From: Bradymonas sediminis
GTDB lineage: Bacteria > Myxococcota_A > Bradymonadia > Bradymonadales > Bradymonadaceae
DNA length: 64,000 nucleotides
NCBI RefSeq assembly: GCF_003258315.1
Contig: NZ_CP030032.1
Coordinates: 1,750,001 to 1,814,000 of the forward strand
Direction: 5' to 3'
Shown here piece by piece: positions 1 to 64,000 of this stretch. Numbering within the stretch: position 1 is the first letter of the stretch; each line of letters starts with the position of its first letter. Below the pieces are notes generated by a model. The model made no database searches. It saw nothing but the letters and a program-made list of their open reading frames with translations, and was not told the DNA's origin. The translations under genes were made by a program, and so were the position numbers.

Positions 1-1445
1 AAGAACTCGTCAATGGTGTCGCGCAGGTTCTCGCGAAGAACGACGAAAACGTGGTCGCCGGCCTGGAGGCGAGTGTCGCCTCGGGCGGGGATGAGGTTCG
101 TGCCTCGGGTGACCATGGCGACGACGGCTTCGGCGGGGAAGGCCAATTCGCTCAGGCTTTTATCCACGGCGCGGGTATAGCGGTCGATATCGTAGCGCAC
201 GATATCGGCGTCGACGTGGCGAAGCGAGGTGATTTCGAGGCTGATGGGAGGCTCGGGCGGTTCTTCAGTTTGAAGACCCAGCCAGGTCGCGACGGCGCTC
301 AGGCTCCAGCCCTGAACCAGGGCCGAGATGACGACGACAAAGAAGACGACATGAAAGACGAGGCTGCTTTGGACCAGGCCAAGGAGTAGTGGGTAGGTGG
401 CCAGGATAATCGGTACGGAGCCTTTGAGTCCGACCCAGCCGATAAAGAGCAATTCGCGGAAGCTAAAGCCAAAGGGCCACAGGAGGGTGAACACGGCGGC
501 AGGGCGGGCGACGAAGATCAGGGTCAGGGCGATGAGGAATGCGCTCGGGGCGACGCCGGGTAAGTCGCTCGGGGTGCACAGCATGCCCAGGACCACAAAC
601 ATCGTGATTTCGCCCATCCATGTCACGCCGTCGTGAAAGAGGAGCGTGCCGCGTTTGAAAACCATATCGGCGTTGCCCAGCGTGATTCCAACAATATACA
701 CGGCCAGGTAGCCGCTGCCCCCGAGGGCCACCGTCGCGCCATAGGTGCTCATCGCCCATGCTGCGATAAAGACCGGGTAGAGTCCGATTGCCGGGAGGTT
801 CACGCGGTTTGCCAGGCGCAGGCCAATCCATCCGGAGGCAAGTCCCGCCGCCGCGCCCACGCCCATTTGCAGCACGAAGAGGCCTAAGAGTTGGGGACCC
901 ATCTCGACGTTTCCAAGCAAGACCTCGATCAACCCTACCGTCAGGAAGATGGCCATCGGGTCGTTTGATCCACTCTCAATCTTGAGCGTGGACATCAACC
1001 TTGGGTCCAGGCTTAAATTACTCGCCCGCATGATCGAGAAGACCGCACCGGCGTCGGTCGACCCGACAATCGCGCCGATGAGCATGCCTTGAAGCATGGA
1101 TAGGTCGAGGGCATGCGCGGCCACGGCCCCGGTGATTCCCGCCGTGACGACGACGCCGAATGTTGCCATGAGCAACGACGGCTTCCATACCTTGCGCACG
1201 CCCGACAACGAGGTTCGCATGCCACCGTCAAAGAGAATGATGACCAGGGCGAAGGTGCCGATGCCGTGGGCGAGTGGGAAGCTGTCGAAGACGATGCCGC
1301 CCGGGCCTTCGGCGCCGGCTAGCATGCCGATGCCGAGAAACACGAGGAGCGCCGGGAGTCCGGCGCGCGCCGTAAATTTATTCGACACGATTCCCAGCAA
1401 TAGGAGCAGGCCTGCGACTAAAATAATGTGGTCGATCAGGAAGAT
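1..1445 (-). CDS. K+/H+ antiporter, CvrA/NhaP2 type, 3' end cut by window edge
   Basis: Inner-membrane monovalent cation/proton antiporter that exchanges cytoplasmic K+ (or Na+) for protons. The N-terminal part is a run of hydrophobic helices containing the family motifs FDGGMRTS and, further on, AIVGSTDAGAVFS followed by LKIESGSNDPMAIFLT, which closely follow the E. coli CvrA (NhaP2) sequence. The part near the window edge is soluble and looks like a TrkA-C ligand-sensing domain (for example the stretch DHVFVVLREN). At least 481 codons are open and no stop is reached, so the gene continues beyond position 1. No ATG, GTG or TTG lies between the upstream in-frame TAA and the first conserved helix. 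A good AGGAG sits 7 nt before an in-frame ATC (1445), and a CTG follows at 1439; I place the start at the ATC. Function is firm, start is not. Confidence 0.85.
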   Translation of the reverse strand, partial: MFLIDHIILVAGLLLLLGIVSNKFTARAGLPALLVFLGIGMLAGAEGPGGIVFDSFPLAHGIGTFALVIILFDGGMRTSLSGVRKVWKPSLLMATFGVVVTAGITGAVAAHALDLSMLQGMLIGAIVGSTDAGAVFSIMRASNLSLDPRLMSTLKIESGSNDPMAIFLTVGLIEVLLGNVEMGPQLLGLFVLQMGVGAAAGLASGWIGLRLANRVNLPAIGLYPVFIAAWAMSTYGATVALGGSGYLAVYIVGITLGNADMVFKRGTLLFHDGVTWMGEITMFVVLGMLCTPSDLPGVAPSAFLIALTLIFVARPAAVFTLLWPFGFSFRELLFIGWVGLKGSVPIILATYPLLLGLVQSSLVFHVVFFVVVISALVQGWSLSAVATWLGLQTEEPPEPPISLEITSLRHVDADIVRYDIDRYTRAVDKSLSELAFPAEAVVAMVTRGTNLIPARGDTRLQAGDHVFVVLRENLRDTIDEF

Positions 1446-1608
1446 GGTTCGACTCCTCAGCGGTTATTTTGGCATTATATACGAAGGCGCGCGCGTAACG
1501 CGGCGCCCGAAATTCGCCTGCGGAGTATAGATAGATGTGCTGGAGAAAGAAAAGCATCCAGCGGCCTCAGGTGGATGGAGTTTTTGGGGAGGGGCGGCGG
1601 CACCGGGC

Positions 1609-1650
1609 AATGAGAACGCCCCGCGCAGTGGAAGTGCGAGGGGCGTATAT
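1609..1650 (-). terminator. weak hairpin after the WG-repeat gene
   Basis: On the minus strand, ACGCCCC and GGGCGT arms flank a loop just downstream of the WG-repeat lipoprotein stop. There is no clean U-run, so it is only a candidate terminator. Confidence 0.35.
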
Positions 1651-1673
1651 TTTAACTCGGTTTCTTGGGGGGC

Positions 1674-2771
1674 TTAGAATCTGCCGCTCGCGACCACCTT
1701 GCCGCTGGTGTCGATATAGCCACCAAGTTGTTCATTGGTATTTATAGCCACGTAGGCAAGGCCATCTTTGAAGCAAAAGGGTGACCAGTATTTTGGCTTG
1801 AACACCATGTTGCCGCTGGTATCAATCGCACCCCAATAGTCCGCGACCTCGTCGCCTACGGCGGCGAGTCCTTCACAAAAGGAGGTGACGTAGGAATATT
1901 GTGGTTTGATTTTAAACTCGCCTTTGGGGTCAATAAAGCCCCATTTGCCTTTTATTTTTACCAGGGCAAGCTTCTCGCTGAAGCTCCTCGCGTCCTCGAA
2001 TTGAGCGGGAATCGTGAACGCTCCCGTTTTATCGATATATCCCCATTTTTTCCCGATCTGCACCGCCGAATGGCCTTCGCTAAAGGGGTGAACACGGTCA
2101 AATTTGGGTTGAATCGCTAGTTCGCCCGTTTTGTCGATAAAACCCCACTTGTCGTCCTGCCTTACAGCCGCCAAACCTTCGCTGAAGTTCTCTGCTCTGT
2201 CATACGGCAGCTCAAGTACGATTTCACCCTTTTTATTTATGAAGTTCTCTTTTTTGCCGCGCGGCGAAGCCCGGACTAGGCCTTCACTGAAGTTCTTACC
2301 GACAATCCGAAGTTGGGTTGGAATGACGAGTTTTCCAGCTTTGTCGATAAATCCGTATTCTTTGCCCATGGCGATCTGAACGCGCGCGAGCCCCTCAGAG
2401 AAGTCCTCGATATGGAAAAATTTCTGCTCCGGGATAGTCACCTTGCCGCTGCGGTCAAGCAGCGCGGGTTTGCCGTCAACGTAAATGATCGCGATGCCGT
2501 CGTTAAATTCGCGCGGGTCGCCATAGTCGCCTTCGAATATAACTTTACCCTTCGCATCGATAAATGCGCCTTTAGCGCCCATCTGCAAGGGGAAGAGCGG
2601 CTCTTTAACCGCGGGAGGCGTTTCTTGCTTTTCGGGGCGTTCTTCGGCTTCTGGGGCCTGGGCACTTGGGGTTTCCGTCGGCGGTTCCTGGGTGGTGCGT
2701 TGCTTGGCGTCACAGCCGATAAGGGCGAGGAGAAGGCTCGGGAGGATGATCGTTCTGAGCGCGCGATTCAT
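1674..2771 (-). CDS. WG-repeat lipoprotein
   Basis: Predicted lipoprotein of 365 residues, exported and lipid-anchored. The chosen ATG at 2771 gives a short basic N-terminus, a hydrophobic segment and a lipobox (LALIGC). A Thr/Pro/Glu-rich linker follows, then about eight tandem WG (KWG) repeats of roughly 30-45 residues with the pattern F-SEGLA-V--G-KWGFIDKTG, filling the rest of the protein. WG repeats form beta-propeller-like surfaces and are thought to bind proteins or glycans; no catalytic site is seen. A longer reading from an upstream start would hide the signal peptide and is not favoured. The gene is divergent from the decarboxylase at 3045 and stands alone. Exact role unknown. Confidence 0.85.
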   Translation of the reverse strand: MNRALRTIILPSLLLALIGCDAKQRTTQEPPTETPSAQAPEAEERPEKQETPPAVKEPLFPLQMGAKGAFIDAKGKVIFEGDYGDPREFNDGIAIIYVDGKPALLDRSGKVTIPEQKFFHIEDFSEGLARVQIAMGKEYGFIDKAGKLVIPTQLRIVGKNFSEGLVRASPRGKKENFINKKGEIVLELPYDRAENFSEGLAAVRQDDKWGFIDKTGELAIQPKFDRVHPFSEGHSAVQIGKKWGYIDKTGAFTIPAQFEDARSFSEKLALVKIKGKWGFIDPKGEFKIKPQYSYVTSFCEGLAAVGDEVADYWGAIDTSGNMVFKPKYWSPFCFKDGLAYVAINTNEQLGGYIDTSGKVVASGRF

Positions 2772-3044
2772 ACATAGATCCGTGGCAGCAGGAAAATAAA
2801 TTACAAAATAACGAGTGTGCGCGAGTCTACTGTGGAGAATGTACTGCGTCCAGTGGGTTTCAGGGGCCAGTTTAGAACTTCTATTGCGCTGTCGTTGATT
2901 TAGGCGCAGGCGAGCAAATGGACGTGCGCGACATCCGTTGGCTCCATCAGGTTGCCTCGATTGGGAAAGTATGATTTGGGTCATGAGGCGCGTCCGCGCG
3001 ATGCGATACACTCAAGCCGATTCCTTCCCGCGACGAGATTAACG

Positions 3045-5024
3045 ATGGCTGATACCGAATTCGATGCGTATTTTCTTGGCCCTTATGGTGAGAACGCCGA
3101 CCTCTTCGAGGAGCTTCTTACGGATTTTATGCGCGACCATGTCTATTGGCGGCGCAATTTTCACCCGGAGAGCACGCCTCCCATTTCGACGTCTGCGCGC
3201 TATAGCCAGGAGTTTGCAGGGGTCGCGGCGCGCATGCGCCGTGAACTCTTCGCGTTGAGCGCAGATCTCAAAAAATCGGTGCCCTGGTTTAGCCCGCGAT
3301 ACGTGGGGCATATGTCGTCGGATCTGCTGATGTCCGGCTTGGTCGCCAATATTATGACGACGCTTTATAACCCGAATAACGTCTCGGATCAGGCCGCGCC
3401 GACCACGGTTCAAAAGGAGATCGAGGTTGGGTTTCAGCTCGCGCGGATGTTTGGTTTCGAGACCGAGACCGCGGTGCGTCCCTGTGCCTGGGGGCATCTG
3501 ACGTCGGGCGGGACCGTTTCAAATTATGAGGGGCTTCGGAATCTTCAGGCGCTTAAATTCTATCCGCTCGCGCTCGCCCGGGCGCTTGAGCGCCTGGACC
3601 TTGACCTCGGCGCGCCGGGGCCGCTGAAGCGGGCGCTGCCGGAATTGTCTCAATGGGAATTGGTCAATCTGTCGGTCGACATGGTGGTCGAGCTGCGCCG
3701 GGCCTATCTGAGCGCGGCGAGTCAATTGGGACCGCAGATTCTGCATTCATTGCGAGAGGCAGTGCGCGCGGAGCGGCTCGAAACGCTGGGGTGGGTCGAT
3801 TTCTTTGAGGTCCATCCTGGCCTGAAGACGCCGGTCGTGCTGGCGCCGAACACCGCGCATTATTCCTGGCCGAAGGCGATGAAATTGCTCGGCCTGGGGA
3901 CCGCGAATCTTCGGCGCGTAGATGTCGACGGCGATATGCGCATGAGTGCCGGGGATCTTCAAGTTGTGCTTGATGGTTTGAAGGATGAGCGCCGGCCAGT
4001 GCTTTCGTTGGTCGCTATTCTTGGCACCACCGAATTTGGCACGATTGATCCGATAGGCGACATTGTGGCGCAGCGCGAGCGTGCGTTGGGTGCCGGTCTT
4101 TATTTTCCCATTCACGTCGACGCGGCCTGGGGCGGCTATCTTGCGAGTATTTTTCGCCAGGAGGACGGGACGCTCGTTCCCCATGAGATGCTAAAGGAAC
4201 AGTTTCACTATTTTCCGAGCGATAAGGTTTATGGCGCCTTTGCGGCCCTGGGCAGCGTCGAGTCCATTACGGTCGACCCGCATAAACTCGGGTATATTCC
4301 GTACCCGGCGGGCGCCTATGTTGCCCGAAATAGTGGGATGATTGACTTTGTGACCGACAAGGCCCCCTACGCCTTTGAGGGACATCTAGAGGAGCAGGGG
4401 GATTTGCGCGAGCGGCTGCGAAATCTTGGGCAATATATCCTTGAGGGCTCAAAACCCGGGGCGTCTGCCGCCTCGGTGCATGTGTCGCATCGAGTGCTCC
4501 CTCTTCACACGGACGCGTTTGGGAAATTGCTTAAAAAAGGCGTGCGCGCGAGTGAGTATTTCTACGATGAATTGCATAAAATCGCGGATCGCCTCGGGGA
4601 GGATATCATCATCGACATTCCATTTAAGCCCGATTGTAACCTCGTCTGTCTGACATTGAATCCGGTCAAGAACCGTTCGGCGGCCGGGCTCAATCGATTC
4701 GTTCAGTCCATTTATGACCAGATGCGGGTCGACGCATCGCGCCCGATTCAGGTGCGCTCGTTTTTTGCCTCCTCGACAAGTCTTCAAGCCGGCGACCTGT
4801 CGCCCGAACAGCGCCTGACGCTCGCCGAGCAACTCGGCATTGAGCCGAAGACGTTTTGCGCGAGCCCGCGTGACCTCGAACACGACGCCTCAAGCCTACT
4901 TTTGATCCGCAATACCCTGATGAACCCCTGGCTCGACTTTGAAGATAAGGGGCTCAATTATATCGACCGATACCTGTTATTCTTAGAGGAGTTGATCCTC
5001 GCGGAACTCCAGAGCTACACGTGA
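3045..5024 (+). CDS. group II PLP-dependent decarboxylase, tyrosine-decarboxylase-like
   Basis: Cytoplasmic pyridoxal-phosphate enzyme of 659 residues that should decarboxylate an aromatic or acidic amino acid. Visible family signs are the N-terminal WRRNFHPE and VPWFSPRYVGHM segments, the glycine-rich LTSGGTVSNYEGL, HVDAAWGGY (the PLP-pairing Asp and stacking residues) and VDPHKLGYIPYPAG, where the Lys of PHK forms the Schiff base. Length and motif spelling resemble the long bacterial tyrosine decarboxylases (about 620 residues) more than glutamate decarboxylases (about 465). ATG 3045 is chosen because homology begins directly after it; an upstream in-frame start would add 31 non-conserved residues. 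No amino-acid/amine antiporter, the usual partner of TDC in acid resistance, lies beside it. Substrate uncertain. Confidence 0.85.
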   Translation: MADTEFDAYFLGPYGENADLFEELLTDFMRDHVYWRRNFHPESTPPISTSARYSQEFAGVAARMRRELFALSADLKKSVPWFSPRYVGHMSSDLLMSGLVANIMTTLYNPNNVSDQAAPTTVQKEIEVGFQLARMFGFETETAVRPCAWGHLTSGGTVSNYEGLRNLQALKFYPLALARALERLDLDLGAPGPLKRALPELSQWELVNLSVDMVVELRRAYLSAASQLGPQILHSLREAVRAERLETLGWVDFFEVHPGLKTPVVLAPNTAHYSWPKAMKLLGLGTANLRRVDVDGDMRMSAGDLQVVLDGLKDERRPVLSLVAILGTTEFGTIDPIGDIVAQRERALGAGLYFPIHVDAAWGGYLASIFRQEDGTLVPHEMLKEQFHYFPSDKVYGAFAALGSVESITVDPHKLGYIPYPAGAYVARNSGMIDFVTDKAPYAFEGHLEEQGDLRERLRNLGQYILEGSKPGASAASVHVSHRVLPLHTDAFGKLLKKGVRASEYFYDELHKIADRLGEDIIIDIPFKPDCNLVCLTLNPVKNRSAAGLNRFVQSIYDQMRVDASRPIQVRSFFASSTSLQAGDLSPEQRLTLAEQLGIEPKTFCASPRDLEHDASSLLLIRNTLMNPWLDFEDKGLNYIDRYLLFLEELILAELQSYT

Positions 5025-5202
5025 CGTACGGCGGGCGATTGCAGGGGGATCTGGGTGGATTTGGAGTGCTGAACTTGAGGGGCGTTGTCAATCGCGATGA
5101 ATTATAAATATAATCGGCGCGTCTATTCGATATAGGCCGGTGGTCGCGAGTTAGCGATGGCCGTAGTTGCCTGATTTGAAACTTTAGCATTGGATATGAA
5201 CG

Positions 5203-5850
5203 ATGACTCGAAAAATACTCAGCAATTTGATTGTTCTCTTGGCGTTGACCGTCGTTGGTGTTCCCATGTCGCACGCTCAGGGAAAAGGGCAGGCGGAGAA
5301 CGCGGCGAGCAAAGCTGATAAAGCCGAGCAAAAGGGAAAACGTGGCGAAAAGCTCGGCAAGGGTGCAAAGCTCGACAAGGTTGAGCGTGAGAAGCTCAAA
5401 GAGATGCGCAAGGAAGTCCGCGCCGAGCGCCGCGAGATGAAGAAAGCGCATAAGGTCGAGGCGAAGGGAAACGCCGTCGCCGCCAAGCAAAAGGTGCGCG
5501 AGATGCGCCGTTTGTCAGGCCAGAAGGTCAAGGGCATTGATGGGCGAGTGTTGGCGCACAAGAAGCAAAATATGCAGCTCGATAAGGAGTTGCAGAAGCA
5601 TGCCAAACGCGTGGCCAAGATCAATCGGCTGAAGCAAATCTCGGAGCAAAACAAGAATGAGAAGTTGGGTGAGCGCGCCGAGATGTTGATGGCGAAGGAG
5701 ACCAAGCGTCACACCCGTCGCCTGTCGAAGCTCACGAAGGTTCAGGTGAGCCCGAAGAAAGAGATGCGCATGAAGAGACGTGAGGCCATCAAGAACCGCA
5801 TGGTGATTCCCAAGAGCGCCGAGTCAAAGAATATCCAGGGCGAGAAGTAA
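5203..5850 (+). CDS. secreted lysine-rich coiled-coil protein (copy 1 of duplicated module)
   Basis: A 215-residue protein with a clear Sec signal peptide (MTRKILSNLIVLLALTVVGV, cleavage after AHA/SHA-Q) followed by a highly charged Lys/Glu/Arg-rich helical body with no cysteines or hydrophobic core. The C-terminal third (KELQKHAKRVAKINRLK onward, then EKLGERAEML) is nearly the same in the paralogue at 6522-7202; the central part is not conserved in length or sequence. It probably forms extended helices in the periplasm. A small lipoprotein gene follows 57 bp downstream, and this pairing is repeated in the second copy. I do not recognise a family. Confidence 0.8.
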   Translation: MTRKILSNLIVLLALTVVGVPMSHAQGKGQAENAASKADKAEQKGKRGEKLGKGAKLDKVEREKLKEMRKEVRAERREMKKAHKVEAKGNAVAAKQKVREMRRLSGQKVKGIDGRVLAHKKQNMQLDKELQKHAKRVAKINRLKQISEQNKNEKLGERAEMLMAKETKRHTRRLSKLTKVQVSPKKEMRMKRREAIKNRMVIPKSAESKNIQGEK

Positions 5851-5907
5851 AATCGAAGCACCGCCGAGCCCCGGGACTAACCTATTGAGTTGCGTAGAAG
5901 AGAGATT

Positions 5908-6219
5908 ATGAAAAAGAGTCTGATGAAGAAATTGTCGCTTGGCCTGGCCGCGTTGGTTTTCGCTGCGGTGGCGTGTGAGCCGCCGGCTGAAGAAGCCAGC
6001 GAGGCGACGCCGGAAGTCGCGGCAGAGGCCGTCGCCAAAGACGAGAAAGCCGAGCCCGCGCAAGCGCCCGTCGAGGCCGCGGAATTGCCTGACCAAAAAC
6101 AGCGCATGGCCGAGCTTCTGAAGATGGAGCAAGAGTCGGCGAGCGCCGAGATTAACGCTGATAACGCCGATGAGATCGCGGCGCAGCTGGAGGCCGAGAT
6201 TGAGGCGGATCTCGAGTAG
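5908..6219 (+). CDS. small acidic lipoprotein (copy 1 of duplicated module)
   Basis: A 103-residue predicted lipoprotein: basic start, hydrophobic segment, lipobox ending FAAVAC, then a Glu/Ala-rich sequence. The C-terminal half (ELPDQKQRMAELLKMEQESA to EIEADLE) is almost identical to that of the paralogue at 7259-7567. The start is set at ATG 5908, which lies 3 nt after a purine-rich AGAAGAGAG; the in-frame TTG at 5890 would add six residues and has no ribosome site of its own. Strongly acidic, it could pair electrostatically with the lysine-rich protein encoded just upstream; that is inference. No known family recognised. Confidence 0.75.
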   Translation: MKKSLMKKLSLGLAALVFAAVACEPPAEEASEATPEVAAEAVAKDEKAEPAQAPVEAAELPDQKQRMAELLKMEQESASAEINADNADEIAAQLEAEIEADLE

Positions 6220-6521
6220 TCCCGAGCCAGTTGCGAACCCTCTCGTTTCGACGGAGGGCTCGTTCCAGTCGATGTGTCATGACCCGGCCTAGCCGGGAGT
6301 AGGCCGCGTAATCCATAAAAAAAACGCGCACCCCTCGATGATGGGCAGCGCGGTTTTTTTTTATGGGGCGGCGGGTATGATTTGGAGGCTCGTCTTTGAG
6401 CAGAATTGTCGTTTGGATTAAATTCGCGTAAAAATACGAACGTCTCATCGATAAGGGTCAACAATTGTAAGTACGAGAACCGAAGTGGCCCGATTCAAAA
6501 TCTCAGTAATGGAAATAGAAA
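6220..6521. other. intergenic region between the two module copies
   Basis: About 300 bases without a gene. It holds the hairpin terminator at 6317-6362 and, in its last 30 bases, a leader resembling the one before 5203 (TGATT...AAA.T.T.AG.A.TGGA.AT pattern), so the duplicated unit extends slightly upstream of the coding start. Nothing else is seen. Confidence 0.5.
6317..6362. terminator. bidirectional-looking hairpin terminator
   Basis: A-run, then CGCGC paired with GCGCG (inner CCC/GGG pairs) followed by nine T. It separates module copy 1 from copy 2 and would end transcription of the first pair. Confidence 0.75.
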
Positions 6522-7202
6522 ATGACTCGAAAAATACTCAGCAGTCTGATTGTTCTTCTGGCGCTGACCGTTGTTGGTGTTCCGATGGCGCATGCCCAAG
6601 GCCAGGGGAAGGGGCAGGCGGCAAATGCGTCGAAGAACGCCGATAAGGGCGATAAGGGTGAAGAAAAAGGCAAACGCGGCCAGAAGCCGGAGAAAGCGGC
6701 GAAAGGGCAGAAAAACGCCAAAGCCGATGAGGCCAAAGAGAATAGTAGGGGTCAAAAGGGAGAGCGCGCTGAAGTGAAGGAGCAGCGCAAGGAAGAAGAA
6801 AAGGCGAAGGCAGAGGATAAGGGCAAAGAGAACAAGAATAAAGGGAAGGCCGATGAGCAGGGCGCTTCCGATGACGACAAGAAGGGCGTCGATGGCCAGG
6901 CTAAGGCTGCTCAGAAGCAGGATGAGCGCCTCGACAAGGAACTGAAAAAACATGCGAAACGCGTCGCCAAAATCAATCGCCTGAAAGAAATCTCCGAGAA
7001 AAACGGAAACGAGAAATTGGGCGAACGCGCCGATATGTTGCTTGAAAAGGAATCGGAGCGCCATAACCGACGCTTGGCTAAAATTTCGAAGGAGCAGGGG
7101 AAACCAGCCCAGGCTGAGCAGGGTAAAAAGGGCGACGAGCAGAAAAAAGGTAAGGGGAAGCCTGCCAAGGCCGAATCTAAAAAAATGAAGGGCGCGAATT
7201 AA
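6522..7202 (+). CDS. secreted lysine-rich coiled-coil protein (copy 2 of duplicated module)
   Basis: Paralogue of the protein at 5203-5850: 226 residues with the same signal peptide (differences only at a few positions, e.g. LSS for LSN and MAHAQG for MSHAQG) and the same C-terminal KHAKRVAKINRLKEISEK / EKLGERADMLLEKE block. The central region is longer, dominated by KGK, KEE and KNK runs, and cannot be aligned with copy 1, as expected of low-complexity sequence evolving by slippage. It ends in a second Lys-rich tail (KKGDEQKKGKGKPAKAESKK). Followed 56 bp downstream by the second small lipoprotein gene. Role unknown. Confidence 0.8.
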   Translation: MTRKILSSLIVLLALTVVGVPMAHAQGQGKGQAANASKNADKGDKGEEKGKRGQKPEKAAKGQKNAKADEAKENSRGQKGERAEVKEQRKEEEKAKAEDKGKENKNKGKADEQGASDDDKKGVDGQAKAAQKQDERLDKELKKHAKRVAKINRLKEISEKNGNEKLGERADMLLEKESERHNRRLAKISKEQGKPAQAEQGKKGDEQKKGKGKPAKAESKKMKGAN

Positions 7203-7258
7203 TTTTCGACCTTCGGTAAACCCTATTCCTAACTTTTGAGATGCGTAGAAGAGAAATT

Positions 7259-7567
7259 ATGAAGAATAACCTGATTAAATCACTGTCGCTTAGTCTGCTC
7301 GTCATGCTCTTCGGCGTGATGGCGTGTGAGCCGCCTGCTGAAGATGCCGATAAAGCGACGCCCGAAGTCGCTGCTGAAGCGGCTAAAGACGAGAAAGCCG
7401 AGCCCGCTCCAGCGCCGGTCGAGGTCGCGGAATTGCCCGACCAAAAACAGCGTATGGCCGAGCTTCTGAAGATGGAGCAGGAGTCGGCGAGCGCCGAGAT
7501 TGACGCTGATAACGCCGATGAGATTGCGGCGCAGCTGGAGGCCGAGATTGAGGCGGATCTCGAATAG
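7259..7567 (+). CDS. small acidic lipoprotein (copy 2 of duplicated module)
   Basis: Paralogue of the lipoprotein at 5908-6219, 102 residues. The lipobox is FGVMAC, preceded by a hydrophobic run, and the acidic C-terminal half is identical to copy 1 except for single changes (Asp for Asn in SAEIDADNADE). ATG 7259 is chosen because it matches the copy 1 start and has GAGAAATT before it; the in-frame ATG at 7241 corresponds to the TTG of copy 1 and is less likely. Function not recognised. Confidence 0.75.
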   Translation: MKNNLIKSLSLSLLVMLFGVMACEPPAEDADKATPEVAAEAAKDEKAEPAPAPVEVAELPDQKQRMAELLKMEQESASAEIDADNADEIAAQLEAEIEADLE

Positions 7568-7703
7568 TCCCGAGATTTGTTTGCTTTTTGCCTGACCGCA
7601 CGAATCTTCGTGCCATCATTTGGGGTTGTCCGCCAGGGTTGCGGTTGGTACCGAGTTCGGTAGTTTAGTCGCGACGATAAGACCTGCACCCCAAGTGGAT
7701 AAG

Positions 7704-9953
7704 ATGAACAACCCAACGCACGCACCGCTCGCGCAGTCCCTCGAAGAAGGATTGCGCGAGCTTTTTGGTTTTGACTCGTTTCGCGAAGGCCAACGCGAGG
7801 CGATGGACGATATTATGGCGGGGCGCGACGCCCTGGTTGTGATGCCGACGGGGTCCGGCAAGAGCCTGTGCTACCAGCTCACCGCCTGCGCCAAAGAGGG
7901 GGTGACGCTGGTCATCTCACCGCTTATCGCGCTGATGAAGGACCAGGTAGACAGCCTGCAGAAGCTCGGGCTTCCGGTGACCGAGATCAACTCGTCGATG
8001 TCCTTCGACGAGCAGCAACGCCGGATTCAGGCGCTTCGAAACGGGGAGTATAAGATCGTCTACGTGGCGCCGGAGCGTTTTCGCAGCGGGTCGTTCTGTC
8101 AGGCGCTGAGCGAGGTGAATGTCTCGATGCTCGCCGTCGACGAGGCGCATTGCGTGAGTCAGTGGGGCCATGATTTCCGCCCCGATTATCTGCGCATCGC
8201 CGATATCCGCCGCCAATTTGGCTCCCCCCAAACCGTCGCGCTGACCGCGACGGCCACGCGCGCGGTGCAGCGCGATATCGTCGAGCAGCTCGACATCCCC
8301 GACGCCGATATTCGGGTGTCCGGGTTTGAGCGACCGAACCTCTTCTTCGAGGTCTTCCACGCGCGCCGAGACGCCGACAAGATGGCCCGGCTCGCCGCGC
8401 TGCTCGACTATTATGACGGGGAGTCAGTGGTCGTGTATTGCGCGACCCGAAAGCAGGTGCGCCAGGTGCAGCAGAAATTGCAGGGCGAGGGTGTGCGCGC
8501 GGCGACCTATCACGGTGGTATGGGGCTCGATGAGCGCGCGCAGGTTCAAAATGAGTGGATGGAGGGGCGGGTTCCGGTGCTGGTCGCGACCAACGCGTTC
8601 GGCATGGGCGTCGATAAGTCCGATGTGCGCGCGGTCGCCCACTATAATGTGCCGGGCAGCGTCGAGGCCTATTATCAGGAGGCGGGGCGCGCGGGGCGTG
8701 ACGGAAAGCCCGCGCATTGTTTGCTGCTCTATAATTTCGCCGACAAGGGGATTCACGATTTCTTCGCGGAGAATTCCTACCCGCTGCGCACCCAGGTGCT
8801 GCGGGTCTGGCAATATCTTTGCAACCAGGCGGGCAATGCGGGTGGGGGCAACCCGGTGCTCTTCGATATCAACGCCGATAAGATCTCGCGGGACTTAGGG
8901 CGCGAAGGCCTGAAGCTGCATTCCTTTGCGGTGGAGTCGGCGCTTCGGCTGCTCCAAAGCGCCGACCACCTGTCAACGGGCGGGCCGGGGCAGGGCGTTG
9001 AGCTCCTCGACGAGGCCAAGCTCGAGGACGTGCGCGTGGATTGGGATACCGTCGAGCACCGTCGCTCGGTCGCCGAGCGTCAGTTGGCAAATATGCTCAA
9101 TTACGCGTCCTCGAAGGGGTGTTTGCAGCACGAGTTGCTGACCTATTTTAATAGCGAGTCGAGCTTCGGGGCGCGATGCGGGCATTGCGCGTCGTGCTCC
9201 GGGGAGGCGGAGTACGCGGCGAATATGCCGGCTGCGTCGCAGCGTAAAGTGGCGACCGATGAGCCGGCGGATATTCTCGTCAAGAAGCTGCTGGCGGGCG
9301 TGGCGCGGGCGCGTGGCAAGCGCGGCGCGCATGCCGTGGCGGGGATGTTGCGCGGGTCGAGCGCAAAGGCGGTGTTGGACGCGGGATTCGACCAGCTTAG
9401 CACCTACGGAATTTGCAGCGCGCTGCGCCAGGACGATATCGTCTATTTGCTCGACCTCCTGACGGCCCACGGCCTGCTTGGGCGCACTGAACATGGGTGC
9501 GTGACGCTCAACGACAGCGGGGACGATGTGATGCGCGGGCGCAGTGAACTCCCAGACGCGTTGGCGCGCGACTTCGGTCGGTCGTTGGTGGCGCCGAGTT
9601 CGGCGCAGGCCCGCTCGCGCAAGCGGCGTGCGAGTCGCTCGTCGACGAGTGGGGATACCTTTGACGCGACGCTTGAGTTGATTAAGAAGGGGTATTCCGT
9701 CGCTGAAATCGCCGAAGAGCGCGGGATTAAGGACCGCACCGTCACCGGGCACCTGATCACGCTCGCCGGGCGCGGTGATACCTTCGACCTCGACGCCTAT
9801 CTTAACCCGGCATACTTGAGCGAGCTGGAGACGGTGGCCGCGGATTGGGAGGTGGGCGACGCGTTGCGCCCGCTGAAGGACGAGATGCCCGAATCCTGCT
9901 CGTACGAAGACCTTAAGATTCACCTCGCTCAAATATTAATGAATCGCGCGTGA
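7704..9953 (+). CDS. recQ: ATP-dependent DNA helicase RecQ
   Basis: 3'-5' superfamily 2 DNA helicase of 749 residues for recombination, repair and stalled-fork processing. Walker A (MPTGSGKSLCYQL, about residues 48-60), DEAH box (AVDEAHCVSQWGHDFRPDY, about 144-162) and motif VI (YYQEAGRAGRDG) are intact. The RecQ-specific zinc cysteines are present (CLQHELLTYF ... CGHCASC), then a winged-helix RQC-like part. The C-terminus carries a helix-turn-helix segment (KKGYSVAEIAEERGIKDRTV) of the type seen in RecQ/RecD-like tails in place of an evident HRDC domain. Start is ATG 7704; the upstream in-frame start would add 28 unrelated residues. It stands alone, with about 140 bp upstream to the lipoprotein gene. 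Confidence 0.93.
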   Translation: MNNPTHAPLAQSLEEGLRELFGFDSFREGQREAMDDIMAGRDALVVMPTGSGKSLCYQLTACAKEGVTLVISPLIALMKDQVDSLQKLGLPVTEINSSMSFDEQQRRIQALRNGEYKIVYVAPERFRSGSFCQALSEVNVSMLAVDEAHCVSQWGHDFRPDYLRIADIRRQFGSPQTVALTATATRAVQRDIVEQLDIPDADIRVSGFERPNLFFEVFHARRDADKMARLAALLDYYDGESVVVYCATRKQVRQVQQKLQGEGVRAATYHGGMGLDERAQVQNEWMEGRVPVLVATNAFGMGVDKSDVRAVAHYNVPGSVEAYYQEAGRAGRDGKPAHCLLLYNFADKGIHDFFAENSYPLRTQVLRVWQYLCNQAGNAGGGNPVLFDINADKISRDLGREGLKLHSFAVESALRLLQSADHLSTGGPGQGVELLDEAKLEDVRVDWDTVEHRRSVAERQLANMLNYASSKGCLQHELLTYFNSESSFGARCGHCASCSGEAEYAANMPAASQRKVATDEPADILVKKLLAGVARARGKRGAHAVAGMLRGSSAKAVLDAGFDQLSTYGICSALRQDDIVYLLDLLTAHGLLGRTEHGCVTLNDSGDDVMRGRSELPDALARDFGRSLVAPSSAQARSRKRRASRSSTSGDTFDATLELIKKGYSVAEIAEERGIKDRTVTGHLITLAGRGDTFDLDAYLNPAYLSELETVAADWEVGDALRPLKDEMPESCSYEDLKIHLAQILMNRA

Positions 9954-10043
9954 CCAACGGTGATGAACTCGTTAAGGTGATGGCTCAGATGCAATTTTGG
10001 TGTAGGTAAATGTAGTAATTTATCGAATTTTGGCGTGGGTGAG

Positions 10044-11585
10044 ATGAGTTCGGGAAGTGATTGTCGGCGAAGATCTGTTGCTTGGTTTGTGTCCATTTTC
10101 GTGGGCATCGGCGTTTTTTTGGGCGCGCCGGCAGGCGTATCCTCGCAGGAAAGGCTCGCCGAATCCGCCACGAATAAAGCGATCGCTTTTGAATTCGGCG
10201 ACCCGAATCCCTGGGTTAAGAACTCGGTCTATTCGGTCTATGTTGACCCGTCGAACACTGTGGTTTGGCGCTCCGCACCTGCGGCACCGACGAAGATTGA
10301 TCCGCTCAATCCCGCCATTTCGGACCTGGGCCCGAGCAACTTTTGGTACGCCGGTGGCCAGACGAACGGATGCGTGGGGCGCGCATTTCTGGCGCAGCGC
10401 CCGCTCCTGGTCTGTCCCGATACCGAGACCTACCAGCCGGGCGAGCGCGAGCGTCGCGATGGTCCCAATGGTGCGGTTTTTCTGGTCTACGATGACCTGG
10501 AAGTCGACCTGAAGCGCACGAATTCGGAGCGCGAAATCGCCGGGCGTACGACGCGCGCCTACGCGTTGACGCTCAGTTATAGCGCGCGGCGACTGGACCG
10601 GGAGGGAAACGAGGTGGGCCGCGAGGAGCTCGCCTATGCTCACCGGCTGTGGGTGGCCGAAGACCTGCCGTATTCGCCGGCCTTCACGGTGCCGTTTCGC
10701 GCGATGGGCCGGCTCTTCGTCGAAGACCAGCGCACCGGTTTAGGTGAGTATATTGTCGCGACCCTTCATCAAGCTTTGCATCAAAAGGGGCTGGTGCTCG
10801 GGGTTGAGATGCGGCGCAAAGGCGTCGAAAAACCGCTCTATTCGATGGAGGCCAAGCGTCTCGTGCGGGGCTCACGGAGGCTGGAGCAACCGGTCGATTA
10901 TCCCGTAATGGAGCAGTCCGATTTTCATCGGCTTTTGTCGATGCTCGCGCTTGATGATGTCGTAAAGTCGGTGGATGAGGACGCGCCGAGTCGCTCCGAT
11001 TTTTCGGCGACGATCGGCGCGCAGACCTCGGCGCCGATGCCGGGCTCGGCGGTCTACGGGAGCAATAGCAGCGGCGACTTCGCGCTGATCTTGCGCGTCC
11101 CTTCGACAAAGTGGGGAGATAAGGGCGCGAGTGAGCGCGAGTTATTTCTGCTCATCATGCGCCCCACGCACGGGCTGCCGCAGCCGGGAGACTACCAGGC
11201 TGCAAATCTCCCGAAGGATCTCGAGTTGTTGCCGGTGGCCGAGATTGAGGAGGTCTCGGAGGTCTTCACCGTCCTCGCCATGGTGCGCGAGAAGCACGCG
11301 GACCGACCTCATCCGACCATCCATGCGCTGTGGCGAGTGAAGTCGGGGGAGCTTGCCTTCGCCGGGCCGGACGAAGCGCCCCGGCCCAAGAAGCACGCAG
11401 GAAAGAGAATGCCTCCTGAGCCCAGGCCCGGGACCCTGGCGGGGCGGGTCGCGTTGACCCTGACGGGCATCACGCTCGGGGACGACGCGCGACCGGTGGA
11501 GCTGAAGATTGCGGGCGCCTTCCTGGCCGCCGAGGGGCTCGAGAATGTCGGGACGAGTAAGATTTCACAGTTGCTCCAACCCTGA
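10044..11585 (+). CDS. secreted protein of unknown function, 513 residues
   Basis: An N-terminal signal peptide (SVAWFVSIFVGIGVFLGAPA, likely cut near VSSQ) is followed by a globular sequence with few charged runs. The middle holds YAGGQTNGCVGRAFLA and RPLLVCPDTE with the only two cysteines of the mature N-terminal half, possibly a disulfide. The last third includes IGAQTSAPMPGSAVYGSN and a final beta-rich segment. No family, metal site or catalytic motif is recognised. GTG 10035 is an alternative start; ATG 10044 is preferred by codon type although neither has a strong Shine-Dalgarno. Flanked by recQ and a regulated small gene, with no operon partner. Confidence 0.75.
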   Translation: MSSGSDCRRRSVAWFVSIFVGIGVFLGAPAGVSSQERLAESATNKAIAFEFGDPNPWVKNSVYSVYVDPSNTVVWRSAPAAPTKIDPLNPAISDLGPSNFWYAGGQTNGCVGRAFLAQRPLLVCPDTETYQPGERERRDGPNGAVFLVYDDLEVDLKRTNSEREIAGRTTRAYALTLSYSARRLDREGNEVGREELAYAHRLWVAEDLPYSPAFTVPFRAMGRLFVEDQRTGLGEYIVATLHQALHQKGLVLGVEMRRKGVEKPLYSMEAKRLVRGSRRLEQPVDYPVMEQSDFHRLLSMLALDDVVKSVDEDAPSRSDFSATIGAQTSAPMPGSAVYGSNSSGDFALILRVPSTKWGDKGASERELFLLIMRPTHGLPQPGDYQAANLPKDLELLPVAEIEEVSEVFTVLAMVREKHADRPHPTIHALWRVKSGELAFAGPDEAPRPKKHAGKRMPPEPRPGTLAGRVALTLTGITLGDDARPVELKIAGAFLAAEGLENVGTSKISQLLQP

Positions 11586-11751
11586 TATCACAACCCTGAA
11601 AACTATCGTGTGGGAGAGCGTTGTTGCGCGGTCGTCTTCGAACGTCCTGGGCGACCGGGTGAGCGGTGCGTGGTGCGTGGTGCGATGAGACCGGCCCGAG
11701 GGAATAATTGCGGGCTTGGTCTGTTATGTATGCGCAAAGGGGGGGACGTTA

Positions 11752-11790
11752 TGACGCGCTGCGTCAATATGCTTGTGACGCGCCGCGTCA
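11752..11790. promoter_or_regulatory. pair of 15-bp palindromic operators
   Basis: TGACGCGCTGCGTCA (11752-11766) and TGACGCGCCGCGTCA (11776-11790) are perfect TGACGC-N3-GCGTCA dyads whose starts are 24 bp apart, 80-118 bp upstream of the gene at 11870. They differ only in the centre. This is the layout expected for a dimeric repressor or activator bound twice; the regulator is not identifiable here. Confidence 0.7.
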
Positions 11791-11869
11791 TTTGCTAGCG
11801 TTCGCTTAGTAGCGTTCTTTATCAAACCTCTTAGGTGAGCAGTATTGCTCAGGAAAACGGAGTCTCATT

Positions 11870-12346
11870 ATGTTGGAAACCTATCGTTCGAAGCTGGCTA
11901 AGCTTGATATTTCGAAGAAGCGCCTCGCTGAATTGCAGGAAACCCTGGTCGCCAAGGGCGAGCAGGCCGGTGCGTTCGGCGCGCAGATGCGAAAGGAGTT
12001 GGAGCGCCGCTCGGTGCTCGCCGCAGGGCGTGCGCGCGACGTGTCGCTTGAGCGCATCTATGAAGCCGGTGAGTCCGGGCTTTCGACCGCGGCCGAGCTG
12101 CTTGACCGCGTCGCCGCAGACCGTCCCGAGGCCGATAAGTTGCGCAAGGGCGCCGCTGCCTCGGCCGAGGCGCGCGCCGCGCTGCAGAACCCACCGCTCG
12201 AGGATTATGACAATCTGACGGTCGCCGAGGTTAGCGCCTCGCTTGAGGGGCTGTCGGTATATCAGCTCGATAAAGTGCGTCGCTACGAGGTTGCACACAA
12301 GAATCGTGTGACCCTGCTTCGTGACATTGACGAGCGCATCGGTTGA
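11870..12346 (+). CDS. small coiled-coil protein with conserved C-terminal helical motif
   Basis: A 158-residue cytoplasmic protein without signal or membrane segment. The first two thirds are charged helix (heptad-like LAKLDISKKRLAELQETL, then MRKELERRSVLAAG). The C-terminal 50 residues, with YDNLTVAEVSASLEGLS, then VRRYEVAHKNRVTLLRDID, resemble a short helix-hairpin module often found at the end of small bacterial proteins of unknown function, with the pattern YD-LTV-E----L--L----L--V--YE--HKNR-T-L--I. Ribosome site CGGAGT before ATG. A small hairpin (GAGCA-GTAT-TGCTC, 11837-11850) lies in the leader. It is preceded by two palindromic operators and followed by a strong hairpin terminator, so it is a monocistronic, regulated gene. 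Function not recognised. Confidence 0.8.
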   Translation: MLETYRSKLAKLDISKKRLAELQETLVAKGEQAGAFGAQMRKELERRSVLAAGRARDVSLERIYEAGESGLSTAAELLDRVAADRPEADKLRKGAAASAEARAALQNPPLEDYDNLTVAEVSASLEGLSVYQLDKVRRYEVAHKNRVTLLRDIDERIG

Positions 12347-12383
12347 ACGTGATTCGCGCCGCTGAGCGCGGGTGAGCGGCGAG

Positions 12384-12455
12384 GCCACGGCTTTTCTGAG
12401 GGGCGCGACGTGAGATATAACGTCCGTACCCCTCAGAAGGTCCGTGGCTTTTTCG
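12384..12455 (+). terminator. long hairpin terminator
   Basis: GCCACGG-CTTTTCTGAGGGG pairs with CCCCTCAGAAG-GTCCGTGGC over about 18 base pairs with minor mismatches, then TTTTTCG. It ends the 11870 transcript. Confidence 0.8.
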
Positions 12456-12542
12456 TGGGCGGAATGGGTCGGTCTCGCTACTGGTTCAGTGGTGGCCCGA
12501 GTGCTATGATCCTCGGCGGTATACCTCCTCAGCGAGAGAGCA

Positions 12543-13130
12543 ATGCGACTATCCTACCGACGATTATTGCCCACTTTGCTGGTCCTGGCCGTGGCGCTCT
12601 TCGCGCTGGCTTGCGACCGGGGGGCGATAAATTCAACGAATATTCAGGCGGATTCGGCGGCCGCCGAGCCGACGACCCACGGCGCCCCAAAGGCGCGTTC
12701 GGCGGTTGATTTCTCGCAGGTGCCGGCGGAGCGGGTTGAGCCACAGCTCAAGCTCAGCGAGGCGCAGTGGAAGGATCGGCTCAGCGCGGCGCAATATAAC
12801 GTGCTGCGCGAAAACGGGACTGAGCGCCCGTTTAGCGGGGCGTTGCTTAATAATCAGGGGGAGGGCGTCTATACTTGTGGCGGTTGCGGCGAGCCATTAT
12901 TCTCGTCGGAGACAAAATTTAAATCCGGCACTGGCTGGCCGAGCTTCTACGACCGAATCGAAGATGGAAGCGTCGCCCTGGTGCAGGACGCCTCCCTGGG
13001 TGTTGAGCGCGTCGAGGTCTATTGCGGCAATTGCGGCGGCCATCTGGGCCATGTTTTCAATGACGGGCCAGCGCCGACCGGATTGCGCTATTGCATGAAC
13101 TCCGATGCGCTCGGGTTCGAGGCGGATTGA
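12543..13130 (+). CDS. msrB: lipoprotein peptide-methionine (R)-S-oxide reductase MsrB
   Basis: Reduces methionine-R-sulfoxide in oxidised proteins. This 195-residue version starts with a lipoprotein signal (TLLVLAVALFALAC) and a 45-residue linker, so it should work in the periplasm tethered to a membrane. The MsrB domain covers about residues 65-193: the zinc pairs CGGCG and CGNCGG are present, as are SGTGWPSFYD, HLGHVFNDGP and the catalytic-cysteine motif LRYCMNSDAL. A periplasmic MsrB needs an electron donor such as a membrane thioredoxin relay; none is encoded nearby. ATG 12543 is preceded by AGCGAGAGAG. Identity of the domain is secure; localisation is read from the lipobox. Confidence 0.92.
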   Translation: MRLSYRRLLPTLLVLAVALFALACDRGAINSTNIQADSAAAEPTTHGAPKARSAVDFSQVPAERVEPQLKLSEAQWKDRLSAAQYNVLRENGTERPFSGALLNNQGEGVYTCGGCGEPLFSSETKFKSGTGWPSFYDRIEDGSVALVQDASLGVERVEVYCGNCGGHLGHVFNDGPAPTGLRYCMNSDALGFEAD

Positions 13131-13259
13131 TTTTACAGCCGTTGAGAGTCCCATCGGTGTGGCTGATAGCCATGCGCTGATTGACATCATGAGACGCGCG
13201 CAGATAGGGTGTGCTCAGGCTTTCATCGAAATCAGTTGTAACGAGAGCAGGCTTAGTTG

Positions 13260-13691
13260 ATGGTGAAGAAAAAAAAGCGGCGAAGCACTTCGAATACCCG
13301 CGCAGCCCGTAAGGGTTTGCGTCGAAGTAAGACGATTTCATCTCGGCGGCTGTCCAGCGAGGAGCGCCAGGAAGTCGAACTCGTGATGGACGAGTTGGGA
13401 CATCTGCGCCCAAAGAACCGCGAGGATTGCCGAACTGCGGACCGCCCGTGCCCATTCGTGTCCTGCAAGCACCACCTGTATCTCGACGTGAATCCGCGCA
13501 CCGGTTCGATCAAGCTGAACTTCCCTGACCTCGAAGTCTGGGAGTTGACCGAAACCTGCGCGTTGGATGTCGCTGAGCGCGGCGGCATGACGCTCGAAGA
13601 GGTCGGTGAGTTGATGAACCTGACCCGCGAGCGAATCCGGCAGGTCGAGGCCGTGGGCCTCGAGAAGCTGCGCGACAGCTACGACGATTAA
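13260..13691 (+). CDS. sigma-70 region 4-like helix-turn-helix DNA-binding protein
   Basis: A 143-residue protein with a very basic N-terminus (MVKKKKRR...), a central [14 protein letters not shown] segment, and a C-terminal helix-turn-helix [20 protein letters not shown] followed by QVE, which is the recognition helix of sigma-70 region 4 (cf. TLEEIG--F-VTRERIRQIE). The region 2 core-binding part of a sigma factor is missing, so it cannot be a complete sigma factor. Family members of this form occur in deltaproteobacteria; their role is unknown to me. The cysteines ([14 protein letters not shown], then TETC) could bind zinc or sense redox. ATG 13260 is chosen over TTG 13257. No co-transcribed neighbour. 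Confidence 0.82.
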
Positions 13692-13876
13692 ATTGCAACG
13701 CTGGGCGACGTCTCTTCGTCCGACTCCACTAGTTGAAATATCGCTGCGCCCGGAGGCTCGGGGTAGCAGATAAACTTGCGCCCTCACCCGTTACGGATAG
13801 GCGACCGTCGCCTTTTGGCGTCGCGCCGGTCAGGGCGCCGCGGCACGCGTCGGTTTCGCCAGTGAGCGCAAACCAA

Positions 13877-13909
13877 AACCCCTCTCACCGCATCGCGAAG
13901 AGAGGGGTT
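13877..13909 (-). terminator. terminator of the PilZ-like gene
   Basis: A perfect 10-bp inverted repeat AACCCCTCTC / GAGAGGGGTT. Read on the minus strand it is followed by TTTGGTTT, as expected for termination after the gene ending at 13950. For the plus-strand gene ending at 13691 only a weak GGCGA-CCG-TCGCC-TTTT hairpin is seen near 13800-13816. Confidence 0.75.
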
Positions 13910-13949
13910 AAGTGCGTTCAGTCCGAAGACCGGTTAGGCCGGTGCGGGC

Positions 13950-15989
13950 TCAGTCCTTGCCGAAGAATTTTGAGATAAATCCCTTCTTTTTCGGCTCGGC
14001 CTCCGTGATATCAAACACGGGGTGCATGTCGGGGGGCGGAGGCAGGTCATCGCCGCCGAGCAGCTGGTCGAAGAGGTCTTCATTCGGGTCATTCTCCGCA
14101 GGTTGCCCCTCGGCCTCGCGCTTCGCCGCGATGTCCTGGTCGGCGAGCGCGAGGAGCGAGGCGAGGCTGTCGTCTTCCTCTTCCTCTTCAGGCTCGCCCA
14201 CGGCGGCAAGCCCCGCAGCCGAGCCAAGCGTCAGCCCCCGCGAAGGCTCTGAGATTTCGTCAGAGTTGAGCGACCCGAGCACCGAAAGCACATCGTCGGA
14301 GGGGTTGGGGTTAAAGTCAGGAGGCGTGCCTGTGCTTAGCAGTCCGCTATCTTCGACGAGGTCGGACTCCTCTTCGAGGAGCATATCAGGCGCTTCGATA
14401 ACCTCCTCATCTTCGAGCAGGAGGGCGGAATCGTCGAACTCTACGCCTTCATCGGCGGCGTCGGCGAGCTCGAAGCTGTCTTCATCTGCGAGGACATCAG
14501 CGTCCTCAAACTCCAAATCATCTTGGAGTAGTGCGGCGTCCTCAAAGGGCTCGTCTTCTTCGCCTGCTTCTTCCCCGAACACATCATCCGCGGAGAGCGG
14601 CTGGTCATCGGCGAATAGGTCATCGCTCGCGTCGATGCCATCATCGGCGAAGATATCGTTCTCCGGTGCGGCGTCGACTTCTTCTTCTGCTTCTACTTCT
14701 TCCGAGAATAAATCGTCGTCAGCCAGATAATCATCGGCGACGAGGTCCTCGTCTGAGAAGACGTCCTCATCCCCGAGGAGTTGCTCCTCAAGAAGGAGGT
14801 CGTCCTCGAAATTGCCCTCAGCGACCGGAATCTCGTCCTCTAATAGCAGAGCCTCACCCGAGCCGTCGTCGCCAACGAATAGGTCACCCGGTTCGCCAGG
14901 CTCACCGGCGGTCGCGTCCTCGTGGGGCTCCTCGGTTGCGTTCAGGGGCTCGCCGCCATCATTCGCCGTGGCGCCGATAAGCTCGGCATCCATGGCGGGG
15001 GCGCCGAGGGCGAAGGGGTCGGCGGCCGCGTCGTCTCCGCCAAAAAATCCACCGTCGCCGAACACGTCATCGAACATCTGGTCGACGTCGTCTTCTTCCC
15101 CGCCAAAGTCGAACGAGGCGAGTCCCGCCGCGTCTTCGTCGGAGACGCGGTCGAAAGCCAGGATTTGAAGGCCCGCTTCGGTGCTGCCGAGCCGTTGCGG
15201 CTCGACGCCAGTCTCGTCTTCGACCGGGGCCGGCTCGGAAATCTCGGCGAACTCAGGCTCGGACTGGGCGTCCCCAAAGATATCGTCGCCGGAGGTATCC
15301 TGCGGCTCGGAGGAGGGCGCGTCGCCGAGGTCATCAAAATCGAAGCCCGGGAAGTCGCTCGCGTCTGCCGAGTCGTGCGCCGAAGACTCTGCCGCATCGG
15401 AGTCCTCGAAAGGAGTGCTCATCGAATCATCGTCATCGGACAAGAAGAGGTCATCAAATTCGGGCTCTTCGTCGCCGATGTCGCTGCCTTGCTCCGCGTC
15501 GGCCGGGGTCTCCGCGTGCGCCGGTTGAAGCGTGGCCGGCGCCTCGACCGCCGACTCCTGAGAGTCGGGGGCGGCGACATTAAATGCGTCCGGGATCGGG
15601 GTGGCGTCCGGGTCCTGGGCGGGGGGCGGTTCGGCCTGCGCGGGCTCGGGCGCGTCAGCTTCGAGCTGTTTGCGCACCAGAATCTCCTCGACCAACTCTT
15701 TGCTCTCGCGATTGAGGCGCTTGAATTTAACCAGGATGCCGACCGGCGCGCTGTCGCCGCTATCAGCGCCCTGGATCTGGCGCACGACGCCCTCGCCGAG
15801 CAGGGCGGTCGTGCCGTCTTGGAGCATGAATTGGAAACGAATTGTCGTGCCGACCGGTTTTAGCTTGGCCGGCGACATCGGGATGAACATACCTCCCTTT
15901 GAGATGAAACGTGTATAGCCCTGTATGAACTCCTCAAGGGATTCATAGCGAAGGCGGACTCGGATAGCAGAGAAATTCGGGCCAGTCAC
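13950..15989 (-). CDS. PilZ-like (TIGR02266-type) protein with very long acidic region
   Basis: A 679-residue protein. Residues 1 to about 105 form a PilZ-like domain of the myxobacterial type (VRLRYESLEEFIQGYTRFIS, KGGMFIPM, VGTTIRFQFML, GVVRQIQG, GILVKFKRL). The canonical c-di-GMP residues are not intact: where (D/N)xSxxG is expected the sequence is FISKGG, so nucleotide binding is doubtful. About 530 residues of Asp/Glu-rich low complexity (DDLF, DDDL, EEVE patterns) follow, then a short basic tail, KKKGFISKFFGKD, that could be an amphipathic anchor. GTG 15989 has GAAGGATG before it. It lies downstream of pilT and a barrel protein on the same strand, suggesting a link to type IV pilus motility. 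Confidence 0.8.
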   Translation of the reverse strand: MTGPNFSAIRVRLRYESLEEFIQGYTRFISKGGMFIPMSPAKLKPVGTTIRFQFMLQDGTTALLGEGVVRQIQGADSGDSAPVGILVKFKRLNRESKELVEEILVRKQLEADAPEPAQAEPPPAQDPDATPIPDAFNVAAPDSQESAVEAPATLQPAHAETPADAEQGSDIGDEEPEFDDLFLSDDDDSMSTPFEDSDAAESSAHDSADASDFPGFDFDDLGDAPSSEPQDTSGDDIFGDAQSEPEFAEISEPAPVEDETGVEPQRLGSTEAGLQILAFDRVSDEDAAGLASFDFGGEEDDVDQMFDDVFGDGGFFGGDDAAADPFALGAPAMDAELIGATANDGGEPLNATEEPHEDATAGEPGEPGDLFVGDDGSGEALLLEDEIPVAEGNFEDDLLLEEQLLGDEDVFSDEDLVADDYLADDDLFSEEVEAEEEVDAAPENDIFADDGIDASDDLFADDQPLSADDVFGEEAGEEDEPFEDAALLQDDLEFEDADVLADEDSFELADAADEGVEFDDSALLLEDEEVIEAPDMLLEEESDLVEDSGLLSTGTPPDFNPNPSDDVLSVLGSLNSDEISEPSRGLTLGSAAGLAAVGEPEEEEEDDSLASLLALADQDIAAKREAEGQPAENDPNEDLFDQLLGGDDLPPPPDMHPVFDITEAEPKKKGFISKFFGKD

Positions 15990-16081
15990 AGATGCATCCT
16001 TCGAATTCCAGAAATCGCGTGAACTATGCGAAAATGGTTTGATATGAATAGGTTACGGGTGCCCGTTCGAGAACAGGCGGC

Positions 16082-17440
16082 TCAATAATTATATGATATG
16101 CCAGCATTAAGGCCCTGTACAAGCTCGAAAGCTGTCGCGTCCTGAAAGCCGAGCTCACCATTGCCGCTGAAGTTGGTGCGCTGCAGATTGAAATCGTAAC
16201 CAAAGACGATGCCGATAGCGTCGGTGGCGAGGACTTCGCCGCCGAGGTTGCCGCCAACGCCGTAGCTGTGGGCGGTGTCGCCGAAGAGCTCGAGGCCGGT
16301 GCCGAACAGGCCAATCGGGCTGACATTGACGCCCGCGTGGAGGCTGAAGATGTCGGAGAACATCTTGCTCTTGACCCGCCCGCCGATGACCAGCGAGGTG
16401 TGGCTGATGGAGGCGAGTTGAATATTGGGGGTCGCCGCAAAACTCGCGTGGCGCACGCCGATGCTCAGGTCGACCTTTGCGCCGTCGGTGCTGCGAAGCT
16501 TAAGCGGGTCGCCGAGGCGGTAGAGCACGCCGCCCTCGAAGTCGACCTGGGTGATTCCGATCTCTTCGGTGACGTCTTGTCCGTCGCCGTCGCGGTATTG
16601 AATCATGACCGAGTCAAATCCCAACACGGCGTCGGCATAAAAGCCGATGCCAGCATATTCGCGGTTGCTCATGCCGATCGGGAAGGCTTCCACGTTCAGG
16701 ATGACGCCGGGGTAAAAGGCCGAGGAGTAGGCGGAGACGTTTTTATTGATGCCGGTGACGTTGAAGTCGCGGGCGATGCCGCCGCCGCGCAGGCTGCCAT
16801 GGAACCAGTCGCGGCTATAGGCGTCGAGGGCGTTTTGCTTCTCGGCGGCCTGCATCTTCTTAAGACGATTGGGGTCTTCGGCGGCCTTAAGCTCGGCCTT
16901 CTTCTTCTCTTCAGCAGCCCTCGCGGCGGCCTCGGCCTCGAGGTCACGCGGCTTTTGGCTGTCCATATAGGTGTTGACCTCCAGGGCGGCGACCTTGGCG
17001 CTTGAAGCCGTCACACCTGCGCCGGGCGCGCGCTCCACCGTGAATTGGTGGACCGGCTCGCCGGATTGAGCGCCGACCAGGCGCGCGGTATAGGGAGCCG
17101 CGTCGTCCTCGCCGGCGGCGAGGTAGAGGATATAGCTGATTTTGGCTCCATCCATCAGCCATTTGAGGTCTTCGGGGCGCGACATAATGCCCTTTGCCTT
17201 GAACGCGCGGCCCCGGATCTGCTCCAAAAACCACGCCTGATCCTCGACCACGACGTTGTCGAGCTTCGACACGGCGTCGGTCAGCAGGTCGGAGCCGCCT
17301 CCGGGCACGTCCAGAATGGCGATGCGTTTGGGGCCCTCGGGCTCCTGGGCGTGCGCGGTTTGAGCGCTAAGCCCGAAAAAGCTCACGCAGAAGATGGCGA
17401 TGACTGCCAGCGAGATAGACTGAATTAATTTCGTATTCAT
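16082..17440 (-). CDS. outer-membrane beta-barrel protein with periplasmic N-domain
   Basis: A 452-residue exported protein: signal peptide (SLAVIAIFCVSFFGLSA, cut after AHA-Q), then a soluble domain of about 140 residues (RIAILDVPGGG..., a fold like those that define lipoprotein/TolB-type N-domains), a Lys/Glu/Ala helix (AAARAAEEKKKAELKAAEDP) and a C-terminal half of alternating amphipathic strands ending in ISYNY, typical of an outer-membrane barrel with terminal aromatic residue. The gene starts 21 bp after pilT, so the two are probably co-transcribed. It could be a pilus-associated or surface protein; the function itself is not recognised. Confidence 0.75.
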   Translation of the reverse strand: MNTKLIQSISLAVIAIFCVSFFGLSAQTAHAQEPEGPKRIAILDVPGGGSDLLTDAVSKLDNVVVEDQAWFLEQIRGRAFKAKGIMSRPEDLKWLMDGAKISYILYLAAGEDDAAPYTARLVGAQSGEPVHQFTVERAPGAGVTASSAKVAALEVNTYMDSQKPRDLEAEAAARAAEEKKKAELKAAEDPNRLKKMQAAEKQNALDAYSRDWFHGSLRGGGIARDFNVTGINKNVSAYSSAFYPGVILNVEAFPIGMSNREYAGIGFYADAVLGFDSVMIQYRDGDGQDVTEEIGITQVDFEGGVLYRLGDPLKLRSTDGAKVDLSIGVRHASFAATPNIQLASISHTSLVIGGRVKSKMFSDIFSLHAGVNVSPIGLFGTGLELFGDTAHSYGVGGNLGGEVLATDAIGIVFGYDFNLQRTNFSGNGELGFQDATAFELVQGLNAGISYNY

Positions 17441-17461
17441 TACTTAATAACGTCGCGATAA

Positions 17462-18652
17462 TTAGAAGCGTTCAATATCAAATTCATCGAGGTTAAAATC
17501 GTCGTCGCTGCCCGACGGCGAGGCTCCGGAGGAGCGCTCGAAATTCTTCCAACTTGAGTCGGCGCTGGTTGAGCCGATGCCGCTGACGCGCAGGGCAAAG
17601 TCGTCGGGGTTCGACGACTGGCTGAGCGCCTCTTCGTAAGTGATAAGTCCATTTTGCAACAAGATCATCAGGGATTGGTCGAAGGTCTGCATGCCGTAGT
17701 TATCGACACCCTTGCTGATTTGCTCGGTGATCGAGCGGGTGGTGGCTCCCTCCAGGATCATCTCCTGGATGCGGCCGGTGGCGAGCATGACTTCGACCGC
17801 CGGGACACGTCCCTTGCCGTCGGCGCGCGGCACCAGGCGCTGCGCAACAACGCCCTTAAACAGGTTGGCGAATTGATAGCGCGCGTGGTCTCGCTGGTGG
17901 GGCGGGAACGCGGTGATGATACGGTTGACGGACTCAGCGGCGTCGGTGGTGTGAAGGGTGGTCAGGACCAGGTGGCCGGTCTCGGCCGCGGTCATCGCAA
18001 TCTCGATGGTCTCGAGGTCGCGCATCTCACCGAGCATGATGACGTCGGGGTCCTGGCGCAGCGCGGCGCGCACCGCCCGGCTAAAGTCGCGGGTGTCGTG
18101 GCCGACCTCACGCTGGTTAATGATGCTCTTTTTATCTCGGATGAGATACTCGATCGGGTCTTCGATCGTGATGATATGGTCGGTGCGGTTGCTGTTGATA
18201 AAGTCGACCATGCTGGCGAGCGTGGTGGATTTACCGCTACCGGTGGCGCCGGTGACCAGGACGAGTCCGCGGCGCTCCTCCGCGATTGATTTCACGATCG
18301 CGGGCAACTCCAACTCGTCGAGCGTTCGCACCTTGAAGGGGATGACACGAAAGACCAGGCCGATGGAGCCGCGCTGCTGGAAGATATTGACGCGGAAGCG
18401 CCCGACCCCGGGGACGCCGTAGGACATATCCAGGTCGAGGTTCTCCTCGAAATCAACCTTCTGGAATTTGTTCATGATCGACGCGGCCATGCGCCCGATG
18501 TCTTCCGGGCTCAGGCGTTTGGCGTCGCCCAGGGGGACCAGCGCGCCGTCCATGCGATAGATCGGCGGAAGTCCGGCCTTGATGTGGATATCGCTCGCGC
18601 CACCCTTAACCGCGATCTGAAGAATCTTGTTCAAGTCAAATTCGGTCGCCAT
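17462..18652 (-). CDS. pilT: type IV pilus retraction ATPase PilT
   Basis: Hexameric cytoplasmic ATPase that powers retraction of type IV pili for twitching or social gliding. Walker A (GATGSGKSTTLASM), Asp box (HIITIEDPIEY), Walker B (RQDPDVIMLGEMRD) and the His box (TGHLVLTTLHT) are all present, and the C-terminal portion (DNYGMQTFDQSL, then SNPDDFALRVSGI) fits PilT. The protein is 396 residues, about 50 longer than usual, because of an acidic Ser/Asp-rich tail ending in DEFDIERF. The start at ATG 18652 has GAGGAAAA before it; an upstream start would add 14 residues without support. No pilus structural genes are in this window. Confidence 0.93.
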   Translation of the reverse strand: MATEFDLNKILQIAVKGGASDIHIKAGLPPIYRMDGALVPLGDAKRLSPEDIGRMAASIMNKFQKVDFEENLDLDMSYGVPGVGRFRVNIFQQRGSIGLVFRVIPFKVRTLDELELPAIVKSIAEERRGLVLVTGATGSGKSTTLASMVDFINSNRTDHIITIEDPIEYLIRDKKSIINQREVGHDTRDFSRAVRAALRQDPDVIMLGEMRDLETIEIAMTAAETGHLVLTTLHTTDAAESVNRIITAFPPHQRDHARYQFANLFKGVVAQRLVPRADGKGRVPAVEVMLATGRIQEMILEGATTRSITEQISKGVDNYGMQTFDQSLMILLQNGLITYEEALSQSSNPDDFALRVSGIGSTSADSSWKNFERSSGASPSGSDDDFNLDEFDIERF

Positions 18653-18992
18653 TTTTCCTCGCGTGCGTATTAGTGCCGCGTAAAAACGTGGCAAAAACGA
18701 TCAAAGTACAGTGCCGAAGATAGCACCTCGTGAATACCTTGTCACGGATATTTAGGGGCCGCCACCCCGCGTAAATTGGGCGTTTTATGCGCGCGAATAC
18801 CCGAGGATTTTCGCCCCTATTTCTGACGCATAATCCGCGGCAAAGATAGATAGAAGCACGGGTTTGGGTGTCGGTTCGGGCGTAAATACAAAAGCGCGGG
18901 CACCTCCGAATTTGGAGATGCCCGCGCTTGAGGGCGTTGCGTTGACTTCGTGTGGCGCCGACGACTAGCGCGGCCGGCGCGACACGCGTGGG
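18653..18992. other. intergenic region between pilT and recA
   Basis: About 340 bases without a gene. It holds the recA terminator (18892-18930) and should contain the pilT promoter. A minus-strand TTTGAT and a TACGCG about 17 bases apart near 18680-18710 could form a weak promoter; I would not rely on them. Confidence 0.4.
18892..18930 (-). terminator. recA terminator
   Basis: GCGCGGGCA-CTCC and GGAG-TGCCCGCGC form a long GC-rich stem with a short loop. On the minus strand it is followed by TTTTGTATTT, placing it as the terminator of recA, whose stop lies about 60 bases upstream. Confidence 0.85.
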
Positions 18993-20042
18993 TCAATCAT
19001 CGCTGCCTTCGTCCACCAACTTCATATCGCCCAGTCCGGGGACGCCGAGGTGCTCGCGGACCTTGGCTTCGATTTCGGCGAGGACTTCGGGGTTGTCGCG
19101 CAGGAACTCCTTCGCGTTCTCGCGCCCCTGACCCAGGCGGGTGTCTTCGCCGTAGCTATACCAGGAGCCAGCCTTCTCAATGATATTGAGCTGGCTGCCG
19201 AGGTCGACCAGGTCGCCCTCCAGGCTGATGCCCTGGCCGTACATGATGTCGAACTCGGCCTCACGGAAGGGCGGGGCGACCTTATTCTTGACGACCTTGA
19301 CGCGGGTGCGGTTACCCGTGACGTCGGTGCCGTCTTTGATGGCGCCGATGCGACGGATGTCCAGGCGCACCGAGCAATAGAATTTCAGCGCATTACCACC
19401 CGAGGTGGTCTCGGGGCTGCCGAACATCACGCCAATCTTATAGCGAATCTGGTTAATAAAGATGACGCAGGTGCGCGACTTGTTGATGGAGCCGGTGAGC
19501 TTACGCAGCGCCTGGCTCATCAGACGCGCCTGCAGGCCGACGTGGGTGTCGCCCATCTCGCCTTCGATCTCGGCGCGCGGGGTGAGCGCGGCGACCGAGT
19601 CGACGACCAGGATGTCCACGGCGTTGGAGCGCACGAGCATGTCGACGATTTCCAGGGCCTGCTCACCGGTGTCGGGCTGGCTGACCAGCAGCTCGTCGAT
19701 ATTGACGCCGAGCTTCTTGGCGTACTGAACGTCGAGGGCATGCTCGGCGTCGACGAACGCAGCGACGCCGCCTTGTTTTTGGGCGTTGGCGATCGCGTGC
19801 AGGGTCAGCGTGGTCTTACCGGAGGACTCCGGACCGTAGATCTCGATGACGCGACCGCGGGGCAATCCACCCACGCCGAGCGCGGCGTCCAGCGAGATCG
19901 AACCGGTCGAGATGGGATTCTCCACCTCGACGGTCTGGTCGCTGTCGCCCAGACGCATGATCGAGCCCTTGCCGAATTGCTTCTCAATCGCGCCGAGGGT
20001 CAGCTCCAACGCTTTCTCTTTATTGTTCTTTGCTTTGGCCAT
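18993..20042 (-). CDS. recA: recombinase RecA
   Basis: Strand-exchange recombinase and co-protease for LexA cleavage, 349 residues (usual length 345-355). Walker A is [10 protein letters not shown], Walker [15 protein letters not shown], and loop L2 is [10 protein letters not shown]. coli has GNPETTTGG. The segment [11 protein letters not shown] has Tyr where most RecA proteins have Met. The C-terminus is acidic (EGSDD), the usual negative regulator of activity. Start ATG 20042. It is monocistronic here (no recX follows before the terminator) and is controlled by the LexA-box promoter at 20152-20190. Confidence 0.97.
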
Positions 20043-20348
20043 CGTATGCTCTCCCGTTTTGGCCCTCGTCGTGAGGCCGGATTATCTATGAGTCCGAGTT
20101 GTCTCAAGGACCCCTCGATATTCCGAACTAACTCTAAGGAAGAAATTAGTTACTGAACGCACGTATAGTTCGGCGCTCGGCTGTCGTCAAGTCGCATTCG
20201 AGTTTGGATGGGCATTCTTGCGCCGCATCCGGGCGCGACTTGCTATAGAGTTATCGACAAATCGTTGCGTTTTGTTGCTTTTAAAGATTGCTTCTTCTTA
20301 AAAATCAACGGGTTGCGCTATTCGCTCGCGGCATGTCGAGCCCCTAAA
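20043..20348. other. intergenic region between recA and thpR
   Basis: About 306 bases without a gene. Apart from the recA promoter, an inverted repeat AACTAA...TTAGTT lies in the recA leader (about 20126-20151). No terminator for thpR is evident in the A/T-rich part near 20240-20340. Confidence 0.5.
20152..20190 (-). promoter_or_regulatory. recA promoter overlapped by a Myxococcus-type LexA box
   Basis: On the minus strand TTGACG (20190-20185) is followed after 17 bp by TATACG (20167-20162), a good sigma-70 promoter. The sequence CTATACGTGCGTTCAGT (20168-20152) matches 16 of 17 positions of the published Myxococcus xanthus LexA consensus CTRHAMRYBYGTTCAGS (as I remember it) and covers the -10 element, as expected of a repressor site. 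The leader to the recA ATG is then about 110 nt. Confidence 0.8.
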
Positions 20349-20936
20349 TTATGCGCCCAGGGTGAAGCGCTCGACCACCTGGTAGACCGGCCCCTTCGGC
20401 GTGAGTATCGACTCGTAGAGAACGAAGTCCTTTACGTAACTCTTCCCGAAACTTTTATTTTCGTATTTCTGCGCGAATTTCGCGAAGTTGGGATTTGCGC
20501 GTGATTTCACCCGCCCCAGGGTGATGTGGGGGTGGAAGGCGCGCTCGTTGGGCTCGAAGCCCAGCTCGCCGAGGTCGCGCTCGATGGCCTGTTGGAGCAG
20601 GGCGAGGACCTCGGCGCTCTCGGGGGCGAAGCCGCACCAGAAGATGCGTGGCAGCTCGGGGGCGGGGAAGAACCCGAGCCCCTTTGTCTCGACCTCGAAG
20701 GGGAACAGCGGCTTGACCAGCCCGGAGATCGTATCGGAGAGCCGCGAGACCAGCGCGTCGTCGGTGTCGCCCAGAAATTTCAGGGTGAGGTGGATATTCT
20801 CGGGATGCGTCCAGCGCATGCGCGTTTGCGGCAGGTCGCCGTTGGCGTCCAAATACGCGTGGAACTCTTCCTGTATATTTAGCAACTCTTCAACGACGCC
20901 GATGGCGAGGTCGAGGGCGACGAAAAGACGTCTCAT
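20349..20936 (-). CDS. thpR: RNA 2',3'-cyclic phosphodiesterase (2'-5' RNA ligase family)
   Basis: Cytoplasmic 2H phosphoesterase that opens 2',3'-cyclic phosphates on RNA; it is historically named for reversible 2'-5' ligation. The two catalytic H-x-T motifs are visible, IHLTLKFLG (about residue 49) and FHPHITLGRVK (about 138), in the usual spacing for a 195-residue protein. It begins MRRLFVALDL, the standard N-terminal strand. It follows the ABC permease on the same strand after 126 bp that contain a perfect 12-bp hairpin, so co-transcription is uncertain. Confidence 0.9.
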   Translation of the reverse strand: MRRLFVALDLAIGVVEELLNIQEEFHAYLDANGDLPQTRMRWTHPENIHLTLKFLGDTDDALVSRLSDTISGLVKPLFPFEVETKGLGFFPAPELPRIFWCGFAPESAEVLALLQQAIERDLGELGFEPNERAFHPHITLGRVKSRANPNFAKFAQKYENKSFGKSYVKDFVLYESILTPKGPVYQVVERFTLGA

Positions 20937-21003
20937 AAGGAGCTCAGGTGCGGGGTAGATCGGGTTCGGGTCGCCACGTTGGTGGCGCTCAAATCACGGG
21001 CCA

Positions 21004-21036
21004 TTTGGCCCCGATAACTACACCATCGGGGCCAAA
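21004..21036. repeat. perfect 12-bp inverted repeat
   Basis: TTTGGCCCCGAT (21004-21015) and ATCGGGGCCAAA (21025-21036) with a 9-base loop, between the permease and thpR. Neither strand has a proper U-run after the stem, so it may be an mRNA-stabilising hairpin or a weak terminator. Confidence 0.6.
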
Positions 21037-21062
21037 GTGAGAAGCGCGTCGGTGACGCAGGG

Positions 21063-22523
21063 TCAATGGCCGGATAGGGTCCTCGCCGGGTCGATTTGGC
21101 TGGCCCGAAAGGCCGGGAAAATGCAGCCGACCCAGCAAAAGAAGATCGCGACGCCAACCGCGGCAAAGGGCATCCAGGCTTCGATGACGAAGAGGCTATC
21201 GGGTTTAAACGGGAAGTTTCCGACGCGGGTGACGAAGAGATAATCAATGCCCGCGATCACTGCCCAGCCCAGCGCCACGCCCGCCAGCCCGCCAAAAAGC
21301 CCAAGAATCGTTGCCTCGCCGATGACGAGCTTTCGGATGTCGGCGCGCGTCGCGCCCAGCGCGCGCATCAGCCCAAGCTCGGCGCGCCGCTCCAGCACCG
21401 ACATCATAAATGTGTGCATGATATTGACCGCCGAGATGGCCAGGATAATCAGGCCGATCAGGTTGAAGACGAGCGTCAGGAGCATGATCAATAGGCCGGC
21501 GCGCTGGGAGTCTTCGAAGTTGCTCGAGAGCGTAAAGCCCAGCTCCTGGACGTCACGCGCGACCCGCGGGACGGACTCATTGCTCACCGTTTTGAGCACG
21601 ATGGAGTGATAGTCGCCGCTGGTTTTCTCGGAGCCGAATTCGTTATTGAGGCGCTCGACATATTCAATGGGCATGGTGGCGCCCAGGCCGATCGCCTTGT
21701 CCGAGAAGCCGACAAATTCCATCGGGCGCACCGAGCGCTTGGCGCGCGCCGAGCGACCCACGAAGCCCTGGCCGAAGACCGCGGTCAGGCGCAAGCCGAC
21801 CAGCGCGTCTTCGGAGAGCTTCGGCAGCTTCGAGAGCGAGCCGGAGGCGCCGCTCATCGCGGTCTGAAAGCTGCCATTATAGAGCTCGAGCATCTTCGGC
21901 GAGGCGATGACCGGGATGGGCATAGCGCAGGCGCCGGCCTGCGCGTCACAATAGGACTTGCCGGTGCAGCTCGCCGCGTCGCCTTTGCCGCACGGAAGCG
22001 CTTCACACACCGCGTCGGCGCAGCGATACCCGCCGGGGCAATCGGCTTGCGCGCTGCATGCGATCGGGGCCTCCCAATCACGAAACGCCAGGTCGCCGGT
22101 GAGCTCGCCATCGTCGATCAGCGCCGCCGGGATGCCGTCGGCGATGAGCTCGGTGACCATATTCTTGCCGAGGATGCTCTTTCCACCCTCAAGGCTCGCC
22201 GGGAATGTGAGGCGCATCTTCGGGTAGACCTCGGCGACCCCGTCGACGCGTTTGAGCCGCTCGACGCTCTTATTGTTGAGCGATGAGCCGCCGAAAAGCC
22301 CACCGGTGCGAATCCCGCCGATATCGAAAGTCTTGGGGACTACCTCGAGTTGGCGCACCACGAAGATGCGCTCGAGCACGACGTCTTTGATGCCGGTGCC
22401 CAGCGCGGTGAAGAAGAGCAGGGTGCTGATGCCGACGACAATGCCCAGGCTGGAGAGCAGGAAGCTGCGCCGGTTGCGCGCGATCGATTGCAAGACGAGG
22501 CGCGCCAGTTTTTGAGGATTCAT
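21063..22523 (-). CDS. ABC transporter permease, FtsX/MacB family, with cysteine-rich insertion
   Basis: Inner-membrane permease of 486 residues: an N-terminal TM helix (FLLSSLGIVVGISTLLFFTA), a long periplasmic domain (residues about 50-345) and three C-terminal TM helices in the FtsX fold, with RRAELGLMRALGATRADIRK between helices as in MacB/LolCE. Within the periplasmic domain, residues 156-199 form a block with eight cysteines (CSAQADC, PGGYRC, CGKGDAASC and others), which is foreign to the family. Start ATG 22523 overlaps the stop of the ATPase gene by 4 bp, so the two are coupled. The upstream lipoprotein suggests lipoprotein release or efflux. Confidence 0.88.
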   Translation of the reverse strand: MNPQKLARLVLQSIARNRRSFLLSSLGIVVGISTLLFFTALGTGIKDVVLERIFVVRQLEVVPKTFDIGGIRTGGLFGGSSLNNKSVERLKRVDGVAEVYPKMRLTFPASLEGGKSILGKNMVTELIADGIPAALIDDGELTGDLAFRDWEAPIACSAQADCPGGYRCADAVCEALPCGKGDAASCTGKSYCDAQAGACAMPIPVIASPKMLELYNGSFQTAMSGASGSLSKLPKLSEDALVGLRLTAVFGQGFVGRSARAKRSVRPMEFVGFSDKAIGLGATMPIEYVERLNNEFGSEKTSGDYHSIVLKTVSNESVPRVARDVQELGFTLSSNFEDSQRAGLLIMLLTLVFNLIGLIILAISAVNIMHTFMMSVLERRAELGLMRALGATRADIRKLVIGEATILGLFGGLAGVALGWAVIAGIDYLFVTRVGNFPFKPDSLFVIEAWMPFAAVGVAIFFCWVGCIFPAFRASQIDPARTLSGH

Positions 22524-23275
22524 GGCTCTCCCTGGGCGCCGTCTACCTGGGCGCTGGCGTCGATGGGCACGTGGCTAAGAATCTCGGGCTCATTGGGGGC
22601 GTCGGAGACGAGCACGCCGTCGTCGAGGCGGACGATGCGCGAGGCCATGCGGGCGATATGTTCCTCGTGGGTGACGATGATCAGGGTGCGATCCTCGAGG
22701 CGATTGAGGTCTCGGAAGATCTGCATGATCTGCAGGCCGGTGTTGCGGTCGAGGCTCCCGGTGGGTTCGTCGCAGAAGAGAATCGACGGCTCGTTGAACA
22801 GGGCGCGCGCGATGGCGACGCGCTGCTTCTGGCCGCCCGAGAGTTGGGGCGGGCGCTCGTCGATCTTCTCGCCAAGGCCCACCTTTGCGAGGAGTTCGGC
22901 GGCGCGCGCGCTGGTATCACCGGAGTGGGCGCTCTTTTGGCCAAAAAACGACGGTAGAATGACGTTCTCGGCGGCGCTTAGGTGATCGAGGAGGTTAAAT
23001 TGCTGGAAGACGAAGCCAAATTCTTGATTTCGTAGCCGGGCGAGTTGCTTGTCCGACAGGTCGGCGAGGCGATGCTCGCCGACCTGCACTTCGCCCGTGA
23101 AGCCGCGGTCAAGCCCTCCCATGATGTTGAGCAAGGTGGTCTTGCCGGAACCGGAGGTTCCGACGATGGCGAGGAACTCACCGGCGCCGATGCTCAGGGA
23201 GATATCCCTGAGCACCTGCGTTCGGCCTTGTCCCTTTCCGAAGGATTTGGAGAGGGTTTGTATTTGAATATGCAC
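22520..23275 (-). CDS. ABC transporter ATP-binding protein, LolD/MacB-type
   Basis: A 251-residue ABC ATPase partner of the permease just downstream. Walker A GTSGSGKTTLL, Q-loop FGFVFQQFNLL, signature LSGGQKQRVAIARAL, Walker B LFCDEPTGSLD and the switch His (IIVTHEEH) are intact. The spelling LRNQEFGFVFQQFNLLDHLS is typical of the LolD/MacB/FtsE branch used for lipoprotein trafficking and extrusion, not solute import. ATG 23275 lies 6 bp after the lipoprotein gene and its end overlaps the permease start by 4 bp, a tight three-gene operon. Confidence 0.93.
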   Translation of the reverse strand: MHIQIQTLSKSFGKGQGRTQVLRDISLSIGAGEFLAIVGTSGSGKTTLLNIMGGLDRGFTGEVQVGEHRLADLSDKQLARLRNQEFGFVFQQFNLLDHLSAAENVILPSFFGQKSAHSGDTSARAAELLAKVGLGEKIDERPPQLSGGQKQRVAIARALFNEPSILFCDEPTGSLDRNTGLQIMQIFRDLNRLEDRTLIIVTHEEHIARMASRIVRLDDGVLVSDAPNEPEILSHVPIDASAQVDGAQGEP

Positions 23276-23281
23276 GGTTTT

Positions 23282-25078
23282 TTATTTGCTCGGTGCGTCA
23301 GCGGTTTCGGGCTTCGGTGCGTTCGGGTTCAGGTCGATCGCGAGCTGAATGAACCCGCCATCTTTGCCCAATTCGGTGGTTACCGAGGCCTCCTCAAGTT
23401 TGATGAGGAAGGGCTCAACCATCGCCGCCATCGGCCCAAGCGCGGGGAGGATATGGTCTTGGGCGCGCACGAAGTTCAGGTACAGGCCGTTATAATTGTC
23501 GGTGGTCACCAAGGCGCCGCCCAGGTTCAGGGCCTCATTAGCGCCCAGCACTTTGTCGTCGCGCTTGCCATTAATATAGTCGGCGACCGAGTCGTCGCTG
23601 ATGGGGGCGGTGGCGAAGACGAGGATATTATCCTTGACGAAGAATCGGCCGGGGGCGTTGTTGCCCATTTTCTCGTCGACGATGACGTCGACGCCGTCTT
23701 TGACCGTCTTGCGCGTGGCCTGCTCACCGGCCTGGCTGAGCATATACGCGACGACTTTCTCGAGGCCTGCTTTGTCCTTGAACTGCACCGGCGCCAGGAC
23801 CGCCAGGGTCTTGAAGGGAGAGTTCATGGTGGCCTGGACGACGTTGCCACCAGCGGCTTGAACCGCGTTGGGGTCCACGCCGTAAACCAGGACGCTATAG
23901 TTTCCGCTCAGGTTGCCGATCAGGTCTTTTTGCATGTGGAAGTCGCTGTCCGGGCTGACCTTGCCGAATTGCTCATTGAGCTCGGCGCGCTCGGCCTCGT
24001 CAAGGACTTCTTCGGTGTAGAACTTCCACAGCTCGGTCATATTGAACGATTGGCGCAGCGCGATGAGGGTGTTGTCGGTCGCGAAATTCTTGATCGGGAA
24101 GTCGCCCGGGGCGCTCAGGATCGCCTTCGCCTTGGCGACGGCGGTCTCCGGGAGCGCAGCCCAGCCGCGCACGACCACGGCGTTGTCTTTGACGTTGAAG
24201 CCGACGCCGAAGGCTTCGACATTCTCTTTGGCCCAGTTGACCGGGGCCTTGGTGTTGTCGCCGCCGGCGGTCAGCGAGTCGATATTCTTCTCGTTGAAGA
24301 CGGTCTCGGGGTTGATATAAATCGAGATAGCGTTGTCGTTTGCCAGCGCCTCTTGGAAGCGCTTGAAGCCGTTGTCCGCGCCCAGGGACGTCTTTGCGTC
24401 CTGGGTGGCGACCAGCGCGGCGAGGTCGGCTGCGCTCTCTACTTTCTCGGACGAGGCGTAGTCCTGGATATCGTCTGCTTCGGGGAAGGCGACCGCGACG
24501 AGCTTGCCATTATAGGCCCAGGCGATGCTCTCGTCCTCGGTGCCCAGGACTTTGACCTGGGTCTCGCGGGCGGTGACGCTCTTGGGCATGCCCTCAATGC
24601 CCATCTTCTCTTTGACCTTGTCGCCGAAGTGCTTCTCGAATTTCTGCACGTCGTCGATATAGGTGACCATGACCGGGCGTGTGCCCACGATGCTGAAGGT
24701 CATGCCGCTGTTGGCGGCGATGCCTGACTTCTTCCAGCTCTCGGCGTCGAAGATGTCGATGCCCAGCTCGCCCTTTGCCTGCTGCTCGACCAGCCCGGTC
24801 ATCGGGACGGCGTTGCCGATGGTGTCACGGGTGGTCTTGAGGGAGTTGCGCATGCCTTCGAGATCGCCAACGACGAAGCTCACCTGAGTCGAGGCGGGCA
24901 GGTGGGACGCCATATTGGTGACGCGGGCGGTGGCCGTCTTCGGCACGGTCTTGGAGCTGGTGCCCGAGCTGCCACAGCCGCCGTCACACGCCGCCGCGGA
25001 GACAAGAAGAAGCGCGGCGAAGACGAAGAATATACGCTGTTTGCTGCCGATAAGGCTGCGATTAGTCAGGTTTAACAT
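23282..25078 (-). CDS. large lipoprotein, DUF3352-like
   Basis: A 598-residue lipoprotein: signal and lipobox LLLVSAAAC, then DGGCGSS. The mature part begins SHLPASTQVSFVVGDLEGMR, a start typical of DUF3352-type proteins in which a first beta-hairpin is followed by two similar alpha/beta repeats (compare PVMVTYIDDVQKFEKHFGDK with LAVLAPVQFKDKAGLEKVVA, each a strand followed by a helix). Function of such proteins is unknown. It is first in the operon with the LolD-type ATPase and FtsX-type permease, so it may be their periplasmic or membrane-anchored partner or cargo; that is inference. Confidence 0.8.
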   Translation of the reverse strand: MLNLTNRSLIGSKQRIFFVFAALLLVSAAACDGGCGSSGTSSKTVPKTATARVTNMASHLPASTQVSFVVGDLEGMRNSLKTTRDTIGNAVPMTGLVEQQAKGELGIDIFDAESWKKSGIAANSGMTFSIVGTRPVMVTYIDDVQKFEKHFGDKVKEKMGIEGMPKSVTARETQVKVLGTEDESIAWAYNGKLVAVAFPEADDIQDYASSEKVESAADLAALVATQDAKTSLGADNGFKRFQEALANDNAISIYINPETVFNEKNIDSLTAGGDNTKAPVNWAKENVEAFGVGFNVKDNAVVVRGWAALPETAVAKAKAILSAPGDFPIKNFATDNTLIALRQSFNMTELWKFYTEEVLDEAERAELNEQFGKVSPDSDFHMQKDLIGNLSGNYSVLVYGVDPNAVQAAGGNVVQATMNSPFKTLAVLAPVQFKDKAGLEKVVAYMLSQAGEQATRKTVKDGVDVIVDEKMGNNAPGRFFVKDNILVFATAPISDDSVADYINGKRDDKVLGANEALNLGGALVTTDNYNGLYLNFVRAQDHILPALGPMAAMVEPFLIKLEEASVTTELGKDGGFIQLAIDLNPNAPKPETADAPSK

Positions 25079-25249
25079 GAGCGGATTCCTAAATTAATGG
25101 ATGAAATGCGTGTGAAATCTACGCGCTATCGATCGGATATACTTGAAATTTAATCGATTACAATACGCGTGTTTATAGCAAGGCGGATCGTAAAGGTCAC
25201 GCGTAACTTTAGTGGGGGATTTGGCTTGATTTAAGGCGAGTGGCTCGGA

Positions 25250-27079
25250 TTAGGGGATGTCCGCAGCGGTGAAGTCGATGGGCAACGCGTTGGCGTGGGC
25301 GAGGGTGAATTTTCGCCAGCGCCCCTGCTGGGCGCGCTTGAGCGTGGAGGGCGGCCCCGCGCCGTCGCGAAGTATGCGTTTATAGAGGTATTTCGCCGCC
25401 GCCCGTTGCCCCTGCAGGTCGAGCGCCCATGCCAGATAAAGCCCGACTTCGGCCCGTCGGTTGCGGTTGGTAATCTGCTCGAGAGAGCGCCGAAACGCCC
25501 CCTCAGCGCGCTTCGAGCGCCCGATGCGCAGCGCGATGAGCCCGGCCAGGATGTGCAGGTTTGGCTCGTGGGGATAGAGGGCGAGGGCGTGCTCGATGAG
25601 AATGAGCAGGCGCCCATCGCTCTCGCCCTCCCAATTGCGAACGCATGCCTTTCGGTAGAGCTCGAATGCCTGGCCGTGCGCGCTGGGGTGCCAGCCTCGG
25701 TCCACGATAAACGGCTGCGCGCTGGGGTCGGGGCCGCCGGTGTGGGCGTCGATGGCGGTCAGGCTAAAGGGGATATACCAATTGCGGCTGCTCGGTGAGG
25801 CGCCGGCGGCGACCCATACCCGGCGGTGCTTGGGCTCAAAGACTACGCTCGCCACGGTGTTGGGTCCCGCGATGGTGTTGCCAAAGAGGCGCTCGCGCCC
25901 GCTATGCGGGTCTTTGAAGTCGCCCAGAATCGTCGCGATATCCCGCGGGCCGCCGGGGGCAGCGCCCGGGCCAAAGCGCTCTTCGAGGAAGGCGTCGACC
26001 CTTGGTTGGTTGCGCAGCGAGCGCTGCCAGACCGGCTGGTCGGCCGGCGCCTCGCCGATATCCTGGGTGATGTCGGGGTGCGCGGCGCTAAAGGTGCTGC
26101 GCGAATCTGCGATAATCTCGAGGTCTTCTTTCTCGGGCGACACGCGGTAGATGGCGCCGCGACCGGTGTCACCTTCGCACAAAACGTAGGTCCAACCGGC
26201 CACCGGCGGATGATTGCGCAGGATGGCGACCGCCTCCTCGATGGTATGCGCCTGGCGCATCGCCATGTCGCCGGCAAAACCCACCGGCACCCCGTCGAGG
26301 TCTAGCGCGTCGCAATGATGCTGGTGCACGGTGAGGGTGAGGCCGGCGGCGTTCATGGCGGTGAGCCCACCGCCGATGATGCCCGCGCTGCCAACCGAGA
26401 CATAGTCCATGCCCTCGTCGGGATGATAAAATGTGACGGTCGCGCGGCGGTCCCAATAATCGATGCCGAAATAGTCGACGTTATGCCCGTGCAAAATCGA
26501 CTCGCTCGCCGGCGGGCGAACGATCGCGGTCGTGTTGCCCAGATAGGGCGCGGACTCGGGGTCGGTCGGGGTGTCGATAAATCGCGGGCTGCGGAGTCCG
26601 GGGTATTTATCGAGCACCCACAAAAAGCTCTCGTGCATCAGGTAGCCGCTGAGCAGGTCGTCGAGCGACATCCCCGAGGCGTTCGCCAGCGCCACCGCGG
26701 CGGCGCGGTATTCGGCGGGCAGGTTTTGGGCCAGTCGCCGGGTCACCCAATGGCGCGTGAAGAGGTCGACCGCGCCGCTCAAGCGTGTCAGGCGAGTGCG
26801 CCGCTTCAGCAGGGTGTCGAGATAGCGCGCGAAGAAGGGCAGCGGGCCCTGTTGAATTTCGTCGCGCAGGCGCAACCCGGTCTGTCCGGCCATGCTGGCG
26901 AAGCTGCCGCGCAGGTTGAGGAAGAGAAGATCGCCCTGGGGCGTGACGATGCGCCCGGGGCGCGGGGCCTGCTCCGGATGAATGACGCAGGGCGGATCGC
27001 TGAAGTCACCGCGTTCCCACGGACTCGTCGGTGCGGAATCGTTCCCTAATTCCTCTGGCTTGTCCTGAGATATTTGCAT
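25250..27079 (-). CDS. C45-like (acyl-CoA:6-APA acyltransferase fold) protein with TPR tail
   Basis: A 609-residue protein. Residues from about 110 to 430 follow the peptidase C45 / AAT Ntn-hydrolase layout: SGMSLDDLL, LHGHNVDYFGIDYWD, IGGGLTAMNAAGLTLTVHQH, VPVGFAGDMAMRQAHTIEEA, CEGDTGRGAIYRV, RVWVAAG. The C-terminal 150 residues are TPR-like helices (HALALYPHEPNLHILAGLIA; AEGAFRRSLEQI). No signal peptide is evident. At the position of the family's autocatalytic nucleophile, usually a Cys before S/T (GCTS), the sequence reads YLGNTTAIV, so the cysteine is absent. The start ATG 27079 has no good ribosome site. Substrate unknown. Confidence 0.72.
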   Translation of the reverse strand: MQISQDKPEELGNDSAPTSPWERGDFSDPPCVIHPEQAPRPGRIVTPQGDLLFLNLRGSFASMAGQTGLRLRDEIQQGPLPFFARYLDTLLKRRTRLTRLSGAVDLFTRHWVTRRLAQNLPAEYRAAAVALANASGMSLDDLLSGYLMHESFLWVLDKYPGLRSPRFIDTPTDPESAPYLGNTTAIVRPPASESILHGHNVDYFGIDYWDRRATVTFYHPDEGMDYVSVGSAGIIGGGLTAMNAAGLTLTVHQHHCDALDLDGVPVGFAGDMAMRQAHTIEEAVAILRNHPPVAGWTYVLCEGDTGRGAIYRVSPEKEDLEIIADSRSTFSAAHPDITQDIGEAPADQPVWQRSLRNQPRVDAFLEERFGPGAAPGGPRDIATILGDFKDPHSGRERLFGNTIAGPNTVASVVFEPKHRRVWVAAGASPSSRNWYIPFSLTAIDAHTGGPDPSAQPFIVDRGWHPSAHGQAFELYRKACVRNWEGESDGRLLILIEHALALYPHEPNLHILAGLIALRIGRSKRAEGAFRRSLEQITNRNRRAEVGLYLAWALDLQGQRAAAKYLYKRILRDGAGPPSTLKRAQQGRWRKFTLAHANALPIDFTAADIP

Positions 27080-27359
27080 GAGAATACGTGCAGGTATTTT
27101 TAATACAGCAGGTTGGATTCGCGTGGTCGCGTCTGCTTATTGAGTACCCCAGATCAGTGCGGCGGGCAAATAACAAAAGCCCGGGCGCGCACCTTCGGCG
27201 CAAATTCTTCGCGCGTCGCGCGGCCTGCTTTGGGGAAGGTAAGCGGCGCGAAATCCCCGAGAGGACCCCGCCAGTTTAAGAAGTGGACGTTGGGTGTTTT
27301 GGTCGTTAGTATGCCGTGTCTTAAGCGGATTTTTCGTTTCCATTTGAAGTAATATTATT

Positions 27360-28280
27360 ATGCTATCGACTAAAACCCGTGCGCTGGCCGCCGCATCCAT
27401 CGCGTTCGCGACCTACCTTTGCGCGCCCCCGGTGTACGCTCAGGATGGGGCGCCTGGGGCGGTGAAGGGCTCACCCGCCGAAGATGGCGGGCTGACCTAT
27501 AAGGAATATGCCAATCAGGGCGCCCAGGCGTTCGCGGCCAAGCAATACGCCCAGGCAGCCGAAGCCTTCGAGCGGGCCTATGAGCTCAATCCGGTGCCCA
27601 ATCTTCTCTATAATATTGGGCGCGCGCGCGAGAAGCTTGGCCTCTTCGAGAGCGCCAACGCAGCTTATACCCAATTTGTGACCCAGCCGGACGTGGAATT
27701 GAAGGCCCGCCAGGACGCCCTGCAGCGCATAAAGACGCTCAAGGAGGTCATCGCGCTTCAGAAAGGTGGTGAGGTCGTCGATGCCGGGGAGGTCGACCGA
27801 GAGCAGGGCGATCACGGCCTGGCCGAGGCGCCCGAGATGGCGCTGGATGAGGCCACCTCGGCGCGTATCGCCGAGGCGCTGGCCGAAGCAGAAAACGACC
27901 GGGTTCAGCCGGGGACGCCGCCGCTGAGGGTCTCTCCACCCGCCGAGGCGACGGAGGCGATCCCGACGACGGCCTATATTTTGATGGGCACCGGCGCCGC
28001 CTCGCTGATCGGCAGCGGTGTCTTCGGGTATCTAACCTACGCGCAGAGCACGGCCGCCGATGACGCGACGACCCTGGACGCGCGGCGCGACGAGAATTCC
28101 ACCGGCCAGTCCTACGCCTATGTCGCCGATGGGATGCTGGTGGGCGGTGTTATCCTGGCCGGGCTCGGCACGTATTTCTGGTTGAGCTCGCCTTCCGACT
28201 CCACGACCTCCGCCCAGGCCCGCGTCACGCCGAGCATCGGCGCGAGCGGGGCCGCGCTGACTTTTACGTTGGACTATTGA
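27360..28280 (+). CDS. exported TPR protein with two C-terminal membrane helices
   Basis: A 306-residue protein with signal peptide (ASIAFATYLCAPPVYA-Q) and a periplasmic TPR unit (YANQGAQAFAAKQYAQAAEAFERAYELNPVPNLLYNIGRA). An acidic linker follows, then two hydrophobic helices (AYILMGTGAASLIGSGVFGY and YVADGMLVGGVILAGLGTYF) and a C-terminal strand ending TFTLDY. This layout is common in myxobacterial exported proteins of unknown function. Its stop TGA overlaps the ATG of the next gene by one base, indicating coupled translation with the cysteine-rich lipoprotein. Confidence 0.8.
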   Translation: MLSTKTRALAAASIAFATYLCAPPVYAQDGAPGAVKGSPAEDGGLTYKEYANQGAQAFAAKQYAQAAEAFERAYELNPVPNLLYNIGRAREKLGLFESANAAYTQFVTQPDVELKARQDALQRIKTLKEVIALQKGGEVVDAGEVDREQGDHGLAEAPEMALDEATSARIAEALAEAENDRVQPGTPPLRVSPPAEATEAIPTTAYILMGTGAASLIGSGVFGYLTYAQSTAADDATTLDARRDENSTGQSYAYVADGMLVGGVILAGLGTYFWLSSPSDSTTSAQARVTPSIGASGAALTFTLDY

Positions 28281-28582
28281 TGGGCAATCCGATGCAGTTA
28301 AGAACTTCTTATGCGCGCTCTCTCCGCGCGCTTTGTGCCTCACTGCTCCTGCTGGTGGCCGTCGGCTTGGCCGGCGGGTGTTCGTTTATCTTCGACTTTG
28401 AGGAGTGCCGAACAAGCGACGATTGTGTGGCCTTCGACGACGCCGAGAATAAGCAATTCTTCGTGTGCTCGAACGCCAAAAAATGTGTGTTGGAAGTCGC
28501 GCGCGAATGCCGCCAGGACGCCGACTGCACCGACGCCGCCGCGCCCATCTGTGCGGCCGCGGGCAAATGCGTTGCCGAGTGA
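28280..28582 (+). CDS. small cysteine-rich lipoprotein
   Basis: A 100-residue lipoprotein (signal VAVGLAGGC). The mature part is two modules with the pattern C-x5-C-xn-C-x4-5-C: CRTSDDC...CSNAKKC and CRQDADC...CAAAGKC, presumably disulfide-bonded knobs. The same pattern occurs as an insertion in the permease at 21063. The gene overlaps the upstream TPR protein gene by one base (TGATG). ATG 28280 is used; an internal ATG at 28292 is possible. Function unknown. Confidence 0.8.
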   Translation: MGNPMQLRTSYARSLRALCASLLLLVAVGLAGGCSFIFDFEECRTSDDCVAFDDAENKQFFVCSNAKKCVLEVARECRQDADCTDAAAPICAAAGKCVAE

Positions 28583-28601
28583 GCGCTGAGCGCCCCGGCG
28601 A

Positions 28602-30488
28602 TTAGTCGATCGGCAGCAGGGGGACGAAATTATCGTCTTCTTTGGGGGGCGTGGCCGAAGTATTGCCAGGCGTCGGCGATTTCTTCGCAGCCGGCATCAA
28701 GAGGTCGACCGGCGCGTCATCCTTCTCGGGCGTCTTGGCCGGGTTGGCCACGACCGAAGCGTTGGCCGCCGTCTGGGTTTTCTTTGGCGCACGGTTTGCT
28801 CGTTTCGTCTTGGCCGAAGGGGTCGGTGACTTCGGCTGCTCGAGCTTCGGGGCCTCGGTGGGTTGAGCCGCGGCTTCGGCGGCCTTCGCCGACTCGGCCT
28901 GAGCGGCTTTGATGCGCTCAATCGCTGCACGCGCCTCGGCGTTCCCGGGGTTCTTCTGCCGGACCTTCTCGTAGCTCTCAAGCGCTTGCGCGAACTCGCC
29001 TTTTTCTTCGTAAATCTTGGCCTGACTAAAGAGGCGACCTGTCTCCAGGTCATCGCGCGAGGCCGCATAGTCTGCGCTCAACGCGGGCAACTCTTCAATC
29101 GACGGTTCAAGCAGGTCGAGGATGGCCTCGGCGCGGCCATAATTTTCCTCGTCGATATACGCGCTCGCCTGGGCGAGTTGTGCTCTCGCGCTCTCCATTT
29201 TCGCCGCGGAGTCGTCCTTGAAGGGCGCCAACCAAAGGAACGCGCCGACAAGACCGGCGGCGATAATGGCAATCGCCACCGCGACGACGCGCAGGGTCTT
29301 GGCGCTCTGATCTTTTTGGATCATCGCGATCTGCTCCTCGGTGATGAGGCGAAGATCGCTGGTGGAGTCGACGTATAGGCCGCTGTCGTGACGGTAAATC
29401 TGCGGCTGGGAGCTTGAGTCCGGCGAGGGCGAGCGCGCCGGAGTATGGGCGCGGTCTCGCTGAAGCACGACGCCAGAGTCCTGCGCGCTATCCGGCATCA
29501 GCGGGCTTTGTCTGGCGAACTCGCCGGTGGTTATCTGCGCGGCGAGGTTCGGGAGTTGAATCGAGGTCTCGGCCATGATCTCGATAAGCTCGACCAGGAT
29601 GCTGGGAGCGTCGGCGGGGCGGTCATCCGGCGATTTGGCCAACATCCGCTCGACCAACTCGACCAGCGCATCGGGGACGCGGTGGTCCTCGGGCAAGCGC
29701 TCGCCGAGGGGCTTCGGCGCGGCGTGGACATGCTGGTAGAGCACCGTGATATCGTCGTCCGAGACAAACGGTTTCTCGCCGCAGAGCATATAATAGAAGA
29801 GGACGCCCATCGCGTAGATATCGACGCGATGGTCGCTCGGATTGCCCATGATCTGCTCGGGCGACAAATAGGCGGCCGACCCCACGAGCGCCTGCTCCTT
29901 GGTGACATCCACTGCGCCAGCGCTGAGCTTGGCCAGGCCGAAGTCTAATATTTTCGTATAGTTTTGCCGCCCGTGACGCTCGGTCAGCATGATATTGGAG
30001 GGCTTAATATCGCGGTGAATCAGCCCGATGGAGTGCGCCTCGCCGATGCCTTGCAGGATCTGGGCGGCGATCTGAGCGAATTCCTGGACCGACATCGCCC
30101 CCTCGCGTCGCATGCGCCGGGTGAGCGTCTCGCCGTCGACATATTCCATGCAAATATATGCCTGGTTCTCGTCGTGGCCGAAGTCGTAAATCGCGACAAT
30201 ATGCGGGTGCTGCAGGCGGCTCATGCCCTGGGCTTCGCGCTCGAAGCGGATGATAGCCTCGTCATCATCGACAAAGGAGCGCGGCAATACTTTGACCACG
30301 ACCTTGCGCCCAAGCGCGGTCTGGCTGGCCAGATAGACCACTCCCATGCCGCCCTTGCCGATGCATTGCTCGACCTCGTAGCGGCCCGCCAGAGTTTTGC
30401 CGATGAGCTTTTCGGGGTCGTAGGGCTTCTTCTTTGCAGAAGCCGCCTCCTTGGGAGGCGCCGATTTGTCGAGCGTTTCTTCGGACAT
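28602..30488 (-). CDS. membrane-anchored Ser/Thr protein kinase with TPR-like C-terminus
   Basis: Hanks-type kinase of 628 residues. The N-terminal kinase domain (about 30-300) has the glycine loop GKGGMGVVYLA, the VVVK lysine strand (RKVVVKVLPRSF), HRDIKPSNIM, DFGLAKL and SPEQIMG. A linker and YHDSGLYVDSTSD follow, then one TM helix (VAVAIAIIAAGLVGAFLWLA, about residue 410) and an external part with TPR-like helices (AQLAQASAYIDEENYGRAEA, FAQALESYEKVRQKNPGNAE) and an Ala/Pro/Lys tail. It should sense an extracytoplasmic signal and phosphorylate cytoplasmic targets. It is convergent with the lipoprotein gene at 28280 and transcribed alone. Confidence 0.93.
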   Translation of the reverse strand: MSEETLDKSAPPKEAASAKKKPYDPEKLIGKTLAGRYEVEQCIGKGGMGVVYLASQTALGRKVVVKVLPRSFVDDDEAIIRFEREAQGMSRLQHPHIVAIYDFGHDENQAYICMEYVDGETLTRRMRREGAMSVQEFAQIAAQILQGIGEAHSIGLIHRDIKPSNIMLTERHGRQNYTKILDFGLAKLSAGAVDVTKEQALVGSAAYLSPEQIMGNPSDHRVDIYAMGVLFYYMLCGEKPFVSDDDITVLYQHVHAAPKPLGERLPEDHRVPDALVELVERMLAKSPDDRPADAPSILVELIEIMAETSIQLPNLAAQITTGEFARQSPLMPDSAQDSGVVLQRDRAHTPARSPSPDSSSQPQIYRHDSGLYVDSTSDLRLITEEQIAMIQKDQSAKTLRVVAVAIAIIAAGLVGAFLWLAPFKDDSAAKMESARAQLAQASAYIDEENYGRAEAILDLLEPSIEELPALSADYAASRDDLETGRLFSQAKIYEEKGEFAQALESYEKVRQKNPGNAEARAAIERIKAAQAESAKAAEAAAQPTEAPKLEQPKSPTPSAKTKRANRAPKKTQTAANASVVANPAKTPEKDDAPVDLLMPAAKKSPTPGNTSATPPKEDDNFVPLLPID

Positions 30489-30623
30489 GAGCGCTACGGG
30501 CGCATTCGCACCAAAATCAGACGAAAATTAGAGGACGACCATCGCGCAAAAGATACCACGGGCGTTTGGCGCCCGCAATTGCTTCGGGGGTGGGGGAGAG
30601 CACATCGGCAGCCGCGCGGCGGA

Positions 30624-31400
30624 CTATTTCGCCAGCCCACGCGCGACCATTTCCTGGGCAATATAGCTGGCGACATCCGGCGCAGTGGTGCGCGGGCCAA
30701 AGCCTGCGTCGAAGCCCAACTCCAGCGCCAACTCATGCGAGATGCGCGGTCCGCCGGCGACCACGAGCAGGTCCTGGCGGATGCCTTCGGCCTCGAGCAT
30801 ATCGATGAGCTCGGCGAGGTTCTTGATGTGGACGTCCTTCTGGGTGACGACCTGGCTGACCAGCAGGGCGTCGGCTTTCTTCTCAATCGCGTGGGCGATG
30901 AGATCCTCGTTGAGCACCTGCATGCCGAGGTTATATGCGTTGATCATGGGGTAGCGCTCCAGGCCGTATTCGCCCGAATACCCCTTCATATTCATGATCG
31001 CGTCGATGCCCACCGAGTGCGCGTCGGTGCCGGTGCAGGCGCCTAGGACCGTAATCTTTCGCCCGATTTCGGCCTCGATATAGGCGTTGATTTCATAGAA
31101 ATCCATGCGCTCGGTTTCGATCTGCGCGACCTTAATCTTGGTGAAATCAAGGGTCTGCGTGAAGCGCGCGTACACGATAAAATAGGTGTAGCCCTCGCCG
31201 AGGTCCTGGCTGTGGTAGACCTTCGGGTCTTCAAGGCCCATCTTCAGCGCGACCTGGCGGGCCGCCTCGCTGGCTTCGGGGCCGTAGGGGACGGGCAGCG
31301 TGTACGAGAGCTGCACCTGTCCGTCATCGAGGGTGTCGCCGTAGGGGCGGACGCGGGTCAGGTCGGCTGGAGTGGCGCCTGTTCGGCCGGTGGTTTTCAT
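30624..31400 (-). CDS. kamE: lysine 5,6-aminomutase beta subunit
   Basis: Adenosylcobalamin-binding subunit of D-lysine (or ornithine) aminomutase, which moves the terminal amino group by a radical mechanism in lysine fermentation. The 258-residue protein carries the base-off cobalamin motif DAHSVG (His 128) and, 11 residues later, NMKG (Lys 139). The spacing equals the axial His 133 and PLP-binding Lys 144 of the Clostridium enzyme. Also present are the dimerisation part (VYHSQDLGEGYTYFIVYARF), LLVSQVVTQKDVHIKNLAEL and GGPRISHELALELGFDAGFG. The start ATG 31400 is preferred; a longer reading has no conserved residues. The alpha subunit gene (kamD), normally adjacent, is not in this window. 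Confidence 0.92.
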   Translation of the reverse strand: MKTTGRTGATPADLTRVRPYGDTLDDGQVQLSYTLPVPYGPEASEAARQVALKMGLEDPKVYHSQDLGEGYTYFIVYARFTQTLDFTKIKVAQIETERMDFYEINAYIEAEIGRKITVLGACTGTDAHSVGIDAIMNMKGYSGEYGLERYPMINAYNLGMQVLNEDLIAHAIEKKADALLVSQVVTQKDVHIKNLAELIDMLEAEGIRQDLLVVAGGPRISHELALELGFDAGFGPRTTAPDVASYIAQEMVARGLAK

Positions 31401-31563
31401 GGCAAAGGCTTCGCGCGAAGGAGTCGATGATGGCGGTAATATGGTCAAATAATTGAACTGGTCGTTGGGGCCGGGCGTGTATATAAAACGCAACTGCGGA
31501 CCTGGCCAACGCTTTATTTTACATAGCGATCATGGGTCGAAATCACAACCCTGGAGGATTCGG

Positions 31564-32031
31564 ATGGCGGTTGAAATTGAGCGTAAATTCTTAGTGTGCT
31601 CGCAGCTGTGGCGGGCGGATGTCTTCGATGAGATTCCGATGCGCCAGGGTTATTTTGAGAGCGCCCCGGGAGCCACGGTGCGCGTGCGCATCGAAGGGGA
31701 GAGGGCGGTGCTGACCATCAAGGGCCCGACGGTCGGGCTGTCGCGGGCGGAATTCGAATATGAAATCCCGATGGCCGATGCCCGCGAGATGCTCGACACC
31801 TTTTGCCAGGGGCGCCAGGTCGAGAAGGTGCGCTACCTCGTCAAGCACGGCGAGCACACCTGGGAGGTCGATGTCTTCGAGGGAGCCAACGCCGGGTTGG
31901 TCATGGCTGAGGTCGAATTGGACCGCGACGACGAGGCGGTGGCGACGCCGGAGTGGATTGGCGAGGAGGTCTCGCATGACCGGCGCTATCGCAACGGTTA
32001 CCTGGCGCGCCATCCCTGGGCAGAGCGCTGA
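31564..32031 (+). CDS. CYTH-domain (triphosphate tunnel) phosphatase
   Basis: A 155-residue single-domain CYTH protein of the triphosphate tunnel metalloenzyme group, most likely an inorganic triphosphatase. It begins with the signature EIERKF (the ExExK metal/phosphate motif) and continues with the tunnel strands YFESAPGATVRVRIEGE, VLTIKGPTVGLSRAEFEYEI, EKVRYLVKH, WEVDVFEGANAGLVMAEVEL and a final YRNGYLA. ATG 31564 has GGAGGATTCGG before it; the longer in-frame reading has no support. It is divergent from kamE and ends at a strong bidirectional terminator. Adenylate cyclase or thiamine-triphosphatase activity cannot be excluded. Confidence 0.9.
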   Translation: MAVEIERKFLVCSQLWRADVFDEIPMRQGYFESAPGATVRVRIEGERAVLTIKGPTVGLSRAEFEYEIPMADAREMLDTFCQGRQVEKVRYLVKHGEHTWEVDVFEGANAGLVMAEVELDRDDEAVATPEWIGEEVSHDRRYRNGYLARHPWAER

Positions 32032-32063
32032 GTTTTTTCGCGGCGGTGGCGAAGCGAGATCGA

Positions 32064-32098
32064 GAAAGGGGCGCCCGGCTGAGCCGGGCGCCCCTTTC
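32064..32098. terminator. bidirectional terminator
   Basis: A perfect 16-bp inverted repeat, GAAAGGGGCGCCCGGC / GCCGGGCGCCCCTTTC, loop TGA. It sits between the convergent CYTH and pentapeptide genes. Confidence 0.85.
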
Positions 32099-32125
32099 AT
32101 TGTCGATCTCCTCGACAACCGCTGC

Positions 32126-32755
32126 TTAGACCACGCGGCGTCGGCCGGTCTTCTCGACGAACCCGTCGGGCAGCACGGAGTCGGTGATTGACATCGCGCT
32201 CAGATAGCAGCTCGACGCTTGGCAGGCGCTCAGATCCACATCTTTGAGCTCCATCTCGCGCAGGGTCACGAAGCGCATCTCGCCGCCGGTCGGGACGACG
32301 TCGTGCCAGTGGCCGCCCTTAAAGGTGACGCGCTCGAAATTATAGTCCGGCCCGATCAGCTTCTCGAGGGTACAATCGTTGAATTGCGAGTCGGTCCACT
32401 CGGGGAATACAAAGTTGCATTCTTTAAATTCGCAGCGACTCAGGGTCGAGGCGTCCAGGGAGAAGTCATCGCCCTCCACGCCCTCGAAGGTGCAATTGAG
32501 CAGCGTGCAGCTGTGGACGTAGGTGCCGTTGAGCACGCAGCCGTCGAAGCGGCATTCGGTGAGGGTGCATTCCTCGAAGGCGACATTGGACAGGTCGATG
32601 CCCGAAAAGTCGAAACCGGCCAGGTTCTGGCCCGAAAAACTTGCCATCTCGAGGCTCGGCAACTCCCCGTGTTCTTCCTCGTGCTTCTCGACCGCGCGAT
32701 GGAACTTTTTGGCGTTTCCGGTCTTAACTAATTTGCTAAGTTCGTTCGAAGACAT
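32126..32755 (-). CDS. pentapeptide-repeat protein
   Basis: A 209-residue protein with a helical N-terminus (SSNELSKLVKTGNAKKFHRA) and about 25 consecutive pentapeptides, pattern A(D/N)LxF or F/L at the centre (FSGIDLSNVAFEECTLTECR and so on), which should form a right-handed quadrilateral beta-helix. It ends with LPDGFVEKTGRRR. The sequence lacks a signal peptide and has many Cys residues in the repeats. ATG 32755 is chosen (AGGAAG upstream). A second pentapeptide protein at 34837 has a similar N-terminal helix and an ELPDGF tail, so the two may be paralogues. No binding target is known. Confidence 0.88.
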   Translation of the reverse strand: MSSNELSKLVKTGNAKKFHRAVEKHEEEHGELPSLEMASFSGQNLAGFDFSGIDLSNVAFEECTLTECRFDGCVLNGTYVHSCTLLNCTFEGVEGDDFSLDASTLSRCEFKECNFVFPEWTDSQFNDCTLEKLIGPDYNFERVTFKGGHWHDVVPTGGEMRFVTLREMELKDVDLSACQASSCYLSAMSITDSVLPDGFVEKTGRRRVV

Positions 32756-33062
32756 GTGCCCGAGCTTCCTGAAAAAAGGAATAAAGTAGTTTATGGGTGC
32801 TGGTGAATCGGGTGTTTTGCGACTTTCGATCAAATAACGTAAGGTCGGCTCAACCCACAAGCGCACTTCGACTAGCGCATTTGACGGTGACTCGTCCAGC
32901 CGTGTTGGCCCAGGCGCATAAAAAAGATCATTGAATCACGCTTGGGGGCTCGATGGCGAGTATTTTTGACCAGGCCTGCAGCCGTTGCACGCTTTGATCG
33001 TCGCGCTATGATTGTGTTTGTTTCAACTTTGTCTGCACGGTTCATTTTAAGGTGGGCACGAT
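32756..33062. other. divergent intergenic region
   Basis: About 307 bases between the pentapeptide gene and the exported TPR protein gene, transcribed away from each other. It should hold two promoters; none is clear enough to mark. The only recognisable signal is the AAGGTGG ribosome site of the gene at 33063. Confidence 0.4.
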
Positions 33063-33926
33063 ATGCGAAAGAGCCAACTAATTTCTCCGATGATCGCCCT
33101 GTGCGCGCTCGCTTTGCCCCTGGCGTCGGCGACTCAGGCGCACGCCCAGAGCACGCCGAAAGCCCGCCACGCGAGCTCCCAGGATTCGCGCTATGCCCAG
33201 TATTTTGGGGATGGTTTGCGCGAATTCGGCGAGGGCAACTTTGAGCGCGCGATCCCGAATTTGCTGCGCGCCTATGCCTTGGACTCCAGGGCCGAGACGC
33301 TCGGCCTGGTCATCTCGGCCTACGATAAGATGGGCTATTGTGACGCGGCGCTGCGTCAACTCGAGGTCTTTGAGTCGGCCCACGCCCGCGCCAGCGCCCC
33401 AGGGCTTGCGGAGTGCGCGAAGATCGGCACGGTGCAGTTGGAATGTGTTGGGGCGGCCGGGGCGTTGGCGGGCGAGTCGGCGCAGGTGAATGGGCGCTTC
33501 GAGGTGACCTGCGGTGAAGCGGTGCGGCTGCCGGCCGGTGAGCATGCGGTGGCGGTCGGCGAGGGGGCCTCCGAGAAGTCACGGCGCAAGGTCCGCGTTT
33601 TAGAGGGCGAGACCGTTTCATTACGCCTGGAGTCAATCGACCCGCCGAAGCGCTGGCGACCCGTCACCCCCGAGGTCTCCCAATTGCCCGACCTGCCGGC
33701 GTATGTCGAGCGCGTGCCCGATGCCGGCTTTAGCTATTCGGTCTTTTTGACTCAGGATGGAATCTACCGGGTCTTCGTGCAGGCGGCCGCGGACCAGCCG
33801 CCGGCCTATTTTGATCTTCCCTTTCGACCCAATATCCTGCGCCTGTGCGACAGCGGTGAGCGCTATGACCGCCGGCTTCACGAGTGTGTGCCGATGGAGG
33901 GGCTAAATATTACGAAGTTCAAATAA
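33063..33926 (+). CDS. exported TPR/PEGA-like protein
   Basis: A 287-residue secreted protein: signal peptide (IALCALALPLASATQAHA-Q), a TPR pair (YAQYFGDGLREFGEGNFERA, IPNLLRAYALDSRAETLGLV) and a beta-rich part resembling PEGA-type domains (VQLECVGAAGALAGESAQVN, VRLPAGEHAVAVGEGA, KVRVLEGETVSLRLES). The last third, after SQLPDLPAYVERVPDAGFSY, is unique and includes two cysteines near the end (RLCDSGERY, LHECVPM). Ribosome site AAGGTGGGC. Its stop codon lies in a hairpin shared with the convergent gene. Function unknown. Confidence 0.8.
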   Translation: MRKSQLISPMIALCALALPLASATQAHAQSTPKARHASSQDSRYAQYFGDGLREFGEGNFERAIPNLLRAYALDSRAETLGLVISAYDKMGYCDAALRQLEVFESAHARASAPGLAECAKIGTVQLECVGAAGALAGESAQVNGRFEVTCGEAVRLPAGEHAVAVGEGASEKSRRKVRVLEGETVSLRLESIDPPKRWRPVTPEVSQLPDLPAYVERVPDAGFSYSVFLTQDGIYRVFVQAAADQPPAYFDLPFRPNILRLCDSGERYDRRLHECVPMEGLNITKFK

Positions 33927-33950
33927 GCCCGCGTGCCTGCCGGCTTATTT
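33921..33950. terminator. hairpin containing the stop codons of two convergent genes
   Basis: AAATAAGCC (33921-33929) and GGCTTATTT (33942-33950) form a 9-bp stem. The plus-strand TAA (33924-33926) and the minus-strand TAA (33947-33945) lie inside the arms. Each strand has TTATTT after the GC core, so it is a plausible bidirectional terminator. Confidence 0.6.
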
Positions 33951-34202
33951 CCCGCCATGAAAGCCGCCGCCGGGCCGGCGCGACCCCACGTTTCGGATCC
34001 CGGGGCTGCGGTAAAAGATCATATAATACCCGCCATAATAGGTGCGCCGGGTGCTAGTCGAGTTCTCGGCGCCGCCATCATCAACCACCGGCTTGTCGAC
34101 CCCCCAGCCGGCCGTCGAGGCCGACACGGTCAACGCGATGAGGCTGATTCCGATAAAGCTGAGCAGGGCCAGTGAGCCCGCGCTTCCTGATTTGATACTC
34201 AT
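33945..34202 (-). CDS. tiny membrane protein with Gly-rich tail (DUF4178/SpeE cluster)
   Basis: 85 residues: one hydrophobic helix (LALLSFIGISLIALTVSAST) near the N-terminus, then an extracytoplasmic segment with many Gly/Tyr/Ser (RTYYGGYYMIFYRSPG, RRPGGGFHGGK at the end). GGAGTGGA precedes ATG 34202, and it follows the two-TM protein gene after 38 bp on the same strand. The existence of a gene this short is supported by the ribosome site, the operon position and the sensible membrane topology. Small Gly-rich TM proteins of this kind occur beside DUF4178 proteins in other genomes as far as I remember. Function unknown. Confidence 0.65.
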   Translation of the reverse strand: MSIKSGSAGSLALLSFIGISLIALTVSASTAGWGVDKPVVDDGGAENSTSTRRTYYGGYYMIFYRSPGIRNVGSRRPGGGFHGGK

Positions 34203-34240
34203 AAATCCACTCCAAATTGCCGGCGCCTGGCGCCCATGGC

Positions 34241-34837
34241 TTAAGCGAGAAAGTCCTGGCGGAACTGCGCCGCGCGCTCGTTTTCTCGGTCGTCCGTGGT
34301 GAGTTTTTTTGCGCGCAAACTCAGCAGCAAGAATAGGATGAAGCCGAGCAGGAAATAGCGCGTTAAAACGACGCCTGATTGGATCTCTACCTCGAGTTTG
34401 TCTCCCGAGATGTCGCGCGGGCCGTTGAGTTGGGTCTGCTCATTTTCCCCGTAGACCAGGACTTTATATTCGCCCGCAGGCAGCCGAAAGATCCAGTCGT
34501 CGCTGCGATTCCCCTCCGACCAGTCGGGGCCGTGATAATAGGAGAGATCGAAGTCGTGCTCTTGGATTGCGATATCTTCGGTGTCGAGGATGACCGTCTT
34601 GACCCATACCCACGAGTTATTGAGGGTGCTCCCGGTGATCTTCATCGTCAGGGGGCCGTCTTTGTCCTGAGTGAATCGAATCGGCGGGGTTTTGACCTGC
34701 TCTTGGCCGAAGACCCGTTCAGGGACCTCGACCGACACGATCGGCGCCCCGCTAAAATGGGACCAGGTCATCAGCACGCCGAAGATTAGGGTCATCGCGA
34801 CGCTAAAGATGAGGAGTTGCTGGTTTCGACCTTTCAT
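34241..34837 (-). CDS. two-TM protein with extracytoplasmic beta-domain (DUF4178/SpeE cluster)
   Basis: 198 residues: N-terminal TM helix (LLIFSVAMTLIFGVLMTW), an external beta-sandwich-like part (PIRFTQDKDGPLTMKITGST, LNNSWVWVKTVI, DFDLSYYHGPDWSEGNRSDD, FRLPAGEYKVLVYGE) and a C-terminal TM helix (YFLLGFILFLLLSLRAKKL) with a short cytoplasmic tail. The motif YYHGxxWSEG is distinctive, and I recall similar proteins beside DUF4178 genes. ATG 34837 shares a base with the TGA of the pentapeptide gene (TGATG), so the two are translationally coupled. Function unknown. Confidence 0.78.
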   Translation of the reverse strand: MKGRNQQLLIFSVAMTLIFGVLMTWSHFSGAPIVSVEVPERVFGQEQVKTPPIRFTQDKDGPLTMKITGSTLNNSWVWVKTVILDTEDIAIQEHDFDLSYYHGPDWSEGNRSDDWIFRLPAGEYKVLVYGENEQTQLNGPRDISGDKLEVEIQSGVVLTRYFLLGFILFLLLSLRAKKLTTDDRENERAAQFRQDFLA

Positions 34838-35775
34838 CAACCGTCTCCCTTGGTATCCTCATCGGATGGCTTCGCGTCGGCATCGGCCGCGGCGCTGGCT
34901 TCGCTGAGCCACTCGGCGAAGCCGTCGGGCAATTCATTGCCCTGAATGTCGAGATCCTCGACGCCCAGCGCCTCAAAGACCGCGGTTTTGAGCGATGCGT
35001 TCTTCATGCTGACCTGGCGAAGGGACGCGGCGACCAGCCACCATCCGTCGCCTTTCACCTCGTCGAGGGTGGCGTCCTGGATGCTGGCGGCGCTGAAGTC
35101 GGCCTCGCTCAGATTCGCCTTGCTCAGGTCGACGTTGTGGAAGGCAGCGGCCGAGGCGTCGGCCTCGCTCAGATCGCACTCGCGCATGTCGACGTCCGAG
35201 AAGGTCGCGCCGCTGAGGTCCGCGCCGTGCATGTCCGCGCCGTTCAGCGTGGTCTCGCCGACCGAAGCGCCCGCGAAGATCGTCTCGCGAAGGTTCGCCC
35301 GGCTCAGGTCGACGTCGTAGACCGCCGCGCCGCTGAAATCAGCCTCCAGGAGCGTGGCGTCCACCGCGTCGAGGTCGTTTAGGTGTGCGCCCGAGAAGTT
35401 CGCTTCGGTTAAATCAGCGCCATTTAGCGTGATATTGTTGAGCGTCGCCCCGGCGAAGCTCGCCTCGGTGAGCACGGCGTTGCTAAGGTCGACGTTGTCG
35501 AGGTCTGCGCCGGCGAAATTCGCCTCTTTTAGGAGCGCGCCACTGAGGTCTGCGCCGTGCAACTCAGCCCCCGCGAAGTTGAACTCCCGAAGGTCCTCGC
35601 CGCGGGCGACGGCTGCCTCGAGATCTTCGATGCTCAAAGATTCTTCTTCGTCTGCGTCCGAATCCTCTTCAAGATCCGAATCCTCTTCAAGGTCCGAGTC
35701 TTCGTCGATGCCGAAGTCCTCCTCGATGGTTGAATCAACAGAATCAGCGGTCTTCTGGGGGGCTTTTTCGCTCAT
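34837..35775 (-). CDS. pentapeptide-repeat protein with acidic N-terminus (DUF4178/SpeE cluster)
   Basis: 312 residues. The N-terminal 50 residues are acidic with a DSDLEE repeat, followed by a helix (SIEDLEAAVARGEDLREF) and about 30 pentapeptides of A(D/N)LSG/F type (GAELHGADLSGALLKEANFA and on) forming a long quadrilateral beta-helix. The end is GNELPDGFAEWLSEASAAAD plus an acidic tail. No signal peptide, so cytoplasmic. It sits 33 bp after the DUF4178 gene and overlaps the next gene by one base, so it belongs to the five-gene operon. Its role there (scaffold, partner for a membrane protein) is unknown. Confidence 0.88.
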   Translation of the reverse strand: MSEKAPQKTADSVDSTIEEDFGIDEDSDLEEDSDLEEDSDADEEESLSIEDLEAAVARGEDLREFNFAGAELHGADLSGALLKEANFAGADLDNVDLSNAVLTEASFAGATLNNITLNGADLTEANFSGAHLNDLDAVDATLLEADFSGAAVYDVDLSRANLRETIFAGASVGETTLNGADMHGADLSGATFSDVDMRECDLSEADASAAAFHNVDLSKANLSEADFSAASIQDATLDEVKGDGWWLVAASLRQVSMKNASLKTAVFEALGVEDLDIQGNELPDGFAEWLSEASAAADADAKPSDEDTKGDG

Positions 35776-35808
35776 GATTTAGGCTCCACTTGGGATTTCA
35801 CGTGTCGA

Positions 35809-36423
35809 TCAGGTGAGGATATTATCACCGGGAAAGACGGTTAGTTCGGATTCATCGAGAGCGATGCCTGTCGAGACTTCGAGATCGCCGTCCCAATCCT
35901 CCACTGACAAGTATTTGCCGCTGTCACTCTCATACTCAAAATACTCGACCGGGCAGTCCACCGCGCGCCCGGTGCGCCCGATGCTCTGGGCGGTCGCCTT
36001 TCCGCGCTCTTGGAGTTCATAGGACTCGCCCTGGTATTCAATCAGCGCCGGGGGCGGCGACGGGAGCGGGAGGCCTTTAACCTCCTTCCATAGCGAGAGC
36101 TCAAGGCCTTCGTCTTCCTCCACGCTAAGCCAGATCTTCTTATCCCCGTCCTCGAGCATAAAGGAATACCACTCCCAGCCGCCCTGACGATAAGTGGTGC
36201 GGCCTTCAACCGAATAATCGTTGTCGTAATAGACAATAATGTCGTTGAGGCGCAGGTCAGTGAGTGCGCGCTCGCCATCGCTGGTGAGTTGTTGGGCGGG
36301 GCCGCGGAAGTCGCTCGTCAGCGCGCGCGACGCCCTGGGTTCTTTGCGTGACCCGCGCGTGGCGACGTAAGCGATGCCGCCGCCGACGACGAAGGCCAGG
36401 GTGATCAGGATAAATGCGGACAT
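35809..36423 (-). CDS. DUF4178 protein, single membrane helix (DUF4178/SpeE cluster)
   Basis: 204 residues: N-terminal TM helix (AFILITLAFVVGGGIAYVAT) and a cytoplasmic or periplasmic DUF4178 domain with its hallmark strands LRLNDIIVYYDNDYSVEGRT, YRQGGWEWYSFMLEDGDK, WLSVEEDEGLELSLWKEV and VEYFEYESDSGKYLSVEDWD. The biochemical role of DUF4178 is not established. The domain is repeatedly found beside SpeE-like aminopropyltransferases, as here: the SpeE-like gene lies upstream on the same strand with 154 bp between. The downstream pentapeptide gene starts 33 bp later. Confidence 0.88.
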   Translation of the reverse strand: MSAFILITLAFVVGGGIAYVATRGSRKEPRASRALTSDFRGPAQQLTSDGERALTDLRLNDIIVYYDNDYSVEGRTTYRQGGWEWYSFMLEDGDKKIWLSVEEDEGLELSLWKEVKGLPLPSPPPALIEYQGESYELQERGKATAQSIGRTGRAVDCPVEYFEYESDSGKYLSVEDWDGDLEVSTGIALDESELTVFPGDNILT

Positions 36424-36577
36424 GCTCGGCTCGCTTCGGGGGACAAATTTCGGTGATGAAAATGGGGATATTAAGCCGTCGTTGGCCTTAACTATGAATT
36501 GAAAGAGGCACTTCCGCGCGACAATACGCTGGCTGCAGCTAGATGGTCAATTACGGCCTGTCGACAGCCTGCGCCCA

Positions 36578-38161
36578 TCAGCGGAAATAGGACTTCCAAT
36601 CTTCCTGGTAATAGCGCACGAGCACCTGGTCATCGAGGCGGTTAATCTCGGTCGGGATCTCTTTGGTATCTTCCGAGAAAAGGAAGTGACTCTCGAAATT
36701 CTCCTGGGTGAGGTAGCGCGTCTTCTCGGTGAGCCGCCACTGGCTCAGGTCGATGGTGCGCGGGGAGAAGAGTACAAAGCCCCATTCGCCAAATGACGGG
36801 ACGTAGGTATGCATGGCGCGCGCGTCGAGGGTTTCGCCCAGGTGGGCGGGGTGCTCGACGCTTCGGATCGTGTGGTAGATGCACCAGAAGCTTCGGCGCG
36901 CCAGATAGGGCGCGGTCGCCTGAGTGATGGCGTAGCCGGAGCCCGACAGGTGGCGCGACAGCAGCCGGTAGAAACTGCGCGAATATAATTTGCTCAGGCT
37001 CGTGTCGTTGGGGTCTGGGAAGTCGATGATGATGCGGTCGTAGGGCGCGTCGGCGGCGTGCTCCTCCAAAAAGATCTGGGCGTCCATATTATAGATGGAG
37101 ACCCGGTCGGCGTGCAGCGCGTCCTCGTTGAGCGCGCGCAGCATCGGCTGCTCACTAAAGAGACGTGTCATCTCGGGGTCAAGATCCACCAGGTCGACCT
37201 GTTTAACGTCGGCGTATTTGAGGACCTCCCGCACGGCCATGCCGTCGCCGCCGCCGAGCACCAGGACGCGCTCGCGCTTGCCGGGCATGCCCATGACGCT
37301 GTGCACCAGCGAGTCGTGGTAGCGATACTCGTCGATGCTCGAGAATTGCAGGTTGCCGTTTAGATACAGGCGCAGGTCGTCGCGCCAGCGGGTCAGGACC
37401 ATGCGTTGGTATTTGGTGTCGGTCGCGTAGATGATCTGGTTTTGGTAGAGGCTCGACTCAAACCAGTGCACGAATCGATGGCTGCCCGCCAGACCACCGG
37501 CGAGCAGGAGCGCGGCGAGCACCGCGGTGGCGATGGTGGTGCGCGGTTTTTTCAGGTGGTCGCGCAGGATGATGCAGCACACGATCGCGACCACGACGTT
37601 GAGCAGGCCGGTGAAAAACGCGGTCGCCAATTGCCCGAGATACGGCAGCAGCACCAAGGGAAAGACGAGTGAGGCGATCAGCGCGCCCAGATAATCCAAC
37701 CCCAGCACGGCAGAGACATTAAACTCGAGCGCCAATTCATCTTTGAGGAGCCGGATAACCAGCGGGATCTCCATGCCAATAAAGATGCCGATGAGCCCGC
37801 AGACCGCGTATAAAACGGCGGTATAATAGGCGAGGTGCACGAAGGCGAAGAAGAGGGCGAAGGCCGAGAACCCCCCGAGGAACCCGACGGCGACCTCCAC
37901 GCGCACGAAGACGTCGAGCAGATCCTCTTTGACCCATTGCGACAAAAACGCCCCGATGCCCATCGCCGCCATAAATACGCCGACGACCAGCGAGAATTGC
38001 AGGATCGCCGCGCCCACAAGGTACGATGAGATCGTGCCGGCCAATAATTCGTAGACCAGGCCGCAGTTGGCGATCACAAAGACCGACCCCAGCAGCACGA
38101 TGCTCTGGGTCTGGGTGCGAGACTTCTCTTGGCGGCTTTTCTTAACTTCGCGGTCTGACAT
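36578..38161 (-). CDS. membrane-anchored spermidine synthase-like protein (SpeE fold)
   Basis: 527 residues. The N-terminal half has seven or more TM helices (SIVLLGSVFVIANCGLVYEL and following), and the C-terminal half is an aminopropyltransferase-type Rossmann domain: YQNQIIYATDTKYQRMVLT, LYLNGNLQFSSIDEYRYHDS, VLVLGGGDGMAVREVLKY (SAM/dcSAM site), VDLVDLDPEM, YDRIIIDFPDPND. The DxxDPxDx catalytic region reads DFPDPND. Family members with TM helices fused to SpeE differ from cytosolic spermidine synthase and may act on membrane substrates or lack polyamine activity. First gene of a five-gene set ending at 33945. No speD is nearby. Confidence 0.9.
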   Translation of the reverse strand: MSDREVKKSRQEKSRTQTQSIVLLGSVFVIANCGLVYELLAGTISSYLVGAAILQFSLVVGVFMAAMGIGAFLSQWVKEDLLDVFVRVEVAVGFLGGFSAFALFFAFVHLAYYTAVLYAVCGLIGIFIGMEIPLVIRLLKDELALEFNVSAVLGLDYLGALIASLVFPLVLLPYLGQLATAFFTGLLNVVVAIVCCIILRDHLKKPRTTIATAVLAALLLAGGLAGSHRFVHWFESSLYQNQIIYATDTKYQRMVLTRWRDDLRLYLNGNLQFSSIDEYRYHDSLVHSVMGMPGKRERVLVLGGGDGMAVREVLKYADVKQVDLVDLDPEMTRLFSEQPMLRALNEDALHADRVSIYNMDAQIFLEEHAADAPYDRIIIDFPDPNDTSLSKLYSRSFYRLLSRHLSGSGYAITQATAPYLARRSFWCIYHTIRSVEHPAHLGETLDARAMHTYVPSFGEWGFVLFSPRTIDLSQWRLTEKTRYLTQENFESHFLFSEDTKEIPTEINRLDDQVLVRYYQEDWKSYFR

Positions 38162-38533
38162 TTCAACGGGTCCGGAGCGTGGCGGTCGCCAACAAAACTG
38201 GCTGCTTTCGTGATCCTCGCCGGCGGGGCTGGCGAAAAGTATGCAATGGAATCAGCAATCCCGGCCTTATTGCATAAGAAGGCCCGAAATAGCCAGCAAA
38301 TTGGTGGGTCTAGGTGGTGAATGAAAAGTGGGAATGGGCGAGAGTGTTGCGCTGCGAAACGAAGGGAGGGCGGTTGCATGAGTGCTTGACTTTCGCCCCC
38401 GCCAGACTTAGGGTCCGCGCCGAATCGGGCTTGGCCTACTCTCCATGGGTGGGTTGCCAGAGCCCTTAACAATCATGAACCGGACTCTTACGCCGCGACG
38501 GCGCTAAAGGGACAAAACACAGGAGCAAACCCC
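38162..38533. other. rpsO upstream region with candidate promoter
   Basis: About 370 bases without a gene. TTGACT (38386-38391) and TAGGGT (38409-38414) are 17 bp apart and could drive rpsO. The rpsO leader has a CGCCG-CGA-CGGCG hairpin (38491-38503) 30 bases before the ATG, a possible S15 autoregulatory site. The first 150 bases also hold the speE-like promoter; nothing distinct is seen. Confidence 0.5.
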
Positions 38534-38803
38534 ATGGCTTTACATCCGGATAGAAAAGCAGAGCTTATCGGCGAATTCAAACGTGCAGACGGAGACACCG
38601 GTAGCCCGGAAGTCCAGGTCGCACTTCTTACGGAGCGTATCAACGGTCTGCAAGAGCACTTCGCTGAGCACAAGCATGACCATCACTCGCGCCGCGGCCT
38701 GTTGATTCTGGTCGGCCGCCGCCGCCGCCTCCTGCGCTACCTGCGCAAGAAAGACGTCGAGCGCTATCGTGCGCTGATTAAGGCCCTTGGTCTGCGTAAA
38801 TAA
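38534..38803 (+). CDS. rpsO: 30S ribosomal protein S15
   Basis: Primary 16S rRNA-binding protein of the small subunit, 89 residues (standard length). Conserved segments include [40 protein letters not shown] and [20 protein letters not shown]. The ribosome site AGGAG lies 9 bases before the ATG. Followed by a terminator and then pnp, the classic rpsO-pnp order. Confidence 0.97.
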
Positions 38804-38818
38804 GAAGTAAGTGTAAAA

Positions 38819-38857
38819 AAGCCGCTAGCCCCGCAAAAGGGCTGGCGGCTTGTTTGT
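38819..38857 (+). terminator. rpsO terminator (read-through to pnp likely)
   Basis: AAGCCGCTAGCCC and GGGCTGGCGGCTT form a stem with an A-rich loop, then TGTTTGT. As in other rpsO-pnp operons some read-through to pnp is expected; that is family knowledge. Confidence 0.8.
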
Positions 38858-39155
38858 AAGCGCGCAGGCGCGTCGCGGGAATCTTCCCCGGCAACCTCGC
38901 GAGAGAACCGAGCACCGCGCATCAACCTCAGGTCAGCGAATCGGTGGCATGACTGTGAAGGGGTAGCCTGTAATAGGGCGCATCAGGGGAACCTGGTGCT
39001 TCGTATTACATGCTACGCTTCACGGCGAATACGGACTCCCAACGAGGGAGTCGACCCAAAAGTATGCCCCGATGAGCCGTCTTTGACATCGATGCTCGTG
39101 CTTCCAGATGAAAAGATGATTTCATTAATTTACTGAAAAAATGGATTGAACGAAT
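38858..39155 (+). promoter_or_regulatory. structured leader of pnp
   Basis: The 300 bases before pnp hold several perfect hairpins and no gene: GCATCAGG-GGAA-CCTGGTGC (38980-38999, a GNRA tetraloop), CGTATT/AATACG (39003-39008 with 39028-39033) and GACTCCC-AACGA-GGGAGTC (39034-39052) stacked beside it. A fourth, TCGCGGG...CTCGCGA, is near 38873-38910. This suits an RNase III/PNPase-regulated leader. Confidence 0.6.
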
Positions 39156-41258
<2,103 letters not shown>

Positions 41259-41285
41259 TCCTCGCTGAGCACGCAATCCGGTGAG

Positions 41286-41321
41286 AAAAAAAGCCACCGC
41301 CTCAGGGCGGTGGCTTTTTTT
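41286..41321 (+). terminator. pnp terminator
   Basis: GCCACCGCC-TCAG-GGCGGTGGC, flanked by A7 and T7; a textbook intrinsic terminator directly after pnp. Confidence 0.92.
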
Positions 41322-41469
41322 ATTATCGCAGGGGCGTGAATATATGATTATTTTTAGCGTTTATTGATTTGAGCCGTCGTTAGGCGCTATGCTTTGCTTA
41401 GACGTACTAAACCGACCCAGAGCGGCGATGGGAGCACGCGCCGCTACCTTTTTCGATGAGCTACAAAAG

Positions 41470-42510
41470 ATGTTAGTGAATTTTGATCTTCGCAAAAATA
41501 GCCTCCTGCTTCTCTGTGTAGTTTCGCTGATGAGTGGATGCATTCTATCCGACGACAGCCCCACGGAGCGGCGCGTCAATGATGTCGGCGTGGACGCCGG
41601 GCAGGGCGAGGATGTGCTGGAAGATGTCTCTGATGCGACGCAAGACGACGCGACGCAAGAGGATATTGCACAGGAGGATGCGGTGGGCGATGTCGGCGAT
41701 GACACCGACAGCGGCGGTGTAGAGTGCGATCCGGCTGCGCCCTCAAGAGCTTGTTTAGAGGATGCCTTGCTCGGGAAAACCTTCGCGACGCTGATGAATG
41801 CCTCGACGGACAATGCTGAACAATCTGGTGATGCGCCCGAGGTCGGTCTCGCCGTCTTTTTGGAATTCAGCCAGGACGAGCAAAATCCGTGCATTGTCGA
41901 TTTACAGTTCGAGCAACAGACGCAGGGAACCTGTGCGCTGACCTCAAATAATCGGCTCCAAATCCTTGTTGAGGACGAAAATGGTACGCTGGCCCCCGTC
42001 ATCTCGCTCGACCCTACGTTTCGGGGCGGTGAACTCACCGCTTTGAAGACCGATGAGATTCCTAATGTTGGCGTTTTGGACTTTAGGCCGCTGCCGGAGA
42101 CCGGCGTGCGCAATCAATTGCGACAGGAGTTGTCGGGCGCGTGGGTTGAAGAGGCCGGTTTGAATGATCCTGCGCCGTCCGACTCACGGATCGGCGTGAA
42201 CTTCAATCAGGACGGTGGGCGCGCTGACTACGGAGTGCGGTTCCCCGAGAGCGGCGTGTTTTTGGCATATATCGCCGGGGATTTTGAGATTATTAGTTGT
42301 GGTGACAGGGCTTGTTGGGCCATTCGTAACGCGCATTACCAGATCAACCAGCCTGACTGTGTCGATAACTGTTTCTCGGTCGGAGACGCTGCAGTTTCCC
42401 TGGGCGGGGCGATCAAGGGAGGCGAAACCGTAAGCGCGATCATGCTGCCCAAGGTCGAAGGTGAGGTGATGTCGTCGGTGCAGGGAGTAAGGGTGCGTCC
42501 AAACCAATGA
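41470..42510 (+). CDS. lipoprotein with acidic linker, unknown function
   Basis: 346 residues from ATG 41470: signal and lipobox (LLLLCVVSLMSGC), an Asp/Glu/Thr/Gln-rich flexible linker (EDVSDATQDDATQEDIAQED), then a 230-residue globular part (RACLEDALLGKTFATLMNAS, LEFSQDEQNPCIVDLQFEQQ, GVNFNQDGGRADYGVRFPES, FEIISCGDRACWAIRN). Four or more Cys in the mature domain suggest disulfides. The acidic linker after the lipid anchor is a pattern common in myxobacterial surface lipoproteins. An upstream ATG at 41389 would bury the signal. No family recognised. Confidence 0.78.
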   Translation: MLVNFDLRKNSLLLLCVVSLMSGCILSDDSPTERRVNDVGVDAGQGEDVLEDVSDATQDDATQEDIAQEDAVGDVGDDTDSGGVECDPAAPSRACLEDALLGKTFATLMNASTDNAEQSGDAPEVGLAVFLEFSQDEQNPCIVDLQFEQQTQGTCALTSNNRLQILVEDENGTLAPVISLDPTFRGGELTALKTDEIPNVGVLDFRPLPETGVRNQLRQELSGAWVEEAGLNDPAPSDSRIGVNFNQDGGRADYGVRFPESGVFLAYIAGDFEIISCGDRACWAIRNAHYQINQPDCVDNCFSVGDAAVSLGGAIKGGETVSAIMLPKVEGEVMSSVQGVRVRPNQ

Positions 42511-42640
42511 ACTTGGCTGATGTTGCCCCCGTGATGACGGCGCGCCGGCCTCGCTTGGATTGTGACTCAAGGGGCTATCTGATACGGTTTTAGTCGGGCG
42601 ATGCGCGTCCACATGGACCACAATTTTGAGGAATAACACT

Positions 42641-43636
42641 ATGAATCGTTCAAAATATATTCAATTCGCGTTGACCTTCTTTCTCGTGCTCGGGTTCGCG
42701 TTGCCGGCGATGGCCAAAGACGAGGGCAACCTGAACGCGCCCCTGGGGACGGTGAAGTGGGGCGATAGCCGCAAAGATGTGGTCAAAAAGGTCAAAGAGC
42801 AGCTGCTCGAGGCGATGCGCACAGATAATAAATTCAAGGGCAACCGGGTGCTCTTGCAGCGCGAGCATACCCGTATCCTCAATAAGGTCGATGAGTTCTC
42901 GGCCAGCTACGAGAAGCTCGACGCAAACGCGGGCTACCAGGTCAGCGTCATCTCCGACGAGTTCAGCCGCCAGAACGGTGAGTCGATGATGCAGATCCGC
43001 GACACGGTCGCGAATCGCTACTATTTCTTCGTCGACGGTGGCCTCTATAAGATGGTGGTCGCGTATAATCAGCGCTACCTTCGCAACGTCGGGTTCGAGC
43101 CGTTCGTCGTGCAGGTGGCCCAAAAATACGGCAAACCCGTCTCCACTGACTTTATCGAGGAGGAGGACGAGGATGTCTTGATGGAGGCGATCTGGACCAA
43201 AGGCAATACGATTCTGACCGTCAAGAACCAGAAACGCTTCTTTGGCACCTTCACGATGGCATTTGCTGAGCGCTCGACGGCGAAGCGCCTCGATGCGCTG
43301 CGCGTGGCGCGTGGCGACGATAAAGACACCGAGAAGGGGCTGTCCGCCCGCGTCGAGTCATTGACCGAGATCAGCCAGCGCGAGGTCGACGCCGATATCG
43401 TCGACTCCATCATCGGCGACTCCAAGATCAACCTCAATGAGGGGCGCCCGGTCGACTCCCAGATTGCGCGCGCCGAAGAAGAAGCGGCTCAAAAAGAATT
43501 GGCGGCCAAGCAAGCGGCCGAGGCTAAAGCGAAGAAGAAAAAGAAGAAGACCAAGAAAAAAGCCAAGAAGAAAAGCAAACGCGATTTCAGCGATATCGAG
43601 TCCTCGGACAGCGGCGACGACTTGATTATCTATTGA
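42641..43636 (+). CDS. exported protein with Lys-rich tail
   Basis: 331 residues: signal peptide (FALTFFLVLGFALPAMA-K), a globular part of about 240 residues (APLGTVKWGDSRKDVVKKVK, VISDEFSRQNGESMMQIRD, YYFFVDGGLYKMVVAYNQRY, FGTFTMAFAERSTAKRL), then a helical Ala/Lys region with a nearly pure lysine stretch and a C-terminal DFSDIESSDSGDDLIIY. Ribosome site GAGGAATAACACT before ATG 42641. I recall homologues of the globular part in deltaproteobacteria but not their function. Followed by a terminator, so monocistronic. Confidence 0.78.
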   Translation: MNRSKYIQFALTFFLVLGFALPAMAKDEGNLNAPLGTVKWGDSRKDVVKKVKEQLLEAMRTDNKFKGNRVLLQREHTRILNKVDEFSASYEKLDANAGYQVSVISDEFSRQNGESMMQIRDTVANRYYFFVDGGLYKMVVAYNQRYLRNVGFEPFVVQVAQKYGKPVSTDFIEEEDEDVLMEAIWTKGNTILTVKNQKRFFGTFTMAFAERSTAKRLDALRVARGDDKDTEKGLSARVESLTEISQREVDADIVDSIIGDSKINLNEGRPVDSQIARAEEEAAQKELAAKQAAEAKAKKKKKKTKKKAKKKSKRDFSDIESSDSGDDLIIY

Positions 43637-43654
43637 GTCTAAAGCAAATACATG

Positions 43655-43680
43655 ACGAGCGGGACTTCCCGCTCGTTTTG
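43655..43680 (+). terminator. intrinsic terminator
   Basis: ACGAGCGGG-ACTT-CCCGCTCGT then TTTG, directly after the gene ending at 43636. Confidence 0.85.
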
Positions 43681-43735
43681 TCATTTGTCTGGGTTAAGCG
43701 AAACGTTGTGTAATTTTTGAAAAAGAATAAATCAT

Positions 43736-45040
43736 ATGAATCAGCGCAGTTATTATTGGGTCGGGCTCGCCTCCTTTTTGATCTTCACTGGATTGGGTTG
43801 TGGCGATGACGCCGACGCCACCGCGCCAGACCGCTTCCCCGCGTTGGGCGAGGCGTCTGCGCTTGAGTACGAGAGCGAGGCGTTTGGCGTCGGGTTTCAC
43901 CACGGCTCGACGGTGCGCCTGACGCCCGGAGAGTCGCAAAATGGTGTGCTCGAGCGCGCGGGCAGCGTGATTAACCACGCGTTTTTGCACGTCTCCGCGT
44001 TTGACGCATACGCCTCGACCTACGGCGAATTCCTCTATTATTCCGCCGCCACAGGGACCCCCTCGCGTGGACCCCAGGACTTCCGCACGAACCCGGATGC
44101 CGCACGCTTTGAGGCGCGCGCCGGCGATTTGCTCAGCGAAGTCCGTGAGGCGAAGCTTGAGAGCGGGGCGGATTTCGACAGCTATAGCATCGTGTTGGAT
44201 CTGTGGAACTCGCGCAGCTCCTGGTATGTGCCGTGGGACGGGAAATCGACCCGCGCACCGGGCTCCTTTGGCCTGTATCGAGACGATATGCGTGAGAGCC
44301 TGATCGCCCAGATTTCGGCGGTCGCCGCCGAGAGCAAACCGCGTTATTTCATCATCGGAAACGCGATGGAGCGTTTCGTCGCGGATGGCGAAGCTGCTTT
44401 CTCCGAGACCGAGTTCTCCAACTTCATGGTCTTCTATCAGGACGCGGTCGCGGCGGTTCACGCAGCCTCGCCGGAGACCAAGGTGGGCGCCGGCATCAAT
44501 TGGGACCGCTTCGTGGAGCAGGTCGCGCCGCGCTATCATGCCGACTATGAGTCGCGTGAGGCGGGCGCGCCGGTGACGGCCGAAGAGATCGACGCCGGGT
44601 TCCAGGCGGTCATCCTTCCGCTGCTCGAAGCTGGTGATATCTTGTCGCTACAGAGTTATACTTCGCTGGATGACGCCAACCCGGGCGCCTACCAATTCTT
44701 GCGCCGAGTTAAGCCGCTCTACGGCGTCGACAAGCCGCTGGTCTGGTATAGCGTCGGCAGCCCCGTGACCTCGCGCTCCGGCTATACTCAGCAAGGCCAA
44801 TATTTGGAGCGCTTCGCCCAGTGGAATGCCGGGTTGCAGCCCGAAATGGTCGCCTGGAAGTCGTTGATGAATATCGACGGCGCCGACGTCAGCAGTGGCG
44901 ATGTCGCCGGGCAATGCCGCGGATTGACCGGCACCGCCAATGATTTTGAAGTGCCTCTTTCGCATTGTTTTGACGGGCTCTTTTCCTCGGCCCTCCAGCC
45001 CAAAGCGGTCTTTAACGTGCTTCAAGGCGCGATTAAATAA
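43736..45040 (+). CDS. lipoprotein with possible glycoside-hydrolase-like TIM barrel
   Basis: 434 residues: lipobox FTGLGC, then AFGVGFHHGSTVRLTPGESQ. The alternating strand/helix layout (SYSIVLDLWNSRSSWYVPWD; KPRYFIIGNAMERFVADGEA; NFMVFYQDAVAAVHAASPET; KVGAGINWDRFVEQV; DILSLQSYTSLDDANPGAYQ; KPLVWYSVGSPVTS) looks like a beta/alpha barrel of the GH53/GH5 sort. The usual acid/base site GNE reads GNA here, so catalysis is doubtful. A Cys pair near the end (GQCRGLTG, LSHCFDG) could be a disulfide. I would call it an uncharacterised lipoprotein. Confidence 0.65.
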   Translation: MNQRSYYWVGLASFLIFTGLGCGDDADATAPDRFPALGEASALEYESEAFGVGFHHGSTVRLTPGESQNGVLERAGSVINHAFLHVSAFDAYASTYGEFLYYSAATGTPSRGPQDFRTNPDAARFEARAGDLLSEVREAKLESGADFDSYSIVLDLWNSRSSWYVPWDGKSTRAPGSFGLYRDDMRESLIAQISAVAAESKPRYFIIGNAMERFVADGEAAFSETEFSNFMVFYQDAVAAVHAASPETKVGAGINWDRFVEQVAPRYHADYESREAGAPVTAEEIDAGFQAVILPLLEAGDILSLQSYTSLDDANPGAYQFLRRVKPLYGVDKPLVWYSVGSPVTSRSGYTQQGQYLERFAQWNAGLQPEMVAWKSLMNIDGADVSSGDVAGQCRGLTGTANDFEVPLSHCFDGLFSSALQPKAVFNVLQGAIK

Positions 45041-45189
45041 GCCCATCTCTGGCTGCCTCGCGGGGCAGCCAAAATTAATTCAAAAATTTTGGCCCGAATC
45101 ACTTGACTGCTCGGCCTTGGTGCGCAATTTACCCGCGTCCATGGTCTCAGCCGGTTTTTGGGGCCTCCGGATTCCAAGGAACGGGTGGT

Positions 45190-45220
45190 GTCGCGGCGTC
45201 GAATGATTCGACGCCGCGAC
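45190..45220. repeat. perfect 14-bp inverted repeat upstream of the zinc-ribbon gene
   Basis: GTCGCGGCGTCGAA-TGA-TTCGACGCCGCGAC, 63 bp before the zinc-ribbon gene at 45283; outer CGGGTG/CACCCG extend it. No U-run. It could be an operator or a repeat element. A shorter GGCTGCC/GGCAGCC hairpin at 45051-45070 follows the preceding gene. Confidence 0.55.
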
Positions 45221-45282
45221 GGTTCACCCGCTATTTATTTGTCAGAACCATTCGGTTTGTCGAAGTCACAAGGTCGTTGAAT

Positions 45283-45558
45283 ATGCCCATCTACAAATAT
45301 GAATGTACAGAGTGCGGACATCACTTCGAGGATTTGCGCAGTTTTAGCGAACCCGACCCCGAAGAGTGCCCGAGTTGTCAGGCGGACGCGGTTCAGAAAC
45401 TGATCACAGGGGGCAACTTTGTCCTGAAGGGTAGCGGCTGGTATGTCACCGATTACGCGTCGAATTCGGGCGGTCGCGGAGCGCCGGCGAAGGCCGACGC
45501 CGCGCCCGCGAGTTCCGCGTCTTCCGGCGACGCCGCGACCTCGACCAACGCCGACTGA
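45283..45558 (+). CDS. FmdB-family zinc-ribbon protein
   Basis: 91 residues. The N-terminal 45 residues are the FmdB zinc ribbon: MPIYKYECTECGHHFEDLRS ... CPSCQ gives two CxxC knuckles, followed by QKLITGGNFVLKGSGWYVTD (the conserved GSGWYVTDY end). The remaining 35 residues are an Ala/Ser-rich tail. Such proteins are putative regulators or RNA/DNA-associated; function not established. ATG 45283 is chosen because it begins the ribbon exactly. Confidence 0.9.
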   Translation: MPIYKYECTECGHHFEDLRSFSEPDPEECPSCQADAVQKLITGGNFVLKGSGWYVTDYASNSGGRGAPAKADAAPASSASSGDAATSTNAD

Positions 45559-45660
45559 TCGGGGCGACGCGCACCAGGTCTCACCGCAAATTCATCGTCT
45601 AAATTAATTGCTTGCCTGCACCTAATCGGTGTCTAAGCTTGGCTCGAACGAAATCGCGGC

Positions 45661-45710
45661 GGAGTCAAACGCCGTCCGGAAGGCCCAGGGCCTTGAATCC
45701 GGCCGACTCC
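45661..45710. promoter_or_regulatory. nested palindrome upstream of dnaK
   Basis: GGAGTC (45661-45666) / GACTCC (45705-45710) enclose CCGG pairs and the perfect palindrome AAGGCCC-A-GGGCCTT (45680-45694), ending 86 bp before dnaK. It is neither a CIRCE element nor a sigma-32 promoter; it may be an operator or leader structure. Confidence 0.5.
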
Positions 45711-45796
45711 ACCAGACGCGGTGCGTACACCGTATTTGGCCAGCACTCCGCCAGTCATTAATCAAAGCATTTGCTTAATATTTAAGGAGTATCTCT

Positions 45797-47710
45797 ATGA
45801 GCAGAATTATCGGAATTGACCTCGGAACCACCAACTCTGTCGTCGCCATCATGGAAGGCAAGGACCCGGAAGTCATCACGAACCAGGAAGGCGCGCGCAC
45901 CACGCCGTCTGTCGTTGGTTTTGACTCCAATAAGGATGTCCTTGTCGGGCGCATCGCGCGTAACCAGGCGATCACCAACCCCGAGAATACCATCTTCTCG
46001 GTCAAGCGTTTTATGGGGCGCCGCTTCTCCGACCTGAAAGACGAAGTCGGCCGCGTGCCCTACGAATTGGTGAAGGCAGACAACGGCGACGTCGCCATCG
46101 ACGTGCACGGGCGTAAATATAGCCCGTCCGAGATCTCCTCGAAGATCCTCATCAAGCTGAAGAACGCGGCCGAAGATTATCTGGGCGAAGAAGTCACCCA
46201 GGCGGTTATTACCGTCCCAGCGTATTTCGACGACGCCCAGCGCCAGGCGACCAAAGACGCCGGTCGTATCGCTGGCCTCGACGTCAAACGTATCGTCAAC
46301 GAGCCCACCGCGGCGGCGATGGCCTACGGTCTGGATAAAACCGAAGAGCAACTCGTCGTGGTCTATGACCTCGGCGGTGGTACCTTCGACGTCTCGATCC
46401 TCGACGTAGATGAGAACGTGATTGAGGTTGTCAGCACCAACGGTGATACCCATCTTGGTGGCGATGACTTCGACGACGTCGTCATCGACTGGCTCATCGC
46501 GGAGTTCAAGAAGGACACCGGCATCGATGTCTCCAAAGACAAGATGGTCCTTCAGCGCCTCAAAGAAGCGGCTGAGAAGGCCAAAATCGAGCTTTCGAGC
46601 ACGCTTGAGACCGATATCAACCTTCCGTTCCTGACCGCCGACGCCTCCGGGCCCAAGCATCTCAACGTGAAGCTGAGCCGGGCGAAGTTCGAGCAGATGA
46701 TCGGCGATATCGTCGAGCGTACCCTCGCGCCCTGTAAAGCCTCGCTTAAGGACGCCGGTAAATCGATCTCGGATATCGATGAGGTCATCCTCGTCGGTGG
46801 TTCCACGCGTGTGCCGCTTGTTCAAAAGACGGTCACAGAATTCTTCGGCAAGGAGCCGCACAAAGGTGTGAACCCGGACGAAGTTGTCGCCCTCGGCGCT
46901 GCCGTTCAGGCCGGTGTTCTCAGCGGCGAAGTCAGCGATATGCTGCTGCTCGACGTCACCCCCTTGTCGCTCGGAATCGAGACCCTTGGCGGCGTGATGA
47001 CCACGTTGATTAACCGTAATACCACGATCCCGACCAAGCAGAGCGAGACGTTCAGCACCGCGGCCGACAACCAGAGCTCGGTGACGGTCCACGTGCTTCA
47101 GGGCGAGCGCCCGATGGCAGCGGACAACAAAACGCTGGGTAAATTCAACCTCGAGGACATCCCGCCGGCACCGCGCGGCATCCCGCAGATTGAGGTCACC
47201 TTCGACATCGATGCCAACGGTATCGTGCACGTGTCGGCCAAAGACAAAGCCACGGGCAAAGAGAAGAAGATTCGCATCGAGTCTTCCTCCGGACTCTCGG
47301 ACGCTGAGGTCGAAGAGTTGGTTCGCCAGGCCGAAGAGAACCGCGCTGAGGACGAGAAGAAGAAGGCCAACGCTGAGGTCAAAAATAGCGCGGAAGTCGC
47401 GACGCACGCGGCGCGAAAATTCCTCAATGAGCAAGGCGATAACCTCGAAGCTGAGCAGAAAGCCGAGATCACCACGAAGCTCGAGGCGCTTGAGAAGGCC
47501 CTCGAGGAGCTTGACTACGACGTGCTCCCCACCGCTATGGAGGAACTCGAGCAGGTCATGCACAAGGCGGCCGAGCAGATGTATCAGGCCGCTGGCGCCG
47601 AAGGTGGCGCGGCTCCGGGTGGAGCTGGCGAGTCGGCACAGAGCGACGACGATGACGACGACGATGATGATGATGACATCATCGACGCCGAGTTCGAAGA
47701 AGCTCAGTAA
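45797..47710 (+). CDS. dnaK: chaperone DnaK (Hsp70)
   Basis: ATP-dependent folding chaperone, 637 residues. The N-terminal ATPase has [52 protein letters not shown] and [15 protein letters not shown], the linker [14 protein letters not shown] follows, and the substrate-binding and helical lid regions end with an acidic stretch of ten or more Asp and DAEFEEAQ. Ribosome site AAGGAG. Neither grpE nor dnaJ is adjacent, so this may be a stand-alone copy. A nested palindrome lies upstream. Confidence 0.97.
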
Positions 47711-47757
47711 TCTCTTCGCTTGGGTAGTCGTATAAGGCGTGTTTGACGCCTAATTTG

Positions 47758-47797
47758 AAGCCGGTCCTGGCTATTTGTCGGGGCCGGCTTTATTTTT
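47758..47797 (+). terminator. dnaK terminator
   Basis: AAGCCGG...CCGGCTT with an inner loop of about 19 bases, then TATTTTTTG. Confidence 0.75.
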
Positions 47798-47905
47798 TGT
47801 ATAGGGCCGATCCGATATTAAGGGTCGCGTTCTTGTAGTTTCTAGGGCAGAACCGCTATTATCTTGCGTCATTGGTCTCGCAAGTATCAGGCCCGGAGAG
47901 TGATC

Positions 47906-48835
47906 ATGGATAAAAATACCGAGCAGGACACCGGTCGCGGCGCGGACGTGCAAGCCCGCCAGGCCGAGGATGGAACCTTCGAATTAGTGGTGTCGGACTC
48001 TGCGGCACATGCTGCGGTCACCGAAGAGGCCGTCAAAAGCCACCGTGAGGCCGAGGCGGCGCCGAGCGAGGCCGTGGCCCCCAGCCCTGCTGGTATGAAG
48101 CGCGCTGGGGTCGTTCTGCTGCTTGTCGCGCTGATAGGCGGTGGGGCGGTCTATCTATTCGCCTCCGGCGACGATGAGGTGAGCGAGCCCGCGCAGGCCG
48201 CGCGCTCGGGCAGCGATGGTTTTCAGCCCTACGCCGGAGGTGGCGGCGCGGCGCCTACTAGCGCGCGTTCGAACTCTCAGGGGGAGACCATCGACCGCCT
48301 TAAGGCCGCGGAGCGCGAGGAGGATCCCCAGGACCGATTCGGCGACCCGCGCGCCCAGGCTGCGAACGCCCGCGAGCGGGCTGCAGAGCAGGGCGCTGAG
48401 CAACTTGACGAAGACCAGGCGGCTGACGACGGCGCCTGGGAGCTCGACGAGGCGGCACTTCTTGAGGAAGCCCGCGCCGTCGAGATGGCCGAGAAGGCCG
48501 CCGCCGAAGAGACGGCTGAGTCGGAGAACGTCGAGGACGGGGTCGACGATGAAAGCGTGCAGGAAGTCGAAGAACCGGAGCCGCGCGGCGAAATCTTGAA
48601 AGAGCGTGGGGTGCGTATTATGCAGCCCAAGATGAGTCGCGAGAGCATTAATCGGATCCAACGCGTTGAGGCGCTGCGCATCAGCGAAAAACGGCCCCCA
48701 CTGCGTGGATTGCGCGGGTTGCAGCGCCGCGCCGAGCAGGAAGCCGCCCAGGCTGAACAGGGTCCCGAGGGCGAAGATGGGTATTGGGACGAAGCCGAGA
48801 CCGATGATCGCGTGCCGGAGTTTGGCAGCGATTAA
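47906..48835 (+). CDS. single-TM protein with acidic coiled-coil domain
   Basis: 309 residues: a 75-residue cytoplasmic N-terminus, one TM helix (AGVVLLLVALIGGGAVYLFA) and an extracytoplasmic region that is Glu/Ala-rich (ARERAAEQGAEQLDEDQAAD, EMAEKAAAEETAESENVEDG), ending in a more basic helix (ALRISEKRPPLRGLRGLQRR) and acidic tail. GGAGAG precedes ATG 47906. No family recognised; a scaffold or surface spacer is possible. Confidence 0.75.
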   Translation: MDKNTEQDTGRGADVQARQAEDGTFELVVSDSAAHAAVTEEAVKSHREAEAAPSEAVAPSPAGMKRAGVVLLLVALIGGGAVYLFASGDDEVSEPAQAARSGSDGFQPYAGGGGAAPTSARSNSQGETIDRLKAAEREEDPQDRFGDPRAQAANARERAAEQGAEQLDEDQAADDGAWELDEAALLEEARAVEMAEKAAAEETAESENVEDGVDDESVQEVEEPEPRGEILKERGVRIMQPKMSRESINRIQRVEALRISEKRPPLRGLRGLQRRAEQEAAQAEQGPEGEDGYWDEAETDDRVPEFGSD

Positions 48836-48911
48836 GAAACAGCGTTTGACGCAGGTTTTACAGGCCTGAGCCGTGATTTTTAACTCTTTGCAAAAACTTT
48901 AACAAAAGTGC

Positions 48912-48940
48912 TTGACAGCATCGGTAACCTCGCCTATAAA
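48912..48940 (+). promoter_or_regulatory. strong sigma-70 promoter of the tRNA-Gly operon
   Basis: TTGACA (48912-48917), 17-bp spacer, TATAAA (48935-48940). Transcription should begin near 48947, 37 bases before the first tRNA. Confidence 0.88.
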
Positions 48941-48983
48941 CCGTCTTCCCGGAGGCGCTTCGGGGTTGAGTGTCACGCCCAAT

Positions 48984-49055
<72 letters not shown>

Positions 49056-49116
49056 CTACAGAAGGCAGATGATTCGCCTTCATTTGTGACACCACCCCAG
49101 CCCTCCGGTACTCTAC

Positions 49117-49188
<72 letters not shown>

Positions 49189-49250
49189 TTACACGAAGGT
49201 CGTTGTGCAGACCTTCAGATTTGGCAGCACCCAGAGTACAGAACCTCTAC

Positions 49251-49322
<72 letters not shown>

Positions 49323-49326
49323 TAAG

Positions 49327-49365
49327 GCGAAAGCCCCGATTTTATCGGGGCTTTCGCTTTTCTTG
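49327..49365 (+). terminator. terminator of the tRNA-Gly operon
   Basis: GCGAAAGCCCCGAT-TTT-ATCGGGGCTTTCGC then TTTTCTTG; a 14-bp perfect stem. Confidence 0.92.
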
Positions 49366-49668
49366 TTTCTGACATTGGTGTTTGCGCTGGCGCCGGGGGA
49401 GGGCATTGTTGAGTGCGGCCAGGCGAGGTGGGTCTGATATATGACTTGGGCCGCGCGCAAAGGAGTCGGTGAGCGAGCATGCGCGTCGGCTCAGGGAGCG
49501 GTAGCGTGCTATCTCGCGTGTTCCCTTGGTGCGCGAGGCCCCACGGTGATGTCGAGGACGACGGGCGGCGAATAGGGCCCCACGTGGACCCTCAGGGGAT
49601 CTATTGCGAAGACGCATCGCCGCGAACGGTGCCTTTATTTGAGCGCCCAAGGGATGCAATTAAACAAA
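49366..49668. other. gene-free region between tRNA cluster and ppiD-like gene
   Basis: About 300 bases with no supported gene, RNA or repeat. A short open frame on the plus strand here has no ribosome site and arginine-rich random composition. Confidence 0.5.
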
Positions 49669-49696
49669 AAAGGCCCCGACGGATGTCGGGGCCTTT
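49669..49696 (-). terminator. terminator of the ppiD-like gene
   Basis: AAAGGCCCCGAC-GGAT-GTCGGGGCCTTT; on the minus strand it is followed by TTTTGTTTAA. Confidence 0.88.
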
Positions 49697-49719
49697 CTGT
49701 TTGCGCGTCGCGCGATCGA

Positions 49720-51528
49720 TTAGTTCTTCACTTCGGTCGCGTTCAACTCGATGGGGGCGCCTTCGCCCGGGTTGATGGTGACCGTATTGGGGTCGATCAT
49801 CGTCACGGCCAAGCCGCCCGTTTTGGACTTCAGCTTAATCTCGCCGGATTCAACGGCTTCTTTGAACTGACCTTCGAGCCACGGGCCGTAGTCCAGGGTG
49901 AGCGACGAGCCGAATTGCGTGCGGCGCTGGAAGAGGCGCTGCCATTGGCCGAGCATATCCTGGGACTTCTGCGCGATAAGCTCTTCGGTCATATCCGAGG
50001 CTTTCGGCGCGTCTTCGCCTTCTGCCTTGGCGTCTTGCGCCGTGGTCTTGCTCTTCAGGCTGACCACGACCTTATTGCCGTCGGCCTCGTATACCTTGTC
50101 TGCCAGCGGGCTCTTGGGGTCCATTTTGCTGAAGGCGTCGACGGCGAGCGCGCGGCTCTGGCCGATCTTCGGGATGCGGTCCCATGCGCTGCGTCCAAGC
50201 GAGATGCCCGGGGGCAGCTGTCCGCCGAAGATATTCGACATATCCTGGCCCTCGAGGCTGAACTCGCCGGTCTCTTGAACCGACACAGCGGCCCAGACAC
50301 TCTTCGGCGCTTCCTCGCCCGAGGCGTCTTCGTCGACGGTCTCGGTCGGGTTAAGGGCTTCAAGTGCGCCGCTCAACGAGCCAGTCTCTTTGGCTTTTGC
50401 GAGGAATTCTTTGGCCAGGCTGTCGGCCAAGGTGTTGACCTCTTTTTCCTGGAGCAATTTGGTGGCGATCTCTTTTTCGACGTCGGCCAGGGGGGTCGTC
50501 TTGGCGTCTTTCTTGTCGACCAATTTGACCAGCATCAGCGCGGTCTCGGTGGTGACGTCGACGACGTCGCCAACTTTAGCGTCTTTAAGCGCCTTGACGA
50601 TGTCCTGGTTCATATTCTCGGTGGCGGTCATGGGCATCAGGCCCTGCTCGTCTTTGAGCGCGTCGTTGATGCTGCCGGCGACGGCGGCGAAATCTTCACC
50701 GGCGTCGATGCGTTTTTTGGCCGCGGCGAGGCGAGCCTTCTCATCGTTGCCGTCGGCGTCTTTCAGGCCGACTTCCAGGTAGATGCGACGGATCTCCATC
50801 TGCTCGGGCGTGCTATAATCCGCGATATTGTTGTCGTAATAGCTTTTGATCTCTTTGGCGTCCGATTGGGTGAACGCGGCGATCTTGGCGTCATCGATCT
50901 CGACGTAGTCGGCGAGGAGGTTCGTGTTGAAGCTGACGAACTCCAGGTTGACTTTGTTGTTGCGAAGCGCCTCGAGCTGCTCAACCTCCTGGGGCAGGAT
51001 GTTGATCTGCATCTCGATCATATTGATATATTTGCGCGCCAGGAGTTCATTGCGCTTGAACGCTTCGTATTTGGTCATGCTGACGAGCAGGAAGTTCTGC
51101 ACGTAGCGCTCGTAATACGCCGCGTCCCACGCGCCGGTATTTCCGTAGGAGGAAAGGAACTCGGGGTTGCGCAGGGGGTCGAGCATATAGCTGGCGAATT
51201 CCTCGTCGCTGACGCGAAGGCCGGCCTCTTTGGCCTTCTTGGCGAGCAGCTCGATCATCAGATAGGCCTTCAGGCTGAGCGCGCGCTGGCGCTCCAGCTG
51301 TTCGGCCTCCGGCGTGGTGTTGGAGCTATAGAGCGGGTTATAGATGATGTTGATGTCGTTGCTGTCGACGTTTTTGCCGTCGACAGTCGCCATACTAAAG
51401 GCGGCGTTGGGGCTGCTGCCGCAACTATTCGCGGGGACGCCAAAGAAGAAGGCGAAGATAACGATTAGCCCCGCGACCAGGATATAAGAAAAGCCACTTT
51501 TTGCTGCGTGACGGACGGTTTTTAGCAT
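49720..51528 (-). CDS. PpiD/SurA-like periplasmic peptidyl-prolyl isomerase
   Basis: 602 residues, anchored by one N-terminal TM helix (FSYILVAGLIVIFAFFFGV), the rest periplasmic. A SurA_N-type helical chaperone segment (residues about 45-200, e.g. YEAFKRNELLARKYINMIEM) and a parvulin-like domain in the middle (YSTPEQMEIRRIYLEVGLKD, FAAVAGSINDALKDEQGLMP, KVGDVVDVTTETALMLVKLV) are recognisable. Residues after 390 are a second, more divergent region (SLSGALEALNPTETVDEDAS onward). Folding factor for outer-membrane or secreted proteins by analogy with PpiD. Divergent from mreB. Confidence 0.85.
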   Translation of the reverse strand: MLKTVRHAAKSGFSYILVAGLIVIFAFFFGVPANSCGSSPNAAFSMATVDGKNVDSNDINIIYNPLYSSNTTPEAEQLERQRALSLKAYLMIELLAKKAKEAGLRVSDEEFASYMLDPLRNPEFLSSYGNTGAWDAAYYERYVQNFLLVSMTKYEAFKRNELLARKYINMIEMQINILPQEVEQLEALRNNKVNLEFVSFNTNLLADYVEIDDAKIAAFTQSDAKEIKSYYDNNIADYSTPEQMEIRRIYLEVGLKDADGNDEKARLAAAKKRIDAGEDFAAVAGSINDALKDEQGLMPMTATENMNQDIVKALKDAKVGDVVDVTTETALMLVKLVDKKDAKTTPLADVEKEIATKLLQEKEVNTLADSLAKEFLAKAKETGSLSGALEALNPTETVDEDASGEEAPKSVWAAVSVQETGEFSLEGQDMSNIFGGQLPPGISLGRSAWDRIPKIGQSRALAVDAFSKMDPKSPLADKVYEADGNKVVVSLKSKTTAQDAKAEGEDAPKASDMTEELIAQKSQDMLGQWQRLFQRRTQFGSSLTLDYGPWLEGQFKEAVESGEIKLKSKTGGLAVTMIDPNTVTINPGEGAPIELNATEVKN

Positions 51529-51818
51529 CGGTAATGTGCTCCCTGGAAGCCAGATTGTGAGAAGCTTTTCAACGGTCGAAAATATAGAATAAAAACTGGA
51601 TATCAGAACTTATTAAGTTGCTACCTATCATCAAAGGCGGCAGATGTTAACGACTGATATGCGCCATTGCAAGGGCGGCGGACTCCGGCTCATCGCGTTG
51701 TTGTTGATTTGGGTCGGCTTCTGATACTAAAGACGGTGATGAAGTTGGGTCTAGATGATCCACGAACCTGTTTTCGGCCCTTGAGCATCCATTCCGGACC
51801 TGGGCCTCGCCTCGATAG

Positions 51819-52868
<1,050 letters not shown>

Positions 52869-52952
52869 GAATTATTGTGGAATCTGTGATAGGCTCTCTG
52901 TCGGAGCGTCTTCGTCACCGAGCCCTTTCTGTTGAAGCGCGACTTCTGAATC

Positions 52953-53789
52953 ATGTACCAACTCATTAACCTACATCGCGCGAAATTCGCGGCATTTTTG
53001 CTCGTGGTCCTGCCCCTGGTTATGGTCGCCACCGGCGACCCGGTGGGGGTGGGAAAGGAGCCGGCGAGTAAGCCGGTGCAGGTGCTGCATAGCGGGGTCG
53101 CCTGGAGCGAAGCGGGCGCCTACCGCAGCCTCGCCTGGTTTGGCGGGGCCTGGGGGCGGCTGACCAGCGGGGACCTGGCCGAGGAGAATGAGCAATTGCG
53201 CGCCGAGGTCGCGAAGTTGCGCGAAGAGAAGTCCCGGCTCATCGGCGTGCTTCAGGAGAACGCGCGCCTGCGCGAAGAGGTCGGATTTCAGAAGAAACAC
53301 CCCGAATTCGAGCTCAGCGCGGCTAAGGTGATTGGGCGCGATATCACGCCGTATTTTCGGGTGCTTCGCCTAAAGATTGAGTCCGGCGCCGAGCTCAAGC
53401 CGCGCCAGGCGGTGGTGGTCGCCGGCGGCGTGGTCGGCCAGATTCACGAGGTCTATGGAAATTATGCCGACGTGATCATCGTTTCGGACCCGCGCAGCCG
53501 CATCGACGCGGTGAGTCAGCGAAACCGCGCCCCCGGCGTCGTCATGGGGCTTGGCCACGAGAGCGATTACCTGGCCGAGGTGGCCTACCTGAATCAAAAA
53601 GATCTCGTGCGCCCCGGCGACGTGATGGTCACCGGCGGCAAGGGCGGGGTGTTCCCGCGCGAGCTTGTGATTGGCACCGTATCGGCGGTCAAGAGCTCGC
53701 GGCGCGGCCTGTTCCAGGAAGTCCGGCTTCGCCCCGCGGTCGACTTCTCGCGCCTCGAAGAGGTTTTTATTATCACCGGACGAAAATAA
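52953..53789 (+). CDS. mreC: rod shape-determining protein MreC
   Basis: 278 residues: one TM helix (FAAFLLVVLPLVMVATGD), a coiled coil (AEENEQLRAEVAKLREEKSR, about residues 70-110) and the periplasmic beta-domain (AAKVIGRDITPYFRVLRLKI, VVAGGVVGQIHEVYGNYADV, ITGRK end). Links the elongasome enzymes to MreB. It follows mreB after 84 bp. Confidence 0.95.
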   Translation: MYQLINLHRAKFAAFLLVVLPLVMVATGDPVGVGKEPASKPVQVLHSGVAWSEAGAYRSLAWFGGAWGRLTSGDLAEENEQLRAEVAKLREEKSRLIGVLQENARLREEVGFQKKHPEFELSAAKVIGRDITPYFRVLRLKIESGAELKPRQAVVVAGGVVGQIHEVYGNYADVIIVSDPRSRIDAVSQRNRAPGVVMGLGHESDYLAEVAYLNQKDLVRPGDVMVTGGKGGVFPRELVIGTVSAVKSSRRGLFQEVRLRPAVDFSRLEEVFIITGRK

Positions 53790-53845
53790 TCCACCCAATG
53801 TTCTCTTCTCTCCACCCTCCAATTCGACACGAAAGGTAATAGTCT

Positions 53846-54361
53846 ATGCCCGCCTGGCTGACATGGCTGGTCGCGATGGGGATTTTGGTGCTGGAGGGCG
53901 GGTTTTTGGCCGCCTTTGGCATCGATGGGTGGTCGTTTCAAACCGCCGTATTATTGACCATTTTCCTGGCGCTTCGGCGCGACTTCGTCAGCGGTTGCTT
54001 GATCCTCGCGGCGCTGCTGGTGCCCATCGAGTGGCTGGCGGTGGCGCCGTCGGGTTATTATTCGCTCTCACTGGTGGTGGTGTTCTTCGCGCTGCAATTG
54101 GTGCGCGGGAGCATCCAGTCGGACTGGGGGCTCTCCCAGGTCCTGGTCGCGACCGTTGCGGTACTTCTGCAGACGGTGGCGCTCTGGTTCTTCCTTGTGA
54201 TTATGGAGCCCGAGGCGGCACTCGGGGAGGCGTTGCTATGGGGTGGGTTGCATGGGGCGGCGGCGGCGGCGGGGCTGGCCTGGCCGCTGGGGGCGCTGCT
54301 TACGCGCTTCGACCGCCTGGTCGAGCCGCGTTCGGGGCGGCGGGTTAAAGGTCTGTCTTAA
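53846..54361 (+). CDS. mreD: rod shape-determining protein MreD
   Basis: 171 residues, mostly TM helices (LTWLVAMGILVLEGGFLAAF, FQTAVLLTIFLALRRDF, CLILAALLVPIEWLAV, VVVFFALQLVRGS, VLVATVAVLLQTVALWFFLV, LHGAAAAAGLAWPLGALLT). Position between mreC and mrdA and the DFVSGCLILA-type glycine/cytoplasmic loop support MreD. Sequence conservation in this family is low, so context carries weight. Confidence 0.88.
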   Translation: MPAWLTWLVAMGILVLEGGFLAAFGIDGWSFQTAVLLTIFLALRRDFVSGCLILAALLVPIEWLAVAPSGYYSLSLVVVFFALQLVRGSIQSDWGLSQVLVATVAVLLQTVALWFFLVIMEPEAALGEALLWGGLHGAAAAAGLAWPLGALLTRFDRLVEPRSGRRVKGLS

Positions 54362-54418
54362 AAGGTCATCCTTCGTGCATTTTGCGGGTTTCGGCCCGCG
54401 TTTGGGAAAGCAGCATTT

Positions 54419-56344
54419 ATGGCCAAAACTCAACAAACAAGGTCGGCGGCGGGGCGCGGCGAGAAAGAGGGCGCGGGCAAGCGGTATTTGTGGCTTGTGG
54501 GCCTGTTCTTCGTCGCGTTTTTAGTCATCACCGCGCGCTTCTGGTATTTGCAGATCATGCGCGGGGATGAGTATTGGCGCGCCAGCTCTAATAACATTAT
54601 CCGCGATATGGACCTGCGCGCGCCGCGCGGCAATATCATTGACCGAAACGGCAAGGTCATGGCCGAGAACCGGCCGTCTTTCGACGTCTTCGTCCTGCCG
54701 CATATCTTCAATAAATACGACACCAAGCAGACCCTTGCGTTGCTGCAGCGCTACCTGCACCTCTCGGATCAAGAGGTCAAGAATATCGAGAAGCGCGTGC
54801 AGGCCAAGGTCGCCCAGGTCCCGGTGCGCCGCGACGTCACCCGGCGGGCGGTCGCCGCGCTGGAGGCCGATAAGTTGCGGCTGCCGGGGGTGGAAGTGCG
54901 CGTCATTCCGCACCGGGTTTACCCCTATAACCAGGTCGGCGCGCACGCGCTGGGCTATATGGCGGAGGTCTCCTCCAAGGATCTTCTGCGGCTGTCGCCC
55001 TACGGCTATACCCGCGGCGACTATATCGGCCGGATGGGGCTGGAGCGCTCCTTTGAGGAGGTGCTGCGGGGGTCGCCGGGCATTGACCGGCGAGTCGTCG
55101 ACGTGCGGGGCATCCCGCAGGGCGAGGCTGAGACGCAGTTTCTGATCGGTGACTACCGAAAGATCGCGCCGGTCCCCGGGCGCGACGTGGTGACCACGCT
55201 CGACGCCGAATTGATGGAGACCATCGACCAGGCGGTGCGCGACTATCCTTCGGGCGCGGTGGTCGCGCTCGACCCGCGCGACGGCAGCATCCTGGCGCTG
55301 TACTCAAAGCCCGGGATCAACCCGAACTCCTGGACCGGGCGGCTCTCGTCGATGGAGAAGCGGCGCGTCGATAATAACCCGTTCACGCCGATGCTCGATA
55401 AGTCGGTGAACGCGTATTTCCCCGGGTCGGTCTATAAGATCGTGGGGGCTGCGGCGGCGCTCGAAGAGGGCATTGAGGAGGTCGACGGGGAGATAACCTG
55501 CCACGGCGGCTATATGCTCGGCGGGCGCCGCTTCCGCTGCTGGAAGCGCGGAGGCCACGGGCCGCTGGACGTGGCCGGGGCGATGCAGCACTCCTGTGAC
55601 GTGTATTTTTATAGCATCGCCGACCGCCTCGGCAGCGACGTGCTGGCGGAATACGCCTATAAGTTTGGCTTCGGCGAGCAGACCGGTATTTCGCTGAATA
55701 ACGAGAGCGCCGGGCGGGTGCCGACCAAGGAGTGGCACCGCACCAACAGCCCGCACGGCTATCAACACGGCTTCTCTCTCAACACGGTGCTGGGCCAGGG
55801 CAATACGATGAGCACACCCCTGCAGGTCGCGCTGGCCTACGGGGCCATCGCCAACGGCGGTGACCTCTATTACCCGCGCATTGTCTCCGAGATTCGCAAC
55901 TCCGAGGGCGAAACGCTCTTTGAATATCCGCCGAAGGTGCGGCGCACGCTGGGGCTCAAAGACAGCACCCTCGCCGCCATCAAGGACGGGCTGTATAAAG
56001 TGGTCAACGAGAACGGCGGCACCGCCTATGCGCTTAAGAGCGACGACCTCGAGATCTCGGGGAAATCGGGCACCGCGCAGGTCCACGCCATCGGCACGGT
56101 GCGCGTGGCCAACCGAGACAAGGCGTTTCAACTGCGCGACCACGCCTGGTTTGTCGCCTACGCGCCGAGCAAAGACCCCGAGATTGTCGTGGCGGTCTTT
56201 TTGCAGCACGCCGGCGGCGGCAGCACCGAGGCCGCGCCGGTGGCCATCAATGTGATCAAATCCTATCTCGAGAATCAGAAGCGCGCGGCGCAACCGCTGC
56301 CCGCCCAGCCGGACCTGCCCCCCACCGACGGAGACTCAGACTAA
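54419..56344 (+). CDS. mrdA: penicillin-binding protein 2 (elongasome transpeptidase)
   Basis: Class B PBP that crosslinks peptidoglycan during elongation, 641 residues. One N-terminal TM helix (LWLVGLFFVAFLVITARFWY), the PBP dimer domain (RAPRGNIIDRNGKVMAENRP) and the transpeptidase domain with the active-site motifs SVYK (in YFPGSVYKIVGAAAAL), SCD (in MQHSCDVYFYSIADRL) and KSG (in ISGKSGTAQVHA). It ends with a Pro/Asp-rich tail. Its stop overlaps the rodA start (TAATG). Confidence 0.96.
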   Translation: MAKTQQTRSAAGRGEKEGAGKRYLWLVGLFFVAFLVITARFWYLQIMRGDEYWRASSNNIIRDMDLRAPRGNIIDRNGKVMAENRPSFDVFVLPHIFNKYDTKQTLALLQRYLHLSDQEVKNIEKRVQAKVAQVPVRRDVTRRAVAALEADKLRLPGVEVRVIPHRVYPYNQVGAHALGYMAEVSSKDLLRLSPYGYTRGDYIGRMGLERSFEEVLRGSPGIDRRVVDVRGIPQGEAETQFLIGDYRKIAPVPGRDVVTTLDAELMETIDQAVRDYPSGAVVALDPRDGSILALYSKPGINPNSWTGRLSSMEKRRVDNNPFTPMLDKSVNAYFPGSVYKIVGAAAALEEGIEEVDGEITCHGGYMLGGRRFRCWKRGGHGPLDVAGAMQHSCDVYFYSIADRLGSDVLAEYAYKFGFGEQTGISLNNESAGRVPTKEWHRTNSPHGYQHGFSLNTVLGQGNTMSTPLQVALAYGAIANGGDLYYPRIVSEIRNSEGETLFEYPPKVRRTLGLKDSTLAAIKDGLYKVVNENGGTAYALKSDDLEISGKSGTAQVHAIGTVRVANRDKAFQLRDHAWFVAYAPSKDPEIVVAVFLQHAGGGSTEAAPVAINVIKSYLENQKRAAQPLPAQPDLPPTDGDSD

Positions 56345-57462
56345 TGCAGAATCCTTCGGATCGACTTCGTATTCTGGTGACCCGCGTCGACTGGGTGTTG
56401 ATGAGCATCATCGGCGCGCTCGGCGGCATCGGCATCTTCAACCTGTACAGCGCGGCCGGGGCGACCGACGGGTTTACGGTGCACACCATGCAGGCCGCCT
56501 GGTTTGTGGTGGGCCTTGGCATCATGGCCGTGCTGGCGATGGTCGATTATCGGGTTATCGAGCGGTGGGCCTATATTATTTTTGGATCGGCCGTCTTCCT
56601 TTTGGTCCTCGTGATGCTCTTTGGCACCGAGCTCAACGGGTCCAAGCGTTGGTTGAACCTGGGCTTCTTTTTGATGCAGCCCTCCGAGCTATTGAAGATC
56701 GCGGTCATTATCGTGACCGCGCGCTATTTTCACGACTCCGACCACGACGGCCCGTTGGGGCTGATTGACCTGATAAAGCCGACGGCGATTGTGCTCTCCG
56801 GGGTGGCCTTCGTCATCATTCAGCCCGACCTTGGTACGTCGCTTATCGTGCTGGGGATCTACGCCTTTATGGTGTTCTTTGAGGGGATGCGCTGGCAATC
56901 GATGCTCATCATCGCGCTGCTCACGCTGATATCGCTGCCGTTTGGGTATTTCTTCGGCATGAAGGAATACCAGCAGGACCGGGTCATCGCGTTTTTGCAG
57001 ATCAACGACGACCATCTGGGCGACTCCTGGCAGGTGCGCCAGTCGGTGATCGCGTTCGGGTCGGGGCGAGTTTGGGGGAAGGGGTCGCGCGACGGCACCC
57101 AGATTCAGCAGGGCTTTGTGCCCGAGCATGAGACCGACTTCGCCTCGGCGAACTGGGGCGAAGAGCACGGGTTTATGGGGATGCTATTGATGTTGGGGTT
57201 ATTTATGGCGCTGCTTTTAAGAGCGTTGTGGATCTCGTCGAACGCGCGCGACCGCTTCGGCGCGCAGGTCGGCGTGGGGGTCGCTGCGCTCTTTTTCACC
57301 CACATTGTCGTCAACCTTGGCATGGTGACCGGGATGCTGCCGGTCGTCGGCATCACTCTGCCTTTGATCAGCTACGGCGGCAGTAGCATGCTCACGATGA
57401 TGCTCGCCCTGGGGCTGCTGTTGAACGTGCATATGCGTCGGCTGCCCCTGGTGAGTCGCTAA
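56344..57462 (+). CDS. mrdB: peptidoglycan glycosyltransferase RodA
   Basis: SEDS-family glycosyltransferase that polymerises lipid II, 372 residues with about ten TM helices. Conserved segments include NLYSAAG near the start, ELNGSKRWLNLGFFLMQPSE, FQPDLGTSLIV-type IQPDLGTSLIVLGIYA, DSWQVRQSVIAFGSGRVWGK, GFVPEHETDFASANWGEEHG (with the essential acidic residue) and ITLPLISYGGSSMLTMM. Last gene of the cluster. Confidence 0.96.
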   Translation: MQNPSDRLRILVTRVDWVLMSIIGALGGIGIFNLYSAAGATDGFTVHTMQAAWFVVGLGIMAVLAMVDYRVIERWAYIIFGSAVFLLVLVMLFGTELNGSKRWLNLGFFLMQPSELLKIAVIIVTARYFHDSDHDGPLGLIDLIKPTAIVLSGVAFVIIQPDLGTSLIVLGIYAFMVFFEGMRWQSMLIIALLTLISLPFGYFFGMKEYQQDRVIAFLQINDDHLGDSWQVRQSVIAFGSGRVWGKGSRDGTQIQQGFVPEHETDFASANWGEEHGFMGMLLMLGLFMALLLRALWISSNARDRFGAQVGVGVAALFFTHIVVNLGMVTGMLPVVGITLPLISYGGSSMLTMMLALGLLLNVHMRRLPLVSR

Positions 57463-57522
57463 GTAGCGCGTTCTATGACCGCTAGATTGTTTGTTATTTT
57501 TTAAGATCGCACGGAGAGCACG

Positions 57523-59214
57523 ATGAGTGAGTCGAAGTCATCTTCGGCGGCGAAGGTCGAATCGAGCAGCGCTGAAGAGCGAAAGAACCTGCTGGTTCCC
57601 GACGTCGATCGCTGGCCGGTGGACGGCGGTAAGCCGATCATTGAGCTCATTGACGTGCACAAATCATTCGGCAAAACCAAGGTGCTCCAGGGGTTATCGC
57701 TTGCGATCAAGCCGGGCGAAATCACCGTCATTATGGGGGCCTCCGCGTCCGGTAAATCCGTGCTGATCAAGCATATGAATGGGTTGATTAAGCCCGATTC
57801 GGGCAAGGTCATGCTCTTTGGCCAGGACACTCGTGAGTTGGGGTCGGTCGCGCTGGATCGCGAGCGCAAACGCGTGGGGACTCTTTTTCAGAATTACGCG
57901 CTCTTTGACTCGATGAACTCGGTGGAGAACGCGGCGTTTCCGCTGGTCGAGAATCAGGCCATGTCACCGCAGGAGGCCGAGCAGTTGGCCGCTGAGATTC
58001 TGGAAGACCTCGGGCTTGGGCATGTGCTCGAGGCCTATCCCTCGTCGCTGTCTGGCGGCATGAAAAAACGCGTGAGCCTCGCCCGCGCCATCATCGGCAA
58101 CCCTGAGGTCGTCCTCTACGACGAGCCGACCACCGGGCTCGACCCGATTATGATGGAATTTGTCGATACGATGATCCTCGACATCACCGAGAAGTTTAAC
58201 CTCACCAGCGTCATCATCAGCCACGATATCGCGTCGGCGATGCGCCTGGCCGACAGCATCGCGGTGCTCCATGACGGCAAGATCATCGCGCATGGAACAC
58301 CCGAGGAGATCCGAAAGAGCGAGATTGAGCAGGTTCAGAAGCTGATCTCGGGCGCCAATAAAAATGATATCAGCGCCGAGACCGCCAAATCCATCGCGTT
58401 CGACGAAGACGCCGAGTACGCGGTGCGCGTGCGCGGGCTCTATCGCGCGTTCGGTGACAACGAGGTCTTAAAGGACGTCGATTTCAGCGCGCCCACCGAC
58501 AAGATCACGGTCCTCATCGGGGGCAGTGGCTCGGGAAAGAGCGTGATGATGAAGCATATTCTGGGGCTATTCTTGCCGCAGAAGGGCAGCGTGGAGGTCT
58601 TCGGCATGAGCCTCGGCGAGATGGATGAGCCGACGCTGCGCGAGCTGCGCACCAATATCGGCATGCTCTTTCAGCACGCCGCGCTCTTTGACTCGATGAC
58701 GGTCGCCGAGAACGTGGCCTTCCCGCTGGTGGCGCGCGGCAAATGCACCGAGGCCGAGGCGCGCCCGCGGGTCGACGCGTTGCTCGAAAAATTGCGCCTC
58801 AGCGAGGTCGCCGACGAGATGCCGACCTCGATCTCCAACGGTGAGCAAAAGCGCGTGTCGTTGGCCCGCGCGCTGATCACCGAGCCGAAGTTGATGATCT
58901 ATGACGAGCCGACCACCGGTCAGGACCCCATCCTGGCCGCCTATGTCGAGGAGATGATCGTGGAGGTTCAGCGCGACTTCGACGTCACCAGCGTCATCAT
59001 CAGCCACGATATGGCCCAGACGTTTCGTATCGCTGATCGCGTCGCCATCCTGCACAAGGGCGTCATCATCGCCCAGGGCTCGCCGGCCTCCTTGCTCGAG
59101 TCCGAAGATGAGCGGGTGCATGAATTCATCTTCGCCGCCAGCGTCTCGCGCGATAAGGAGGAGGCGGCCAAGCGCAGCGCCGAGAAGGCCGACGCCGGCC
59201 CGCAGACCTCTTAG
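57523..59214 (+). CDS. fused double MlaF-type ABC ATPase
   Basis: 563 residues: two ABC ATPase domains in tandem, each like MlaF, the ATPase of the lipid-transport system that maintains outer-membrane asymmetry. Domain 1 (about 40-285): Walker A GASASGKSVL, signature LSGGMKKRVSLARAI, Walker B VVLYDEPTTGLDP. Domain 2 (about 305-540): Walker A GGSGSGKSVM, signature ISNGEQKRVSLARAL, Walker B LMIYDEPTTGQDP. Domain 1 has Ala in place of Gly in the P-loop (GxSAxGKS) and domain 2 has Asn in the signature (LSGG to ISNG). No mlaE permease or mlaD gene is adjacent. Ribosome site GGAG. It overlaps the convergent gene by 4 bp. Confidence 0.9.
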   Translation: MSESKSSSAAKVESSSAEERKNLLVPDVDRWPVDGGKPIIELIDVHKSFGKTKVLQGLSLAIKPGEITVIMGASASGKSVLIKHMNGLIKPDSGKVMLFGQDTRELGSVALDRERKRVGTLFQNYALFDSMNSVENAAFPLVENQAMSPQEAEQLAAEILEDLGLGHVLEAYPSSLSGGMKKRVSLARAIIGNPEVVLYDEPTTGLDPIMMEFVDTMILDITEKFNLTSVIISHDIASAMRLADSIAVLHDGKIIAHGTPEEIRKSEIEQVQKLISGANKNDISAETAKSIAFDEDAEYAVRVRGLYRAFGDNEVLKDVDFSAPTDKITVLIGGSGSGKSVMMKHILGLFLPQKGSVEVFGMSLGEMDEPTLRELRTNIGMLFQHAALFDSMTVAENVAFPLVARGKCTEAEARPRVDALLEKLRLSEVADEMPTSISNGEQKRVSLARALITEPKLMIYDEPTTGQDPILAAYVEEMIVEVQRDFDVTSVIISHDMAQTFRIADRVAILHKGVIIAQGSPASLLESEDERVHEFIFAASVSRDKEEAAKRSAEKADAGPQTS

Positions 59215-59549
59215 GACTTCGGGGTCCAGCGCTCGGCGTCCCGGATATTATATTTGTGCATCACGGCGTCGAACTCCGCGCTAAGATCGACGCCCATGGA
59301 GTTGGCCAGGCAGACCAGCACGAAGAGGATGTCGGCCATCTCGGCGCCCGCGCTGCTCGGCGCGGCTCCGGTTTTTTTGGGCTTCTCGCCGTGCGACGCG
59401 TTGATCTCCCGCGCCAACTCGCCGACCTCTTCAGTGAGGCGGGCGAGGTTTGAGAGCGGGCTGAAATAACCCTCTTCCCACTGGGAAATCCAGGCATCGA
59501 CAGCGCGCTGGATGTCCTGCACACTCATCGTGGTTTTGGAGTCGGTCAC
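59211..59549 (-). CDS. MazG-like nucleotide pyrophosphohydrolase
   Basis: 112 residues, one MazG-like all-alpha domain: the metal-binding motif EEVGELAREIN (ExxE) and AEMADILFVLVCLANSMGVD (ExxD) are complete. Hydrolyses non-canonical (d)NTPs to monophosphates by analogy. GTG 59549 has AGGAG 6 bp before it. Its last 4 bp overlap the convergent ABC gene. Confidence 0.92.
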   Translation of the reverse strand: MTDSKTTMSVQDIQRAVDAWISQWEEGYFSPLSNLARLTEEVGELAREINASHGEKPKKTGAAPSSAGAEMADILFVLVCLANSMGVDLSAEFDAVMHKYNIRDAERWTPKS

Positions 59550-59621
59550 GTTATTCTCCTGATAAATTACAAAGACGAAATATAATGATGAGGTAAGCGT
59601 TCAGTCGCTCAATTTAACATC

Positions 59622-59686
59622 GGAGCCAGACCTTCTAGGTCTGGGAAAAACGCTCTTTAACTACCAGGTCAAGATGACCTGGCTCC
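59622..59686. repeat. 65-bp composite palindrome, REP/MITE-like
   Basis: Outer arms GGAGCCAG (59622-59629) and CTGGCTCC (59679-59686) enclose two hairpins: CCAGACCT-TCT-AGGTCTGG (59626-59644) and CCAGGTC-AAGAT-GACCTGG (59664-59682). It lies 30 bp before the Rieske gene. Confidence 0.6.
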
Positions 59687-59716
59687 AATATCTACTACCC
59701 CCGGAACGGAAATATT

Positions 59717-60115
59717 ATGAGCGAAGATAATTTTGGTATCATGCTCGATCCTTTTGAGTCGGATAACACGCAGGAGAACGACGCGTCGAATCTGAAGTTC
59801 TTTAAGGTGCTCAAGGACTCGGCGCTCGAGGAGGGCGAGGGGAAGGTGGTGCGCGCGGGGCTTAAGAAAATCGCGCTGTTTCGCCGAAACGCTGAGATCT
59901 TCGCCATCCAGGATTTTTGCCCGCACGCCGGGGGGTCGCTTGGAAGCGGTGAATTTGCCAACGGCGTGGTTAAATGCCCACGCCACGGTTGGGGGTTTGA
60001 CGTGGCCACCGGGGCCTGTCTGACCAATTCAATCTACGAGGCGCGCTGTTATCCGACGCGTTTGGAGGACGGCTATATCCTGGTGGGCGTGCCCGATGAT
60101 GGGGCGCTGGTCTAA
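59717..60115 (+). CDS. Rieske [2Fe-2S] protein
   Basis: 132 residues with one Rieske domain: CPHAG and CPRHGWGF provide the Cys-His pairs for the cluster, 18 or so residues apart as in NirD and dioxygenase ferredoxins; VVRAGLKKIALFRRNAEIFA and FDVATGACLTN flank them. An N-terminal 20-residue acidic extension precedes it. Probably an electron carrier to an unknown partner. Cytoplasmic (no signal). Confidence 0.92.
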   Translation: MSEDNFGIMLDPFESDNTQENDASNLKFFKVLKDSALEEGEGKVVRAGLKKIALFRRNAEIFAIQDFCPHAGGSLGSGEFANGVVKCPRHGWGFDVATGACLTNSIYEARCYPTRLEDGYILVGVPDDGALV

Positions 60116-60361
60116 GTCGACGCCCCGGGTTTGTGCATCGGCTTGCATCGGGCGTGCGCAAACCGCTATCTTAGCCACGACGCGCGCCTGGTCTCGCGGA
60201 ATCTCTCGAGATGAACCACCGCCCAGGGCGTGGCGCGTATCAAAAGTGTGTTAAAATACACCCGTTCGGGTGGACGTCTTGTTGAAAACATGAAATCGAT
60301 AGCTCGGCCGGGCGGGAGCGCGGCGAGTGAATCGATTAGTATACTCTGCGGAGCCAAGAAA

Positions 60362-61261
60362 ATGCGGGTCTTAAGTGTTGGAGGATGCACCCTGGATCAT
60401 ATCGGGGTGGTCGCGCGTCTCTTTGAGGCGAGCGTGAATCAGACGGCCGAGATGTCGAAATTTAGCGTCCAAGGGGGCGGCTGTGCGGCGACCGCGGTGG
60501 TCGCGCTGGCGCGCTGGGGCGTTGAGACGCGTTTTGTTGGCAAGGTTGGCGACGATACCCGGGGCAATGTGATTCGCATGACCCTGGCCGATGAGGGCGT
60601 CGACACCTTTGAGATGATCCGGGAGACTGGAGCGGTGAGTCAGTTTCGTTTTATCACCGTCGAGAACGGAAGCGGGCGAAAGCGCACGCTATTTACGCCC
60701 GGGAGCGTGTCGCCGCTGACCGCCGACGAGGTGGACGTCGCGATTCTCAACGATATTGACCTGCTGATGGTCGACGGCACCGAGAAGGAAGCGCAGCTGA
60801 AGTTGATGGTCGAGGCGCGAAAACGCGGGATCACCGTGGTCTATGAGGCCAAGCGCAATCAACGAAATGTGGAGGAGTTGGTCGCCAACGCTGACGTCTT
60901 CCTCGCCTCCGAGCGCTTCGCGAGCCAATTTGCTGGCGTGGGCCGACTTGAGAAGCTCTGCGAGGTGTTGCTTGAGCGTGGGCCGTCGCGGGTCATCGTG
61001 ATGATGGGCGATGAGGGCGCGGTCGGTATGGAGCGCGAGTCCGGTGAGCTCATTCGCCAGCCGCCCCATGAAGTCGAATTGGTCAACACCACCGGCGCCG
61101 GCGACGTCTTTTTGGGCGCGACCGCCTACGGCATCCTGAACGACTGGGATTTTGCGCGAATTCTGAGATTCGCGAATACGGCAGCGGCGCTTTCCTGCAC
61201 CGATATCGGCGGGCGAAGCGCGCTGTATTCGGTCGAGGATATCGAGCGCGTGGCCAAATAA
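60362..61261 (+). CDS. PfkB-family sugar kinase
   Basis: 299 residues from ATG 60362: MRVLSVGGCTLDHIGVV start, QGGGCAATAVVALARWG (substrate-binding), KVGDDTRGNVIRMTLADEGV, and the ATP site with catalytic Asp VNTTGAGDVFLGATAYG. Fits ribokinase/fructokinase-type enzymes; the substrate cannot be told. Start preceded by GCGGAGCCAAGAAA. A longer reading from 60230 contains no conserved residues. Confidence 0.92.
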   Translation: MRVLSVGGCTLDHIGVVARLFEASVNQTAEMSKFSVQGGGCAATAVVALARWGVETRFVGKVGDDTRGNVIRMTLADEGVDTFEMIRETGAVSQFRFITVENGSGRKRTLFTPGSVSPLTADEVDVAILNDIDLLMVDGTEKEAQLKLMVEARKRGITVVYEAKRNQRNVEELVANADVFLASERFASQFAGVGRLEKLCEVLLERGPSRVIVMMGDEGAVGMERESGELIRQPPHEVELVNTTGAGDVFLGATAYGILNDWDFARILRFANTAAALSCTDIGGRSALYSVEDIERVAK

Positions 61262-61290
61262 AAGACCACCCCTTTAGGGGCAGCCTAAAT

Positions 61291-61321
61291 AAAAAACGCG
61301 TCCAATGGACGCGTTTTTTTT
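61291..61321. terminator. bidirectional terminator
   Basis: A6-CGCGTCC-AAT-GGACGCG-T8, between the convergent pfkB-family and fxsA genes. Confidence 0.92.
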
Positions 61322-61345
61322 GCTCTTAATTTGGCGACGAGTTGC

Positions 61346-61891
61346 TCAGTGAGAGTGCTCGGGCTTCTGATTTGGCCCCGTGCCCATGTCGATCACATCG
61401 CCCTCGTCAAAGCGGCGGCTGCCGCCTGAGAAGGGTGATCCGCCCAGGGGAGAGCCCTCAAACGGCGAGCGCCCGGCATTGCCCATATTGATCGTCGACC
61501 CGAAGCTGATAAAGCCGGTCGAGCCAGACTCCAACGAGCGGCGAAATTTGTTGCGCAAATAGGCTTTGATGGGCCGGCGACCTGCCGGGATCATCAACAA
61601 GATGCCGACCGCGTCACTGAGTACGCCCGGGCTCACCAGGAGCGCCGAGGCGATGAGCACCGCAATGCCGTCGAAGAGCGCGTCCTGGGGCATGCGCCCC
61701 TGGGCCAGGTCGGTTTGCAGCTTGCGCCACGCGGACAGGCCCTGGCGGCGAGCCAGGACCGAGCCGAGCAGCGCGGTCACAAGAATAAGCGCCAGCGTAG
61801 GCAGCACGCCCATCAGGCTTCCAACCCAGAGGAGCAGCGCCAACTCAACGGCTGGAACCACCGTAAATAGAACTAAGAGTTTGGCTAACAT
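61346..61891 (-). CDS. fxsA: FxsA-family membrane protein
   Basis: 181 residues with the FxsA layout: MLAKLLVLFTVVPAVELALL, TLALILVTALLGSVLARRQG, LIASALLVSPGVLSDAVGIL, and a Gly/Ser/Phe-rich C-terminal tail. E. coli FxsA affects F-plasmid exclusion of phage T7; its normal role is unknown. AGGAG precedes ATG 61891. It follows the transaldolase gene after 49 bp, so possibly co-transcribed. Confidence 0.9.
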   Translation of the reverse strand: MLAKLLVLFTVVPAVELALLLWVGSLMGVLPTLALILVTALLGSVLARRQGLSAWRKLQTDLAQGRMPQDALFDGIAVLIASALLVSPGVLSDAVGILLMIPAGRRPIKAYLRNKFRRSLESGSTGFISFGSTINMGNAGRSPFEGSPLGGSPFSGGSRRFDEGDVIDMGTGPNQKPEHSH

Positions 61892-61940
61892 TTAATCTCC
61901 TGGGGTAATGGGTGCTAAACTTGTGACAGCGGGGCTGCGA

Positions 61941-62588
61941 TCAACCCTGAACGCTCTCCCAATCCTTCAAGAATTTCTCGAGGCCGGAGTCGGTCAGCGG
62001 ATGATTGAACATCTTGTCCAGGACGCCGAACGGGATGGTCGCGACATCTGCGCCGAGCATCGCGGCGTCGGTGACGTGGCGCGGATGGCGTACTGAAGCA
62101 ACCAATACCTGGGTCTTTAATTCCGGATAGTTGCTATAAATCTCGACGATCTCGGCGATAAGATCCATGCCGTCCTGGCCCACGTCGTCCAGGCGCCCGA
62201 TGAAGGGGCTGATATAGGTGGCGCCGGCCTTTGCGGCGAGCAGCGCCTGGTTCGCGCTGAAGCAAAGCGTGACGTTGACGCCGATGCCCTGCGAGCTCAG
62301 GCGTTTGCAGGCTTTCAGGCCTTCGCGGGTCAGCGGCACCTTGATGATGACGTTCTCCGACCACTTCGCGTACTCGAGGCCTTCTTCGACCATCTCGTCG
62401 GCCGTCAGGCCGGTGACCTCGGCGCTCACGGGGCCGTCGACCAGCGCCGAGATCTCGCCGATGACTTCTTTGAAGTTGCGCCCGCTGCGCGCGATGAGCG
62501 TCGGGTTGGTGGTCACGCCGTCGGCAAGGCCGAGGCTCACAGCTTCGCGAATCTCGTCAACATCAGCGCTATCAATAAAAATTTTCAT
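61941..62588 (-). CDS. tal: transaldolase (small TalC/TAL type)
   Basis: Class I aldolase of the pentose phosphate pathway, 215 residues. It begins [34 protein letters not shown], the Schiff-base Lys in [29 protein letters not shown] and [16 protein letters not shown] follow. Residues VSAEVTG have Glu where E. coli fructose-6-phosphate aldolase has Gln 59, and the sequence closely follows the Bacillus transaldolase, so transaldolase is preferred over FSA. Confidence 0.93.
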
Positions 62589-62703
62589 AGTCTCTTCTCT
62601 TCAGCACATGAGTGCAGGTTTCGCAAAAAAGCGAGGGGAATGGTGTGTGTGATACATCGCTTTAGACGGGCCACCTGCTAGCATTATGGCGATCAGGGCG
62701 CAA

Positions 62704-62721
62704 CGCCCGACGTGTCGGGCG
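62704..62721 (-). terminator. hairpin after ldcA
   Basis: CGCCCGA-CGTG-TCGGGCG. On the minus strand it follows the LD-carboxypeptidase stop, but without a U-run, so terminator activity is uncertain. Confidence 0.4.
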
Positions 62722-62778
62722 ACATAACGCGCGAGGGCGCCCGGATAATCCAAGCGGCGCCGGATTTTTGAGCAAAGA

Positions 62779-63774
62779 TTAAGCGATCGATGCAGGCTCA
62801 GGCGGCGCGGCCGCGTCGGCCTCGAAGATGACCGTTCCGTCCGCGGCGTCAAGGGTTGCGACGCAGCCGACCGGCACGCAGACATTGCGACTGCGGTGGC
62901 CGGTTGGGAAGTCTGCGACCACCGGGCACTGAAATTCTTCGGCCAACGATCCGACGAACTCGTCGATCCGATCGTCGTCGATATAGACGCCGCCACAGCC
63001 GCTAAAGTCGCCCAAAATAATCCCCGCGGGTCGCGCGGATTTCTCGGCCAGCCTCAGGGTCGTAAAGAGTCGATCCAGGCGATAGTCCTGCTCGCCGACA
63101 TCTTCTAAGAATAGAATTTTATCGTTTAGATTCGGGCAGTAGGGCGAGCCCACGAGGCTCGCTACAAGGGTCAAATTGCCGCCAAAAACCGGCGCGCGCG
63201 CCTCGCCCGCGCGGACGCGACGAAGCCCCTCGAAGCGAAGCTGACCGGCGGCTGCGCGTGTCCCGAAGAGCGCTGCCCGCAGGTGCTCGAGCGACGCGAA
63301 GGGGTCGTCGGTGTGCAGGCCAAAGCTTTTAACCACGGGGCCGTGCAGCGTCGCGACGCCCACGATGCCAGCGATATAGAGGTGCAGCGCCGTAATATCG
63401 CTGAAGCCGATGAGTAATTTCGGGTGCGCGCGCAGAAAGTCGCCGAACGCGGCGGCCCCGCCCGGGTGTTCATGTGTTACTTTAAGTAGGTCCGGGAGCA
63501 GGCGCATCGCGCCGTAGCCGCCGCGGCTGCAGATAACCGCCGCCACGTCGGGGTCCCAGAAAACCTCGCGTAATGCTTTAAGGCGCGCGGCGTCCGACCC
63601 GGCCAGGTAGCCCCCGGGCTGGTGCCGGGCGAATGTCTCCTCATGCAGGCGCACCTTGAGCCCCCAGGACTCCAGGGTTTGTACGCCTTGCATCAAAAGA
63701 TCGGGGATGACGGGTCCGGCGGGGCTGATGACCGCGACGGTGTCGCCGGGTCGAAGCGAGGGGGGATGAATCAC
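62779..63774 (-). CDS. ldcA: LD-carboxypeptidase (peptidase S66)
   Basis: Removes the terminal D-Ala from tetrapeptide muropeptides in peptidoglycan recycling, 331 residues. SLRPGDTVAVISPAGPV at the N-terminus, SRGGYGAMRLLPDL, the nucleophile Ser in LIGFSDITALH, HGPVVKSFG, and ILFLEDVGEQDYRLDRLFTT carry the catalytic and structural residues of S66. Cytoplasmic (no signal). GTG 63774 is the start (AAGGAT upstream). It follows the DUF3108-type gene by 26 bp. Confidence 0.93.
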   Translation of the reverse strand: MIHPPSLRPGDTVAVISPAGPVIPDLLMQGVQTLESWGLKVRLHEETFARHQPGGYLAGSDAARLKALREVFWDPDVAAVICSRGGYGAMRLLPDLLKVTHEHPGGAAAFGDFLRAHPKLLIGFSDITALHLYIAGIVGVATLHGPVVKSFGLHTDDPFASLEHLRAALFGTRAAAGQLRFEGLRRVRAGEARAPVFGGNLTLVASLVGSPYCPNLNDKILFLEDVGEQDYRLDRLFTTLRLAEKSARPAGIILGDFSGCGGVYIDDDRIDEFVGSLAEEFQCPVVADFPTGHRSRNVCVPVGCVATLDAADGTVIFEADAAAPPEPASIA

Positions 63775-63800
63775 AGCGCTAAATCCTTGGCCGCAGCCGC

Positions 63801-64000
63801 TTATTTAGAGTGGGGCGTGTATTTAATGAGTTCGGCGATGCCGGTGCCGAATTGAGAGTCGATCGCGACCCGGATCGGCAGGCGGTTGGCGTCGCGCGAG
63901 ACCCAGAGATGACCGCTATGGTCGTTGGGGGTTTTCATCGTCAGCGCCGGGGTCGCCGGTTTCTTCTTCTTGTCGCGCCGGCGCTGGGCGGTCAAGACAT
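63801..64000 (-). CDS. DUF3108-type protein, C-terminal part only
   Basis: The open frame runs off the right edge of the window; its last 65 codons are seen. WVSRDANRLPIRVAIDSQFG and TGIAELIKYTPHSK fit the C-terminal strands of DUF3108 proteins, which are usually exported. The Lys/Arg-rich KKKK stretch before it is a linker within the domain. The gene ends 26 bp before ldcA on the same strand. Confidence 0.65.
   Translation of the reverse strand, partial: VLTAQRRRDKKKKPATPALTMKTPNDHSGHLWVSRDANRLPIRVAIDSQFGTGIAELIKYTPHSK

What the first reader, a model, noticed from the sequence alone, without database searches (positions are those of the whole stretch)
33945..38161. Five-gene membrane cluster built around DUF4178 and a SpeE-like protein, here with a pentapeptide-repeat protein
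Seen: a multi-TM SpeE-like protein, a TM-anchored DUF4178 protein, an acidic pentapeptide-repeat protein, a two-TM protein with a YYHGxxWSEG beta-domain and an 85-residue TM/Gly-rich protein run in one direction; the last four are within 40 bp or overlapping. Known (from memory): SpeE-like and DUF4178 genes recur together, often beside DUF350 or PspA-type envelope-stress genes, and their joint function is not established. Inference: a membrane-surface complex in which the SpeE-like enzyme modifies a membrane substrate, with the pentapeptide protein as a lineage-specific partner. No DUF350 or PspA gene is present.
Basis: partly seen in the sequence, partly recalled or inferred. Interest (0 to 1): 0.62.

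Follow-up and report, generated by a model that had tools for sequence, protein, structure and literature searches.

The report
Membrane aminopropyltransferase cluster with Gly-Gly-Lys peptide
This is a rearranged, stripped-down version of a known bacterial envelope gene set built around a membrane-bound spermidine-synthase-like enzyme whose substrate is unknown; its smallest gene belongs to a family of secreted tails ending in (Gly)Gly-Lys that sits beside this enzyme across several phyla, so the tail is a concrete candidate for the missing substrate.

Summary
The five genes are real, all on the minus strand. They are a rearranged member of the membrane-SpeE/DUF4178 system that Ravi et al. 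2024 describe beside PspA. In 284 phylum genomes membrane-SpeE and DUF4178 co-occur in 66 of 71. DUF350 and the Tat amine oxidase were not found in this genome; the PspA-CesT/Tir pair lies elsewhere. The two-TM "YYHG..WSEG" protein is the detached extracytoplasmic domain of the large DUF4178 proteins. The pentapeptide protein has no equivalent in 75 other loci.

New point: the 85-residue protein belongs to an unnamed family of secreted tails ending in (Gly)Gly-Lys. A Gly-rich ...GK tail lies beside membrane-SpeE in 55 of 76 loci, on free peptides, on unrelated lipoproteins, or fused to DUF4178. Controls: 0 of 2098 ORFs at ligase loci; 7 of 6855 opposite-strand ORFs. In E. coli the corresponding lipoproteins end in Gly-Gly beside peptide-spermidine ligases. 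Loop charges in 73 of 73 homologues put the SpeE domain outside, with the tail.

Best mechanism (inferred, about 40%): dcSAM-dependent aminopropylation of the C-terminal lysine. No activity has been shown. New variant of a known kind.

The parts
36578..38161 (-). Membrane-anchored SpeE-like aminopropyltransferase (527 aa): about 7 TM helices (aa 20-228) followed by a spermidine-synthase domain (aa ~240-475)
   Evidence: PF01564 93.7 bits, NF002956 622.6 bits against cut-off 472; hydropathy and loop charges over 73 homologues; donor-site motif GGGDG and D380 of D-F-P-D-P retained
35809..36423 (-). Single-TM-anchored DUF4178 protein, predicted cytoplasmic domain
   Evidence: PF13785 112.8 bits; positive charges directly after the TM (sequence)
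34837..35775 (-). Pentapeptide-repeat protein with acidic N-terminus, lineage-specific insertion
   Evidence: PF00805 136.7 bits; absent from the 75 other SpeE-TM loci; no ortholog-level hit in 20 other family genomes
34241..34840 (-). Two-TM protein with an extracytoplasmic beta-sandwich carrying YYHGxxWSEG; detached TM2 domain of the large DUF4178 proteins
   Evidence: 33% identity, E=1.6e-28, to the TM2 half of a TM2-DUF4178 fusion in L020; TM2 HMM found in 46 loci; AlphaFold pLDDT 72, TM - 8 strands - TM
33945..34202 (-). 85-aa GGK-tail peptide: N-terminal signal/TM segment, Gly-rich exported tail ending in Gly-Gly-Lys
   Evidence...GK tail family beside SpeE-TM in 55 of 76 loci; no Pfam or NCBIfam family
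33948..33956 (-). Codons of the C-terminal Gly-Gly-Lys, the proposed modification site
   Evidence: sequence; conservation

Best explanation
The locus is a rearranged, minimal member of the membrane-SpeE/DUF4178 envelope system. Proposed mechanism: the SpeE-like enzyme, with decarboxylated SAM (dcSAM) from the genome's SpeD as donor, transfers an aminopropyl group to the side-chain amine of the C-terminal lysine of the exported GGK-tail peptide. That lysine stands in for putrescine/cadaverine, and the result is a polyamine-tailed peptide at the outer face of the inner membrane. The two-TM beta-sandwich protein and the membrane-anchored DUF4178 protein would form the transmembrane scaffold or sensor that links this surface to the cytoplasm and, in other bacteria, to PspA. 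The pentapeptide protein would be a local cytoplasmic adaptor. Shown here: the gene set, the homologies, genome-level co-occurrence, conservation of the (G)GK tail, loop-charge topology and retained donor-site residues. Inferred: that the tail is the substrate, that lysine is aminopropylated, that this happens outside the cytoplasm, and the roles of the DUF4178, TM2 and pentapeptide proteins. Rough confidence by layer: membership in the system 0.95; tail functionally tied to SpeE-TM 0.75; SpeE domain outside 0.65; lysine aminopropylation 0.4.
For: 1) A Gly-rich tail ending in GK lies on the SpeE strand within 4.5 kb in 55 of 76 SpeE-TM loci, 36 of them with exactly GGK within 3.5 kb. GK-ended ORFs: 58 of 5643 same-strand against 7 of 6855 opposite-strand (p=1e-13, not corrected for relatedness); Lys codons 29 AAA / 28 AAG; 0 Gly-rich GK tails among 2098 ORFs at GSP_synth loci. 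Several further loci keep a C-terminal Lys without GK. 2) The tail sits on different carriers: free 50-100-aa peptides, Ser/Arg-rich proteins (L107, L113, L120, L121), a lipoprotein (L067), or fused to DUF4178 (L115, L117, L139, L148-L151). 3) E. coli YjfM and YgiB end in ...WGG and ...MGG next to genes annotated peptide--spermidine ligase (activity paper Pederick 2023 cited in PMC12568646). 4) SpeD lies in 14 of the loci; own genome has SpeD and a separate canonical SpeE. 5) GGGDG and D380 conserved, while acceptor-side residues differ from the own canonical SpeE (D-F/L-P-D-P; T in place of E at 416). 6) K+R in loops 2+4+6 = 9.67 against 1.75 in loops 1+3+5, same sign in 73 of 73; GK carriers charge bias 21:0; Tat-type motif in 32 of 36 amine oxidases. 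7) SpeE-TM and DUF4178 co-occur in 66 of 71 genomes.
Against: No activity has been shown for any of these enzymes in the sources read. dcSAM is made in the cytoplasm; a periplasmic SpeE domain would need a route for it. Topology rests on charge bias; the AlphaFold model of SpeE was too poor to use. About 16 of 76 SpeE-TM loci show no K-ended tail nearby, and alphaproteobacterial peptides can end in HK or VK, not GK. DUF350 and the amine oxidase were not found in this genome, so they cannot be required here. A conserved C-terminal Lys also fits other chemistry, such as peptidoglycan attachment.
Confidence: 0.4

Rival explanations
1. SpeE-TM makes a small-molecule or lipid aminopropyl product (or polyamine) at the membrane; the GK-tail peptide, TM2 and DUF4178 proteins bind or sense it but are not modified.
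For: Closest characterised relatives act on small amines; NF002956 is named polyamine aminopropyltransferase; 16 or so SpeE-TM loci lack a nearby K-ended tail; Ravi et al. [quoted passage not shown]
Against: Does not explain a conserved C-terminal Lys on several different carrier proteins; own genome already has a separate canonical SpeD/SpeE pair.
Confidence: 0.3
2. The GK tail is an attachment site like the C-terminal lysine of Braun's lipoprotein: its epsilon-amine is linked to peptidoglycan or another polymer, and SpeE-TM modulates or blocks this.
For: A membrane-anchored exported peptide with a C-terminal Lys is the Lpp layout (established knowledge); carriers have N-in/C-out charge bias.
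Against: The tail is Gly-rich and tied genetically to SpeE-TM; no L,D-transpeptidase gene was noticed by eye in the loci read in full, though none was searched for by profile; G85 has no lipobox Cys.
Confidence: 0.15
3. The SpeE domain is cytoplasmic (TM7 does not cross) and modifies an intracellular substrate; the shared operon reflects only a common envelope-stress regulon with PspA.
For: dcSAM and SpeD are cytoplasmic; other parts of the system (DUF4178 with zinc-ribbon-like segments, SPFH, PspA) are cytoplasmic-side.
Against: Loop charges give the opposite orientation in 73 of 73 sequences; TM7 has a smoothed hydropathy as high as any other segment; the co-encoded amine oxidases carry Tat-type motifs, most with lipobox-like matches.
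Confidence: 0.15

Closest known systems
PspA-linked CesT/Tir - 7TM-SpeE - DUF350 - DUF4178 - lipoprotein operon (Ravi et al. 2024, PMC11237479)
   Same: 7TM-SpeE and DUF4178 proteins, a small exported protein, membrane setting
   Different: No DUF350 found in the genome; PspA and CesT/Tir about 1.17 Mb away; TM2 domain free-standing; pentapeptide protein inserted; the conserved C-terminal GK is not mentioned in the passages read
MFS-like/spermidine-synthase fusions linked to AdoMet decarboxylase (Li et al. 2019, Biochem J 476:2579; not held, content from memory apart from Ravi's citation)
   Same: Same fused enzyme class, SpeD and DUF350 neighbours in relatives
   Different: That work left the acceptor unknown (memory); here a conserved candidate acceptor is named
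E. coli YgiB-YgiC and YjfM-YjfC peptide--spermidine ligase pairs (Pederick et al. 2023, cited)
   Same: Membrane-anchored protein with Gly/Ser-rich C-terminus next to a polyamine-conjugating enzyme; DUF350 and PspA neighbours at yjf
   Different: ATP-grasp ligase and C-terminal Gly-Gly, versus aminopropyltransferase and C-terminal Gly-Lys
Diatom silaffins and eIF5A hypusine (established knowledge)
   Same: Polyamine-type extension of protein lysine side chains
   Different: Eukaryotic or cytoplasmic, other enzymes; no homology tested

Membership tests
Ravi group-2 PspA/7TM-SpeE/DUF4178 operon | SpeE domain fused to an N-terminal 7TM domain | tested here: met
Ravi group-2 PspA/7TM-SpeE/DUF4178 operon | DUF4178 gene in the cluster | tested here: met
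   PF13785 112.8 bits
Ravi group-2 PspA/7TM-SpeE/DUF4178 operon | DUF350 (YjfL) gene in the operon | tested here: not met
   No DUF350 over cut-off in the genome; the weak hit scores as DUF202
Ravi group-2 PspA/7TM-SpeE/DUF4178 operon | CesT/Tir-PspA dyad in the operon | tested here: not met
   Dyad exists at 2.957 Mb, not in the cluster
Ravi group-2 PspA/7TM-SpeE/DUF4178 operon | small lipoprotein (Ctha_1186 domain) | tested here: inconclusive
   G85 is an exported GGK-tail peptide without a lipobox; no model for Ctha_1186 was compared
Polyamine aminopropyltransferase (NF002956/PF01564) | Profile score over curated cut-off | tested here: met
   622.6 bits against 472; 93.7 against 22.9
Polyamine aminopropyltransferase (NF002956/PF01564) | dcSAM-binding GGGDG and catalytic Asp | tested here: met
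   G303-G307 and D380 conserved
Polyamine aminopropyltransferase (NF002956/PF01564) | aminopropyl transfer activity | not testable with these tools
   needs biochemistry
YjfC/YgiC-type peptide--spermidine ligase system | GSP_synth ATP-grasp gene (PF03738) | tested here: not met
   none in the own genome
YjfC/YgiC-type peptide--spermidine ligase system | partner protein ending in Gly | tested here: not met
   G85 ends Gly-Gly-Lys; E. coli YjfM and YgiB end Gly-Gly
Qnr/MfpA-type pentapeptide proteins | NCBIfam family cut-off | tested here: not met
   60.4 bits against 240 for Qnr; 54 against 360 for MfpA
Lpp-like peptidoglycan-anchored lipoprotein | C-terminal Lys | tested here: met
Lpp-like peptidoglycan-anchored lipoprotein | lipobox cysteine | tested here: not met
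   G85 contains no Cys

The most novel reading that the evidence does not exclude
Bacteria carry a widespread extracytoplasmic protein modification: a membrane-bound SpeE-like enzyme aminopropylates the C-terminal lysine of exported (G)GK-tail proteins, as a counterpart of the peptide--spermidine ligases that act on Gly-ended tails.
Probability: 0.33. Interest if true: 0.85.

Novelty: new variant of a known kind. Interest (0 to 1): 0.62.

Why it matters
The acceptor of the membrane-SpeE enzymes is an open question: Ravi et al. [quoted passage not shown] A short exported tail ending in (Gly)Gly-Lys that accompanies the enzyme in several phyla and on several different carrier proteins is a specific candidate acceptor, testable with one mass-spectrometry experiment. 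If right, it would define a new protein modification and connect polyamine chemistry to PspA-type membrane maintenance. The window itself adds a minimal variant without DUF350 and PspA in the cluster, which could simplify reconstitution.

Tried and rejected
AlphaFold of SpeE from the single sequence: pLDDT 43.6, not used. AlphaFold of the two-TM protein: pLDDT 72; Foldseek and VIA-align give only generic beta-sandwich matches, best Z 8.6. Profile comparison of the window TM2 with the N-terminal domain of the L019-L024 DUF4178 proteins gave only 22% probability; the link rests instead on L020 and on the phylum-wide TM2 matches. Genome-contig scan with TM2: one locus; viral-contig scan with SpeE: none. 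DUF350 hit in the own genome rejected as DUF202. Pentapeptide protein as a Qnr/MfpA gyrase protector rejected on scores. Promoter and terminator scans at chance level, so one or two transcripts cannot be told apart. Phylum-wide exclusion of SpeE-TM and GSP_synth: none (8 genomes have both); it holds only within the family, where the four ligase genomes are one genus. Li et al. 2019 is not held.
Full report
Observation. The five ORFs exist as described, all on the minus strand. Profiles identify the SpeE-like (PF01564; NF002956 622.6 bits against a cut-off of 472), DUF4178 (112.8 bits) and pentapeptide (136.7 bits) proteins; the two-TM and 85-aa proteins match no Pfam or NCBIfam family over cut-off. 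The last four genes are within 38 nt or overlap; the SpeE gene is 154 nt upstream of DUF4178, with promoter- and terminator-like sites only at chance frequency. The genome is a single 5.05-Mb contig.

Own-genome context. SpeD and a canonical SpeE lie together at 1.56 Mb, so the membrane enzyme is a second, separate aminopropyltransferase homologue. PspA with a CesT_Tir_1 protein lies at 2.957 Mb. The only weak DUF350 hit is a DUF202 protein. No match was found for the operon-type amine oxidase (a search without a positive control) or for the peptidyl-polyamine ligase family PF03738.

Relatives. In 21 genomes of the family, SpeE-TM and DUF4178 occur in exactly the same 11 genomes, linked or not. 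In 284 phylum genomes, 66 of 71 SpeE-TM genomes have DUF4178 against 16 of 213 without SpeE-TM (genomes are not independent). Reading 75 further loci from the phylum and from plasmids/chromids of Gemmatirosa, Novosphingobium, Tritonibacter, Ensifer, Burkholderia and Alteromonas gives a frequent order DUF4178-DUF4178-TM2, GK peptide, DUF350, SpeE-TM, amine oxidase, with SpeD in some (Novosphingobium annotation). The window's two-TM protein is the free form of the TM2 domain that in most relatives is fused to DUF4178: the fusion in L020 matches at 33% identity, E=1.6e-28, and TM2 was found in 46 loci. The model is TM helix, eight strands, TM helix, with only generic beta-sandwich matches. The pentapeptide gene occurs in no other locus and has only repeat-level matches in the family; a paralogue-like gene lies at 32126-32866.

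The tail. The 85-aa protein ends GGGFHGGK. Scanning C-termini around SpeE-TM in 76 loci, GGK was the most frequent same-strand terminal tripeptide (36 loci) with one case on the opposite strand. Gly-rich tails ending in GK were found in 55 of 76 loci, and in 48 of 56 loci that have DUF4178 or TM2 on the same strand. Some of the rest keep a terminal Lys: L057 ...FHK, L064 ...SHK, L065 ...RVK, L133 ...YSK; L139 has ...GGGK on an opposite-strand DUF4178 protein. Controls: GK-ended ORFs 58 of 5643 same-strand and 7 of 6855 opposite-strand (p=1e-13, not corrected for relatedness); no Gly-rich GK tail among 2098 ORFs in 30 ligase loci of the same phylum. Both Lys codons and all four Gly codons are used, so selection is on the amino acids. 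The tail sits on free peptides, on Ser/Arg-rich proteins in L107, L113, L120 and L121, on a lipoprotein in Alteromonas, or at the end of DUF4178 proteins after a TM. The SpeE tree puts the family's genomes in three separate places, and each of the three groups has its own tail carrier. The passages of Ravi et al. that were read do not mention this tail, and Pfam and NCBIfam have no model for it.

E. coli parallel. YjfM ends ...ARGHWGG and YgiB ...SRSMGG, each followed by a gene annotated peptide--spermidine ligase; the activity paper is cited in PMC12568646. In the family's genus g13, which lacks SpeE-TM, PF03738 genes are next to ORFs ending ...SGGGGG. This suggests, but does not prove, two solutions to one end: a Gly-ended tail joined to spermidine, or a Lys-ended tail extended by an aminopropyl group.

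Enzyme and topology. GGGDG, D328, D380 and Q414 are conserved in 70-73 of 73 homologues; the motif is D-(F/L)-P-D-P and position 416 is never acidic where the own canonical SpeE has Glu. This fits an intact donor site with a changed acceptor site (inference; other aminopropyltransferases in the PDB also lack that Glu). Seven hydrophobic segments precede the domain; K+R average 9.67 in loops 2+4+6 and 1.75 in loops 1+3+5, same sign in all 73, which predicts N-in and an external SpeE domain. Tail carriers show more positive charge before the hydrophobic segment in 21 cases and after it in none. Of 36 amine-oxidase neighbours 32 carry a Tat-type motif, most with a lipobox-like match (simple patterns). 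The weak point is donor supply: dcSAM is cytoplasmic.

Judgement. Membership in the known system is secure although two defining neighbours (DUF350, the PspA dyad) are not in the cluster, so it is filed as a variant. The link between the GK tail and SpeE-TM is the main new result. Lysine aminopropylation is the mechanism I favour at about 40%; small-molecule products and an Lpp-like attachment are the rivals. The role of the pentapeptide protein is the least certain part; a local cytoplasmic adaptor is my guess.

Noticed in passing
window 32126-32866 (-): A second, more degenerate pentapeptide-repeat protein 1.1 kb beyond the cluster, sharing the ...LPDGF.E C-terminus with the cluster's pentapeptide protein.
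   Followed up: partly
L015 8672-9687 (+) and L016 8136-9164 (-): In two family genomes a stand-alone TM-anchored DUF4178 gene is followed directly by a small J-domain (HPD) protein.
   Followed up: no
L014 105-2633 (+): In G002 the DUF4178 gene is followed by a potassium-channel-like protein with ligand-sensing (RCK/TrkA-N-like, by eye) domains; Ravi et al. mention such a channel in a related operon.
   Followed up: no
L020 5424-6797 (+): TM2-DUF4178 fusion followed directly by a GGK-tail peptide, with no SpeE gene on the contig.
   Followed up: partly
L115, L117, L148-L151: DUF4178 proteins with zinc-ribbon-like segments, a single TM and their own C-terminal GGK tail.
   Followed up: partly
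window 30624-31493 (-): Looks by eye like a lysine 5,6-aminomutase subunit.
   Followed up: no
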